64,000 nucleotides of DNA from Bolinopsis microptera. Its lineage: Eukaryota; Ctenophora; Tentaculata; Lobata; Bolinopsidae. Shown here piece by piece: positions 1 to 64,000 of the stretch; within the stretch, counting starts at the first letter, position 1, and each line of letters begins with the position of its first letter. The stretch spans positions 21,694,828-21,758,827 of the forward strand of contig NC_087076.1 of NCBI RefSeq assembly GCF_026151205.1. Reading direction: 5' to 3'. The notes under the pieces are model-generated. The model did no database searches. It was given only the letters and a program-made list of their open reading frames with translations, and was not told where the DNA came from. Both the position numbers and the translations under genes were made by a program.

Positions 1-3000
1 AGAGCGAGTGAAGGGAGAGATGTTGCAGCAGTACCACTCATGGTCCATATGTACAGAAGAGCGAGTGAAGGGAGAGATGTTGCCGCAGTACCACTCATGG
101 CCCACATGCAGAGAAGAGCGAGTGAAGGGAGAGATGTTGCAGCAGTACCACTCATGGTCCATATGTAGAGAAGAGCGAGTGAAGGGAGAGATGTTGCAGC
201 AGTACCACTCATGGTTCACATGCAGAGAAGAGCGAGTGAAGGGAGAGATGTTGCAGCAGTACCACTCATGGTCCATATGTAGAGAAGAGCGAGTGAAGGG
301 AGAGATGTTGCAGCAGTACCACTCATGGTCCATATGTAGAGAAGAGCGAGTGAAGGGAGAGATGTTGCAGCAGTACCACTCATGGTCCACATGCACAGAA
401 GAGCGAGTGAAGGGAGAGATGTTGCAGCAGTACCACTCATGGTCCACATGCACAGAAGAGCGAGTGAAGGGAGAGATGTTGCAGCAGTACCACTCATGGT
501 CCACATGCACAGAAGAGCGAGTGAAGGGAGAGATGTTGCAGCAGTACCACTCATGGCCCACATGCACAGAAGAGCGAGTGAAGGGAGAGATGTTGCAGCA
601 GTACCACTCATGGTCCACATGCAGAGAAGAGCGAGTGAAGGGAGAGATGTTGCAGCAGTACCACTCATGACCCACATGCAGAGAAGAGCGAGTGAAGGGA
701 GAGATGTTGCAGCAGTACCACTCATGGCCCACAGGCAGAGAAGAGCGAGTGAAGGGAGAGATGTTGCAGCAGTACCACTCATGGCCCACATGCAGAGAAG
801 AGCGAGTGAAGGGAGAGATGTTGCAGCAGTACCACTCATGGCCCACATGCAGAGAAGAGCGAGTGAAGGGAGAGATGTTGCAGCAGTACCACTCATGGTC
901 CACATGCAGAGAAGAGCGAGTGAAGGGAGAGATGTTGCAGCAGTACCACTCATGGTTCACATGCAGAGAAGAGCGAGTGAAGGGAGAGATGTTGCAGCAG
1001 TACCACTCATGGTTCACATGCAGAGAAGAGCGAGTGAAGGGAGCGATGTTGCAGCAGCACCACTCATGGCCCACATGCAGAGAAGAGCGAGTGAAGGGAG
1101 AGATGTTGCAGCAGTACCACTCATGGCCCACATGCAGAGAAGAGCGAGTGAAGGGAGAGATGTTGCAGCAGTACCACTCATGGCCCACATGAAGAGAAGA
1201 GCGAGTGAAGGGAGAGATGTTGCAGCAGTACCACTCATGGCCCACATGAAGAGAAGAGCGAGTGAAGGGAGAGATGTTGCAGCAGTACCACTCATGGCCC
1301 ACATGAAGAGAAGAGCGAGTGAAGGGAGAGATGTTGCAGCAGTACCACTCATGGCCCACATGAAGAGAAGAGCGAGTGAAGGGAGAGATGTTGCAGCAGT
1401 ACCACTCATGGCCCACATGAAGAGAAGAGCGAGTGAAGGGAGAGATGTTGCAGCAGTACCACTCATGGCCCACATGAAGAGAAGAGCGAGTGAAGGGAGA
1501 GATGTTGCAGCAGTACCACTCATGGCCCACATGCACAGAAGAGCGAGTGAAGGGAGAGATGTTGCAGCAGTACCACTCATGGCCCACATGCAGAGAAGAG
1601 CGAGTGAAGGGAGAGATGTTGCAGCAGCACCACTCATGGTCCACATGCAGAGAAGAGCGAGTGAAGGGAGAGATGTTGCAGCAGTACCACTCATGGCCCA
1701 TATGTAGAGAAGAGCGAGTGAAGGGAGATATGTTACAGCAGTACCACTCATGGCCCACATGCAGAGAAGAGCGAGTGAAGGGAGAGATGTTGCAGCAGTA
1801 CCACTCATGGCCCACATGTACAGAAGAGCGAGTGAAGGGAGATATGTTGCAGCAGTACCACTCATGGTCCACATGCAGAGAAGAGCGATTGAAGGGAGAG
1901 ATGTTGCAGCAGTACTACTCATGGCCCACATGCAGAGAAGAGCGAGTGAAGGGAGAGATGTTGCAGCAGTACCACTCATGGCCCACATGCAGAGAAGAGC
2001 GAGTGAAGAGAGAGATGTTGCAGCAGCACCACTCATGGCCCAGAGGCAGAGAAGAGCGAGTGAAGGGAGAGATGTTGCAGCAGTACCACTCATGGCCCAC
2101 ATGCAGAGAAGAGCGAGTGAAGGGAGAGATGTTGCAGCAGTACCACTCATGGCCCACATGCAGAGAAGAGCGAGTGAAGGGAGAGATGTTGCAGCAGTAC
2201 CACTCATGGTCCACATGCAGAGAAGAGCGAGTGAAGGGAGAGATGTTGCAGCAGTACCACTCATGGCCCACATGCAGAGAAGAGCGAGTGAAGGGAGAGA
2301 TGTTGCAGCAGTACCACTCATGGCCCACATGCACAGAAGAGCGAGTGAAGGGAGAGATGTTGCAGCAGTACCACTCATGGTCCACATGCAGAGAAGAGCG
2401 ATTGAAGGGAGAGATGTTGCAGCAGTACTACTCATGGCCCACATGCAGAGAAGAGCGAGTGAAGGGAGAGATGTTGCAGCAGTACCACTCATGGCCCACA
2501 TGCAGAGAAGAGCGAGTGAAGGGAGAGATGTTGCAGCAGTACCACTCATGGCCCACATGCAGAGAAGAGCGAGTGAAGGGAGAGATGTTGCAGCAGTACC
2601 ACTCATGGTCCACATGCAGAGAAGAGCGAGTGAAGGGAGAGATGTTGCAGCAGTACCACTCATGGCCCACATGCAGAGAAGAGCGAGTAAAGGGAGAGAT
2701 GTTGCAGCAGCACCACTCATGGCCCACATGCAGAGAAGAGCGAGTGAAGGGAGAGATGTTGCAGCAGTACCACTCATGGCCCACATGTAGAGAAGAGCGA
2801 GTGAAGGGAGAGATGTTGCAGCAGCACCACTCATGGCCCACATGCAGAGAAGAGCGAGTGAAGGGAGAGATGTTGCAACAGTACCACTCATGGCCCACAT
2901 GCAGAGAAGAGCGAGTGAAGGGAGATATGTTGCAGCAGCACCACTCATGGCCCAGAGGCAGAGAAGAGCGAGTGAAGGGAGGGATGTTGCAGCAGTACCA

Positions 3001-6000
3001 CTCATGGTCCACATGCAGAGAAGAGCGAGTGAAGGGAGAGATGTTGCAGCAGTACCACTCATGGTCCACATGCAGAGAAGAGCGAGTGAAGGGAGATATG
3101 TTGCAGCAGTACCACTCATGGCCCACATGCAGAGAAGAGCGAGTAAAGGGAGAGATGTTGCAGCAGCACCACTCATGGCCCACATGCAGAGAAGAGCGAG
3201 TGAAGGGAGAGATGTTGCAGCAGTACCACTCATGGCCCACATGTAGAGAAGAGCGAGTGAAGGGAGAGATGTTGCAGCAGCACCACTCATGGCCCACATG
3301 CAGAGAAGAGCGAGTGAAGGGAGAGATGTTGCAACAGTACCACTCATGGTCCACATGCAGAGAAGAGCGAGTGAAGGGAGATATGTTGCAGCAGCACCAC
3401 TCATGGCCCAGAGGCAGAGAAGAGCGAGTGAAGGGAGGGATGTTGCAGCAGTACCACTCATGGCCCACATGCAGAGAAGAGCGAGTGAAGGGAGAGATGT
3501 TGCAGCAGTACCACTCATGGTCCACATGCAGAGAAGAGCGAGTGAAGGGAGAGATGTTGCAGCAGTACCACTCATGGCCCACATGCAGAGAAGAGCGAGT
3601 GAAGGGAGAGATGTTGCAGCAGTACCACTCATGGTCCACATGCAGAGAAGAGCGAGTGAAGGGAGAGATGTTGCAGCAGTACCACTCATGGCCCACATGC
3701 AGAGAAGAGCGAGTGAAGGGAGAGATGTTGCAGCAGTACCACTCATGGCCCACATGCAGAGAAGAGCGAGTGAAGGGAGAGATGTTGCAGCAGTACCACT
3801 CATGGTCCATATGTAGAGAAGAGCGAGTGAAGGGAGAGATGTTGCAGCAGTACCACTCATGGCCCACATGCAGAGAAGAGCGAGTGAAGGGAGAGATGTT
3901 GCAGCAGTACCACTCATGGCCCACATGTACAGAAGAGCGAGTGAAGGGAGAGATGTTGCAGCAGTACTACTCATGGCCCACATGCAGAGAAGAGCGAGTG
4001 AAGGGAGAGATGTTGCAGCAGTACCACTCATGGCCCACATGTACAGAAGAGCGAGTGAAGGGAGAGATGTTGCAGCAGTACCACTCATGGCCCACATGCA
4101 GAGAAGAGCGAGTGAAGGGAGAGATGTTGCAGCAGTACCACTCATGGCCCACATGCAGAGAAGAGCGAGTGAAGGGAGAGATGTTGCAGCAGTACCACTC
4201 ATGGTCCATATGTACAGAAGAGCGAGTGAAGGGAGAGATGTTGCAGCAGTACCACTCATGGCCCACATGCAGAGAAGAGCGAGTGAAGGGAGAGATGTTG
4301 CAGCAGTACCACTCATGGCCCACATGCAGAGAAGAGCGAGTGAAGGGAGAGATGTTGCAGCAGTACCACTCATGGCCCACATGCAGAGAAGAGCGAGTGA
4401 AGGGAGAGATGTTGCAGCAGTACCACTCATGGCCCACATGCAGAGAAGAGCGAGTGAAGGGAGAGATGTTGCAGCAGTACCACTCATGGCCCACATGCAG
4501 AGAAGAGCGAGTGAAGGGAGAGATGTTGCAGCAGTACCACTCATGGCCCACATGCAGAGAAGAGCGAGTGAAGGGAGAGATGTTGCAGCAGCACCACTCA
4601 TGGCCCACATGCAGAGAAGAGCGAGTGAAGAGAGAGATGTTGCAGCAGTACCACTCATGGCCCACATGCAGAGAAGAGCGAGTGAAGAGAGAGATGTTGC
4701 AGCAGTACCACTCATGGCCCACATGCAGAGAAGAGCGAGTGAAGAGAGAGATGTTGCAGCAGTACCACTCATGGCCCACATGCAGAGAAGAGCGAGTGAA
4801 GGGAGAGATGTTGCAGCAGTACCACTCATGGCCCACATGCAGAGAAGAGCGAGTGAAGGGAGAGATGTTGCAGCAGTACCACTCATGGCCCACATGTACA
4901 GAAGAGCGAGTGAAGGGAGAGATGTTGCAGCAGTACCACTCATGGCCCACATGTACAGAAGAGCGAGTGAAGGGAGCGATGTTGCAGCAGTACCACTCAT
5001 GGTCCATATGTAGAGAAGAGCGAGTGAAGGGAGAGATGTTGCAGCAGTACCACTCATGGCCCACATGCAGAGAAGAGCGAGTGAAAGGAGAGATGTTGCA
5101 GCAGTACCACTCATGGTCCATATGTAGAGAAGAGCGAGTGAAGGGAGCGATGTTGCAGCAGTACCACTCATGGCCCACAGGCAGAGAAGAACGAGTGAAG
5201 GGAGAGATGTTGCAGCAGTACCACTCATGGCCCACAGGCAGAGAAGAGCGAGTGAAGGGAGAGATGTTGCAGCAGTACCACTCATGGCCCACATGCAGAG
5301 AAGAGCGAGTGAAGGGAGAGATGTTGCAGCAGTACCACTCATGGCCCACAGGCAGAGAAGAGCGAGTGAAGGGAGAGATGTTGCAGCAGTACCACTCATG
5401 GCCCACATGCAGAGAAGAGCGAGTGAAAGGAGAGATGTTGCAGCAGTACCACTCATGGTCCATATGTAGAGAAGAGCGAGTGAAGGGAGAGATGTTGCAG
5501 CAGTACCACTCATGGCCCACATGCAGAGAAGAGCGAGTGAAGGGAGAGATGTTGCAGCAGTACCACTCATGGCCCACAGGCAGAGAAGAGCGAGTGAAGG
5601 GAGAGATGTTGCAGCAGTACCACTCATGGCCCACATGCAGAGAAGAGCGAGTGAAAGGAGAGATGTTGCAGCAGTACCACTCATGGTCCATATGTAGAGA
5701 AGAGCGAGTGAAGGGAGAGATGTTGCAGCAGTACCACTCATGGCCCACATGCAGAGAAGAGCGAGTGAAGGGAGAGATGTTGCAGCAGTACCACTCATGG
5801 CCCACATGCAGAGAAGAGCGAGTGAAGGGAGAGATGTTGCAGCAGTACCACTCATGGTCCATATGTACAGAAGAGCGAGTGAAGGGAGAGATGTTGCAGC
5901 AGTACCACTCATGGCCCACATGCAGAGAAGAGCGAGTGAAGGGAGAGATGTTGCAGCAGTACCACTCATGGCCCACATGCAGAGAAGAGCGAGTGAAGGG

Positions 6001-7859
6001 AGAGATGTTGCAGCAGTACCACTCATGGCCCACATGCAGAGAAGAGCGAGTGAAGGGAGAGATGTTGCAGCAGTACCACTCATGGCCCACATGCAGAGAA
6101 GAGCGAGTGAAGGGAGAGATGTTGCAGCAGTACCACTCATGGCCCACATGCAGAGAAGAGCGAGTGAAGGGAGAGATGTTGCAGCAGTACCACTCATGGC
6201 CCACATGCAGAGAAGAGCGAGTGAAGGGAGAGATGTTGCAGCAGCACCACTCATGGCCCACATGCAGAGAAGAGCGAGTGAAGAGAGAGATGTTGCAGCA
6301 GTACCACTCATGGCCCACATGCAGAGAAGAGCGAGTGAAGAGAGAGATGTTGCAGCAGTACCACTCATGGCCCACATGCAGAGAAGAGCGAGTGAAGAGA
6401 GAGATGTTGCAGCAGTACCACTCATGGCCCACATGCAGAGAAGAGCGAGTGAAGGGAGAGATGTTGCAGCAGTACCACTCATGGCCCACATGCAGAGAAG
6501 AGCGAGTGAAGGGAGAGATGTTGCAGCAGTACCACTCATGGCCCACATGTACAGAAGAGCGAGTGAAGGGAGAGATGTTGCAGCAGTACCACTCATGGCC
6601 CACATGTACAGAAGAGCGAGTGAAGGGAGCGATGTTGCAGCAGTACCACTCATGGTCCATATGTAGAGAAGAGCGAGTGAAGGGAGAGATGTTGCAGCAG
6701 TACCACTCATGGCCCACATGCAGAGAAGAGCGAGTGAAAGGAGAGATGTTGCAGCAGTACCACTCATGGTCCATATGTAGAGAAGAGCGAGTGAAGGGAG
6801 CGATGTTGCAGCAGTACCACTCATGGCCCACAGGCAGAGAAGAACGAGTGAAGGGAGAGATGTTGCAGCAGTACCACTCATGGCCCACAGGCAGAGAAGA
6901 GCGAGTGAAGGGAGAGATGTTGCAGCAGTACCACTCATGGCCCACATGCAGAGAAGAGCGAGTGAAGGGAGAGATGTTGCAGCAGTACCACTCATGGCCC
7001 ACAGGCAGAGAAGAGCGAGTGAAGGGAGAGATGTTGCAGCAGTACCACTCATGGCCCACATGCAGAGAAGAGCGAGTGAAAGGAGAGATGTTGCAGCAGT
7101 ACCACTCATGGCCCACAGGCAGAGAAGAGCGAGTGAAGAGAGAGATGTTGCAGCAGTACCACTCATGGCCCACATGCAGAGAAGAGCGAGTGAAGGGAGA
7201 GATGTTGCAGCAGTACCACTCATGGCCCACATGCACAGAAGAGCGAGTGAAGAGAGAGATGTTGCAGCAGTACCACTCATGGCCCACATGCAGAGAAGAG
7301 CGAGTGAAAGGAGAGATGTTGCAGCAGTACCACTCATGGCCCACAGGCAGAGAAGAGCGAGTGAAGGGAGAGATGTTGCAGCAGTACCACTCATGGCCCA
7401 CATGCAGAGAAGAGCGAGTGAAGGGAGAGATGTTGCAGCAGTACCACTCATGGCCCACAGGCAGAGAAGAGCGAGTGAAGGGAGAGATGTTGCAGCAGTA
7501 CCACTCATGGCCCACATGCAGAGAAGAGCGAGTGAAGGGAGAGATGTTGCAGCAGTACCACTCATGGCCCACAGGCAGAGAAGAGCGAGTGAAGGGAGAG
7601 ATGTTGCAGCAGTACCACTCATGGCCCACATGCAGAGAAGAGCGAGTGAAAGGAGAGATGTTGCAGCAGTACCACTCATGGCCCACAGGCAGAGAAGAGC
7701 GAGTGAAGAGAGAGATGTTGCAGCAGTACCACTCATGGCCCACATGCAGAGAAGAGCGAGTGAAGGGAGATATGTTGCAGCAGTACCACTCATGGCCCAC
7801 ATGCAGAGAAGAGCGAGTGAAGGGAGAGATGTTGCAGCAGTACCACTCATGGCCCACAT
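1..7859. repeat. 57-bp minisatellite array, about 138 units, truncated at left edge
   Basis: A head-to-tail array whose unit contains GAGAGATGTTGCAGCAGTAC followed by CACTCATGG and an AGAGCGAGTGAAGGG segment. Units are 57 bp and mostly differ at a few positions: CCCACATG or TCCATATG, GCAGAG or GTACAG, CAGTAC or CAGCAC, GGGAGAG or AGAGAG. Because 57 is divisible by 3 and the unit lacks stops in several frames, long open frames run through it on both strands; none looks like a genuine gene. Higher-order structure is visible: variant patterns recur at offsets of 1653 bp (29 units; about 4.1-5.46 kb against 5.74-7.11 kb), 513 bp (9 units, near 1.9 and 2.4 kb) and 456 bp (8 units, near 2.7 and 3.15 kb). 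The array ends sharply near 7859 in unique sequence and continues beyond position 1. Confidence 0.97.
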
Positions 7860-7917
7860 GCGCGTCTGCTGAGCTGCCTGACAGTCAACCTTGCAGGTTT
7901 GCTCCGACTGACCACGA

Positions 7918-8208
7918 TCAGTAGTATGTCTTTGCTGTACAAACACACAGACCCATGGTGTGACAAATCAGACCCTCCGTTTTCTTGTTGTGAATATTGA
8001 CTTCCTGGCCTCCGATCTTGAAGGCTGAAATCGCGTAGCCGTAGTAAACGGTGTCCGTTATCTTGGAGATTTATATCTATTGGAGTCTGGTGCAGTGTTT
8101 TGCAGTGGTACAGAATCCGCCCCAATCTGCCTGGTCACTGTAGGAGTATGTACCTTCCGAAGCACAGCTCACCGTGATCACGGCTCCAAGTAGTAGCAGA
8201 AGCTTCAT
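7918..8208 (-). pseudogene. alpha-carbonic-anhydrase-like N-terminal fragment, frame broken
   Basis: On the minus strand an ATG at 8208 opens a signal-peptide-like MKLLLLLGAVITVSCA, followed by YSYSDQADWGGFC. This resembles the start of secreted alpha carbonic anhydrases, where a W-G stretch leads to C..G..QSPIDI. The expected QSPIDI block is present as QTPIDINLQD but one frame away, and the first frame then hits TAG and TAA. Beyond that, the first frame reads DTVYYGYAISAFKIGGQEV, compatible with the next strand of the family, before TGA at 7918-7920. At least two frame changes are therefore needed, and only about 95 residues of the usual 250 or more are present, with no zinc-binding histidines. 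The 57-bp array begins about 60 bp further on, so the rest of the gene may have been displaced by the array. The assignment rests on short motifs; an unrelated secreted protein is possible. Confidence 0.45.
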
Positions 8209-8407
8209 TGCTCTAGAACTAAGAGAAATGGGGTTAAAACTTCGATTGAGCTATGTTGCAAAACATGGAAAGTTACAATTGTTCTTATCAGTACCTGGCT
8301 TTGGTTTCTGTTAACCAGAAAATGTCGTTTATCCGCGCTTCATGTACTAGTATATTGTTTGAAAACTGTTAAACAGCGAATAGATGAAATAGACATAAGC
8401 TAGGAAC

Positions 8408-8480
8408 CGACCGGATATCCGGCTATATATCCGGATCCGGCCGGATATCCGGCTTCAATATCCGGTTCCGGCTCCGGTTT
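8408..8480. repeat. CCGG/GGATATCC-rich low-complexity tract
   Basis: Dense repetition of CCGGATATCCGG and CCGGATCCGG palindromic words in otherwise AT-rich DNA. No coding frame is apparent. Confidence 0.7.
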
Positions 8481-8820
8481 CAAAAATTTTGTGAGGTGCC
8501 GACTTTGAAAAACCGAAAAAATATTTTCGGCTAATAATGAACAGAGTAGCATGAAATGCGGAAAAAAGTGGTTTTCAGAAAAACCCCCTGTCCCCCCCCC
8601 CCTTCCTTCACCCCTGTCAAAGCCAATTAAAAAACTGCTTGATCAGACACGACAGTTGCGCCCAATCGATATATTGAAATCCCTCCAATTATAATAAAAG
8701 TAAACTTTATTCAATAAAAAATCGTACGATCATAACGGTGGACGCAAAGCTACGAAGAATTAAGAGTTACCCTAGCACAAACTCACAAAGTGAGTTATCG
8801 AGGATAATATCAGTAAACGA

Positions 8821-8935
8821 CCGGGGGTAGGATTTGGCCGGGGCCGGGGCCGGGAATGTCCAAATTTTGCCGGGGCCGGGAATTGGCCGTTCTGGAATTT
8901 GGCCGGGGCCGGTGCCGGGGCCGGGGCCGTGAATT
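8821..8935. repeat. GGCCGGGGCCGGG-rich tract
   Basis: Tandem GGCCGG words broken by GAATTTGG and GTCCAAATTTTG spacers. It resembles the tract at 9181-9286, and the two bracket about 250 bp of AT-rich DNA. Nothing coding is visible. Confidence 0.7.
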
Positions 8936-9180
8936 TAATTAATCCACGGCCAAGTTAGAACTTTTCAGGACTTAGGATCTGAATTTATTTTTACATGACA
9001 ATATAATGTTCGTATCAATTGAATAGTTTAGAAGGTAATTAGATTTCATATATATTTTGGTAAAATAATTTTGTTCAGCTGAAACAGTAAATAAAAGTTG
9101 GCACTCTGGACATCATCCTTTCAAAATTGAAAATCCATTTTAAGATTTATATGAAAGTTTTAGGCCGATTTCGATCAAAA

Positions 9181-9286
9181 ATTCCCGGCCAAATTCCCGG
9201 CAAAAATTGAAAATCGGCCGGGGCCGGGGCCGGGAAGAAATAGCTCCCCCGGCGCCGGGATTTTACGGCGCCGGGAATCCCGGTCG
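9181..9286. repeat. second GGCCGGGGCCGGG-rich tract
   Basis: This tract holds both orientations of the motif: TTCCCGGCCAAATTCCCGG, then GGCCGGGGCCGGGGCCGGG, then GGCGCCGGGA twice. With the tract at 8821 it could mark the ends of one old repeat element, but no clean terminal repeats or target duplications can be seen. Confidence 0.6.
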
Positions 9287-9289
9287 ATT

Positions 9290-11590
9290 ACTGGATAATA
9301 TGCGATTGTTCAGGTATATTATGCATTCTTTAGAGCGGACTAATACTATACAGGGAATACAGTTTCGTCCGAACTTCATTTATATGAAGTTCGGATGATT
9401 TTGCACATTTATTTATAATGTAATTTTACTCCCTCCAAACGTCCAAACCGAATGTCAAGTACAAATTTTTACATCTGAATCTGACATGGCGAATCAGATC
9501 ACGTCACTCATGATTGGGAACCTGTTAATGGCCTGATAAGGTGTGGGAAACGGGCGCAACTGTCTGTAGGCATTTAGAATACACTTGTCCTAAATAACGG
9601 GAGCATTACGTTGGTCGTTGAATCAAGTGATTGGGTTGGCACTAGATCCCCACTATGGGAATCGTGCAGAAAGCCCAATTACGGTATCCTAGCACCCTGT
9701 CACATGATTAGCGATTAGGTAATCATTGATTACCCAATCAAATCTAGAACCTTCTACTATACTACATTCAAATTCGTTGTTTTGCGATTCAATGCGGCAA
9801 AAAAGTGGTAAATAGTGGCTATTCTTTAAAAATTTCAAAGATTGTACTAGCCCAAAATATTGAAAGTGAAAATGTTCAAAAAATGTATTAAAATTAGTTC
9901 ATCATAATTTTTACGTAATTATAAACATTTTTTATCAGAATAAATTTTTTGAAATATTTGAAAAAAATTGACTACGTAATTATTTAATTAATTAATTAAA
10001 CAATTTCTTTATTAAAAAGTTGTAAAAGAAAAAGTCGTTTTTCTTTGTTTTCTATCCACACTGCTTTAAACTGGAATCTTCTAAAAGATATTATAAAGAA
10101 GTTGACTTATTTGCGGAAACTCAATGTGGTAAAAAGGTGGTAAACAAGACGTGGTAATTGTGGATTTTGCTGACGTCAGAAATTTTGGGAACTCTCTGGA
10201 ATGATTCCAGGGACCTGTCCGCGACAAATCGCGCATTTTCCTTTAAATCTGAGGGCCAAATTCGCGTATTTTCCTTCAAATCTGCGGGCCGAATATCGCG
10301 TTTTTTATAGGTATAAGAAAACAATCACATCCACAGTCTTCCGAATGCAGGTGCGGACTTCGAAAACCGAAAATAATTTTTCGGCTCATAATGATCAGGA
10401 TAGCATGAAACATGGAAAAAAATTGTAAATTTTTTCCCCAAAAAATGTTGGAAACCTAAATAAAAAAGTTTACCCTTTTTGGCCCCTTGCCCCCAAAGAG
10501 AAAATATGAAGTACAAGCAGTGTAACTGATCGTAATATGCACATGAAATTACTAAGATAGAAAATCGTAAAAAAGTTACGCTGTCGATGCGTAAATCGGA
10601 AAATCGACGATAAATGTAGGAGTAACTCGAAAAATTTTGAGTTATTTCCGCCACTTAAAAAACATTTGCATGTACAATGTCAACCTTCAATAATTTAGTC
10701 GAGCTTTGAGACTGGAGTGGTAAGAGATTCGTTTTGGTTTAAAAAGAAAGGTTGAACAAATTGAGATAACTGTACAGAACGTGCTCTTATTGGTCTATGA
10801 CAACCATGATCACGTGACCCTATATCTTCCTTTGTATTGGATGGGCACCAGCCACTAGGACCAGAGCAACATTAAATTTGAGATGGGACCTTAATTTTGA
10901 TGATTCTGGGCTAAAGACCATTTCATGGAAGACTTAAGATGCAGAAAATGGACTTTGTAGAATCTGGCCGACGTCCAGACGGGACGCCTCAGTTGAATTA
11001 CCCAATATCTTGGTAATGATGTGTTCATCCAATTGGTAAAATATGACCATTCATGATAGCGGGCCTTTAATTTAGGTTTAATCCTGTGTAATCCTGTCAT
11101 AATGACTTTTACTTGTGTTTGAGACGAAAGTTATTAGTTAATTTAATTTGCTAATGGTTAACGGGGAGCCAGAGGTAGGCAGACAAAATGTAAGAACAAG
11201 GACAAAAATGATAAATAGCCGGACACAAACAATAAATAAAAATTCCTACAAGGAATTTTCGCCAAGATGTAGAGTTTAGAGAAGACTAAATAATTACTGA
11301 CAACAACGAGTTGAGCCATATTACGAACAGCTTCTCCGATGATCCAGCTAAAAAACCGATTTTAAGATTCGGCATTTCCCGCGGTCGAAATGCCGGGAAT
11401 GACAACAATCTAAACCCCTGAATGTACGACTATTCAGCTTATGGGCAGAGGTTGTTTAGTCACGCATATGAAATTAGAATAGAATAAACCAAAGCTAATA
11501 AAGAGAAATGAGTGAATCTAGGTAATTTGATAGATTATTATATTAATGATCCTGCTGTTCCCGACAAGTTTAACATCCTACCTTCTTCAG
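9290..11590. other. non-coding stretch, nothing convincing
   Basis: AT-rich DNA with only short, low-information open frames. The segment near 10348-10430 (a GTGCGGACTTCGAAAACCGAAA start and a GATAGCATGAAACATGGAAAA end, with diverged middle) is a degenerate second copy of sequence at 8494-8575, so an old interspersed repeat is present. I see no exon chain here. Confidence 0.5.
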
Positions 11591-11659
11591 GAGAAGTTCG
11601 ATGACGATGAGCTGAATGAGATGCTGGAAGATCTGAAAACATTCAAAGATTTCCAGTGA
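11591..11659 (+). CDS. orphan 3'-terminal exon candidate
   Basis: A strong acceptor (CTACCTTCTTCAG) is followed by an open frame of 22 acidic residues (EKFDDDELNEMLEDL then KTFKDFQ) and TGA. The composition is protein-like and the acceptor is good, but no upstream exon could be chained to it and the family is not recognised. It may be the last exon of a gene whose other exons I cannot see, or a chance match. Confidence 0.25.
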   Translation, partial: EKFDDDELNEMLEDLKTFKDFQ

Positions 11660-12195
11660 ACTTCCCGCCGAAAAGAAGTACTACGTATCACTATCATGAC
11701 GTTATGAACACTTAGCTACCATTGAGTGTCTAAGAATATGTCAGATGTTGAATTTACTGAAAGAGGAAGGAGGTACATGACATATAAGAGTATTTTCTGT
11801 CTGTACTCGAAAAGAACGATTATTTGTTTTTATCTATTTTAATATTTTATGATGATTTATTCTGTGGAATTTGGACAAGACAGATGATGGTTTATTTCAG
11901 ACTATATATTTCCCCCTACCCTCTTCCTTGACTTACAAACATTGAGTCGTGACCGGAATTTCAGTCCGAATTAAGAAGCTAAGTTTTGCTCGAATAATGA
12001 TCAAAATCTTAAACAGTTAAATTGTGCTTCATCAGCTTCAAAACGATATAATAGACTGGTATGCTATTACATATTGTGGAAATTACTGAGTTTATATTAT
12101 ATGCTTCAAACCAGAGCAGAGAGCTTCTCTCTGTAGATGATGGCTTAAGTTTGAAATTCAAGGATATTTTCTTTAATTCGTGATATTCATTTGAT

Positions 12196-13742
12196 ATGAA
12201 ATTGATCGTTCTCAAAGGTAGATGTTTGGTAATGTTATGTCGGCGGTTAGTTACGACAAAACTGAGTAAGAGGATCAAGCAACTGTCTCGGACCCGTATC
12301 ACATTTTCCTATGACGTAAGTTCCTATAATAATATTAATATAAAGTTAGATTACTTATAAATCATAACATTAATATGTTTAAACTCGTTGTTTTTTCCTC
12401 TGATAGACACGCCATTATTGAGACTCATTTTGATAATCACTGATTTAACGAGTTTCTTCTATGCAGTTGACTCAGTTAGAAGCAGAATATGAGGTTAATA
12501 TTAATAATTAATGAAATCAGAAAGTTTAATATCAACATTATCCAATATTATATAATATTTTTTCAGCGGGATCTCGAAGTTCTGCGGCCGTTTAACAAGT
12601 TTCTGGTCAAAATAAACTTCCCTGCTGATCTTGCCAACATCTTCCCTGCCCAGCTCAAAGATCTTCTTCAACACAAACACGGCCTAGCCAACGCTGCCCT
12701 CATAAATTACGAAGAATCAGTGGGTTACGTTAACTTTGTTAACGAAGAATCCAAAGTTGACGCTGTCAACTCAAAAACAGACGATACATTTCCATTCCAA
12801 TACTCAGTTGAAGACTATGATCATGTCAAACATATGAGAGGTGGGCGAGGAGATCAGCCTCCATTTGCAGGTACAATCGGAGCTGCATACCGTCCGAGTG
12901 TACATCCTATTGGAAGTATGATGATGCGATTCCTCCAATACGGTCATATTACCGGAACTCAAATAATTCCCTGTCCCTACGATTCAGATCGAGCGTTTTT
13001 CTACTGTAATTATTACCGTTTTAAAGAAAGTGATGCTGCCAGTGAAGCCTTGTCAACAATCCCGGGACACGCTATTTCACAGCATTCAGATGCTGAGGAT
13101 GTGCTAGTGTGGCGGAACATGGACGAAGATGTCCGCAGTTACGGACAACGCGTTAATGTGCAATGTCATCACGAGTTCTCGGACGATTTACTGGCCGAGA
13201 TTCTGGAATATCTGAAACATTACGGTGAAATTGAGAGTATACACCTAAAGGTGCCGTCCGAACTGAACGTCAAGTTCAAGTATTCCCGATCAGTTTTCCA
13301 AATGTTCTATGATATAACGTGGTATGGTAGAATTAAAAAGACTCTCGAAAAATCCGGGACAGAGATAGCCGTAAAGGTTGATAGTGTTTCCCACAAGATA
13401 AAACAGGCACACTCCATAAAATTCACCTCAGTTCCCAAACACGTAGCAGACGCTCACACGTACATATCAAACCTCCTAGACCTAGCTGTATGTAACCCTG
13501 GTGTACTCACCACAAGTCATAACGATAAGACTAAAATAGCGTGGGTTACAATGCCCCATCCATGGTACGTACGGGACGTCAGTTGTAAGGTTCATCAGTT
13601 TCTCAGTTCGGGAGATGCCCCTAAAGAGTATGCAGGGTTAGGAGTTGTGGTGAGGAGTCCGTTTTGGCAGAGCGAGTATATGGATAGGGTAGATGAGGAC
13701 TTACAGAAAGAAAAGAGAAAGAAAAATGAGACTGCTAGTTGA
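12196..13742 (+). CDS. family copy 1 (intact): predicted mitochondrial protein with repeated RRM-like blocks
   Basis: Two exons. Exon 1 (12196-12315, or from the inner ATG at 12232) encodes a basic, acid-poor leader (MLCRRLVTTKLSKRIKQLSR...) and ends SYD at a GTAAGT donor. Exon 2 (12567-13742) follows TTTTTTCAG in phase 0 and encodes 391 residues starting RDLEVLRPFNK. Within exon 2 I see four successive segments of about 90 residues with a strand-helix-strand rhythm: GYVNF, GAAYRPSVHP, a segment around ILEYLKHYGEIESI, and one ending CNPGVLTTS...HPWYVRDV. These look like degenerate RRM folds. The leader suggests mitochondrial import; the RRM-like fold is inferred from pattern only and the family is not one I recognise. 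Two further copies follow at 14320 and 16002. This is the only copy without a frameshift. Confidence 0.75.
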
Positions 13743-14319
13743 CGGTGATGTGGGTTTTTAAATGTGGGGTCTAGGTGTTTGGGACCGTTGATGATAGGTC
13801 TTTACTCTTTATGTCAATGGTTATTAATTTTATTGATAAACTCTGATATTGACCTTATTATTTATCGGCATCTATGGTATTCATTTAATTTATTCCCACG
13901 AACAAGCTTGTATAATAATTTGATGTTTATGTTTCTACTGCGCAGATTATCTTGCATCTTGGCATATTTGCATTCGCTCCTTATATGCCTGAATTTGCAT
14001 CGAGCACTGTATTCAATTTTACCAGGTAACTTGGCTATTTATAATTTTGCAAATTGGAGATTTTAAAGTTTACAGTTTTGGCAGGCAAATTTTTATAAAT
14101 TATCGTATTCCTATTGTATTTCTTTATCAGCTAAACACAGGATATAAAATACTCGCACCCGTTTGGAATGCAATAACCAAAATCAAAATTATTCCCTCGG
14201 AAGTTTATTTTACATATTATTATAATCAATACTTAAATTTATTGCAAAGTATGAATCTTGATCTAACCATTTACCTCAGGAATATAAGTCTGGCCTGTAT
14301 CTTGACTAACCTCTTAACC

Positions 14320-15737
14320 ATGTCTCGTTGTAACAGAAGAATACTACAGCGGTCACCTTCTTTATGTAGCATACGAAGACTGTCCTCAGCTGCAAATACA
14401 AATACCAAGATTTTTTACAACGTAAGATTTATGTTAACCTGTATTATGCTATCTGCTTCTTCAACTCAGTAGTTCAATTTAATTTTTATACTTGTCCAGC
14501 ATAAACTATGATTTACTGATCATATCAGATTTTAAATTGTGTTTTTTTCAGGACGATCTAGACGTGTTCAGACCGTTCAACAACATTGTAAAACTTAAGT
14601 TCGACTCTTCCACTTCGTCACTCAATTCTGAAACCGGATACATGGATCAATCTCCTAAATTGATCTCTGAACGACTATCAACATACGGTTCTGTCAATGG
14701 TCAGTTCATTTGTGATCGTGGCAAAACAGGCTACTTTAACTTCGCCAGCCGTGCAGCAAAAGAAGACGCACTAAAAGCGTCGCCACGAGACACCATGTCT
14801 TTCTACGAAATGGAAGACTACACAGTGGGACAGAGTCGTGACAAACACGAACTACGGCCCTTCAGATACGTGGTGTGCGCGGCATATCGGCCCAGCATCC
14901 ACTCAACCAGCAGAATCATCAGATATCTGGACAAGTTTGGGACAAATGCCGGCAGAGAGCTGGTCCACTGTCCGTACGATCCGGACAGGTTGTTCATGTA
15001 TCTTGCTTACACTGATAAGAGAGTGCTGTCAGACCCGGGTATGAGTGGTAGGAACAGCAACATCAAGGGGGGCGATGTGGCCCGGGATTATCAGGAGATG
15101 GGGTCTGGTGTACTTTGTAACGATGTGTTCTTGTTTCCGTTTACTGGCCATAAAGTTAGAATGTATCGGACTAACGTGGATGTTTTGACACGTGGTGTCA
15201 GTTTGTCTGTACTCAGGGAATATTTGTCTGAAAAGTACGGTGATGTTAGTAGAGTTAAGAATGTTCGGGAGTGCGGGGAAGGGATACATTACGATGTTTC
15301 ATTCAAAGATAAGTACTTTGCATACAGGATTCTGTATCAGAAAACTCATTATGGCCGAATTATCGAAACTATACCAAGTACATCAGATCAGATTTATATC
15401 AGCCAACCACAAGCTCATAAAGAAGTATGGATGCAACATTCTTTGAGACTTTATCAAGTTCCTGAGATTCCTGATGAACATGTTTTTAGTTATCTTGACG
15501 ATTTCTTGGACCGCTTGGGTTGCAATCCAGGGTATTGTGGCTGTGGCCCGTAAGCAGGGTGCAAAATCGATCTTCTATGAGCTGTATTTCGCTAATCCTT
15601 GGCACACTTTTGATGTGTACCATCGTATCATGCAGTCAAAAGTGAATGGTTTTGATCATGGATTTTTTTGCAGTGTTAATAAAGGTTGGAATGATGGAAA
15701 GAATTTTTATGAGGATGTTAAAGAATACTTAGTTTGA
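14320..15737 (+). pseudogene. family copy 2, one frameshift near its C-terminus
   Basis: Exon 1 (14320-14421) encodes MSRCNRRILQRSPSLCSIRR and a serine/alanine-rich stretch ending KIFYN, a classic mitochondrial-presequence composition, at a GTAAGA donor. Exon 2 (14552-15737) follows TTTTTTTCAG in phase 0 with DDLDVFRPFNN. It aligns with copies 1 and 3 throughout: GYFNF, AAYRPSIHS, CPYDPDR, HYGRIIETIP, DQIYIS. After LGCNPG near 15533 one extra base shifts the frame, giving a stop at 15551-15553. The family ending (IVAVARKQG, ELYFANPWHTFDVYHRI, KEYLV, TGA at 15735) continues in the next frame. Relative to copy 3 it also lacks about 20 residues after CNPGIVAV. Either a young pseudogene or a one-base assembly error. 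Confidence 0.7.
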
Positions 15738-16001
15738 ATTACTTCCGCTTTGACACAAAACGATGAATTATGTTTTGTTTATCTTGTGTTTTAGAATATT
15801 TAAAAGAATCGTTAACTCAGCTATGAAAATATTCTAAAATAATTCAACGATTAATTCAACTCAAGATATAACTTTAAATTATTAAACTCTTAAATTATTT
15901 TAATCACTGCTTAAATAAAACAGCTCTGCAGATGATTTAAAGTCCTCCCCTCATAAACTCCATCTACAAAAAAAAGCTGGTTGGTAACTGAATGGCTCTG
16001 T

Positions 16002-17491
16002 ATGGCTCTCACCTTACGTCTCACTGAACGAACTGTGTTCCCTAGTTACTGTTGCAAGCGCTTCCTCAGACGCCAGTTCTTCTACAATGTGCGTGGTTTC
16101 TATATTTTGTAATTCCTTCGTTGCTTTTTGTTTTGTTGGAGATAGGAGATCACACTACCAGTTGTGTCTTGGAATTATGAACTCAATCTTGCAAAACAAT
16201 TGTTTATAAGTTACAACACAACAATTGCTTTTAAAACCTATTCATTTTCAGGATGATCTGAAAATATTCCGGCCATTCAACAATACTGTCGAGGTGAAAT
16301 TAAAGAACTCCGCCGCTCTGAGCACTTCAGAAGATGTTGAACAAACATCCGACTTCATTAACAAACAGCTATCAACTTGTGGTTCTGTCAATGGACACTG
16401 TATTCTCAGGGAACGTAAAACTGGTTATTTCAATTTTTCTAGTCCTCATGAAAAAGTGGAAGCTCTAAAAACGTTCAGAAAAGGTGATCAATCCCTACCT
16501 TTTTCAGAGATACGAAACTTTGAATTCGGCCGTTATAATTATCACCGTTATCATAGACCCTTTAGGTATTTAATGATTGCAGCCTACCGGCCTAGCATCC
16601 ACTCATCTTGTAGAATACTCAAATATTTAGAACAATTTGGAATTAGCAATGGCAGGGAAGTCGCCCACTGTCCATACGATGAAGACAGACGATTCTTGTA
16701 CTTTTCATATCGTCAGAGAAGTAGCCTGACTCATCCAAGCATTTCTCATAGAAACTGTTTCATTAAGGGCAGTGAAGTTTGTAAGAAGATATAAGGTTGG
16801 AAACAGATGAAACAAGTAATGATGTGTACCTTTATCCTTTTACTGAACATGATGAGAGTAGATACAAGAAAATGATACTTGTCCGTGCGGAAAATACTCG
16901 TTTTACCGGTCGAGTTAAAAACTATTTTGATCTCAAGTATGATAAAATGGTGGAGACGGTAGAGAAGATCGGCAGCGATGACCACGGTCTCAGATTCTGG
17001 TCACATTCCGTGACAGTTACCCCGTTTACAGAATGTTTTACCCTAAAACTCCATTCGGCCAAGTTTGTGAAACTTTTCCAGATACTCCCGATCAGCTCTA
17101 TATCACCACACCAAACCTACCTAAAAGCATATGGAAGCACAACTACCTGCGTTTATTCAACGTTCCTCCTATCACCGAGGGAGAAGATGTTCTAGAGTTT
17201 TTCAATGACTTTCTGGACAGAAACAAATGTAATCCGGGGATTGTTGCCGTGTCTCAATCCGCTGCATCGTACTTTTCCCTGAATCTCCGGAACAGAATCC
17301 GGGATAGTCCGGAAATGCTTAACTCAAAACAGCTGACTGACACATATTATGAAATTTATTTCGCTAATCCTTGGCACGCTGTGGATGTGTGCCAGCGACT
17401 CATACTGTTGAAGGAAGATGGTGGACACGATTTTCACTGTGCTGTTGATTTTTCTTTGTATAGTTCTGTTAAGAAGTATTTGAATGTGTAG
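16002..17491 (+). pseudogene. family copy 3, two frameshifts
   Basis: Exon 1 (16002-16088) encodes MALTLRLTERTVFPSYCCKR and RFLRRQFFYN-like basic sequence with a GT donor. Exon 2 (16252-17491) follows TTCATTTTCAG in phase 0 with DDLKIFRPFNN. The family blocks are clear: CGSVNGHCIL, TGYFNFSS, AAYRPSIHSS, CPYDEDRRFLYF, DVYLYPFTEH, FPDTPDQLYIT, LRLFNVPPI, CNPGIVAV, YEIYFANPWHAVDV. The frame breaks near 16785 (after EVCKK) and again near 16988 (before a FRDSYPVYRMFY block). Two independent breaks in an otherwise well conserved sequence suggest a recent pseudogene. The intron position and the ...FYN exon-1 ending match copies 1 and 2, so the three arose by duplication of a whole two-exon gene. Confidence 0.7.
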
Positions 17492-17810
17492 GGGCAATGA
17501 ATTTAGTGGTAGGAAAGGGAGCAAGTGGAGTTTTATAGTGACCCTAATGGTGGATCCCTTGTTTTCTTTTGTGCGATCTGTTTTTAATTCAAATTATATT
17601 TAATTTTTGATGTTTGTATCTTGTTGTAGGTAATTTATTTTTACTATTAGTTCAGATGTATCCTTCAAACTCCTCAGAGTTTGTTACATTTTCTGCAATC
17701 TTTCCAACATAACATAAACATAATATGATGAAACATATTTTGAAAACCGCCAACAAAGTCGTTTATCATACATCACCCTCAAACAGTATTTTGCTGAATG
17801 AATAGAAAAT

Positions 17811-20800
17811 ATGATCTCATTGGGTACACAGACGGACTTGAACTTTGAGTTGATCCTGAACTTTATCTCTAATGACCTGCCCAGACTGGTCAGCTACGAT
17901 CTGGTGCCCTTGTTGCTCAAGGTCAGTTTTTAATATTATCATGTTGGTGATTTGAGTTAAAGAAGGATCTTTAACATTAACTTTTTGTCACTTCTAATTC
18001 TGCACGTTGCAGATTTGTCAATCATGACGCCGCTATAATACTCTCCTCACGATCAAATATTTCCTGTTCTGTTCTTAGACTCCTAGGATAACTGTATATA
18101 TTATAATAATAATTCTCAAATGAACATCTTTAACCCTCTCACTCTTTCACTTCAGATAATGACAGATCCCTGCAAGGATTCCAGTGGTGATCTCAACAAG
18201 TCTCTACGGCGGAAAGTGGAGGAGCTGATCCGGGATATCGTGGAGAAGAGCCTACCCAAATCACAAACCCTGGAAATAAACAGGGAGGTCACGAGGCCTG
18301 GCAGGGAGGTCACGAGGCCTGGCAGGGAGGTCACGAGGCCTGGCAGGGAAGTCACGAGGCCTGGGTACGCTCCTCTTCCAAAACGGAGGAGAACCAACAC
18401 GGTACGAGCCTTTTAAATCAATAATGACTTGTCTGGAACTTTCGCAAATTTCGTCTAAGAACTGTCTAAAAATAGATTTCCAAAATTATAATTATTTCGA
18501 TGAATGATCCTCCAATGAACATGGGAATTATATCTCAACATGACCACGCTTTAGTCGAGATCACTTAAACCCAGGTAGCGGCCCAACAGAACAGCTCAGT
18601 AACCTTGATCCACAAGCCGGAGTGCCCGGTGTGCGGGGAGGCATTTGAGAGGTATCCTGATGTTGTCCAGCACCTGCTCACTCACAGAGAAACTGTTTTC
18701 AGAGCTATCAACTGTAATCTCTGCAACTTCTTTACCTTTGAGCCACGGGGTAAGCTGTTTTGTATGATGTTTCTGTTTTAAAGTTTAAAAAGGGGGGCTA
18801 ACTCGGTCGGAAATGGATAAAAGTTACAAAAGAGACAATAATAATTATAAACTTACTGCCAAACTACCAGGATCAGTTTCTGCTGATTGTTGACAAGTGC
18901 TGTTTAACTAAGACTTTATAAGCAACATATTAAAAGTCCGTGTTTTAACTTTTAACTCACGGCGGAATTCTTCCTTTAATGAAAAGAAACTAAAGTGGTT
19001 AATTAAAATCCGTTTTCAGCGCTGGCTGGTCACATGAAAGACACCCATCTACTAGGTAAAGGAGCTCCAATAAGTTTACGCTGTAAGATTTGTCAGGAAG
19101 CGTTCTACAGTGAATCTGCTCTCAAAAAGGTTTGTAGTTTTCATATCATATTATTATCACGTCGTGATTATTCCTCTCGTTAATACCGCCTATATTGAAA
19201 TACCTGATACCTGATCCCTGATACCTGATACCTGATCCCTGATACCTGATCCCTGATCCCTGATACCTGATCCCTGATACCTGATACCTGATACCTGATA
19301 CCTGATACCTGATACCTGATACCTGATACCTGATACCTGATACCTGATACCTGATCTCTGATCCCTGATACCTGATCTCTGATCTCTGATCCCTGATCCC
19401 TGATCTCTGATCTCTGATACCTGATACCTGATCTCTGATCTCTGATTTCTGATACCTGATCCCTGATCCCTGATCTCTGATCCCTGATCCCTGATCCCTG
19501 ATACCTGATCCCTGATCCCTGATACCTGATCTCTGATACCTGATCTCTGATCCCTGATACCTGATCCCTGATCCCTGATCTCTGATCCCTGAACCCTGAT
19601 CCCTGATCCCTGATACCTGATACCTGATACCTGATCCCTGATCCCTGATCCCTGATCCCTGATCCCTGATCCCTGATCTCTGATCATGTCAGTCATTTGC
19701 TGTCGTTTTAAAACAAATCATTAATAATTGTACAATTACAAAGTTTGATAAAACAATTTAACATGATGTAACATGTCATAATTACAGCACAAGAGATCGT
19801 TCCACAGAGGCAGCGACATCCCCAAATGCCCGAGATGTAACGTCCTCTTCGAGTTCTCCAGTCAGCTAGTAACCCACCTGAGATTCTCTGCTACATGTGG
19901 GGGAGACACCAAACCTCCTGACCCGGAAACCACTAGATACTTGAAGCTCCCTCCCACACGTACTGCTACACGTACTGCTGCTGCCACCAGTCACCGACCC
20001 TCCTCCGCTACTCCTAACATCGCCACCCCACAATCAGCTACGCTGGTGTCGGGGCAGGGCAGCACTAATACAGCTAACATGGTGGGAAATGCTCTGTTGA
20101 GTGCACTAACTTTAGAAACGGGTGCTAGAGGTGCTGGGGGCATTGCTGCTGATTCCTCCATTGTCACTGCCTCTCAAACCAGTCAGATTCTGGTAAGTAC
20201 TAAGTAGGGAGGGGTTGTCAGACTGACAATGTATACACTATACATCTCACTGAGCTTTTGTTTTTTATTAATTTTATAGTTAAAAGTCTCATATCATATG
20301 CTACCTAAGTTAACTTTCATTGATATATCATACGAGGTTAGGCAGGGTACAGACTACAGTTAGTAGTAAAAGTTAAACGTTTTGTTTCATTCAAGGTTTA
20401 TTAATAACTTATGAAATTTAACTTCGTCGTGTTGTAAAAATCCGTTGTAAGAAATTTAAATTTTTTTCAAGGGTATTTAAGTCTTATTTTGGAGTTTATT
20501 ATAACGCTTTCGCAGGGACCACAAAATATGTCTGACAATTTAATTATGGATCCAACGACGGGTGTGCCAATACCAGTGGCTCAGTTTGTGGAAAAGCGAC
20601 AAGCGGAGATAGCCAACGGCGTGGAAATCATGAATACTACCGCTCATACAAGTAAAGGATATAAGTGTTCTGTATGCAACAGATCTTTCACGTCTCTGTC
20701 GATGTTGGTGCACCATAATGAAAAGGTTAGCTAATTTCCAAATTGTTTGTCGACTCTTAAATACTCTAAGTAAGAACTCTAAACAAACATTTAACCAATA

Positions 20801-23800
20801 AGATGTGCTTCTTATTGCTATAATTCTTCCTCGTCAGTTCTCATCTGCTAGTATGTTGATTTAAAGAGTTGGGGGTTTTGTTTAGGACCATTGGGGGCTT
20901 TGAGAAATATTTAAAGTTGTCATTTTGCTAGGGCCCAAATAGTCCTGAAATGAAGGGCTCGTGTTTGGTTCCATGCAGTCAGAGGTAAATTATGCATTTT
21001 GAGTCCTGAAATGCACCAAACGCTCCTTTAGATATGATGTTGATAGAATTAAGTTGACAATCAATAGTAAAAAATTAATTGCAGAATGTGATAACAAGGC
21101 AACTTGTACAAATAAAGTTAAAAAGAAAGTATGGTCCCGGGTCCGAAAAATGCTCCCAAAATATGCATTCAATCAATGATCATCTTTAAAACAGCTCAGT
21201 AAATATAGTATATACCCTTCCATTATGTCTGTATACACTCAATGGTTTAAGACTTCAGTCAATTTAAAGTATGAACTCTAGCTCTTGTACGGGTTCCAGT
21301 GCCTTTAAGTCCTTGGAGGATGAGGATGATGAGGAGGCAGAAAAGGATGAGGAGGAAACGGAGGATATTTAGGGAAATGGTTAACGCTTTCAGGCAGTGA
21401 GCTTCAATTGGGCTCCGCCCACCTATATTATACTTAGTGTATATCATATTATGTAGTATACGTACGTAATGTTAGACTAAATTTGTGTCACTAACGAGAT
21501 AAGGCACAGGGATACCATCATTGTTGAAACGTGGTACATCCGGAGATGAATTATACTAAACGATAAAATACATAGTTCTTTCGAAAAACAAACCTTGAAC
21601 AGACTCCTTATAATAATGTATTGATCGTGAATATAGGGTCAGTTTCTGGTAATTGGAAAGCCAATTAGTGCAGAGGGTGTAAACTGTAATTGGGCTGATT
21701 GGTGTCCTTAATGGTGTGATATCTGTGTCTCCTATATCCTAATTACCCCCCTCCTTTCCCCTAATTAGGATGTGCGAGACGTTTTTTTATAAGCAGGCGG
21801 ATCAAAAGAAATGGCAGATTCATAATACTTGAGTGGTAGGGGAAGAAAAGGATTTTTCTTATTATAAGTGATTATTGATCAATATCGTAGTGCCAAGTCG
21901 AACAATCGATTGTATAAAGCGGATCAAATGGAATGAAAAATTGGGATTAAAAGGCAGATTTCCAATACTTGAGTGGTGGGAATTTCATATTATATAAAGA
22001 TCAAGCTGCTACTAAGTTAGTAAGTTGTCAGAGGCCACGATCGTCAGGACATGAAGTCAAGCAAATGATAGATTCAGTGCTGTGTAGTATTTATCAAGTC
22101 ATGGGTGCAGTAATTATTCGGCATGCGCAACACAAGCGGTGGAAACTGCAATATTATGTATGATATATCATAAATATACATAAATACATAATCACTGAGT
22201 AACGATGATCACCTTACGTTATTAACTAGTAAATATCAATTAGTGACCGTCACCTAGAAACTATCACTTAGTAACCGTGACCTAGTAACCGTCACCTAGT
22301 AACTATCACCTAGTAGTAACCGTCACCTAGTAACCATCACCTAGTAACTGTCACCTAGTAACTATCACTTAGTAACCGTCTCCTAGTAACTATCACCTAG
22401 TAATCGTCACCTAGTAACTATCACCTAGTAACCGTCACCTAGTAACTATCACTTAATAACCGTCACCTAGTAACTATCACCTAGTAGTAACCGTAACCTA
22501 GTAACTATCACCTAGTAACCGTCACCTAGTAACTATCACCTAGTAACCGTCACCTAGTAATGCTACTCTTCCTTGCAGGCACATCTCCGGAAGAAAACTC
22601 TCTCCTGTACACAATGTCACCTCCTCTTCGCCACCTTCCCTGAACTTGACTCACACTTTCACAGAATACACAGAAAGAGAAGTTCACCCACTTCAGAGAC
22701 CCCCACTATCCGACCTGTAGCGTTCAGCTGCGATAACATGTCTCTTAATAAGACTGATAACAGAACTGATAAGAAAGCCAATGAGAAAACAGATGGGGAG
22801 AGTGCCGCCAAGTCTTTAACTAAATCAACCAAGTGTTCAGTTGAGAAGAAAACAAATCCTCCTGATCTACAAGTAATTTTGAGATTTGTTATGATCTGCA
22901 TATTTTACTCATGATCTGCATATTTTACTCATGATCTGCATATTTTATTCATGATCTGCATATTTTATTCATGATCTGCATATTTTATTCATGATCTGCA
23001 TATTTTATTCATGATCTGCATATTTTATTCATGATCTGAATATTTCATTCATGATCTGCATATTTTACTCGTGATCTGCATATTTTACTCATGATATTGA
23101 ATGTTCATCATTACTTACTTTAGGTTACTTTAGGTAGGTTCGGCAGGGATCGCTTCTGGACAACAGTATCAAGTACGTCCTCCAATCACTCCTGGCTTAG
23201 ATCTTTTTGTAGAGTCCATTCCAGAAGAGAATTATTTGTGATGGCGGTATACCCTTTTGTGGGCGGGGTGTCCGGGAAGCCTTTCAGGAATTTAGCAAGG
23301 GAGGATTTGAAAGTTTCCAAGACTTGGATTGTGTTAACTTCCTTGGGGAGCAGGTTCCATAGTTTGGCTGCTTTTACTCCAAAAGAGTTTTCATAATGGG
23401 TCGAGATTGAGCATTGTGCCTTTTTGTTAAATGCAGGCACAGTGGCCTTTACACCGTGTCGGGAGCTTTCCTTGAACTGCATGTTGATGTCGTTCGGAGC
23501 TAGTCCATTCATCATCTTCCATGTATGGATAATGATGTATCGTTCTCTGCGTCTCTGTAATGAGAGAAGATTCAGGTTCTGCAGGCGTTCCCAGTAATCA
23601 AGGTTCTGGCAGCCACTGATTCGACGAGTGTAGTGTCGTTGGATGCTTTCAATAGCTTCTATATCGCTGATCTTGTCAGGGTTCCACACCGGGCAGCAGT
23701 ATTCGAGTTTGCTTCTCACCATGGTTTTGTAGAGTGTGAGCATGAGGAAGCGTGACCTATCTCTGAATACGCTAAGGACCCATGACGTCATCGTCCTTGC

Positions 23801-24595
23801 TGTTTTAGCCATCTGCTGTATGTGAGAAGACCAGGAGCAGTCATTTGACAGGAGAACCCCTAGATCCTTCACAGTTTTGGCTGGGTCAATAGTTCTTCCA
23901 TTTGTTAAATAATAAATTGTTACAGGAATATTGACTGGTGAAGGGCAATTCTCTTAACAGTAATGAATTGTTCAAGCTGTAATTCAATATTTCGAATTTG
24001 GCCTCATTTAGTTGCATGTTGTTCTTCAGGGCCCAAGCGATTACATTTAGGAGGTCGTCTTGAAGTAGGCTTTTGGTAGCTAAGTCCATGATTTTTCCAA
24101 TGAGCTTGGTGTTGTCAGCAAACACCTTTCCCAGAGCGGTAACCAATGTATCAAGTTGGTCGTCAATGTATAGAATGAAAAGATGCAATTTAAACCAAAT
24201 CTTTGTAATTATGTACTTTCTGCTTTTCTGATACAAATTTAATGAATCAAAAGGTTGCAATAATTGTAACATAGTACAATCTACAGGGCATTAAGAATAT
24301 TTTGCATCATGCCTCGACGTGTACCGATTCTGAGAATAAAGCGTGTGAAGATAAAACAAACAAAGCAACCGTTCTTGAGCTTGAGACACCGGGCAAGGAG
24401 GAGATCAAGCAGAAAAATAAAAGAAAAGCAAAACCTTCAGACAATAAAACTTCCGAAACTGAGTCCAGCAGTGAACATTTAGACTCAGAAATGGAGAAAT
24501 GTAAAGAATTTAGCTCAGATAAAAGCTCCGATTATGTTCAGATAAAATCCAAACGAGGAAGAACGACCGCCAAAATTGACTACAGCAAACTGTAG
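17811..24595 (+). CDS. C2H2 zinc-finger protein, 8 exons, about 619 residues
   Basis: Exons: 17811-17921, 18156-18401, 18575-18749, 19020-19129, 19788-20192, 20516-20725, 22579-22872, 24287-24595 (TAG). All junctions are GT..AG and keep phase. The N-terminal 119 residues have no recognised domain but include VTRPGRE repeated four times. Then come six zinc fingers: CPVC...HLLTH, CNLC...HMKDTH, CKIC...HKRSFH, CPRC...HLRFSATC (last ligand Cys), CSVC...HHNEKAH and CTQC...HFHRIH. Fingers 2, 3 and 5 are each split by an intron. A Ser/Thr-rich linker separates fingers 4 and 5. The C-terminus is lysine- and acid-rich and ends KIDYSKL. This suggests a nuclear DNA- or RNA-binding protein; the orthologue is not recognised. 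Introns carry minisatellites at 19198, 22235 and 22891 and a LINE fragment at 23140. Confidence 0.88.
18281..18364 (+). repeat. 21-bp coding repeat, 4 copies
   Basis: Four near-identical copies of AGGGAGGTCACGAGGCCTGG-type units inside exon 2 of the zinc-finger gene, encoding REVTRPG each time. The repeat keeps frame, so copy number may vary without breaking the protein. Confidence 0.9.
19198..19685. repeat. 7-bp variant repeat array CTGATNC, about 70 units
   Basis: A tandem run of CTGATAC, CTGATCC and CTGATCT heptamers inside intron 4 of the zinc-finger gene, about 100 bp before the next acceptor. The sixth and seventh bases vary while CTGAT is nearly constant. It gives a stop-free minus-strand frame (GIRDQ repeats) that is a by-product of the 7-bp period. 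Confidence 0.95.
20726..22234. other. zinc-finger gene intron 6, nothing else recognised
   Basis: AT-rich intron sequence of about 1.5 kb before the 14-bp repeat array. Only short, composition-driven open frames are present, with no convincing exon or mobile element. Confidence 0.5.
22235..22562. repeat. 14-bp TCACCTAGTAAC repeat array ending at an exon
   Basis: Alternating TCACCTAGTAACCG and TCACCTAGTAACTA units fill the last 340 bp of intron 6 of the zinc-finger gene and stop about 15 bp before the acceptor of the exon at 22579. The array is imperfect, with a few TAGTAGTAAC extensions. Confidence 0.93.
22891..23092. repeat. 20-bp repeat ATGATCTGCATATTTTATTC, 10 copies
   Basis: Ten tandem 20-bp units, starting 18 bp after the donor of the exon ending at 22872, in the last intron of the zinc-finger gene. 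Single-base differences (TTACTC, GAATATTTC, CGTG) mark the outer copies. Confidence 0.95.
23140..24195 (-). mobile_element. dead LINE fragment (CR1/Jockey-like reverse transcriptase, C-terminal half)
   Basis: Minus-strand coding remnants lie in the last intron of the zinc-finger gene. 24195-23886 resembles the end of the RT palm, with FADN where FADD is expected, then QDDLLNVIAWALKNNMQLNE and KFEILNY. 23872-23186 continues with KDLGVLLSNDCSWSSHI, RSKLEYCCPVWNP, IEAIESIQRHYTRRI and AKLWNLLPKEVN, the standard thumb and C-terminal blocks of CR1/Jockey-type LINEs. The two pieces are in different frames, the catalytic second Asp is changed to Asn, and everything upstream is missing. It is a 5'-truncated, inactive copy. 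Confidence 0.85.
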
Positions 24596-25352
24596 ATTGT
24601 TGAATTGTTTTAAGTAGTCACAGTTAGATTTTAAGTTTGCCTTACAAGTTATATATATATATATATATATTATATAATCTAGTTTTTAGTTATTTTGAAA
24701 TGTTATAATTTTGTGCCGCGGAATTATTTTGAAGCGTGTTATCCCTTGTTTTTAAACCTTCAAATGCGGAATCCGAACAAATAGATTGACGCAATTTTTA
24801 ATGATTTTTAAGAGATCGCTTCAAAAGCATTTAATCTTTCAGACAATATTATGATAATAATATGTTAGCTTATCTGTAGTCTAATCAGTTGATTTGATAA
24901 ATATAATATATCTATATATACAATATAACATCTTCATTCTTCAGAGAAACATTGTTCAATCAATAACTCATTGTTAACAGTTGTTAAAATATAACTTATA
25001 ATATTACGTTGTTTTTAATACCACATACCAAGAAAACTTCTTATTTTCTAACATTTCAGAGATACGTAGTAAGGCATGGCCAATATTTTCTTTTTTCAAA
25101 TTACAAAAATGCACAATCACAATACTGTGGTACCCGGATCAGTTTAAAGTTTTAGTCAGATCAGAATGACAATATTTTACGGACAAGTATCAATAATGGC
25201 AATCTTCTTATTCGCTTAATTTCGACTCTTTTGTTATAATAATCCCATGGCTCTAGTACAACTATTGTACGATATCCATATTATATCTGTAATTTAACAT
25301 TGTCACATTATATATCATTTTGTAGCATGATATAATAACAGCAGCTGTAAAC
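24596..25352. other. intergenic, zinc-finger gene 3' side and MOB4 promoter side
   Basis: AT-rich, with a TA dinucleotide run near 24651-24671. No gene or mobile element is recognisable. The MOB4 promoter presumably lies in the last few hundred bases, but no specific box is convincing. Confidence 0.5.
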
Positions 25353-28300
25353 ATGGACACTGGAAGTGAATTGGTAGTGAGGAGGATTAATACAGGAACT
25401 AAATACAGGGTATGATGTTCTTTGAGATTGTAATGTAAAACTGAAAGTACGCTTTCTTCTGAATAACCTTACTTTAATTTGGTCAAGTATCCAGATCAAT
25501 GGCCTCTTGATACAATGGCACCATTGTTTTTGTTTTGGATTTCCATTTTCCTCCCAATCTCATTGTCCTTCAACAATCTACTAAATAATAATGTTCAACA
25601 TCCATGGGTGCGTGTGTCATTTACAAAACGCTTAATCAACAGTAAGAGTTATGGGACTGGTTTGTTCGGCATAAAAATCCTGATATTTTTGTTGACTGAC
25701 CCTGTAAAAATAATTCTCCCAATATTTCAGGATTTCTACTCGTGGCCGGATGAAGAGCTAGATGAGATGGAGAGTACACTGGCTATCCAGCAATTCATCC
25801 AGCAGAAGATACGACGAGACTTTACTGATATCGAGGGGATATTGGAACTGCCCCTGAAAGTGGATGTTAATGTTTGGAACTACGAGCACCTCAGGTATTA
25901 TACTCCATCATTGGACTCAAGTGTTGGCAAATGTAGCCGAAAAATCCATATAATATATAGACTTTATTTCTTGAAATTTATCAATCTTCTTTAATGTTGC
26001 CACCCGAACAAAGCACATGTATCTGTCACGTGATATATACTATACATATGTCACGTGATATCTACTATACATATGTCACTTGATATCTACTATACAGTCT
26101 CCCCCAGGCAGTTTTGTATGCAGCTTAATGAGCTGTGTGTGATGTTACAACCAGTTTGTAACTCCGAGACTTGTTCCCAGATGACTGCCACTGCTAGCTG
26201 GATCTTCCTTTGTGCCGTGAGTTGTTTTTTAGTACTGTTATTTGTAAGTACTTTGTTAGTACTGTGATTTGTAAGTACTTTGTTAGTTCTGTAATTTGTT
26301 AGTACTTTGTTAGTACTGTAATTTGTTAGTACTTTGTTACACATACTGTATATATAATATATATAAACAAAAGCTCTAAGAAACAGATAGTAAACAAAGT
26401 AAACATTTCTGTCCCCTAATCTTTCTCAAACAAAAGTCATGCAATCTGCATACTTCTCCATTTAACTCTATTCTGAGCAATTAACGTTAAATAGTTCAAA
26501 TCACATAAATTATTTAACGATAATTTTCGGACACTAAGGTCGTGTAGAATCAGTGAGAAAAGGTTTGACTGCGGTCTTCCACGCCACCCTTGAAGCTGTA
26601 AGGTGTTGACAGCAAAAACAAGCGACGAATAGGCTGGGCCATCTGTAGGCCCCCGCAGTACATGTCCGAGCATCCTCCACCGACTACGAGCCACTTTAGC
26701 TGACAATGGTTCGCTATTGCAGCGTTTATACAAGTTCTTGTTGGAGATGATGTGAGGGTATTTGTAATTCAAAATTGATCGCAGATGACGTCTGTGAGCA
26801 ATATCTAGTTTTTCCAATACTGATTTAGGGGGAAGTTGGTCGTTTACCACCTGACAGTCTATGCAACGTCTATGCAACGTCCGTGCAACAACAAAAGAAC
26901 CGTCTATGCAACGTCTATGCAACGTCCCTGCACAATGAACACTCTATGCACACTCCCTGCACGGTCAGTCTATGCAACGTCTATGCAACGTCTATGCAAC
27001 GTCTATGCAACGTCCCTGCACAGTACCATATGAACACCGGCTACTAGCCGGCTACTAACCGGCTAGTAGCCACTTTTGTAATAACAGCTCCTCAACTTCA
27101 CATTAACAACCGGCTACTAACCGGCACTTGAAAAGTGGTCACTAGCCGGCTACTAACCGGCTACTAGCCGGCTAGTGACCACAAAGTGGCTACTAACCGG
27201 CTACTAAGCGGTCACTAGCCGGCTATTAGCCGAGCTCTAAAGCAGACCTACTAGTAGCCGGTTCCAAACCGGCTACTAGCCGGCACTTAGAAAGTGGTCA
27301 CTAGCCGGCTACTAACCGGCTACTAACCGGCTAGTAACCACCAAGTGGCTACTAACCGGCTACTAACCGGTCACTAGCCGGCTCTTAAGCGGACCTACTA
27401 GTAGCCGGTTCCAAACCGGCTACTAGCCGGCACTTAGAAAGCGGTCACTAGCCGGCTACTAACCGGCTACTAACCGGCTAGTAACCACCAAGTGGCTACT
27501 AACCGGCTACTAACCGGTCACTAGCCGGCTCTTAAGCGGACCTACTAGCCGGCACTCGAAAAGCGGTCGCTAGCCGGCTACTAACCGGCTACTAACCGGC
27601 TAGTAACCACCAAGTGGCTACTAACCGGTCACTAGCCGGCTCTAAAGCGGACCTTCTAGTTCCAAACCGGCTACTAGCCGACACTTGAAAAGCGGTCACT
27701 AGCCGGCTGGTGGGTACTAGCTGGTTAGTAGACGGCTACTAACCGGCTAGTACTAACCTGCTCTAGGCGACTCTAAATCAGACCGGCTATAATTCATTAT
27801 TGCCAAATAAACAAATTATTTGAAACAAATTATTTGAAACTTGTTATTTGAAACTTGTTATTTGAAACAAATTATTCAATGAAACTAATAAATCAATGAA
27901 ACTAATAAATCAATGTTTTAGCTCATTTTACAAAGTCAAATATTTAAAACAATTAAAATTGTATAGTGCTCAATTTGTAAATGACTAGTTGATCTTTGCT
28001 ATTGGAAGTTTGTCAAGGACTGGCAGCTAGCGGGGCAAGGAATGCACGGGCTTAGGGGCTTTTGTGCACACCAGAACACTAGCTCGGTAGATTTTTGGAA
28101 ACTAGAAGGACTGAAAACTAAAATTGTTTTTGATGGAGGCTGAGGCATGTTTTTGAGAGGGACGGTATAATAGCTTGTGGTAACAACTGGCCTTTACTTT
28201 AATAGGATTAAGTTTTAGTTTTAGGACAGGAAGAAGGCATTAAGAAGATTTGCTCTTTGTTTACAAGGCAGAATATAAGCAATGTTGGTTATAATATGTA

Positions 28301-31300
28301 TCAATATCTAGATCTTCGTTTATCAATTTTCACTAAATGGGTTTAAAATTTTAATAGGGAGGGAAATTCATCAACTTTATTAAGTACCTATCAAAAATAA
28401 ATCTTATATCAATGTAATATATTAAAAATCATAATCCTAAGTCTAATAATAAATCTGTTAAAAACACTTTCTCACCACACTGCGCTCACACACGTTAGTA
28501 AGACAAAAGAAAATGCACACCCAGCTTATTTTCAATTTCAAGATAATCATTTTGGATGTGTGGACCCTAGGGTAGACTTAATGTCAAAATTTAGATTAGA
28601 GCATTCGAAATCTTTGTTTGTCCAATCAAGATCAGCATGGTTATGCTGGTTGACGAGCAGTGATTGCTTCATCCTAGACTTCAGGCAGGCCACACTTAGA
28701 CAGTAGTCACGTATACCAAGCTTAGGCACAATTACGTTCCAAATACGAGTCGTTCTGCTATTGAAGTTGTCAGGGGGGTCTGCTTGGCTTAGTATAAGGG
28801 TGGGTTTCCTACTTGAGCAGGTGAAATTTTCATGGAGGGAAATCGGAGCACGGAATTTCATGATTTTATAGAGTTCAAGGAAACAATGGTAAGTGTACAG
28901 GTTTTGGACGGCAAGTATTCCGTGTTCCTTGAACAAAGGTTTCGTGTGCTCTTTCAAGAAAAATTTTTTGTTCAGATTTTGGTTGCCAAACGGTCGAGCA
29001 CGAGCACAGGTCTTAAATCTATCTAGGTATGCCTCCCTGTCGCCAAACAGTACCCTGAGACAATATTTTTGTGCTTTGAATACAGAACTTATACGAGTTT
29101 TGGCTGCCCCACCCCAAACCGTGATACAATAGGAGAGGTGTGATTCAAATAGAGTGTAATACAACTGGCGGTGTAAGAAATCTGGGAGGGAGCAGCGTAG
29201 GCGGCAGAGAGTTGATGTTGCATGGCTGAGAGAACGCCTAAGTGATTTTATATGTTCTTCCCAGGTTAGCTTTTCATCGATGACGACTCCCAGAAACTTA
29301 GCAGATGCAACTTGTTTTATTGGAAAGTTATCAATGGTTAGAGTATATTCAGAATTATTGTCAGTCTGGGAGGACGATGCTGGTTTAAAGTGGATGAAAC
29401 AGCATTTAGACAAGTTGACATGGAGTTTGTTTGCTCGCATGTAGGAATATAAACTAGCTAAAAGAGAATTACCACGCATATATGCCTCCTTTTTAGATTT
29501 CCCAGTCACAAATATATTGGTGTCATCAGCGAAGGTGACAAATGATCCCAAACTGGAGCTGTTGGCGATATCATTAATATATAGGAGAAATAAGAGAGGT
29601 CCAAGAATCGAACCCTGAGGGACTCCAAACTGTATTTTCAAGGCGTCAGATTTCTCACCAACAACTTCAGTATATTGTGATCTATTTGTTAAGTAACTTT
29701 TTATAAGATCATTTGCCACCCCACGTATCACATAGCCCTGTAATTTGACGAGTAATGTACCATGATCTATTGTATCAAAAGCTTTGCTAAGGTCTATGAA
29801 TATGCCTAAGACATGATGCTTAAGTTTTAGAGATTATTTTAATTTTATTATTATTAATTATTAAAATGAATTATTTGAAACAAGTTATTTGAAACACGTT
29901 ATTTGAAAGTAAGTTCCAAAATCGATTACAACATTTTTATGAAAAATAAAAAAATACTGAAAACTGATTACATTCAATTTCTTCGTGGTGGAGGAGCAGT
30001 GTAATTGTTTTTGGGCGCTAGGACGACGCCTTGGGTACAAAGGGTCCTAAGAGTGGCAAGATTACGGTTGCAGATCTCGTTTGCGAAGGTGTAAACACTA
30101 GGAAGTCTGACGTCTCGTAGTTGCAGCAGTGCGTGTTGGACACCTGGTAGGTCAACTTTTGCTGCTTCAGCGATACATCGCTTTCTTGAGAAGTGACTCC
30201 GAGAAATGTGTATCTGCTCCAGAGCGGCAGACTTTGAGAGACCAGAGTTGACTAGCTAGTGCCGGCTAGTAGCCGGTTTGGAACCGGCTACTAGTAGGTC
30301 TGCTTTAGAGCTCGGCTAATAGCCGGCTAGTGACCGGTTAGTAGCCGGTTAGTAGCCACTTGGTGGTTACTAGCCGGTTAGTAGCCGGTTAGTAGCCGGC
30401 GAGTGACCGCTTTTCAAGTGCCGGCTAGTAGCCGGTTTAGAACCGGCTACTAATAGGTCTGCTTTAGAGCCGGCTAGTGACCGGTTAGTAGCCGGTTAGT
30501 AGCCACTTGGTGGTTACTAGCCGGTTAGTAGCCGGTTAGTAGCCGGCTAGTGACCGCTTTCTAAGTGCCGGCTAGTAGCCGGTTTGGAACCGGCTACTAG
30601 TAGGTCTGCTTTAGAGCTCGGCTAATAGCCGGCTAGTGACCGCTTGGTAGCCGGTTAGTAGCCACTTTGTGGTCACTAGCCGGCTAGTAGCCGGTTAGTA
30701 GCCGGCTAGTGACCACTTTTCAAGTGCCGGTTAGTAGCCGGTTGTTAATGTGAAGTTGAGGAGCTGTTATTACAAAAGTGGCTACTAGCCGGCTAGTAGC
30801 CGGCTAGTAGCCGGTGTTCATATGGTACTGTGCAGGGACGTTGCATAGACGTTGCATAGACGTTGCATAGACGTTGCATAGACGTTGCATAGACTGACCG
30901 TGCAGGGAGTGTGCATAGAGTGTTCATTGTGCAGGGACGTTGCATAGACGTTGCATAGACGGTTCTTTTGTTGTTGCACGGACGTTGCATAGACGTTGCA
31001 TAGACTGTCCGGAGGTAAACGACCAAGTTGCCGATTTAGGGGCAGCCCAGCAAGATGAATTGTACATTAAAACGGATACTACCAGAGCCTCATACAACAG
31101 AAGCCTCTTGCTCAGAGGGATCTTATGGTTCCAAGCTTTCTTGTATTTGTTAAACGCGGCATATCCCAGACATATCCTTCTAGAGATGTCCTCCTTGCTA
31201 CAAAGCATGGAGCCAAGCGTGATACTCTTTCTCCAGAGCTCGTTCCCTGCAATTGGCTTACCCTGATCGTCTTTAGCTCCCTTTTCAGCTAAGTACACAT

Positions 31301-34300
31301 GAGTGAAATCAGTTTTGTCTTCGTTAACGAAGAGATTCCAATCTTTAAGGACTTCTGTTGCAATAGGCAACAGCTCCCTCAAATTGTCTTCATCTTCATC
31401 ATTGAAGTCGATATCATCAGCATACTCACTGTCAAGTGGAAGACCAATATCGGTGATAGGTGGGTTAGGCCTATTCGTTGCAGTTTCAAGCCTGTTACGG
31501 AGGTCACGCAAGGCACCCGCTAAGACAAGTGTGAACAAGCATCCAGACAGACAGTCACCTTGGAATGCACCGAGAAAACTCTGGAATTCAGCAGACAGTG
31601 TACCGTTGATGTTGACTTTGAGCTTGGTGTTGGAAAGCAAAAGTCTTACCAAACGGACTTCGTCATCATCACAGCCACACTCAACAAGAAGATCGAGGAT
31701 GGTAGATCGTCGTATAGTGTCAAAGGCACTAGACATGTCGATCCCCATACGATGGTATTCCCACCTCTTCCTCTGGACAACTGATAACATCACACGCTGG
31801 CACCATACAATGTCAGCACATGATCTACCCTGCTTGTAAGCACATTGCCATGGACCAGTGAAGGCATTGACTTTATTCTCAATTCTCTTCAAGGTTGCCA
31901 TTGAAAGAATCTTTCTAACAGCATTTGAGAGAGTGAGGGGTCGTAGATTCTTCACTGGACCAATGGGCTTATTTGGCTTCTGTAAGGGGGTAATGTTTGC
32001 CTGTCCAATGGGGTCAAGGTAGGAATTGGTCTCAAAGCTTCTATTGATAATGTCTGCAAAACGTCTGTGTACTGATCCAGTAGAATACTTGAGAAGCTCA
32101 TTAGGAATCCCATCTGGGCCGTTAGCTCGACCATTTTTGAGACTTCTAGCAGCTGATCCGATTTCTTCACTAGTGAATGGCTTAACTAGTGGGCGAGGAG
32201 GTCCTAAAAAAGGTTCTAAAGGTGCTTCATCACGAGTAAGTTGTTGCTCAAGGTACTTAGCAACTACGGCAGCTTTACCAGTGTCTGTTGCAATATTGCA
32301 CCCTTGCTCATCATGAACACCAATACAAGAAGGGGCTTTAGGTAAGTTCAGGGTTCGAACAGCTTCAAACATTTTCTTACTATCTGTTGTTGAACTGATG
32401 GTATTACAGATAGCATCAGCAGCAGCTGATCGTATGTTAGAAAGTCTCTGCTTGATCTGATTGGTGAGGCAGTTAATAGATGATCTAAGTGAGGTTCTGT
32501 CTAAAGACTGGTTATCATTAAGCTGCTGTCTCAACAAGTAACGCTGGCTAGATAAGTTTTTCACCTCATCATCGTCACTGCGATTACGTTTCCTGTGTCT
32601 GATGACACCAATTGACGATTTTGCAGCATCCTTTATGGACTCAAGTAAGCCATTCAAGTCTGAATTTGGATCCAGAGCAGAAACAGTGTTACTTAAGTTA
32701 TCATCTAAGGATTGACGATATTTCACCTGAATGGTGGGGTTCGAGGTGAGTTCAGAGGTGTTGAACTTTAAGGATGACTTGGAGTGGCGTTTATAGCAAA
32801 GACAGATGTCCTTAAAGTCTACTCTAGTGACAACAAATCTGTGATCAGAGTATGTCAAGGTGCCTGCATAAGATCTAGAATCTTGTAGCATTGGCTTCGA
32901 CCTACTTCGACACAGGATGAAATCGATCTGAGAATAGACCGGGATCGTCTTTTTACTATTTCGCCCGGCACTCCAGTCCTTCCTCCAGCCAGTGTAGGTG
33001 GTCGTATGTCGAGCAGGATGATAAAAACCAGTGTTGGAGGCAAAGAGGTCAAATTCTGATAACAAGTCTAACAAGTTTTCTCCCATATCGTTGCGCAAAC
33101 CCATACCATGTTTACCCATGAAACGACCAAAACCAAAGTCCTTATCTGAAGCAGTCATTTTTCCCAACTTTGAATTAAAATCCCCCAAAAGAAATATCTC
33201 AACATTAGCAGGGACGTTTAGAGCATCCCTAACTTGGCCGTAAAAATTAATCAACAGTTGTTGATCATTATCTGCAAGTTTCTTGTGTGGCCCATATACA
33301 TTGACCACCCTACATTTGATAAATTTTCCAGATTTTGTAGGGAGTTCTAGGTCCAAAAAGCTTACTCGATCACTGATACTGTTCCAGCATACCACAGAGT
33401 CAATAAATCGGGGACTGATAACAAAACCGAGTCCATAGTGCCGGCCATTTTTCTGCTCAAACAATAATAGTTTGTATCCGTTGCTAAGACTGCAAGAATC
33501 CGGTTTTACAACCTTAGTCTCCTGAATAGCGCAGATATCTATGCCGTACCGTAGACAATCGGTACCCAGTTGCTCCCGTTTGCTGTGGATGTCGTCTGGA
33601 TCATCACAAGAACCGAGGCCACGTATGTTAAAGGTGGCGAAGCTGATGAGGAGTGTAGCAAACAGGGATCGTCCTGCAGCTGAGGTAAACATTACGGAGG
33701 GCGATGTTGTCGTCTCTCCGCCGCTGGCGTTACCCATACGGTCCATCTAAATACTGTATTATGTATGAAATTATTGGGCTGAACCAGCATACCACGCTTA
33801 CCATATTGGTACATGATAGACTGAAGAGTGTTGCATTTTGCGATTGGAACAAAGAGAATTAAAGGGATGAAAAGTAGATGTAGAAATAGTCGCACCGAAT
33901 CTACCAATGATATCCACTACATATTCACATCTACTACATATCCACTACATTACATATACTATTCTGTATCCACTACATTACATATACTATTCTGTAGCCA
34001 CTACATTACATCTACTATTCTGTATCCACATTCCACTGTATTACATCTACTATTCTGTATCCACTGCATTACATCTACTATTCTGAATCCACTACATTAC
34101 ATCTACTATTCTGTAGCCACTACATTACATCTACTATTCTCCCTGTATTCAGGTGCACAAAGAACCAAAGGAATGTTGTGCAATAGACTACATTAGACAT
34201 ACGTTGGACGGTGCTGCCAGCATACTGAACAGTAACAAATACTTTCCTAGCAGGTTAGCGGAGTCACCATTTCTTTGTTTACTATAATATTTTCCATCAT

Positions 34301-36581
34301 CATTGCATTTTTTATAAGTTTGGGAACAACATTAAAGCAAATTTAACCAAGATTTTTAACCAATTTGTTCAACAAATCTTTACCCATATCTAACAAAATC
34401 GGACACCATTAAATTGTACGAGATTTTCATGTTTCCCTGTTTGATAAGATCAGTTTATTGAGCAGGGTAAACATAAAGGACAGCTCCGTCAACAAACTCC
34501 CCTCCACCTGTAGACGTGTCTACAGGATCTTCTCTCATGCTTACTTCCACCACAAGACCATCTACGACGACTTCGAGGTAAGTTCTGCCGGATAAGTTCA
34601 GTACAACCAACGACAAATTGTTCAATTGTCGTTGTGTCGTCAGTCATAGCTGCTTGATTTGAATGACTGGTTTGTGTGGTTTCTTTTCAAATTTAATGGA
34701 AAGACATATAATTAATTTTTTCCGAAGTCGTTTTCGGCTGGTAGATCAATATCATGAGATGCTTTTGTGAGGATTCAATGGGAAATTTTATGCACTTTTT
34801 CAAACACAAGGATATATTTTGAACAGTCAACATACCCCCGAAAATCAATTATGTTGTATCGCTTCTCGGCCTTTTGGCTAAGATCAAGTGTAGTATCTGT
34901 TCTTATCAGTTTAATATCTGATACGCTACTCATCGAGTAGCTTCAATATTAAATTGATTTTTGGAAATCGGTCTCGGATGTGAAGCTTGCTTCAGCCAGA
35001 CCACGAGTCTTCCCCGTATTGCAGTACCTCGGGGCTAGGCTCACCTCCCTTTGGGGAGGCCCTATTAATGAGAAAGAGTTTATCATACATGCTTGTGTAC
35101 AAGCAAGCACAAACTTGCATGGGTCGACTGTGAATAGATTCCCGAGAGATACGTCATGTTAAAACGTCAGCCTGTTAGGCGAGTGTCTAAATGCAATGCC
35201 AGACAAATGACGTAGAGGGTTCATAAATAGCTATAATAATTAATATGACGGTACCATGACACCTTAAATTATAACATGGTCTTCTTCAGGGCCGGACGAT
35301 GTTGTGTCACAGGTTTGACCGGTGGGTTAAGAAGTTTGACCTCATCACACCGGACCTATTGATTGTTCCTCTTGATGACAACTCTGACAATCTTAGTGAC
35401 AACTCCGATGGAGATGGGTGAGTGTATTCATGACAAATTAGAAATTATAATCTTCCTATTACTCGACCTTGGGAGTCCTGTGTATACATATTTACCCTCA
35501 TATTGTAGCGTATCAGTTTATTGCTGTAATAATAATTCGTTGGCAAAACAAACTATTTTGCTCAAGCTGACAGTTTGTCCAATCTTAGTTTGAACGGTAT
35601 AAAGAAGTTCAATACCTCTTACGGAAATTCGTATCGCTGATTGTTGTATTTTATTTTATCATCCCAGGTATTCAACCCTAATCAACAACTCTGTCATAGA
35701 GGCACCGAATTACAAGGTTAGATACTAAGATACGAGCTTGTTAGTGGGAGTGGAGAATGGAATGCGAGTGGCAAATGGAATGCTGAGAGCTGAGTGAAGT
35801 TCAACACAAGTGTGATGTGTGAATGGAGCTGTTTGCCTGTGTGAAGAGAGTGATTTAATACTAGGAGTTTACGGATTTATGAGAGTTTGAGTGATTTTAT
35901 TTAATACTATATTGAACTATTGGTGTTTGTGCGAACATTTATAATGTTGTGTGAGAACTAAACTATAGTGAAGTGAGATTTTTCAGCACTGGAACATATC
36001 ACACCAAATTTATACCTTCCTTACAAAGTTGTTTTCTGTTTCAAGCGTCATGATCATTGATTATTGATTATGGACAACTCTATTTTATAATACAACAATC
36101 TCTTAATTTTACAGCCAGTCTTAATTTTACAGCCAGTCAAAACATATGATAAATATTCATATTTTATTGTGATATGGTAGCTACAACCATAGAATTATGG
36201 TGCAATATGGCTAAACTCAAAAGTGCTATAAATTTGGCACCTAGATTTGCTATGAAATTGTCTATCGCAGCTTGGCTGCGTTAGATTAAGACTGAAAATA
36301 TCACCTCTTATCTTAGTAGCAAACGTTACAACCGTATACTCTAAAATATCCAAAAGCAAAATGACTAGTGAGACACAATTTGAATTATCATACTCGGTTA
36401 AGCGTTTATTTTTCGATTTGCATCTAAAGGATTATAAACTTTGACTCAGGATCAAGAGGATGAAGGCCAATACGCAACAGTTAGCGAACACTCCCCCCAA
36501 CCCAACAGCACTGTTGAACCCGATATAGACGTTGAAGATGAAGATAGTGATGAAGACGATGAGACGACCATCCGAGAATAA
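25353..36581 (+). CDS. MOB4: MOB family member 4 (phocein), 8 exons, about 283 residues
   Basis: Exons: 25353-25409, 25731-25894, 26108-26216, 34153-34253, 34466-34577, 35290-35417, 35668-35716, 36450-36581 (TAA). All junctions keep phase. MOB4 is an adaptor of the STRIPAK (striatin/PP2A) complex. The sequence matches this family along its core: [117 protein letters not shown] and LLIVPLDD. The two cysteines (VCNSETC) and two histidines (HAYFHH) are the MOB zinc ligands. Known MOB4 proteins are about 225 residues; here two extra exons add an acidic tail ([16 protein letters not shown]). If exon 6 were not spliced, a TGA at 35419 would end a shorter form, so two isoforms are possible. Intron 3 is 7.9 kb and holds nested transposons; intron 5 holds U2. 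Confidence 0.95.
26020..26098. repeat. 28-bp repeat containing TCACGTGATAT, next to MOB4 exon 3
   Basis: Three copies of a unit reading TATGTCACGTGATATCTAC then TATACA, ending about 10 bp before the acceptor of MOB4 exon 3. Confidence 0.85.
26226..26342. repeat. AGTACTTTGTTAGTACTGT short tandem repeat
   Basis: About five imperfect copies of TTTGTTAGTACTGTNATTTG just downstream of MOB4 exon 3, inside intron 3. Confidence 0.85.
26437..26831 (-). CDS. LINE ORF, 3' part, separated by the insertion
   Basis: Begins at the target-site duplication and reads [57 protein letters not shown] and ends MQIA before TGA. This is the family's usual C-terminus; it belongs to the ORF at 31033-33746 and is not a separate gene. 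Confidence 0.85.
26832..27790 (+). repeat. left inverted terminal region of the foldback element
   Basis: Two tandem-repeat domains: an outer one of CAACGTCTATG units (26855-27020) with CCCTGCACA punctuation, and an inner one of CCGGCTACTAA and CCGGCTAGTAG units (27027-27780) in which a block of about 120 bp recurs several times. It pairs with 30240-31032 in reverse complement, unit by unit, including the unique spacer AACAGCTCCTCAACTTCACA. Confidence 0.92.
28547..29822 (-). mobile_element. LINE fragment inside the foldback element (CR1/Jockey-like RT)
   Basis: A 5'-truncated minus-strand LINE. It reads [17 protein letters not shown] near 29800, then [19 protein letters not shown], the catalytic [32 protein letters not shown] and a C-terminal region ending near 28547. 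The frame is open from the 5' break to the stop, so it is a fairly recent copy. Similar ATTATTTGAAACAAATT-type short repeats flank the region at 27808-27880 and 29868-29910. The family differs from the LINE that hosts the foldback element. Confidence 0.85.
29974..30255 (-). CDS. unidentified open frame carried by the foldback element
   Basis: A 93-codon stop-free frame ends in TGA at 29974 and begins right at the inner edge of the right terminal repeat. It reads [67 protein letters not shown] and ends [11 protein letters not shown]. It has no internal ATG start, so it is either an exon or a truncated ORF. Composition and codon use look like a genuine protein rather than random AT-rich sequence. 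It could be a host exon captured by the element or the end of the element's own gene. The family is not recognised. Confidence 0.4.
   Translation of the reverse strand, partial: LVNSGLSKSAALEQIHISRSHFSRKRCIAEAAKVDLPGVQHALLQLRDVRLPSVYTFANEICNRNLATLRTLCTQGVVLAPKNNYTAPPPRRN
30240..31032 (-). repeat. right inverted terminal region of the foldback element
   Basis: Reverse complement of the left end: GGTTAGTAGCCGG arrays, then the spacer TGTGAAGTTGAGGAGCTGTT, then GACGTTGCATAGACGTTGC repeats. Repeat number differs a little between the two ends, as expected for unequal change within tandem arrays. Confidence 0.92.
31033..33746 (-). CDS. LINE ORF, 5' part: endonuclease and reverse transcriptase
   Basis: Residues about 35-310 form an APE endonuclease: [29 protein letters not shown] and the terminal YSDHRFV. 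A basic linker ([14 protein letters not shown]) follows. The reverse transcriptase lies around residues 510-830: [34 protein letters not shown]-type [36 protein letters not shown] and the catalytic YADDIDF. In the host reading frame the ORF should continue as CWAAPKS into the segment ending at 26437. Reading on into the inserted element instead gives a short tail of CNV-type residues that is not original. Confidence 0.88.
33912..34142. repeat. 28-bp repeat CCACTACATTACATCTACTA.., abutting MOB4 exon 4
   Basis: About eight copies of a unit of CCACTACATTACATCTACTA followed by TTCTGTAT. The array ends at the polypyrimidine/acceptor of MOB4 exon 4 (34153). Confidence 0.95.
34858..35045 (+). ncRNA. 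U2 snRNA: U2 spliceosomal snRNA
   Basis: The sequence opens ATCGCTTCTCGGCCTTTTGG and stays identical to the canonical metazoan U2 5' region through the branch-point recognition segment GTAGTATCTG and TTAATATCTGATACG. Next comes a stem-loop CTACTCATCGAGTAG, whose bases differ from other animals but still pair, then the Sm site (GATTTTTGG) and a 3' domain ending with the loop TATTGCAGTACCTC. Length to the final CTCACC is 188 nt, the usual size. The paired changes and intact landmarks argue for a functional gene rather than a pseudogene. It lies in sense orientation in intron 5 of MOB4, between exons ending 34577 and starting 35290. A CCTCCCTTTGGGGAGG hairpin follows directly; no clear proximal sequence element was recognised. 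Confidence 0.95.
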
Positions 36582-37724
36582 TGAGGGCGCCCTGACTCAA
36601 GGACTGTAAATAATTGAGTGAACAAGTTATTCTGTGCTGCGCATCTATACCACCATTTAGGAGATATTCCTACCTGGAATACAATAGTAAAACATCAGTT
36701 CTCTTAGATATCTTAGATATATGGCTACTCAAATACCATCTTCAACTATAGAAAATGGCAACTTTTATGACGGTCACAAGTAAAATAGTTATTATGCGGA
36801 ACGCGCGGCGTGGTTCACAAGATGAAAGTTTTCATGGCCCTCAAAATCTACCCCTGATTGGTTGAAATAAATCACGTGACGTAATAAGAAATTAAATCCT
36901 GGTGCGGTAGTTTACATGATAAAATTTAGAGTGCATTTCCAGACTGTTCCTAAATATGTATCTCCTTGCCATTTAACGAAAAATGTATTCTTATTTACCA
37001 ATTAGTTGTAAATTACTACCGGTGTTTTATAATTGGCTATGCGTAACTGCAACAATTCTCAATTTTTAATCCGGCACTCATTTTTGATATGAGGCAAGGT
37101 TTCCTTCTCGCCCCGTTTTGGCGATGAAGTAACAACTGTGCAGTGTGCAGTGAAATTCTGTAAATAGATGAATCTTAACAGAATAGAACGTTGATTTCCT
37201 TTCTTTTATAGTAACCAATTGTAATCATTTCAATTTCATTATGATATTTTGTTATGACATATATTCAATGATTTTTTATTTGTTGTGAAGACGTTCAAAG
37301 AAAACTCTATTATAGGATCTCAATCTTCCCGTTAGAATTATAATTTACATCAAAGAAAATGTCTGTAAAACATCGTTTGCTGTAAAATCTGAATTTTAAA
37401 AAGGTAAAAACTGGTTAAATTTCAGTCAATATCTAAAAACTGTATATTAAAATGGCAACTTATTAGTAGCAAATTCCTTCCTTTCAAGTCGAGGTAGATG
37501 CCTCTTCTTTTTCTGTCACAACAAGACAATTCTACTTACAACTATCATCACAATAAATAAAAGTCCTAACAGTCCACCTATAAAATCATAGGACGACAAC
37601 GCAAGATTGGAAGTCGCAAGTCAATGCACCTAACAAGACATCAGAACAAGCGGTATTAGCATCACGTGACGTAACACGTGACGTAACACGTGTATAATAA
37701 GGATCACGTGACACCGAGTGCTAG
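36582..37724. other. convergent 3' region between MOB4 and the FCS zinc-finger gene
   Basis: AT-rich DNA with no further exons seen. AATAAATAAAAG at 37552-37563 could end MOB4 transcripts. Reversed AATAAA near 37276 could serve the minus-strand gene. Three TCACGTGA octamers (36872, 37662, 37704) fall here. Confidence 0.5.
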
Positions 37725-38147
37725 TCAACACTTTCTGAAGAGAGGTGAGGACGGACCCAGGGTGTTGGTTGTGTTGGTGTTGTTGTTGTTGTTCTGTCTC
37801 ATCCATGTCATGTGACAGTTTGAGCTGCAGAATTGTAGCGTTTGTCGAGATCTGTATACCTGGAATAAAATATTTTAAAGTTAAATTCTTTTGTGTAAAA
37901 AATTCTATTCATAAACTATTTTTTATAAAAAAGTGCAATGTGCTGACTTCAAAATTAGATGAGGGATTATGAATTAAAGCTTTAAAAAGAAAACTCTAGA
38001 ACTAATTTCAAACCAACTTACCTTAGCGACGGTATTCTTTACTGAGATCTTGCACTGATGACATGTAATTGTTGGCTCAGAGATTTTTTTGTCCCTGTTT
38101 TTCTGGTTATTCTTGCTTAGGTTGAAAATGCTTCCGGTACCAGACAT
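37725..38147 (-). CDS. small FCS-type zinc-finger protein, 2 exons, 86 residues
   Basis: Exon 1 is 38147-38022 and exon 2 is 37859-37725 (TGA), joined in phase 0 across AAG/GTAAG and TTTATTCCAG. The protein opens MSGTGSIFNLSKNNQKNRDK and has one zinc-binding module: CHQC, about 24 residues, then FCSSNC. The C-x2-C...FCS-x2-C pattern is that of FCS/MYM-type fingers, which bind proteins or nucleic acids. The tail is Asn/Thr-rich (RQNNNNNTNTTN) and ends FRKC. No other domain is present, so this is a minimal single-finger protein. The two exons are only joined by splice logic, but the C-C half in exon 1 and the FCS-C half in exon 2 complete each other. It converges on MOB4 and is separated from it by 1.1 kb. 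Confidence 0.72.
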
Positions 38148-41100
38148 TGTTCTTGTGAAAGCTAGATAATTGAGAGAATAATTTTAGTGAGATGTTCAGT
38201 GCTGGCAAGCACGACCGTAATTTTATTAATCATTCAACCTTAAATATGTCCAAAAATGAGTTAAGAACAGTAACACATCAATTGTGACTCGAAAAGGCGG
38301 AATCGCCTTTTGTTGACTGGTGAAGAAATGGAAACCTAGATGGAGTTTCGTAAAAATTTTCAAATTGTGGCAAAGGCAAATGTCGAGTACGTGAACATAT
38401 CAATTATCAAAGGTGATTACATGATCAATTTTGTGCAAAAAACTTACCAACTGTGTAAAATTCGCTAAAACACGTACTCAGAATTATTTCATTGCTCTAA
38501 AGCTTCTAGGAATCTCATGATATTCTAGGAAATATTTGCCAGTCATGGCTGGAATTAATTTCAAATAACTGGAGTTATGATGCCATCGACTGGGGGATTT
38601 GTAATTCATTTGGCGGCTAATGTAACAATTTGGTGCAGACACCACAGCAATATGGTAATTTTTAACAACCATATCTATTTAAGATTATCAAGGCTAGGAC
38701 CTACTTAAGATAGGAAAGGTCTCGACGATATTACCAAGCGTGTTAAATCACTCGAACCTCGCGATTTTTCTAAAAGGTTCCCCGACAGTTGAAAATGAAA
38801 CTAACTTGAATCGATGTATTTTTGAACGGTGATCCTTAATCATCCCACATGGCACAGGGTTTAAATTCATCCCTGGCGAGTTATCGGCGAAAAAGTATTC
38901 CGACCTGACATGATGTAAAAACTTTAGTGAAGGACATTGAATTAAAAATTATGATATGTGTCAAGAATGTCACCAACAGTGAAAACTGAAAGCACTCTTT
39001 TGCTTTTGTCTCGCCAATTCTCTGCACACATCATACCAGGAAGAAATAACTGTTTTTGGTTCAGTTGAAACAGTATGGAATTAAAATTAGAATTTTCCAG
39101 GGGTGAGGGATCAAGAAAAACTCTCTATAACAATACCAAATACTGAATGAAGGCAACGTAAGTGTGAATGATGATTGAACGAAAGACATAAATATTCCGG
39201 TAGGTCGGCCCACTAGGCGGTATGTTAACATTACTAGTTTTACTAGACAGCGAACCACAGTCCACGCCTCAATTGATAATATTAATAAAATTTAAATTCC
39301 CCGCACTAGAAATTAGACGCTCATTTCCGTTATAAAACTATCACAAAATTTGAACGACAAACCAATTTCCAACAAAAAAGCCGAATTATTAGCTCACGTT
39401 AATAAGATTATATAATATAAATATAATATATCATGTAAACGTTATAACCTCTAATCGTCCAGACAAGACATAATATGGCATACACTTATAAAAGCTTTGT
39501 AACGTTGCAACAAAGCACGTACTTCAGATAGTGATATAAAATTACGTTAGGATACTGTCATAAAATTGCAATGTTACACTTAGTCTTACGATATGGGCTA
39601 TAAAATTGCAACTGAAATCTGGAGCTGAATAGTGAGGACTCACTGGATAGTTTCTAGACGGTACCGTGCCCAATTTAAAGGGTACCCCAGTGCTCTGCGG
39701 ATTAGTCGAGATAGAGTTGTACAATTTTACACTAATTAACATTTAAATTAGATTATGTACTCCGCAGATGTGGCATAGTCTACTGTAAAAGTATCTAATT
39801 AATAAGATTCCGAATGAAATGACGGGCGTGGCAACTTTCTCTACAAAAAAGAGCGCAGACTTACTACAGCCAGATAAATCATAAGCCTATATGCGTTATA
39901 GTCATCGTTATACTCGTGCCATTAGCTAAAACTTTTAAGTCCATATACTTATAGGTCGAACAGACAGAACGATAGTGCATGGCACCATCAGTCATCATAC
40001 ACTGAGATAGCATTATAAACTAGAGAATATCTATCAAGATAGCACTGTATACTTATACTATATCAATCGACTAATCTCGAATATACAGACCTCACGTGTG
40101 TATAGCTGAGTGGCACGGTAGACTCACCTTTTAGTTAATAACATTTTGCAGAACGCCGCGAGCGAGCGGTATGCAAGCTGTGTGCGTATGTATCATGTGC
40201 ATTAGTGCGTCATGTGCATTAGTGTGCATGACGCAATGTGTATGATACTCGTGAAAATCCCAATTCCGGTGCAATTCCGGTGGAACAAATGTATTTTCTC
40301 GAAGTAGAAGGCGAATGGAGTAGCAACCGTATTGAAGGATTAAGGTATACAACAAGTTTTGGTGTTCATCAGTATTAATTGTATCTAGAATGTCTTTCAT
40401 TTTTAAACAAAAGCGACCATCGATTTTCTGATTAAAGATGAACAAAAACTCAACAAATTTATTGCCTCCTGCCAATAAAATCGAATGAATAGACTTAAGT
40501 AGAGCTTGTATGAAGTCGAGACTCCTTTATCAATAACCCGAGACGGATATGAAGCACAATAAGGCTTCCATACTGCACTGTTATACAACTGCAAGTTCAC
40601 AACACATTAACACATACATAGGACCACCAATTAGCGCAAATAGTTTTGGTGACGCAATAATTGCACACAGATTTGACAACGCAACTAGGAAACTGTTTCA
40701 TCTGCCATCGACAATGAAACATCATTCAAATTCAACTTGACACCCATATTATACGTGACTTTGATTATTGGAAGTTGATCGGAATGCATTGCTTATCTTT
40801 ACTCAACATTTTTAAACTGTTTTGAAAGGATAACTTTCATTATGGATTTATAAGGTCGTACTATGAAATCGTATGCCATGAAATTCCCAAAATTGATACG
40901 ATTATTAGATTCGGCAAACGACAGCTGTCGGGTGTCTCATGGTTTATAAATATAAAGGACCAACAACTGGCTTAAACTAATCAAATCTCTAAGACAATTT
41001 GTGTTGGTTCGCTGTCTAGATACTCAAGTTTACTGTGTTTAAACAATTTTCTAAGTCGCTACCAAAACGTCGGTATATGAAACTAAAATACCGCTCATTG

Positions 41101-42532
41101 AGAAGATTAAAATAAAACATGAAGAGTCTAAGAGTGGTCCCCGCTAACACCTCCGACAATTCCGCAGAAATGATTGCGGCAGCAAACTGCGGCCTTGCCG
41201 TGAGAATTGCCACATGACACAACTGTAAAACCATGAGATCACTAAAAAGCAATAAAATGTCTTCAATTTGGAGAAGGAACCTCCTTACCCTGTTTTATGC
41301 CACGTGACTGAGCACGTGACCGAGCACGTGGTTAGTTACATGATCCTGAGCATCTCATTCCGCCTACAGCTAAAGCTGGAGTAGCTGCAGAGCACAATGC
41401 CTGCAAAACACCTGCACACTAGCTTTAAACCACGCCCAGTTCGCAGAGAATAACGGTTAGCACGACTCCCGCAAGGGACCATTTCGTTGCTCAAGACTGG
41501 AGAGTTAATACTAAAGACATGACGTCATCTGGAGCTACCGATCTCGCTAGAGGTCATAAATCTCGCATCTGTTGGGCATGTCGATATATTAAGTCACGGG
41601 AGATATAATGCAGAAAAGAGCTGAAGCAAGGGGTGTTGCACAATGTTGTAGCAAACTAGGCACATACTGACTATTGAGGATTAGAATACGCTTCCGGAGA
41701 ATTGTATGGTGGTAGTACCATACAATTCTGTTCAATAAGGGTACCACATATTGTACCACGGGTACTATATGTTGTACCCTACCCTCATTGAACAGCAACT
41801 GTGTGTATTGTCCATCGATAGAATCTTATGATGATGAAAAGGCGGGGCACCATGATACTCAACGTAAGATTCGTGTGAAAAGTAACCTGAATACCATAAC
41901 TGTAAAGTGTAAGTGTAACAAACTATGTGTTTCCGTAACACCAATATGGCGCTATCTTAACCATATGCAGTATTGAGTATGCATGATAAATAACTTAATG
42001 AAGCTTTTAAACTATGATGAGGTCAACAAGATAAAATGCAAATACACACTATGCAACAAAGCACAGCGCGAGTGACCGTGTTGTCGAGTTGGCAGTGGCT
42101 GCTAGCCGAGATAGCTGTATCTGATCCTTCTTTAATATGGTTTCGGTTGAGAAAGCTCAAGCAGGTCAAGCTTACCCAGGGTAGCAAAACTGTGAAAAGC
42201 ATCGAAGTTACCTCTTTTATATCTAGAGTAGCTAGGGCAATAAACTATTATCACGTCTAGCATAGTTGACTTCTGATTTCCTCTAACTGTGTTTCGCTGG
42301 AAATTTAAAAAATCTCGTCAGCTATCTCGTGACATGATGCCTCGCTGCGAAATGTATGATATGTAATATCGTGCGAATATTGTCTGACGAGACCGTATCA
42401 CGAGGGTTATATTTTTACTACAAACAATGTCAAACTTATGAGGATCGTAGAAAGAGAGAGAAATGACTCGTCCTGGTGACGATAAAACAGATCTCCAGGA
42501 GGGTTTTTAGAGCGCCTCCCCGGGCAGATTGC
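38148..42532. other. 4.4-kb intergenic stretch, nothing convincing
   Basis: AT-rich DNA. Open frames are short and look like chance; the longest, 114 codons on the minus strand at 40131-40475, starts in plausible sequence but decays into CATGTGCATTAGTG low complexity. CACGTGACTGAGCACGTGAC at 41301 is a short repeat. A perfect 13-bp inverted pair (CCATACAATTCT) is near 41716. No RNA gene was found. Confidence 0.45.
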
Positions 42533-42754
42533 ATGGACCCCACGCGTGCCCCCTGTCTCCCTCAGCTCGTCTACAGTGGCTGTGCAGTGCGAGGCTCATC
42601 AGGGCTGGATATGGTGAAAGGGTGGGTCAAAAGAGTCCGAATAGTTAGTGCCAGGACTAAAGTGTGTCTGCAGGACTCGTTAATGAGGTGCTGTGATGAG
42701 GAGGGTGTCTGGGCCCACGAGTTAGACTCCCCCGGTTACAGACAGGAGAACTAG
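42533..42754 (+). CDS. hypothetical short ORF in a GC-richer patch
   Basis: ATG at 42533 begins MDPTRAPCLPQLVYSGCAVR and continues GLDMVKGWVKRVRIV, CLQDSLMRCCDEEGVW, ending SPGYRQEN before TAG (73 residues). The patch is richer in GC than its surroundings and has a usable acceptor (TCTCCCTCAG) at 42552-42561, so the true start could be an internal exon. The product is not recognised and no partner exon could be chained. Confidence 0.25.
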   Translation: MDPTRAPCLPQLVYSGCAVRGSSGLDMVKGWVKRVRIVSARTKVCLQDSLMRCCDEEGVWAHELDSPGYRQEN

Positions 42755-43613
42755 TTCAGGGACTCGTGCTGGACGGTCGATAAACAGTTTACACCAGGCT
42801 GGAGCTTGACAAAAAACAAAGGAGAAAGTTAGAAACAGAGCTAGCTCCCTTCTGCAGACAGCTCATTAAAGATGAGGTCATGTCGAGTACGGTCATTGTT
42901 TAACTTACACTGTTACAGTTACTGATCTTGATTCGTGCGTACTGCGCGATCTACCACCGCCAACTCGTGATTTATTCTCACAAATCTAAACGTTAACATG
43001 CTTCCATCATGATATGCGCTACGTTGGGTCGACCATGGTATGCCTGCTATGCGGGAATCCCTAAAACGCCAACAGCTGTCATCATATTTAACGCTGCCGC
43101 ACGACTTCCTTCTCAACTGTGTGAGCTAGTTTTGGGATCTAGTAAAATATTGAACTGAGATCTGGTGATTTCATGGCGAATACCCCAAATTCTTTTCATA
43201 CAGCCCTCATGATGCGATTATATATAACGAAATATGTTTCCCTCCTCCCCAAAACTACCATATTTTCCCGTACACCTGAAACGTAATATCGGGCACTTAA
43301 TAAGCCCGGGTAACTACGTCAATACGGTTCCCCGGGATAAGCTCCAGTATGTTCGCTAATGGACTTTATGTGCGGTACGCAGGCGGGAAACACGTGTTCA
43401 TTCTCTTTTAAATAGCTCTAGGGGTTCCCATGATACCGAGCTAGTTACGTAACTACAATTTCCAGGTTCATCAGATTTCAACTAGATGAGATACATCTGC
43501 CAAATTTATGTGCAATTAATGGACTTCGTTATTCTCAGGGAATCAGTACCGCGATCAATGATCAATGGCGCTGGCCGGATATCTTCTAATTGAGTAATTG
43601 CTAAAGTAAGATA

Positions 43614-46600
43614 ATGACTGAAACTTCATTCTGCCCAGCTGTGCGGTTACCGCTAGACCCCTCAACAGTTTTGACGCGAGTTTACAGTTTACACAGACGA
43701 TTATGCAGCAATACAGCTGCATATCGTAGACTACAAAAAGATGCAAGCTCATTAGGTAAGTTTCCCAAATTATCTCATTGTTTTACTAAACAACACATGT
43801 TTAACTTTACACTGATTCAAGGGGCTTATTGTTATTACTAACGCTAGCTAATTTTACATATGTAGATTGTAGGGATATTGTTTATTTTTTGAGTTGTACA
43901 TTTTTTCTTCTACAGTTGTTGATAGAACAGTCTTTTGTTTTCATTTTACAATTGTAGCCCTATAAAGTTGACCACAGAATAAATAATTCTAGTTTTGTCG
44001 TGCGATATGCATCATTTTTTATCATAACTCGAGTTTACTGTATAGACAGTGATAAAATCTTGTGCATTTTTAGACTCTCAAGAAATAAAGTGATGGATAC
44101 GCTGACTAGAGTCTAGCTTTTTGAGACAGCCGTAATAACTTAACTTAATATAATAAATAAATAACCTTATAACTAACCTTATTAATAAATAATCCAATAG
44201 ATAAATAACATATTTGCTCTGCTACAGAACACAGTCAAAGTGGAAGGGCCCCCGACAGATGACGGGGACAAGCCCAGACCTGTCGCTTTAAATAGGGTAA
44301 TCCAATTTTCTAAACTCTTATCAGCCCGGTTTACTTACTTATCTCACGTCACGCACGTGGAAAGTATGGGTAAACTTGTGCCGAGTTTGGAAATACTGGA
44401 GACATTTATTTATCGGTTTAAATTGTGGTTGAATGTGGTTTTTTGCAGCCGTTATTTTGAAATGATAAGTGAAAAATAAGGATAAAAAAGCAAGCCATGG
44501 TCTAAAATTCCGTTGTATTTAACAATGGAACCGCAAAGCTTTTTTATTATTGTAAAGCTCGTAAAAGAATGATACGAGAAGATTAACCTGTAAAAGCATT
44601 TTGACGGATACTAACGTAATGCCAATGGTCGACTAATTTTATAGCTGAAATTTGATAAAAGAAGTTTATTGTTCCTTTATGAGTATTGCTGAAAGCACAG
44701 TGTAAGGCCTACACGGACCGCCTCTAACTAGCCAATCCCTGTTTACATGCCGTGTAGCAGGGGACTAGAAAGAGCTAAACTAGTAAGCGGGGCATAGCCA
44801 ATACACAATACTTCCATCATTGAGTATATTACCAACCAGAAGGAAAATTTCCTTGTGTTTGGAATCAACCAAGACGAAAGTTGTACAATCCAGCGAAATT
44901 GATCAGACGTTAAGAAATTGCAGCTGTTTCTGTCAGTGAATTTTGAATCAACATTTGCCGTCTGTACAGGACACAACGTACAAGGAACATCCTCATAATC
45001 TTGAAGTGGCTCGTAATAAGCTGCTCGAATCAAACGACCCTCTTAAAGTTGCTCCTAACTTGAGATATCTGAAGTCTAAAACTACATTTAGAATTCGGGG
45101 CTCAAACTGTGCATAAAATCTATAAACAGAATAAAACATAACACCTTCTATAACACCTTTTAACACCTTTTAACACATTCTATCACAGTTGAGACGTGAC
45201 GATGATCGCTCAGAAAGGAGCGTCAGTTTCGCGGAGTCCATGACGGAGGTATTCGAACGATCAGCCAGCTCGAGCAGCGAGACAGACACATATTCTAGCG
45301 ATGAGGAGAGTTATACTGAAACCGACGAGGTTGATCGGTCGTCTACCGTGCAGGACGGGGAGCGGTCTGTGGAAGAGGGGAGTGAGAGGTCTGTGGAAGA
45401 GGGGAGTGCGGTGACAGACGACGAGGAATCGATGATCGTGAAATCTGATGTTACCGAAGTGCCGGTTACTGTGACGGAAACCAAGTAAGACTTATCATTG
45501 GCGAAAGAACAATATCTGTGTTTCGGTGATGTATATAAATAGCCATTATTGCAGTTAAACTTTAAATGTTTAATTTTAATATACAGCTCCTATTACTAGA
45601 TTTCAGGCTTCAGCCCAAATTCTAAATTATAAAAGTGCGTTTTTCAGGTACGAAAACGCATCAGTTGTAAAACAAGAAGCGGAAATACTAGTCGCTATTA
45701 GGGAACCGCAAAAACCAAACATCTTACCTCCTCCTCCGCCCTCTTTTGACGACAAACTAGACAAAGAAGCGCCTTTTACAGTGCTTCACCCTACACTTGA
45801 CGGACAACAACTCAAGTGGAGTGCTACAATCGAGTCAGAGCAGACAGGAATCCAGATACCGGGGATTGAAACTGAACAATCAGTCACTGTCATCAAGAAA
45901 GATTCAGATGCAAGTAGTTTAAACAGTAATGATGCAAATAGGCACCCTGTCATTACAGAAATCATCGAGACGGAAGATTTTGGGAAGCTAAGATCTGTCA
46001 ATAATGATTCAGAGTGTGAAGCAGACTCGCCGCCAATTTACGAAAATATGAGCAAGTCTTACCTAGAAACGGTAACAAGGCACAGAAATTCCTCCGAATC
46101 GTCTTATTCCTCCAATTCTACCTCTAGTAGGAGCCTCTCTCTATCCGAGACACAAGGTATTGATCAAAAGACGTACGTTTTAGAAAAACCCACAGTACCT
46201 CCAAAAAGGGAACGAAGAGAGGTTGTTGACGACTACGATCCAGCCTACGACGTCGCTCATGCTTTTCCTCAGAAAAGTAGTCGCCCGATCCAGTCAGTCG
46301 AATTTGATGACAGTGAGAGGGACATCGACTTTGAAATCAATCACAGGAGAGCAAGGGCAAGTAGTCCGTACAGTACAATACTGAATCTCGAAGTGGACGA
46401 AGATGATATTCGAACCAGAGAGATTCCCAGCAGTGTGGTACCTGTCCCTGCCGGGATGACTCCAATAGCAGCTGGAGTCAAAACGTCCCGACTCTCCATT
46501 ACACCTGCTCCCGATAAACCTGAATACAAACCTGAGTCCCCTGTGTATTCAGTGGTTAACAAGAAAAAGGTCGTTCACAGCGACGAATCTATTCCTAGAC

Positions 46601-49600
46601 CTTACAATGATGATAAGATAGAAGAACAGAATGTCACGACAAAAACAAAGAGGGAATCAAAGAAAAGTAACAAAAAGAATCCCCTGAAACTATCTATTTT
46701 TGGTAAATCAAACGATAAGAAAGTGAGCATAAGAAGACAGATAAGCGGACCGGTGGGTCAAGTGGTCCACTATTCGGGACAGTCTGATTCAGCCCAAATG
46801 AAGACTCTCGGTGTTGGAATCTACGAGGAAGGAGCCAGAACTGGCAGTCATCCTGGGGAGGAAACACGACCCACTGGTCAGGTTGAGATTGTAAACTTCG
46901 CTCCAGAGTCGGATGATGGAGATGACCTTTCAGATCCCACCCTGCACCAGACCATGTTCGTGGACATCAGAAAGGAAAACAGTGAGGTCGAATACCAAGT
47001 TGTGAAAAAGAAGAAGAAACCACAGAAGAGGGTCACTATTATTACAGACAAACCAAACGAAGAGAACAAGCACTCCGAAAGTGAGTCTACGCTCCACCAA
47101 TCAATGTTTTCTGACGTGCAAGTCAAGCAGAAACCCATCCCGCCTCCACTATTAGAGCCAAGCTACGAGATAGATCCCCCTGCTAAGTTCCGGGACTACA
47201 AACCTGCTAAACAGCAAAAACCACCAAGGAGAGCAGTCAGACAAGTCTCAAAAGATGATATTGGACTTCCTCTCGGGACTGTTATTCACGAAGTATGTGG
47301 TGGTGCCACACCAGTTTATTAAATTTGGAGCTTCGAAAAATTAAACCGTTTAATGTAAAGTTAAACTGTTATGTCTTGTGATTTCGTAATTTACAGCTAC
47401 CTAACTATTTCCTCTGGTCTCTTGAATTATAAACCTGGTTGCAGGTTGCAGGTTGCAACAAAATGCTAACCATATACGAACGTCACTAACTATTTCCCTC
47501 TCAGAAAGGGAAATCATCCCCCGAACTGATGGACGCGTTTGGTATCGCAGTGAAGGATAGAACCTCTCCTGAGCTTCACAAACCTAGGGTTATAAAATCC
47601 AACAACACTGCAGTCAGATCAGACAGTATCCTGGACCTCAAGGAAGCGAGTAGTAGGAGGTTATCTGAACCTGTTATTACGAGTAGTGAAGAGGAAGGGA
47701 GGAGGAGGAGGGGGAGGAGATCCAGAAGGAAGAGCTCTCCTGGGGAGGAAGACAGGAGAAGAAGGAGGAGTTCTGAGCCGGTTGTGGAGGATAAACAGCC
47801 TTCAAAACCAACCTTGCATAGCAGAAATGACGTAATAATATGTTTGAATGCTTGGTCCCGATTTTAATTGCATGTAATTATGATGTGATAAAATGGCTGT
47901 TTATGTGAATATGTCGTGCTGTATAAGAATTTAAGCGACGATTTAAGCGTCTAATGAAATAGACGTGCTAGCACGTCTACTGCTCTTAATTAAAGTTGTA
48001 CGAAAACCACTATAATTATTACTAATAATTACTATAATTATTACTAATAATTACTAATAATTACTATAATTATTACTAATTTCAGGCTTACATGAGTCTG
48101 GTAAGAAACCAAATCCCGGGTCTGGAGAATGTGGAGCCGACCGTCATAGAAAAATACGTCAAAACTCTGGTATCACTACCGGGCGAGGAGCCCAATTTTC
48201 GACAATCAGCACCAAAAATCCTTGATATTCAACCTAAACAGGTACATTTTTCTTCACACCAGAAAACTTTAAATCAATGGCATTTGGGGAAGTAAGAAAC
48301 TCACAATAAATTGAGGTTCACTTTTTGGATATCTGTGTTAAGGAGTTAAATGAGTTGAGTTGAAGTTAAAACCGATCCCACATATTTTAAAAACATAACC
48401 ACAACCCTTTCTTAGAATCCTAGTAACATGTCTCGTTTACATGTTTAATGCTTACAAGTGTTGACTTTGTAGTCGCTGTAGACTTCAACCTCGCATAAAG
48501 TTAAAATCCCATCCGGTAGGTCTACTCTGATCTGATCTGCGACAACATTCCCACAGTCAAACTCGTACACACGTTTATCTTTTTTAAAAGCTAGTGTTTC
48601 ACCACATTTCTTCTGAGTTTTTCCAGACAGAACAAATACCTGATGATATGAAGTAGAAAGTATCTTGACAAGTAAGGATATGGGTCCTTTTTTGTATACT
48701 TTCTTTATATTAATATGTACACAAAATTACCCATCGCATCCAAAATTTATATAATTAAAATAATTACTGGCTGTTTTTGTTTTCCCTTTTTAAGCCTTTC
48801 CAATCTGAATTGCACGCACTTATTAGTTTACAGTCTGCCCATGATATGAAATCTGATTCTCAATCATTTACTCGTATATGAGTTATGACAAACCTGAGCT
48901 CCGTCAATTCTGTCTTGACAACAGTCGTCTCTGTTATAGATTACTACCTTGGAAACGTTGTAATCAGCTGCGAGGTCAAGCTTCCACCATTGGGGGCCTG
49001 TAGCTGATGCACCAGTATGTGTACAGGTGCTGAAAGATAAATTCCAGTCATGGTGAAGTGATGAGTTCAACATGTTATATGCGTGACTCAGCGCTATTGC
49101 AGACTCGCATGCTAAAAGCAAAAAGGAGGAGCTTGAAGTTGACTCCTTATTGAAACTTTGAAATCTACTTTAAAATCACGGATATCTTGATTGTTTTGAG
49201 GTTGGGAAGGCATGAGAACGGAACAACAACATCTTTTACCCATATTCACTGTGTCACAACTCACAACTCATGTAACTCACTTGCTTCTCCAATTTCCATC
49301 TGTATTTCCGTCAATGGCCCACTCTGCTAATCCATCTGGCATCCCATATTTTGTGCTGCTTTGTGAAGCCGAAAAGTGGGAATTTTCGATAAGATCTACT
49401 GAAAAGGAAGATTTTTATTTTTCAGAAATTTTTACTACATTGTACTTAATCAGCATCCAAACATCAATGATAGTTCATCTCAGTTACCAGATATTAGGGC
49501 CATATAATTGTAATGTTGACTTCAAAATCCAAGTGATGGGTTATAAATTGTGCTAAAACGGTCACAAAGACTTTCGCTTAGATCCTGATTTAGATTAGAT

Positions 49601-51451
49601 TCTGCTTTCCCACGACAGTTAAATGACATATAAGAATATGATAAAAAATGATTCTATCCGTTCACGAGGAGGGGCCCTAAGGCATGAAAGAAATGTTTGG
49701 TATTTTATTCTCATACCATATTGTCCTAACGTTGAATAAGATTAGGACGTTATTTGCTATTTGGAGGAGCTTATTAAGGATTACCAGAAAGAACGATTCC
49801 TGTGATCGTCAGCAACAGAGAGTGTACTCCTAACAGCAAGGTCCTGAACTTCATCCTGACACACTGTATCACTAATCTGTTATCTGTAGGTGTAGGTTAT
49901 CTGTTACATTCTATGATGATGGGAAAGATTAGTATAAGATAACTGTACCGGGAAGAAATGTTCCATCAAACTTAAAAATCAGACCTGCTGCTAGCGTATC
50001 TTTTTTATGACGTCGAAGTGACGTCAAATATTTGAGGCTTGAAATTGAGCATATAAGTGCCTGCGTATAAAAAAAGTATGTTTGAACACACTACACAGTC
50101 CTGACATAATATGACATTACAATTTAATAGACCATGGATAAATCTTAGTTGTGACTCATTAAAGTTCAGAACTTCGTCTCTTCCCTCAAGTTAAATGGGC
50201 AATTCGGTAATGTAGCTACGCACGGTTAACCGTTCGTAGCTACATTACCGAATTGCCCAATATACTTAGATATTCCTAGCATACCCCAAGACACTGAATA
50301 GTCCTAATAGTCTATGTAATAAGCGCCATGAGTTGGCACAGAATGTTTTGTCTCTGATTTTGATAAATTTGGTACCAAAAGTTGCCTCTAAGTGTGAATA
50401 ATGCAAATTCACTCTGTAGCAAAATAACGTCGAGCTATATGTGGGCCTACTGTGCATTACAAGAATGTACAAAGGACGAAAAATGGGTAATTTATTGCGT
50501 AAAATGCCTATAACTCCTAAAATATTGAATATTTTAAAATAATTATTACAGTATCGTAATGAACTTAGTCAGACGCAACTTTTGGTACTAAAATTATAAT
50601 ATTTAAAGCACCAATTTTTTCAAAAATTTTTTCAAAATTTCACACAAGGGGGACCCTTGTGTTGAGATTGAAAAATTTTGGAAATAATTTTCCTTTAAAT
50701 CTTAAAATATTAGTACTAAAATTTTGTCTCGATGAGCTGATTACGATGCCATAATAATTATGTGATAATAACTGAAAATGTGAAAGTTATAGGCCAAAAA
50801 CTAAAAATTTGCGCGAAAAAAGCACGCGCGGCGAACAAGCGCCGTGTAGCATTTTTAGCGAAAATTGCTACACGGTGGATTTATTTTATTCACATTTTTA
50901 GACAAATTTTGGTACCAAATTTATCGAAATCGAAGAAAAAAAGTTCTGTGCTCGCGCTTGGCGCTTATTACACTGACTATAAAGCAATCCTAGATATTCG
51001 GATTCCAAACTTACGCCTAGATAACGTTATATTCTATGCCATAGATAAATGATACCTAATCAGTAATCACTGTATGAATACGCTATATAGTATATACATA
51101 TCCTTTACATGATATAGTTACATATCCTTTGCTGCTGATCCCTCGGACACGTAAAGCACTGAGAATGAACAGGGGTTATCTAAGTGATGGTTACTTTATA
51201 TACGAGAATCTAGGGCAAGGGAGTCAGATGGATTCTCATCCTTATGTTTTATCAACCAGGGCGAATTTAAATGGGGTGTTCGAGAAGGAGTGGTTTGCTC
51301 AATTAGGGGGGATATATCACCTCTCGCACTATAATTATTAGGGTGCGCTAAACATATTCGTCCAATAACACCCCATTACTGAGTCATCAGTCATGTGACT
51401 AGATTCCAGATGTGTTGGTGGCTCACTGAATCAAGAGTAGGAAGGTATTAC

Positions 51452-51486
<35 letters not shown>

Positions 51487-54400
51487 ATTACGTTTCGTGA
51501 AAAGTCGGGGTGAGTCGTGAGATGTGCCGAGAGCGGGAATTGAACCCACGACCTTACTGTAAACATAGTAAAGGAAAACCATGATTTACCCCGCCCGGAT
51601 TTACCGCAAACCCGCGGCCATGTCCTTCCCCAGATTTGGAATTAAATAAATAAAACATATAAATGTAAACAACAAACCCCCGATTTACTGCGGACCACGA
51701 TTTACTGTGCTTTTTACCTTGCCCAAACTTCGCGGTAAATCGGAGTTTTACTATACTATACTAAAGCTTCGACTCAAAGTTCAGAATTCCTCTTCCATCA
51801 AATCGGATCATGAATACAAAATATGGTATTACTATAATTAATATAAGATCCATTGTTATACATGAAAATATTCTGTTTCCTTATTATACAGTGCCAACAT
51901 GGTTTTAAGATCTTGCAGCAATGCTGCTTTATTATGTTAAATACTTTATACTACTTTAAGGAATGAGGGCATATCACTACTCTTACATCCCAGGAATCAG
52001 GGAGCATGTTTGATCCTGACATGATCGAACAATACATCTCACACATGCAGAGGCAACAAAAACATAAAGGAATTCAAATGGGTGAACTTGACTTTTTTGA
52101 TCAGAAAGTTCTCAGAAAATACCGAAGACTGACCAAGACCACACGTCCTAATGAGAAGGTGAATAAACCCGCCACTACAGAGAAGGACCTAAGGAGACAA
52201 AGTCAGGATATCTTTGAACAGCGCCGTGCTTCAATCGGGAAGTTTTTAGCGAATCCTGAGAATCGCCCCAGATCGGAGGTTAGTTGGTCTATAGACTTCC
52301 ACTAACCATCTCTTTTACCAATTTTAAGTATAAATATTTGCACCACCAATAGTACAGTGTGGTTACAAGGTCTTTCCTTTAATAGTGAGTCACACCTGCC
52401 TTCTCATAGAGTTTCACCTACCTAAACATGGATGATAAGAAAGGTCCCTGGTACAAAGAAGACGGCCAACAAGATAAAGGGTTGACAAAAGATGATTTAT
52501 TAGCAGGGCGTAGGGTCAGTGCCAAGAAGGACCCCAGGTTTCCTGACTACTACAAACGACCCAATGGTAGGTGTAATGGGTAAAAAAAAAGATTCGACAT
52601 TGATTTTGAAGATTTGTGAGCTCTGGTGTATGCCAAATTCGTAACCATTGCTGTAACGAACATGAGGCTAACAATTGTCTACTGCTCATTCTTAATCTAA
52701 CCTAATGTTCGTCATAGGTATTATATCATTATTAGAGTCAGAAATTCATAAAAATCAACTGAAAACAAATACTTTTAATACTTTGTACCCTTCAGTCGCA
52801 GTTCAAAGGTCACACAGTACGAACGCTCTGGACAGTCACCTCAAGACCAGACTCCTGCTCTCCCACGCTACAAGATCTGAAGGAAGTCTCAAGATTGCCG
52901 ACAGAAACTCCTCTACAAGTTCCATGCCTGACCGATATCGAAAACTTGTGAAAACTCCGGAAGATTTTGTAAGGGTTTTTAATTGACTGCTTTGTGCAAA
53001 TCAACAAACTTTAGTTTTATCGTGTATTATCTTCTTGACGATAGCTCTTTAGAGACTTATTTTAAGACATCCTCCAGGATCCTCCTGACCCGAAGCCAAG
53101 ATCACGTGACAGACGCTCCCACGACAGCAAACAGACTGCAAACGAACCTAAACGAAATAATTCTGACAGACAAACAAATAAACACGACAACCAGCAACGG
53201 TCTCGCGACAAACAGGACGACAAGCGACGGTCTCGCGACAAACACGACGACAAGCGACGGTCTCGTGACAAACACGACGACAAGCTTCACAACATCAGCT
53301 CGATAGGACGAAACGGGACATATGATTCTCACATGACATACGACTCTCATGCTGGTATAGCCTTAATTAGCTTCTGTCTTATGTGAAAGCACTGACAGCA
53401 GATAACATTGCCTACTTCATTGGCCCTTTTTAGGCGGACATAATTTCAGCCCGACAAAATTATGGACACAACAATTTCTTTGAACGTGCATGGTTGCCGG
53501 ACTTTATTTTTGGCAGGCATTACGTGGACGCTAAGCTCTCCAGCGCTCACGTAATTTCAGACCAAATAAAGTTTTATTCCCAATAATGGCCAATACCCTG
53601 CGGTGTTACTGTTATTGGCACAATACACCTCACAGATCGCAGGAGACCGTCCCGACAGTCGCACAATGTGGACCCGAGGGAGAGGATCAGGGAGAAACAG
53701 TCGAGATCATTACAGAACGATTTTTACGACTTGAGACAGCCCGTCCCTCCCAAACCTTCAAAGGTATTGTATTACTAAATACCCAGCGTTCTTCCAACCT
53801 TTCACAATTGTGAGTTGTGACTTTAACGTTGTATCTAATATAACATCATTAAATGTGTGGACATCAAGTCCTGTTCAGACCCCTACAGTGACTCTGTTCA
53901 GGAGTACAGAACGAGTTCGATATCGTCCTCAGAGAACAGGAGCTTGTACGGATCTCAAGAGTCTCTGAGACGAGCTCAGCAAGAAGAGGATGGCTCTCAG
54001 GGGTCGCTTAACAGTCAAGATAATCGCAGGTTCACTATATAACATATTTCATGTCTTATATACGTAATTTTACATATAATTCTCTTAGCACAAAACCGTT
54101 TTATACAAATCCTATGTTTTCATGTTCAAAGTTAAGCAGTTTCTTAGGGGCCATCTACTTAGGACGTCCGGCAAATAGGGAGGGGGTGGTTTTGGAATTT
54201 CGGACAAATCCGGACTTAACGGGTAATACTCGTAAAATATTTGTTTCTCTGCGCACGTCCTGGTACTGGTAGGTTATAAATATAAACCTACAAATCCGGA
54301 CAGGGGGAGGGGGTGGTTTCTGAAAATCTGGACGTCCGGAAATTTTGGCAGAATTAACGAAATTAAATTGATGGGCATTGGGATTTGGGCCATTTTCAAT

Positions 54401-57400
54401 CAAGTTGACAGCTATTAGCTCATTCATAATGAAAATGAACAACAAGAAATGCGAGTGAATGGCCGTTTATTTCTGGTGCTTCCCTTTGATGGGCTACAAC
54501 CCACCCCTGGTTAAGCAGATGATCTGGAAAGCACGCTTATAGCAAACAGTATAAATAATTTAATCGAAATGCACACCAAGGGTAAATAATTTGCTGAATA
54601 GTTGAGCTAGCAAAAAACAGTTTCTTAGAACGATTCTCAACCGTTTAAAAGTAAGACCACAGCATTACTATTAGCCCAATGCTTTGAACAGAATTTGTTT
54701 GAGGCTGTTATTAAACAATGTTCTGTATTTTTAACATAGTAGTACTAGTAGTAGTAGTAGTTACCGTGACTTTTACGACTAATGAAATATAACTTTCCCG
54801 CATTTAAGTCATTATATTTCTGAATTTTCTGCATTATAGAACAATTTGCCGTTTTAACAAAGATTTAGGAGTTCAAGGTCGTTGGTTTTTTATCGAAAAA
54901 AATGGTTAAACAAGTTTGAAAATATGCAGCCGTAGGTGTTCAATAAATATGGGACGATGCTTTATATTAGGGGCCATCTAATATAAGGCTCATGGTAGTC
55001 GCGGGTGTCGCGGAAATAGGGAGGGGGGATGGTTTTGAGAATTCTACTCCTCGTTGAGGATGGGGATATAGCTTGAATAGAGGAAAGACTGTCTGACCAT
55101 ATGATGATGTGTGTGTTGGTAAAAGTTGATAGATATTTACAAGCTTCGATGATGGCAGTGAGTTCTGTTTGATAAACGGTGCAATAATCGGGAAGCTTGA
55201 AAGATCTTTCCTCGAGGGTAGTGTTGTTGTTGTCAGTGGTGATAATATAACCAGCCCCGCTACCTTAGTCTGTGCGTGACCCGTCTGTGTAGCAGGTGAT
55301 GGTTTCACTGGGGATGTTATCGATGGTGTTTTGGATTGAGCCCCTAGATATTCAATGTTGTCAGCTCCAGGAGTGGTGACCGTGAAGCGTCGTTCAAGCA
55401 TCATGTGTTGACATGGTATTTAATATATAATATATAATAGTATTTGACATATATAATATGTAAATACACACTATAGTGCAATGTGAATACTCGGACAGAT
55501 AGAAGTACAGGCTGAGAACGAGTAGAAGGCCACTGAGGCAGTGCAACCCATCAAACGGTGCCTCTTAATTATTCGAGAATCTGGGGCCAGGGGAGTCAGA
55601 GAGTGCAACCCATCAAACGGTGCCTCTTAATTATTCGAGAATCTGGGGCCAGGGGAGTCAGAGATATTTGACTTATGATGTTTTATTAATTAACCAGAGC
55701 GATTTTAATTGACCATCTGCAGCGTAAGGGATATTTAACATGGATAAACTTTTTTGAGCATTACGAGGAGAGACCGCACGCTACGCTCTAAAATTGCGCA
55801 GCACATACAAATTGGCATTCCAATCACATCCCTTTACGGAATAACGTGACTTGCTTCCAAGCTTGTTATTGGCCCTTAAGAGCCCGCTTAGTATGCTGCA
55901 TATTCATGAAAACCAAGTTTTATGCGAGCAGTTTCATTAATAAAACACCCCTGTATCACCATAGTGAAAGGTCACCGGAATATGAAGGTCACGTGTTCAG
56001 GGTAGCTTACGCATGTGACTCCATACTGGAGTCTAGACAATCACGTGACTCAGCTATAGACACCAGACGGTGATTAGCTCTGTACTAGACAGTGGCTGCT
56101 TGCGAACAACCCTGTTAAGCTCCGCTATTTGTAAGTCACGTGACACAAATAGAGCGTTTCTATTGGCTTTCAAATGATCACGTGATATCAAACCTGCACT
56201 CTGATTAGCTCCCGGGCTGCATCTCAGCACGCATTGCCTATAAATAGCCAGGCCAAGATACCATTGGGTTCCATTCGTTCTCTTCCGTAGTCTGTTTGGC
56301 ACTCTTAGCCACTAGCCAGTGCCCCTCTTCGTCTTATCACTCATGTAGAGATAAGAGAGCCGTATCGTATCGTATCGTAGGGCATGTTTTCGTTGAGCGC
56401 ACAACTCCCGTTTGTTCTTTGAATCACAGACTTTATTCCTGCTTGCTTTGAAACTTCCTCGATAGAGATCGGTTCACAACGCCCAAGTGTGGTTACTTGT
56501 TTTGACTTTCGAGGATATAGGTCTCACTTCTCAGTGCCTATTACTCACTCCTGCTGTAGCCTGTAGAAATAACTTTAAACTAGGCTTGAGTAATGAGTTT
56601 GGCTGAAGTGTGCCTCTAATAACCTAGTATAAGAATCTAGTAGCCTACTATAACCTTTCATAAGCTTGTTAAACGGCTAAACGCCCCTAGTAAGCGTAAA
56701 TAAACATTTTAGGATGTCCAATAATTTAGGTGTTAAATGGTGTTAAAGATGAAATTTCGAAGAAAATTTTATGGCATGAAATGGCATAAAATGGAGAATT
56801 ACTCATGGGTTTTTCCATTTTCTCTATATAAATATAATAGAAAAAGTCTCCAATTTATGCCATTGGCCCCCCCCCCCCCATTCGGACATACCTTGTATCA
56901 CGTCGTGACCCACACGGTCGTTTCACTATATTATATGGTTTCACTATATTATATGGTGTAGAGATTCTACGATACAAGGGGAGCCGTGCACTCGTGCGCG
57001 GCGGGTCATACAATAACAACGTATGACAAGACATACCCGGACAGGGGGAGGGAGGGCCGGGGGTGGTCTGAAAATTTGCGATTTCGGCGGACGTCCTAAG
57101 TAGATGGCCCCTTATTCTTGTCACTATATATCTCAAATTTCTTTATTTCAGAAGGAGATCAAAGAGCGATGATAAGAGAAATAATTCTAAAGACAGAAAG
57201 GTATCAAACAAAATATTCAAGTGAATACCGTACCCTACTTGGTGGTGATCGTACAACTACAAGCTTAAAATTTCATTTTAAGTATCTGTGTTAGGCTTTG
57301 CATTTTGGGGGTTTTCTTGACGTGTGATACCTCTGTAAGTATCCAAAAATAGTAGTCGATTATTATTTAATCTTTTCAGGGACGCAGGGCATGCGAAGAG

Positions 57401-57454
57401 CGAAGAAGCCACAACAGGGAACGAAATGAAGATACTCTCAAAAATTACTACTGA
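43614..57454 (+). CDS. large, mostly disordered protein, 14 exons, about 1310 residues
   Basis: Exons: 43614-43755, 44235-44296, 45189-45484, 45648-47292, 47505-47831, 48086-48241, 51994-52278, 52410-52566, 52796-52968, 53078-53354, 53636-53763, 53869-54029, 57152-57200, 57380-57454 (TGA). Every junction keeps frame, 3933 nt in all. The sequence is low-complexity and charged: acidic serine-rich near the start (SASSSSETDTYSSDEESY, repeated RSVEEGSE), a proline run (ILPPPPPSFDD), tyrosine motifs (PPIYENM, YDPAYDV), lysine-rich stretches, an RRRRGRRSRRK block, and late RSRDKHDDK repeats with RS/SR-rich sequence. No globular domain is recognised. It may be a scaffold or RNA-associated protein, but this is only composition. 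The least certain parts are the first exon (start chosen as the first ATG after a stop) and the acceptor at 53869. Intron 6 contains an antisense lectin gene. Confidence 0.75.
45120..45188. repeat. TAACACCTTT short repeat abutting an acceptor
   Basis: Four to five copies of TAACACCTT/TATAACACCTT run directly into the ATCACAG acceptor of the exon at 45189. Confidence 0.8.
48002..48082. repeat. ATTACTATAATTATTACTAAT repeat abutting an acceptor
   Basis: AT-rich tandem units of ACTATAATTATTACTAATA (about 19 bp) end at the TTTCAG acceptor of the exon at 48086. Confidence 0.85.
48445..49854 (-). CDS. secreted F-type lectin, 4 exons, 172 residues, nested in an intron
   Basis: Exons in coding order: 49854-49785, 49398-49281, 49029-48894, 48639-48445 (TAA); all junctions keep phase. 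Residues 1-23 (MKFRTLLLGVHSLLLTITG...) form a signal peptide. The rest is one fucolectin/F5-8C-like domain: SASQSSTKYG, LAEWAIDGNTDGNW, TCTHTGAS, PQWWKLDLAADYNVSKVVIY, NRDDCCQDRIDGAQV and RVDLPDGILTLCEVEVY. NRDDCCQDR fits the RxDx4R sugar-binding pattern of F-type lectins, and the adjacent cysteines are their typical vicinal disulfide. A conserved His lies in TCTHT; the spacing to the Arg is two residues longer than in the classic motif. These proteins bind fucose and act in innate recognition. The whole gene sits antisense in the 3.75-kb intron between exons 6 and 7 of the 1310-residue protein gene. The start is supported by the signal peptide. Confidence 0.85.
50196..50259. other. 64-bp near-perfect palindrome
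   Basis: TGGGCAATTCGGTAATGTAG... meets its reverse complement ...CTACATTACCGAATTGCCCA around a centre at 50227/50228 with one mismatched pair. As RNA it would form one uninterrupted hairpin of about 30 bp. Confidence 0.9.
50264..51020. mobile_element. diverged inverted-repeat (MITE-like) element
   Basis: Sequence at about 50310-50440 (GTAATAAGCGCC, GATAAATTTGGTACCAAAAG, GTGTGAATAA, CTGTAGCAAAAT) recurs in reverse complement at about 50850-50985, giving imperfect inverted ends of roughly 150-200 bp around an AT-rich centre. No transposase and no certain target duplication, so the outer limits are approximate. Confidence 0.55.
51454..51485. repeat. homopolymer of 32 C
   Basis: Uninterrupted poly(C). 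It lies about 40 bp from the tRNA-like segment at 51525. Length may be inexact because homopolymers are error-prone. Confidence 0.9.
51525..51556 (-). other. tRNA-like T-arm / B-box (SINE or tRNA relic)
   Basis: The minus strand reads GTGGGTTCAATTCCCGCTCT: a five-pair T-stem, a seven-base TTCAATT loop, and a B-box-like GGTTCAATTCC. No A box or matching acceptor 5' strand is seen upstream, so it is not a complete tRNA. A relic of a tRNA-derived SINE is the simplest reading. Confidence 0.4.
53196..53286 (+). repeat. 30-bp coding repeat, 3 copies (RSRDKHDDKR)
   Basis: Three tandem 30-bp units within exon 10 of the large gene encode QRSRDKQDDK, RRSRDKHDDK and RRSRDKHDDK. The period keeps frame. 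Confidence 0.9.
54147..54355 (+). mobile_element. MITE fragment, GGGGCCATCTACTTAGGACG end
   Basis: Begins TTAGGGGCCATCTACTTAGG and contains GGGAGGGGGTGGTTTTGG and AATCCGGACAGGGGGAGGGG. Relatives, some reversed, lie at 54965, 57035 and 57960 in the same intron and just beyond the gene. Confidence 0.6.
54965..55040 (+). mobile_element. MITE fragment, second GGGGCCATCTA end
   Basis: Reads TTAGGGGCCATCTAATATAA and GGAAATAGGGAGGGGGGATG. It is a diverged copy of the 54147 end and abuts the RNase H fragment. Confidence 0.55.
55040..55340 (-). mobile_element. LINE RNase H domain fragment, degenerate
   Basis: The minus strand reads TITCYTDGSRTD, a stop, GSGAGYIITTDNNN, VYQTELTAIIEACKYL and HIIIWSDSLSSIQAIS. 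These carry the acidic residues of the RNase H core (TDGS, TELTAI, SDSLSS). An in-frame TAG after SRTD and the absence of any neighbouring RT show it is a dead fragment. An open frame on another register of this strand is a shadow. RNase H-bearing LINEs (I/R1/LOA group) differ from the other LINEs in the window. Confidence 0.75.
55541..55664. repeat. 62-bp tandem duplication
   Basis: Two adjacent, nearly identical copies of GTGCAACCCATCAAACGGTG...GGGGAGTCAGAGA. The GAGAATCTGGGGCCAGGGGA part also resembles GAGAATCTAGGGCAAGGGAG at about 51205, so it belongs to an older dispersed repeat. Confidence 0.9.
56041..56300. promoter_or_regulatory. promoter-like island: three TCACGTGA sites and a TATA box
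   Basis: TCACGTGA occurs at 56041, 56136 and 56178, and CTATAAATAG follows at 56238. A pyrimidine-rich TTCGTTCTCTTCCG initiator-like stretch lies about 30 bp further on. It lies inside the 3.1-kb penultimate-region intron of the large gene, so it could be an internal promoter or a solo LTR; AATAAA at about 56699 would suit the latter. No LTR ends or duplications were identified. Confidence 0.35.
56885..57030 (-). mobile_element. short MITE copy A (GTATCACG .. CGGGTCATAC)
   Basis: Runs from GTATCACGTCGTGACCCACA to GCGCGGCGGGTCATAC. Inside are two copies of TTTCACTATATTATATGG. It is the reverse of the copies at 57618 and 58178. Confidence 0.6.
57035..57118 (-). mobile_element. MITE fragment, reversed GGGGCCATCTACTTAGGACG end
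   Basis: Reads CCCGGACAGGGGGAGGGAGG, then GCGGACGTCCTAAGTAGATG and GCCCCTTATT, the reverse complement of the end seen at 54147. It directly follows MITE copy A. Confidence 0.65.
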
Positions 57455-57617
57455 ACTTGAGAGCCATAATTCTAGAGTTTCGATCCAAAAAGCTAACTCA
57501 AACTGCTGAAAGCGATGTCTTTTGTAAATATGAAATAAGCTAAATGAATCCGAACTGTTTATCAACTGTTAATAATATGATAATTCTATATTTCAGTTAT
57601 CTGCACTATGTCATCAT
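57455..57617. other. 3' flank of the large gene
   Basis: AT-rich, probably 3' untranslated sequence of the gene ending at 57454. No further coding sequence is seen. Confidence 0.4.
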
Positions 57618-57738
57618 TTTCTTTGTCATACGTTGTATGACCCGCCGCGCACGAAGTGCTACAGGGGGAGCTATAGTGAAGCGCTATAGTGAAGCGCTAT
57701 AGTGAAGCGACCGTGGGGGTCACCACGTGATACAACAT
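57618..57738 (+). mobile_element. short MITE copy B
   Basis: Reads GTATGACCCGCCGCGCACGA, then three tandem GAAGCGCTATAGTGA-type units, and ends GGGGTCACCACGTGATAC. It has the same ends as copies A and C but a different internal repeat number. Confidence 0.65.
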
Positions 57739-57959
57739 TTTCTTTGGTCTGAAATGAAATTCTTTTAGGTACGATTATATTGTATATGGCTATTTTTATT
57801 CTTAGATTCATTTTGTAGTGACAAATGATACCTGTATTTATAATTCTCCCATTCTCAGATTTTGAAGATGAAATTTCTAGGACCAAAATTTTACAGTTTT
57901 GACTGAATTTATATTTGTCACCCGCAACCAATGAATTAGTCAGTTATAACTTATAGGTC

Positions 57960-58016
57960 TTGGGTCTGAAAATCTGCGATTTTGGCGGACGTCCTAAGTA
58001 GATGGCGGATGGCCCC
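57960..58016 (-). mobile_element. MITE fragment, reversed GGGGCCATCTAC end
   Basis: Reads CTGAAAATCTGCGATTTTGG, CGGACGTCCTAAGTAGATGG and GGCCCCTTGT. Almost identical to the reversed end at 57075-57115. Confidence 0.6.
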
Positions 58017-58177
58017 TTGTGTATTTTCAAATTCTGTCCCATTTTCAAATATTAATTATATTTCTGAACACAAATTTGAACTTTTGGCCACAAACCAATA
58101 AGTTAGTTAATTGATGATGGTACATCATCAATGAATGAATGAATGAAGACTATGAAACCAAATTAAGTCTAAGAGGT

Positions 58178-58285
58178 ACTTGTCATACGTTGTATGACCC
58201 GCCGCGCACGAAGTGCGCGGCTCCCCCTGTATCGTCAGGACGATAGTGAAACGACCGTGGGGGTCGCAACGTGATACAAAGAGGT
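58178..58285 (+). mobile_element. short MITE copy C
   Basis: Reads TGTCATACGTTGTATGACCC, CGCGCACGAAGTGCGCGG (a perfect small hairpin), CCCCCTGTATCGTCAGGACG and ends GGGGGTCGCAACGTGATAC. It is the least rearranged of the three copies. Confidence 0.65.
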
Positions 58286-58289
58286 ACTG

Positions 58290-59970
58290 GAAGTCAAAAT
58301 CTCGAAGAAAATTGCAAAATCGTGTTGTATTGTCCCGAGTTCTGTCAAAAACTTTGACAATGTAGGACAGCAAGATACTAATACTATGTCATCATGGTCG
58401 ATAGTTGTTGTCACAGGAGGACTATAGTGCAAAGAAACTGCTGCTTACTGCTGCTAATTACCTGGGGACCTCAGGCTATCATGTTCATAAACATAATATG
58501 TAATAGAGATTAGGCGGAATGACAGGCTGAGCGCGGCCCGGTAATGCTGCTAACTGTAGGTAGTGCGCCATCGACAGTGAGCCGCGCGTGCCGACTGTAG
58601 GATGGTTTTTAGCGCTAATTGGTAAGCTTACTCATATGTCATAGACTTACAAGGAAAGTGTCCGAAAAATTTAAAGCATATCTTGATTCACGATGTCAAT
58701 CCTTCGCAGCTCGGTGAGGCACAGTGGTGCATCTCGCCGATCTACCGAAGGATTGATGCATAACAACAAGACACGCGCTAAAGACGCGCATTTTCTGAGT
58801 GATGTTAACGATAGCTTTAAATTCACTGATGTCATTATTATTCAGCGTGACCGGTAATAGTTTAAAAATCAGAAGGAGAAAACACATGTTTAAATTACTA
58901 AAAAAGGAGTATCACTTTACAGGATTGAATTTAAATATAGTCATAATAGATAAGAGAGGAATTTGTTTCCCTTTGAATCAATCAAACTAGATGAATTGTT
59001 GTAAATACTTAGATCAAACTATCAATCTACAGGCTATCGTCAAACATGTTGCAAGGCGTCATCTTCAGTGACATAATAGATAAGAGTTTATTAACTATCA
59101 TGCCAACTTTAGAGACGGTAACCACATTAAACTAAAGTTTTCCCAATCAAAATAAAGGGTTTATACAAAATAAAAGGTTTATGCACTAGACTGCGAGACA
59201 ATTAACCTTATGCAATGCAGGTTAGTATAACTGATAACTATAATATCGGACTGAGTTTAAATTTCTGAGAGCATGATACCCCAAAATAAATATATGCCTG
59301 TGTCTGGCAATAGCGTTCAGATGGCTTCCGAACTTGTGCGGATAAGATAATATAAAAATACAAATAAACTATAATAACAATCTGAAAATTAATGTATCAG
59401 TACAGATCTTATACTCGAAATCAGGCACTTTCAAAACATTTCTCTTAAATTATCTTTCTTAACACCGTTCAATTGTAACTTTAAATTAAAATATTATGAT
59501 GATCCGGACGATGATAAATATTAAATTACAACTGATTATATTTATGGATTTCGGCCTGTCGATGCTGGAAGCTGATCAGCTAATCGTTAATCGTTACCAT
59601 GTGACAAGAATAGTATGATGAACCTCCCAATCAGTATCTATGTATCAAAAGAAAATATTGATCTAATTCAACTCGTCGGGAGCCCTTTTGAAACATCTCG
59701 AAGTTAGAGTGCAGAGTGCATGATTACTGATTATCAGCACGATTGGGTGAAACAAAGACGAAACCGTGTGTTGATTAGAATTAAAAGAGGAAGATATTTA
59801 GTGATAAATTGTGCACTCTTGCATTTAAGTTTTAATTGTTAGACTTGTTCGATGTAGGGCCTTTAATTTAACCTAATACTAATGCAGTTACTTAATACTT
59901 GGTAAGTCTAGGGAAAACAGGTGCTAGTTGTCGGAAATGAAATGGAGTCTGTTCCTGATCGAAGTTACAT
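58290..59970. other. intergenic, mostly featureless
   Basis: AT-rich DNA with short chance ORFs. The only structured element is the hairpin at 58696-58756. No exon, RNA gene or mobile element is otherwise convincing. Confidence 0.45.
58696..58756. other. 61-nt hairpin, pre-miRNA-like
   Basis: TCAATCCTTCG and GCTCGGTGAG pair with ATCTCGCCGATC and CGAAGGATTGA, allowing G-U pairs and one or two bulges, around a loop GCACAGTGGTGC that can itself pair. The size and imperfect stem fit a miRNA precursor, but a MITE remnant is equally possible. Confidence 0.4.
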
Positions 59971-60259
59971 CAGTGGCGTAACGAAAGGCCCTGCTGACCC
60001 CGCTGTGCAGGGGGGCGCCGTTTTAGGGGGGCGCCAAATCGTCGTTTGAATGTGGGACAATTTCGAAAACTTAACTAAAGTACTAGCAAAACTGCGAGTT
60101 TTGCTCTAGATACACACTTTTTTAGAGATTTTACCGGCGTATTCTCTAAAATCACCTAATTTGTTCAATTTTAGGGAGGGGCACCAAAAGGGGAGGGGGC
60201 ACCAACAGGGGGGCGCTTTTTTCGGCAGGGGGGCGCCAACAGGCAACGTTACGCCACTG
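59971..60259. mobile_element. hAT-type MITE with 8-bp target duplication
   Basis: Ends CAGTGGCGTAACG at the left and CGTTACGCCACTG at the right, a perfect inverted repeat. The flanks AGTTACAT at 59963-59970 and 60260-60267 are an exact 8-bp duplication. CAGTGGCG termini and 8-bp duplications are diagnostic of hAT transposons. The 289-bp interior is made of GGGGGCGCC words and has no ORF, so it is non-autonomous. It sits about 30 bp beyond the stop codon of the minus-strand gene at 60291. Confidence 0.92.
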
Positions 60260-60290
60260 AGTTACATGATGCTGATAGATTTGAAGCAGC

Positions 60291-60741
60291 TCAGCACTCA
60301 GCAGCCACTGTCTTCAAATAGAGTGTTCCAGTTCTGCAATCTGCAGTCTCAAATGTTTTCGCCCAGCTTTTCTTTTCATCGTGGTTATAGAAGACAGACC
60401 TGAAGAAATACTAGTATAATGATAATATAGGTAACATGTCCAGAATGAGTAAAATTGTATTATCGGCAAATTTACTTATGTGAAAACTCCCAACAGGGTG
60501 GCGCTGGCCCAGAAGTAACTGCACACAAGCAACCCTTTAATGATCACGCACGTAATTTGTGTGAAAATATGTAACTCATTTAACGAAGTCAGTGAAAAGA
60601 ACCTACCTTTATTTACCAATGTCGATTTGTTGCTTGTGATGAAGTAGTCCTCGCAAATGTGAGATATGTATGTAGTTTGTTTTTAAAAGAAGGATTGTAG
60701 TCATAGTCGATGTATAGCGACGGTAGTTTACCAGCAGCTCC
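60291..60741 (-). CDS. 3' part of an unidentified spliced gene, 2 exons seen
   Basis: Exon 60741-60617 follows TTTGTACAG and encodes GAAGKLPSLYIDYDYNPSFK, NKLHTYLTFARTTSS and ends NRHW at a GTAAAT donor. Exon 60399-60291 follows AGTATTTCTTCAG in matching phase and encodes SVFYNHDEKKSWAKTFETAD, CRTGTLYLKTVAAEC, then TGA. The phase match and good acceptors support a real gene. At least one upstream exon must exist, beyond the LINE at 60945-64000 or outside the window. No domain is recognised. Confidence 0.5.
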
Positions 60742-60957
60742 CTGTACAAATAGAAATGTGGTTTTTATATAATATTACTAGTTAAATTAATGAGTACAAT
60801 GCAGGAATAAAAAAATGTGTCTTAAATGTTTTATATTAAATGTGTTATAATTATATTAACCACCTTATATTCGTATAATATGTACTCACAAACAATGATA
60901 GTCCCAACTGTTTTTAATTGCTTATAATTTAAACCTTCTTATTAAATTTTTTTTTTT

Positions 60958-61003
<46 letters not shown>

Positions 61004-61480
61004 TTTTTTTAATTTAATAAAATGCAACCTACTAAAACCAATGGGGCCCTCCCCGGGGTCATTACTCTCGCATTTGCGAGAGTTGTCCCTAAGGTGTGAA
61101 AGTAGGTCAAGATTTGTTCACACCAAGCCCTAGCATCGCTATTTGCTGACCATCTGCCTTCACTGAAGGTATGTTTTTAGAGAGTGGAGGCCGACCGTCA
61201 GCTTGGGATGCAGGGCCAAGTGGTCAACAACGTCAAGGCCCCCTTCCACATGGGCCATGTTGGTTTTGGCAGATACTGTGGTAATAAGATATGAAGTGAA
61301 TGAGTGAAATGAAGTGATTGAAAAGGGTGTAAAAGAGGAAGAGCTTGTAAGGTAGTTTAGGAATGGAAGGAAGCAGGGCATGTACTACAAAAAAACAGTT
61401 AGTAGTACTGTAGGATAGTAACAATAACCATTGATAATAAATAACAAAGACAGCAATATAAATGGGGTGGACAATTTGCC

Positions 61481-63148
61481 CTAATCGGCCAAGATCGACA
61501 AAATAGAACTTTTGTGGCCTATTTTGTCACCAGTAAGTGAAAGTTTAAGAAGTTTGATATATCCCTGCCAGATCGGCATGTCCCCTGCCTGAAATCTTTT
61601 GCTAATGTACCATTTGGCAACAATATTAAAATAATTTATAATTTGTGAAGTGTGATTACAAACTATAAAATTAATTTTATTGGGGTCTTTGTAATTTCTA
61701 TCGATTTTCCTTTTTATAAAGTCTTCAAGTATTGTGATGAAGCTATTTGTGTGGATACAATGGAGATAGATATGAGGGATTGTTTCTAAGTATGTGTTAC
61801 ACAGGCTACACATGGGAGTATCTGTAACAATTTTCATTTTGTGTCTCATGTATCTACACGTCGTGATCCTCATTAAAAGCTTGTACTGAAATTGAATCAA
61901 CTTAAAATTTTTAGATACTAAGAAAAATAGGTTGCTAAGAACGACCGCCCAATCTATTGGTTGATTATTTAGGTCAATAACCCATTGACGTAATGGGGAC
62001 AGCTCGTTTGGGCAGATAGAGTCGTACATTTTATCCCGAATTTTACTTCCCTTCACCTGTCCAGTTACAGAATGTAAAAATTTAGGTTTTATATTTGAGT
62101 CAACAAACTCAATATTCCTTGAGTTAATAGTGGGGCAGTTATATCTCCGTATCCCCATGATAATGTTACAGTACTCAGTTTTGGAAATAGTATTTGGAGA
62201 CAACTCCCACTTGTTAATGAACATATCGTAGTTAAGGATTGTACTTTGGTCTATAGAAAGAAAATCTGAGATGTAAAATATTCCCTTATCAATCAGATGA
62301 TTGTTCCAAAGTTTGGCCCCGATGTCGGTTATTGCTTGGTTGTACCACACGCAGTGATCAATAGAACCCAAGGCTGCATTTACCGAACTTATCTTCCACT
62401 CAGTGTAACAATTAAGGACGTCTTGAGTAAAATGGCAGTTGGTTTTAGCGAGACCGTTTTCTACGGAGATGGTGATATGGTCAGGAAATTTCAGCTGCAT
62501 AATCATAATATCTTTCCAAGTGTGGTGAAAGGAATTATTTAGTAGCTTGGATATGAGGCTGGTTTTAAGACCTATAATAAAATCAGATAAATAAAAAAGT
62601 CCCAGGCCTCCATGTTCCTTATTTCGGGTAATAATCTCACGTTTTACTTTATCGCGTTTGCAACCCCAAAGAAAATGGAAAATAGCCGTGTCAAAGATTT
62701 TGATAAAGGAAGCATCCGGTCGAGGGAGAGGAGAAACAAGATATGTTATTTGGGAAAAGAGAAGGGTTTTAATGACTGTGCATTTACCCATCAGCGTCAG
62801 ATCCCTCTTGCTCCATCGGTTTATCCAAGACTGAACCTTAATCAATTTATCATTATAATTACTGTTGACAATATCCATCAGTGAGCCATCGTTCATATAA
62901 ACTATACCCAAAGCGGTGAAGTTATTTGTTATAAAATCATTGCCGTATAAACTTTGAAGGGATTCTAGTAGAGTTGTATTAAGACGAGCTCGACCTAAAG
63001 GAATACATCTAGTTTTGTCGATGTTAGCTTTACACCCCGAGCACTGAGCAAAAGTTCTGAGTTCTGTCATAACCGCCTCTACACTTTCAATTGAAGCTTT
63101 CAGAAACAGATCAGTGTCGTCTGCAAAGAGACTCTGTAAGATTTCCAC
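61481..63148 (-). pseudogene. LINE ORF2, C-terminal part
   Basis: Starts just before the RT motif SLFADDTDLFL and continues through the thumb and connection to a C-terminal zinc-knuckle-like region and stop at 61481. About 555 residues are open. It is separated from the upstream RT segment by the deletion near 63180, so it cannot give an active enzyme. Confidence 0.85.
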
Positions 63149-63182
63149 ACCTGATATGTTAAGACCCCTGATATTAGGATTA

Positions 63183-63999
63183 ATCTGAATTTTATTCGAG
63201 AAAGTTTAATAATGTATTCGCTGAAGCCCAATTTTTCAAGAGTACTGAAGACAAAGTTATGTTCTACCGAATCAAAACACTTTTCAAAATCAATCTGTAA
63301 AAGGAGGCCCTCTTGTTCCGTGTCGTTGTTAAATGATTCCAGAACCATTGACATGAGAATAAGATTATCTGCTGTACTCCTGCCCGCTTGAAAGCCTGAC
63401 TGGGTTTTGCTGATTATGCTAGGGATAGCCTTCATAATCCTATTTTTAGCTATATGTGTGAAGATTTTATAGTCAATGTTTAGCAGAGTAATAGGTCTCC
63501 AATTCTTTATGTAATTAAGTTCCACTGGGCTTTTTGGCTTGGGAATAAGAGTAAGAATACCTATTCTCTGCGAGGGCGACAAGCATCCCCTGTTAATAGA
63601 TTCTAAATAGGAGTTATACATGATCTGCCTGATATCCATCCAAAAAGTTTTGTAAAATTCAGCAGAAAGCCCGTCCCAACCTGGAGATTTATTGTTGGTT
63701 AACTTATTTACAATAGCATCCATTTCTTGCAACGTGATAGGCCCCTCCAGAGTTTCCGTAATTTCTTGTGGGATTTGCTTTAAATCGCTACTGGTTACAT
63801 AATTATCTATCTCAGTGGGAGATGGGTTAGTTGAGTTATACAGGTTCTGATAAAAGTTAACCACGTGACTGGAGATGTTTTCCTGGTCCGTGAGGTCATT
63901 GCCTTCGATGTCTATCAGTTTACTAATACTTTTTTTCTTGCCGTTTGATTTTTCCAGTCCAAAAAAGTATTTAGTCGAGCGGGGGGGTACCAATGGCAT
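63183..63999 (-). pseudogene. LINE ORF2, RT N-terminal part, truncated by window edge
   Basis: Reads from the window edge through the pre-RT linker and RT blocks to LEKLGFSEYIIKLS. The conserved block with GVRQGCPLSPLLF, normally about 60 residues before FADD, is missing: the sequence jumps to NPNIRGLNIS-type residues, in a different frame. This removes part of the catalytic core. Confidence 0.8.
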
Positions 64000-64000
64000 A

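Follow-up and report, generated by a model that had tools for sequence, protein, structure and literature searches.

Three nested insertions in a MOB4 intron of Bolinopsis microptera, the middle one best read as a non-autonomous Merlin foldback element

One intron of the MOB4 (phocein) gene holds a LINE, the reading frame of this LINE is split by a foldback element, and the foldback element contains part of another LINE. In what order did these pieces arrive, and to which kind of transposon does the middle one belong? We addressed both questions in the window, that is, the whole stretch of 64,000 nucleotides analysed (C5:21694828-21758827), which comes from an assembly of 264.65 Mb in 232 contigs. 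The initial annotation had described a three-layer nesting in which a foldback of about 4.2 kb splits the LINE frame and itself encloses a further LINE fragment. All of these layers were found, the fragment being truncated at its 5' end, and their edges were corrected (Table 1). The host gene is recognizable from the exons on either side of the intron, which match Mob1_phocein at 1.5e-05 and 1.8e-05, both slightly below the curated cut-off, and from three joined exons, which match human-type phocein 7k36 at 8.8e-56. Nesting itself is ordinary for young elements; at this locus the relative order can be read cleanly, and for two of the insertions the empty site is known exactly. The explanation that we consider very probable as a whole involves three insertions, the middle one being a foldback allied to Merlin-type elements that would have been moved in trans and whose arms carry putative binding arrays.

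Table 1. Positions of the nested elements and their parts within the window
Feature	Position	Strand	Basis
MOB4 (phocein) intron enclosing all three layers	26217..34152	+	GT/AG splice signals and flanking exons
LINE target duplication ATACTGTAT, left, 9 bp	26343..26351		LINE edge comparison
Layer 1, near full-length LINE with endonuclease and reverse transcriptase in one frame, interrupted by 26830-31040	26352..33750	-	Siblings, domains, duplication
Foldback target duplication GATTTAGG, left, 8 bp	26822..26829		Copy comparison
Layer 2, foldback read as non-autonomous Merlin-type, 4,203 bp	26830..31032		Arms, ends, relatives
Left arm, begins GGGAAGTTGG, 11-bp units	~26830..27783		Arm alignment, period analysis
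Layer 3 duplication AATTATT, left	27870..27876		Empty-site comparison
Layer 3, 5'-truncated LINE, end of second frame (reverse transcriptase)	27877..29835	-	Copies, domains, empty sites
AT-rich filler, 20 nt, at layer 3 5' junction	29836..29855		Empty-site comparison
Layer 3 duplication AATTATT, right	29856..29862		Empty-site comparison
Second gene, last 93 codons in the window copy	29974..30255	-	Match to L017 frame
Right arm, reverse complement begins GGCAACTTGG	~30258..31032		Arm alignment, copy comparison
Foldback target duplication GATTTAGG, right, 8 bp	31033..31040		Copy comparison
LINE target duplication ATACTGTAT, right, 9 bp	33751..33759		LINE edge comparison

The outermost LINE belongs to a high-copy, nearly identical family and lies antisense in the intron. 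Its frame encodes an endonuclease (PF03372, 1.2e-07) and a reverse transcriptase (PF00078, 2.1e-20). When the best 40 candidates were scored, the 432 bases at its 3' side were found at no fewer than 39 other genomic places (at least 39, with 97-100% identity), and at least 37 matches of the 5' query started at the foldback junction. The 5' part is 99.0-99.4% identical to that of six siblings, which fits the recent origin claimed for this LINE. With the flanks joined by script into the empty site, the window LINE is open over 1,032 codons, in agreement with the claim that it has no other visible defect. Full-length open frames of 1,031-1,054 codons were present in four of the eight siblings fetched (L009, L010, L012 and L016), two of them beginning in flanking DNA; the frames of the other four are broken. 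Candidate target duplications of 8-14 bp flank seven of the eight, L015 having none; the 8-bp candidate of L009 lies inside the LINE end and is probably due to chance.

Comparison with these siblings bears directly on the order of events. All eight are continuous across the foldback site, with a single GATTTAGG and no insertion, and over 41 bases of the empty site seven are unchanged and one has one mismatch. Among the best 40 candidates per search, 24 of the 39 other LINE 3' pieces adjoin a 5' piece and overlap it by exactly 10 bases. The LINE-foldback junction of the window occurs only once in the genome, with 2 mismatches allowed. The proposed order, LINE first and foldback second, is thus supported by the very comparison with other LINE copies that had been suggested for it. 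The foldback entered the LINE reading frame after insertion of the LINE, making its 8-bp duplication. Both LINEs would have arrived by target-primed reverse transcription. Excision of the foldback with one copy of the duplication had been said to rejoin the frame, and it does restore the 1,032 codons; the length of the duplication, given as 10 bp, had to be changed to 8 bp. The longer value was ruled out by comparison of copies, which sets the edge at GGG/GGC, and it appeared because the target continues with GG and the element begins with GGG. One might still suspect a misjoin of repeats in the assembly, since all three layers are multi-copy, but every one of them is precisely bounded and flanked by a target duplication of its own, features that a misjoin would not produce, and we regard such an error as extremely improbable.

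The innermost LINE also has close copies, at least 39 other places being found among the matches scored, with 99-100% identity in the main piece. It is 99.4-99.5% identical to L046 and L047, which fits a recent insertion. Its empty site, AAATTATTGAAATG, was found in L017, L021 (the same place as L002), L038 and L039, where the window has AAATTATT, the LINE, the filler and AATTATTAAAATG; L001, L003 and L004 lack the stretch that holds the site. The right edge is less certain than the left because of one mismatch beside the right 7-bp duplication and the 20 nt of filler. A genome-wide search allowing up to 2 mismatches found the left junction at this one place. We rejected the idea that the foldback carried this LINE ancestrally, given the unique junction together with the four empty sites. 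The LINE entered an AT-rich repeat of the foldback, either ahead of the foldback's own arrival in the outer LINE or later; the unique junction fits either order, since no donor copy stays behind when an element moves by cut-and-paste.

The middle layer has long inverted arms with internal tandem repeats, as foldback elements do. Complementarity between the arms is 96% over a stretch of 600 bases and 95% over a second block of 198 bases. Edges were set by relatives, which have 5'-GGGAAGTTGGTCGTTTA at one end and 5'-GGCAACTTGGTCGTTTA at the other. Twenty-two foldback loci (the window and L017-L037), drawn from the best 40 of 264 candidates, were tested: both ends are present in 18 of them, L022, L034 and L036 have one end, and L035 is compound. 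Every one of the 18 two-ended elements, which range from 0.8 to 8.4 kb, has one GGGAAG and one GGCAAC end, and this fixed difference may mark left and right. A perfect 8-bp duplication surrounds 14 of the 18, window included. At the remaining four (L028, L029, L030 and L032) no matching 8-bp duplication was found, which counts against our explanation.

Foldback elements are often orphans whose superfamily is assigned from duplication length alone. In this case one genome offers transposase, second gene, ends and many copies together. The window copy has no transposase among its frames. Between the same kind of ends, a frame of 240 codons in L019 matches PF12762 at 2.9e-15, and the transposase of L037 (4.85 kb, duplication CATAGTAG) lies in a frame of 250 codons; both frames lack the N-terminal part present in L044. 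L017 has the second gene and no transposase match. Among the fetched elements of the window's own family none has both genes complete, which likewise counts against our explanation. The transposase protein has 104 matches in the genome at E<=1e-5 and PF12762 has 58, many of them from other families. Two further Merlin families with similar ends (GGCAACTTG and GGTAACTCG), 8-bp duplications and arrays also encode transposases, which share 64% identity with one another and 65-68% with that of L037; at the edges of L049 that were examined, no duplication was found. The D, D and E residues are kept in 13, 13 and 12 of 13 aligned proteins, respectively, L055 being the one without E.

The foldback has its terminal sequences, arms and duplication length in common with longer elements that encode a Merlin-type (IS1595) DDE transposase, a gene that it lacks itself. 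Since relatives with the same ends encode a DDE_Tnp_IS1595 transposase, the window foldback is best read as a non-autonomous member of the Merlin superfamily. The features that define Merlin are all present, namely the DDE_Tnp_IS1595 domain (in relatives only), the D/D/E residues, a duplication of 8-9 bp and GG ends. It would have moved in trans, by cut-and-paste, with the help of a Merlin-type transposase. Alternatively, the element could be of the Mutator type (or the P/Galileo type), the Merlin transposase of its relatives being a passenger. We consider this quite improbable: most foldbacks appear to be Mutator elements, Galileo (P) being the exception, according to the available part of PMC4079207, and the transposase is missing from the window copy, but the 8-bp duplications and GG ends match Merlin as described in the accessible part of PMC8101967, and a transposase is found again in both further families with their similar ends, 8-bp duplications and arrays.

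The second gene of this Merlin lineage was detected in three of the four related families of this genome. Its frame in L017 has 401 codons from stop to stop, and the protein combines a CX2CX4HX4C zinc knuckle and a CxxC pair with a proline-rich repeat and a conserved end. The second genes of the two other Merlin families have 44-53% identity in two conserved blocks. L048 and L049 have open frames for both genes, with a transposase of 318 codons and second genes of 356 and 432 codons. The two genes are divergent in the two other Merlin families and run in the same direction in L018, L021, L037 and L041, which have the window's ends. The end block has 94 matches in the genome, forming 78 clusters, of which 26 lie within 6 kb of a transposase match and 52 farther away; random placement (1,000 rounds) put on average 0.35 clusters, and never more than 3, this close to a transposase match. 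Conversely, the second gene is nearby for 25 of the 86 transposase clusters.

Codon comparisons indicate that the second gene is under purifying selection in three families. Between L017 and L056, over 108 codons, dS is 0.48 and dN 0.10 (ratio 0.21). For roughly half of the between-family pairs dS has reached saturation, and the third codon position is the most variable. Close pairs have few changes and are less clear (L051-L059 0.49, L057-L060 0.67, L060-L061 0.35). When ten second proteins were searched against Pfam, CCDC106 was matched by five (best 0.0044), HTH_7 by two (best 0.0013) and RNA_pol_N by one. A helix-turn-helix-like character is thus only a suggestion. The end piece from the window, folded without an alignment, had a mean pLDDT of 45.8, and this model was set aside. 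A search for relatives of the end block in viral contigs gave 13 pattern matches, none of them confirmed.

The arms themselves are built of 11-bp units, GTCTATGCAAC and CCGGCTACTAR in the window, GCACACCTCGG in L050/L051, ACATTAAGACA in L048 and ACCGGTTAAGA in L052. Among lags 4-40, lag 11 ranks first in the arms of all four related families, scoring 0.56/0.59 in the window, 0.45 in L050, 0.48 in L051, 0.62/0.69 in L048 and 0.75/0.72 in L052, with the highest of 300 shuffles at 0.32-0.44. The distant Merlins L053-L055 score 0.41-0.70 at lag 15 and 0.13-0.21 at lag 11; lag 15 ranks first in only one of their four stretches, the other three peaking at 30 or 36, and at lag 15 L054 does not rise above shuffles. 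Eleven base pairs are close to one helical turn but not equal to it, which tells against a functional reading.

Arrays of this kind may represent multiple protein-binding sites. The period could instead be slippage inherited from a single ancestral array, devoid of binding function. The four families are related, so that the period may be inherited, CCGG is common to the units of the window and L052, and minisatellites expand easily, the repeat stretch of the second gene having reached about 2,000 codons in L056. On the other hand, two families have units without evident likeness to the others and yet retain a period of 11, and in the rest of the window this period recurs in only one of 43 rows of tandem repeats. 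Inherited slippage is a serious possibility, although we think it somewhat unlikely.

If the arrays are indeed binding sites, which protein would read them? L052, which joins the branch to the distant Merlins in a quick tree (support 0.90), has arrays and no detectable second gene (no end-block match at E 1e-3, no zinc-knuckle frame). Arrays thus do not need the second protein, which lowers the odds that it reads them. For this reason the transposase is the likelier binder, and binding by the second protein is a guess. A wider scheme, which we find rather doubtful, is a two-component Merlin lineage in which long arrays have replaced a short terminal repeat as the feature by which the ends are recognized. 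Phased at 11 bp, or roughly a turn of the helix, these arrays would be read jointly by the transposase and a dedicated second protein with zinc knuckle, proline stretch and HTH-like end; the unit would drift among families while the period is held. If true, foldback architecture would have arisen here separately from Mutator and P. Related families that keep one period with different units make the role of long repeated arms testable, and it is for the arrays and the second gene that the middle layer merits follow-up.

How do these elements compare with known systems? Both LINEs resemble LINEs in general in their reverse transcriptase, target duplications, 5' truncation and repeat tails, and layer 1 also in its endonuclease; unlike LINEs generally, the family of layer 3 has an AlkB-like oxygenase domain in its first frame. 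PIF/Harbinger elements are two-gene DNA transposons, encoding a transposase and a separate putative DNA-binding protein. The Merlin lineage described here likewise combines a transposase with a second protein, but its transposase is unrelated and its second protein has a zinc knuckle, a proline stretch and weak HTH/CCDC106 likeness.

Galileo, of the P superfamily, and Tetris, assigned to Mutator by its authors (PMC4079207), share with our foldback long inverted arms, internal tandem repeats and many copies without transposase, as far as the available text of PMC3688188 and PMC4079207 goes. In Galileo, footprints and EMSA locate transposase sites in the arm repeats (PMC3688188, available part). 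The foldback described here differs from both in the IS1595/Merlin transposase of its relatives, its 11-bp unit and its two distinguishable ends.

No foldback or two-gene Merlin was found among the literature listings searched, which excluded most subscription journals as well as Repbase, so that this is weak evidence of absence; PMC8101967, in its accessible portion, uses neither 'foldback' nor 'second ORF'. The same portion describes Merlins with TIRs of 24-462 bp, GG ends, 8-9-bp duplications and DDE_Tnp_IS1595, reports Merlin matches in three ctenophores and already notes tandem repeats inside Merlins, several Repbase families included. The foldback lineage thus shares the IS1595 domain, 5'-GG ends, 8-bp duplications and internal tandem repeats with the superfamily as described there, whereas its arms measure 775-954 bp in the window, are made of 11-bp units and are accompanied by a second gene under selection in three families. 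The Merlin superfamily is already known; a foldback, two-gene Merlin with 11-bp arrays is a new variant of it.

In the LINE family of which a 5'-truncated member lies inside the foldback element (layer 3), the first frame carries an AlkB-like 2OG-Fe(II) oxygenase domain. In L046, a full-length relative elsewhere in the genome, this domain was detected as PF13532 at 1e-18, and the first frame of the family matches the ALKBH8 structure 3thp at 0.001. The L046 domain contains the pattern H-x-D...H...R-x5-R and is followed downstream by a GDS...GTND stretch that resembles SGNH esterases. The whole 3,201-base L046 query is covered at 99-100% by nine of the best 40 genomic places, L046 itself counted.

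Coordinates of the features described (G000, whole genome assembly; C2, one of its contigs; L038, L040 and L056, other genomic loci)
Feature	Location	Strand	Remark
Tandem array, periods 14/28	window 22241-22560		near nested locus
Tandem array, period 28	window 33911-34140		near nested locus
5' edge of layer 1 LINE	window 33747-33750		comparison with siblings
Outer foldback ends	L038:304 to L040:3988 = C2:410103-443987 of G000		common 8-bp duplication
Expanded proline-rich repeat, one second-gene copy	L056:1-6195	+	single open frame
First frame, full-length relative of layer 3 LINE (window 27877-29835)	L046:495-2588	+	domain searches

The LINE split by the foldback (layer 1) nearly lacks a 5' untranslated stretch, its ATG ending 4 bases from the element edge; six of the eight sibling copies match this edge, give or take a few bases. 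The period-28 array sits within the MOB4 intron that holds the nested insertions.

On C2, two outer foldback ends 33.9 kb apart are flanked by the same duplication, CATTATGT, and a further end lies between them near 422.6 kb. Read outside C2:416001-418499 and C2:425501-439999, the interval is perhaps two foldback elements joined head to tail.

In the L056 copy of the second Merlin-lineage gene, the repeat has expanded to roughly 2,000 codons, and the frame extends past the end of the sequence examined. Of 94 matches to this gene, 22 fall within 0.6 Mb (C6:15.35-15.95 Mb of G000), reflecting either local hopping or duplication.

The literature searched yielded no LINE with an AlkB-like domain in its first frame. 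An AlkB domain is already known from orchid Gypsy elements (PMC9289625).
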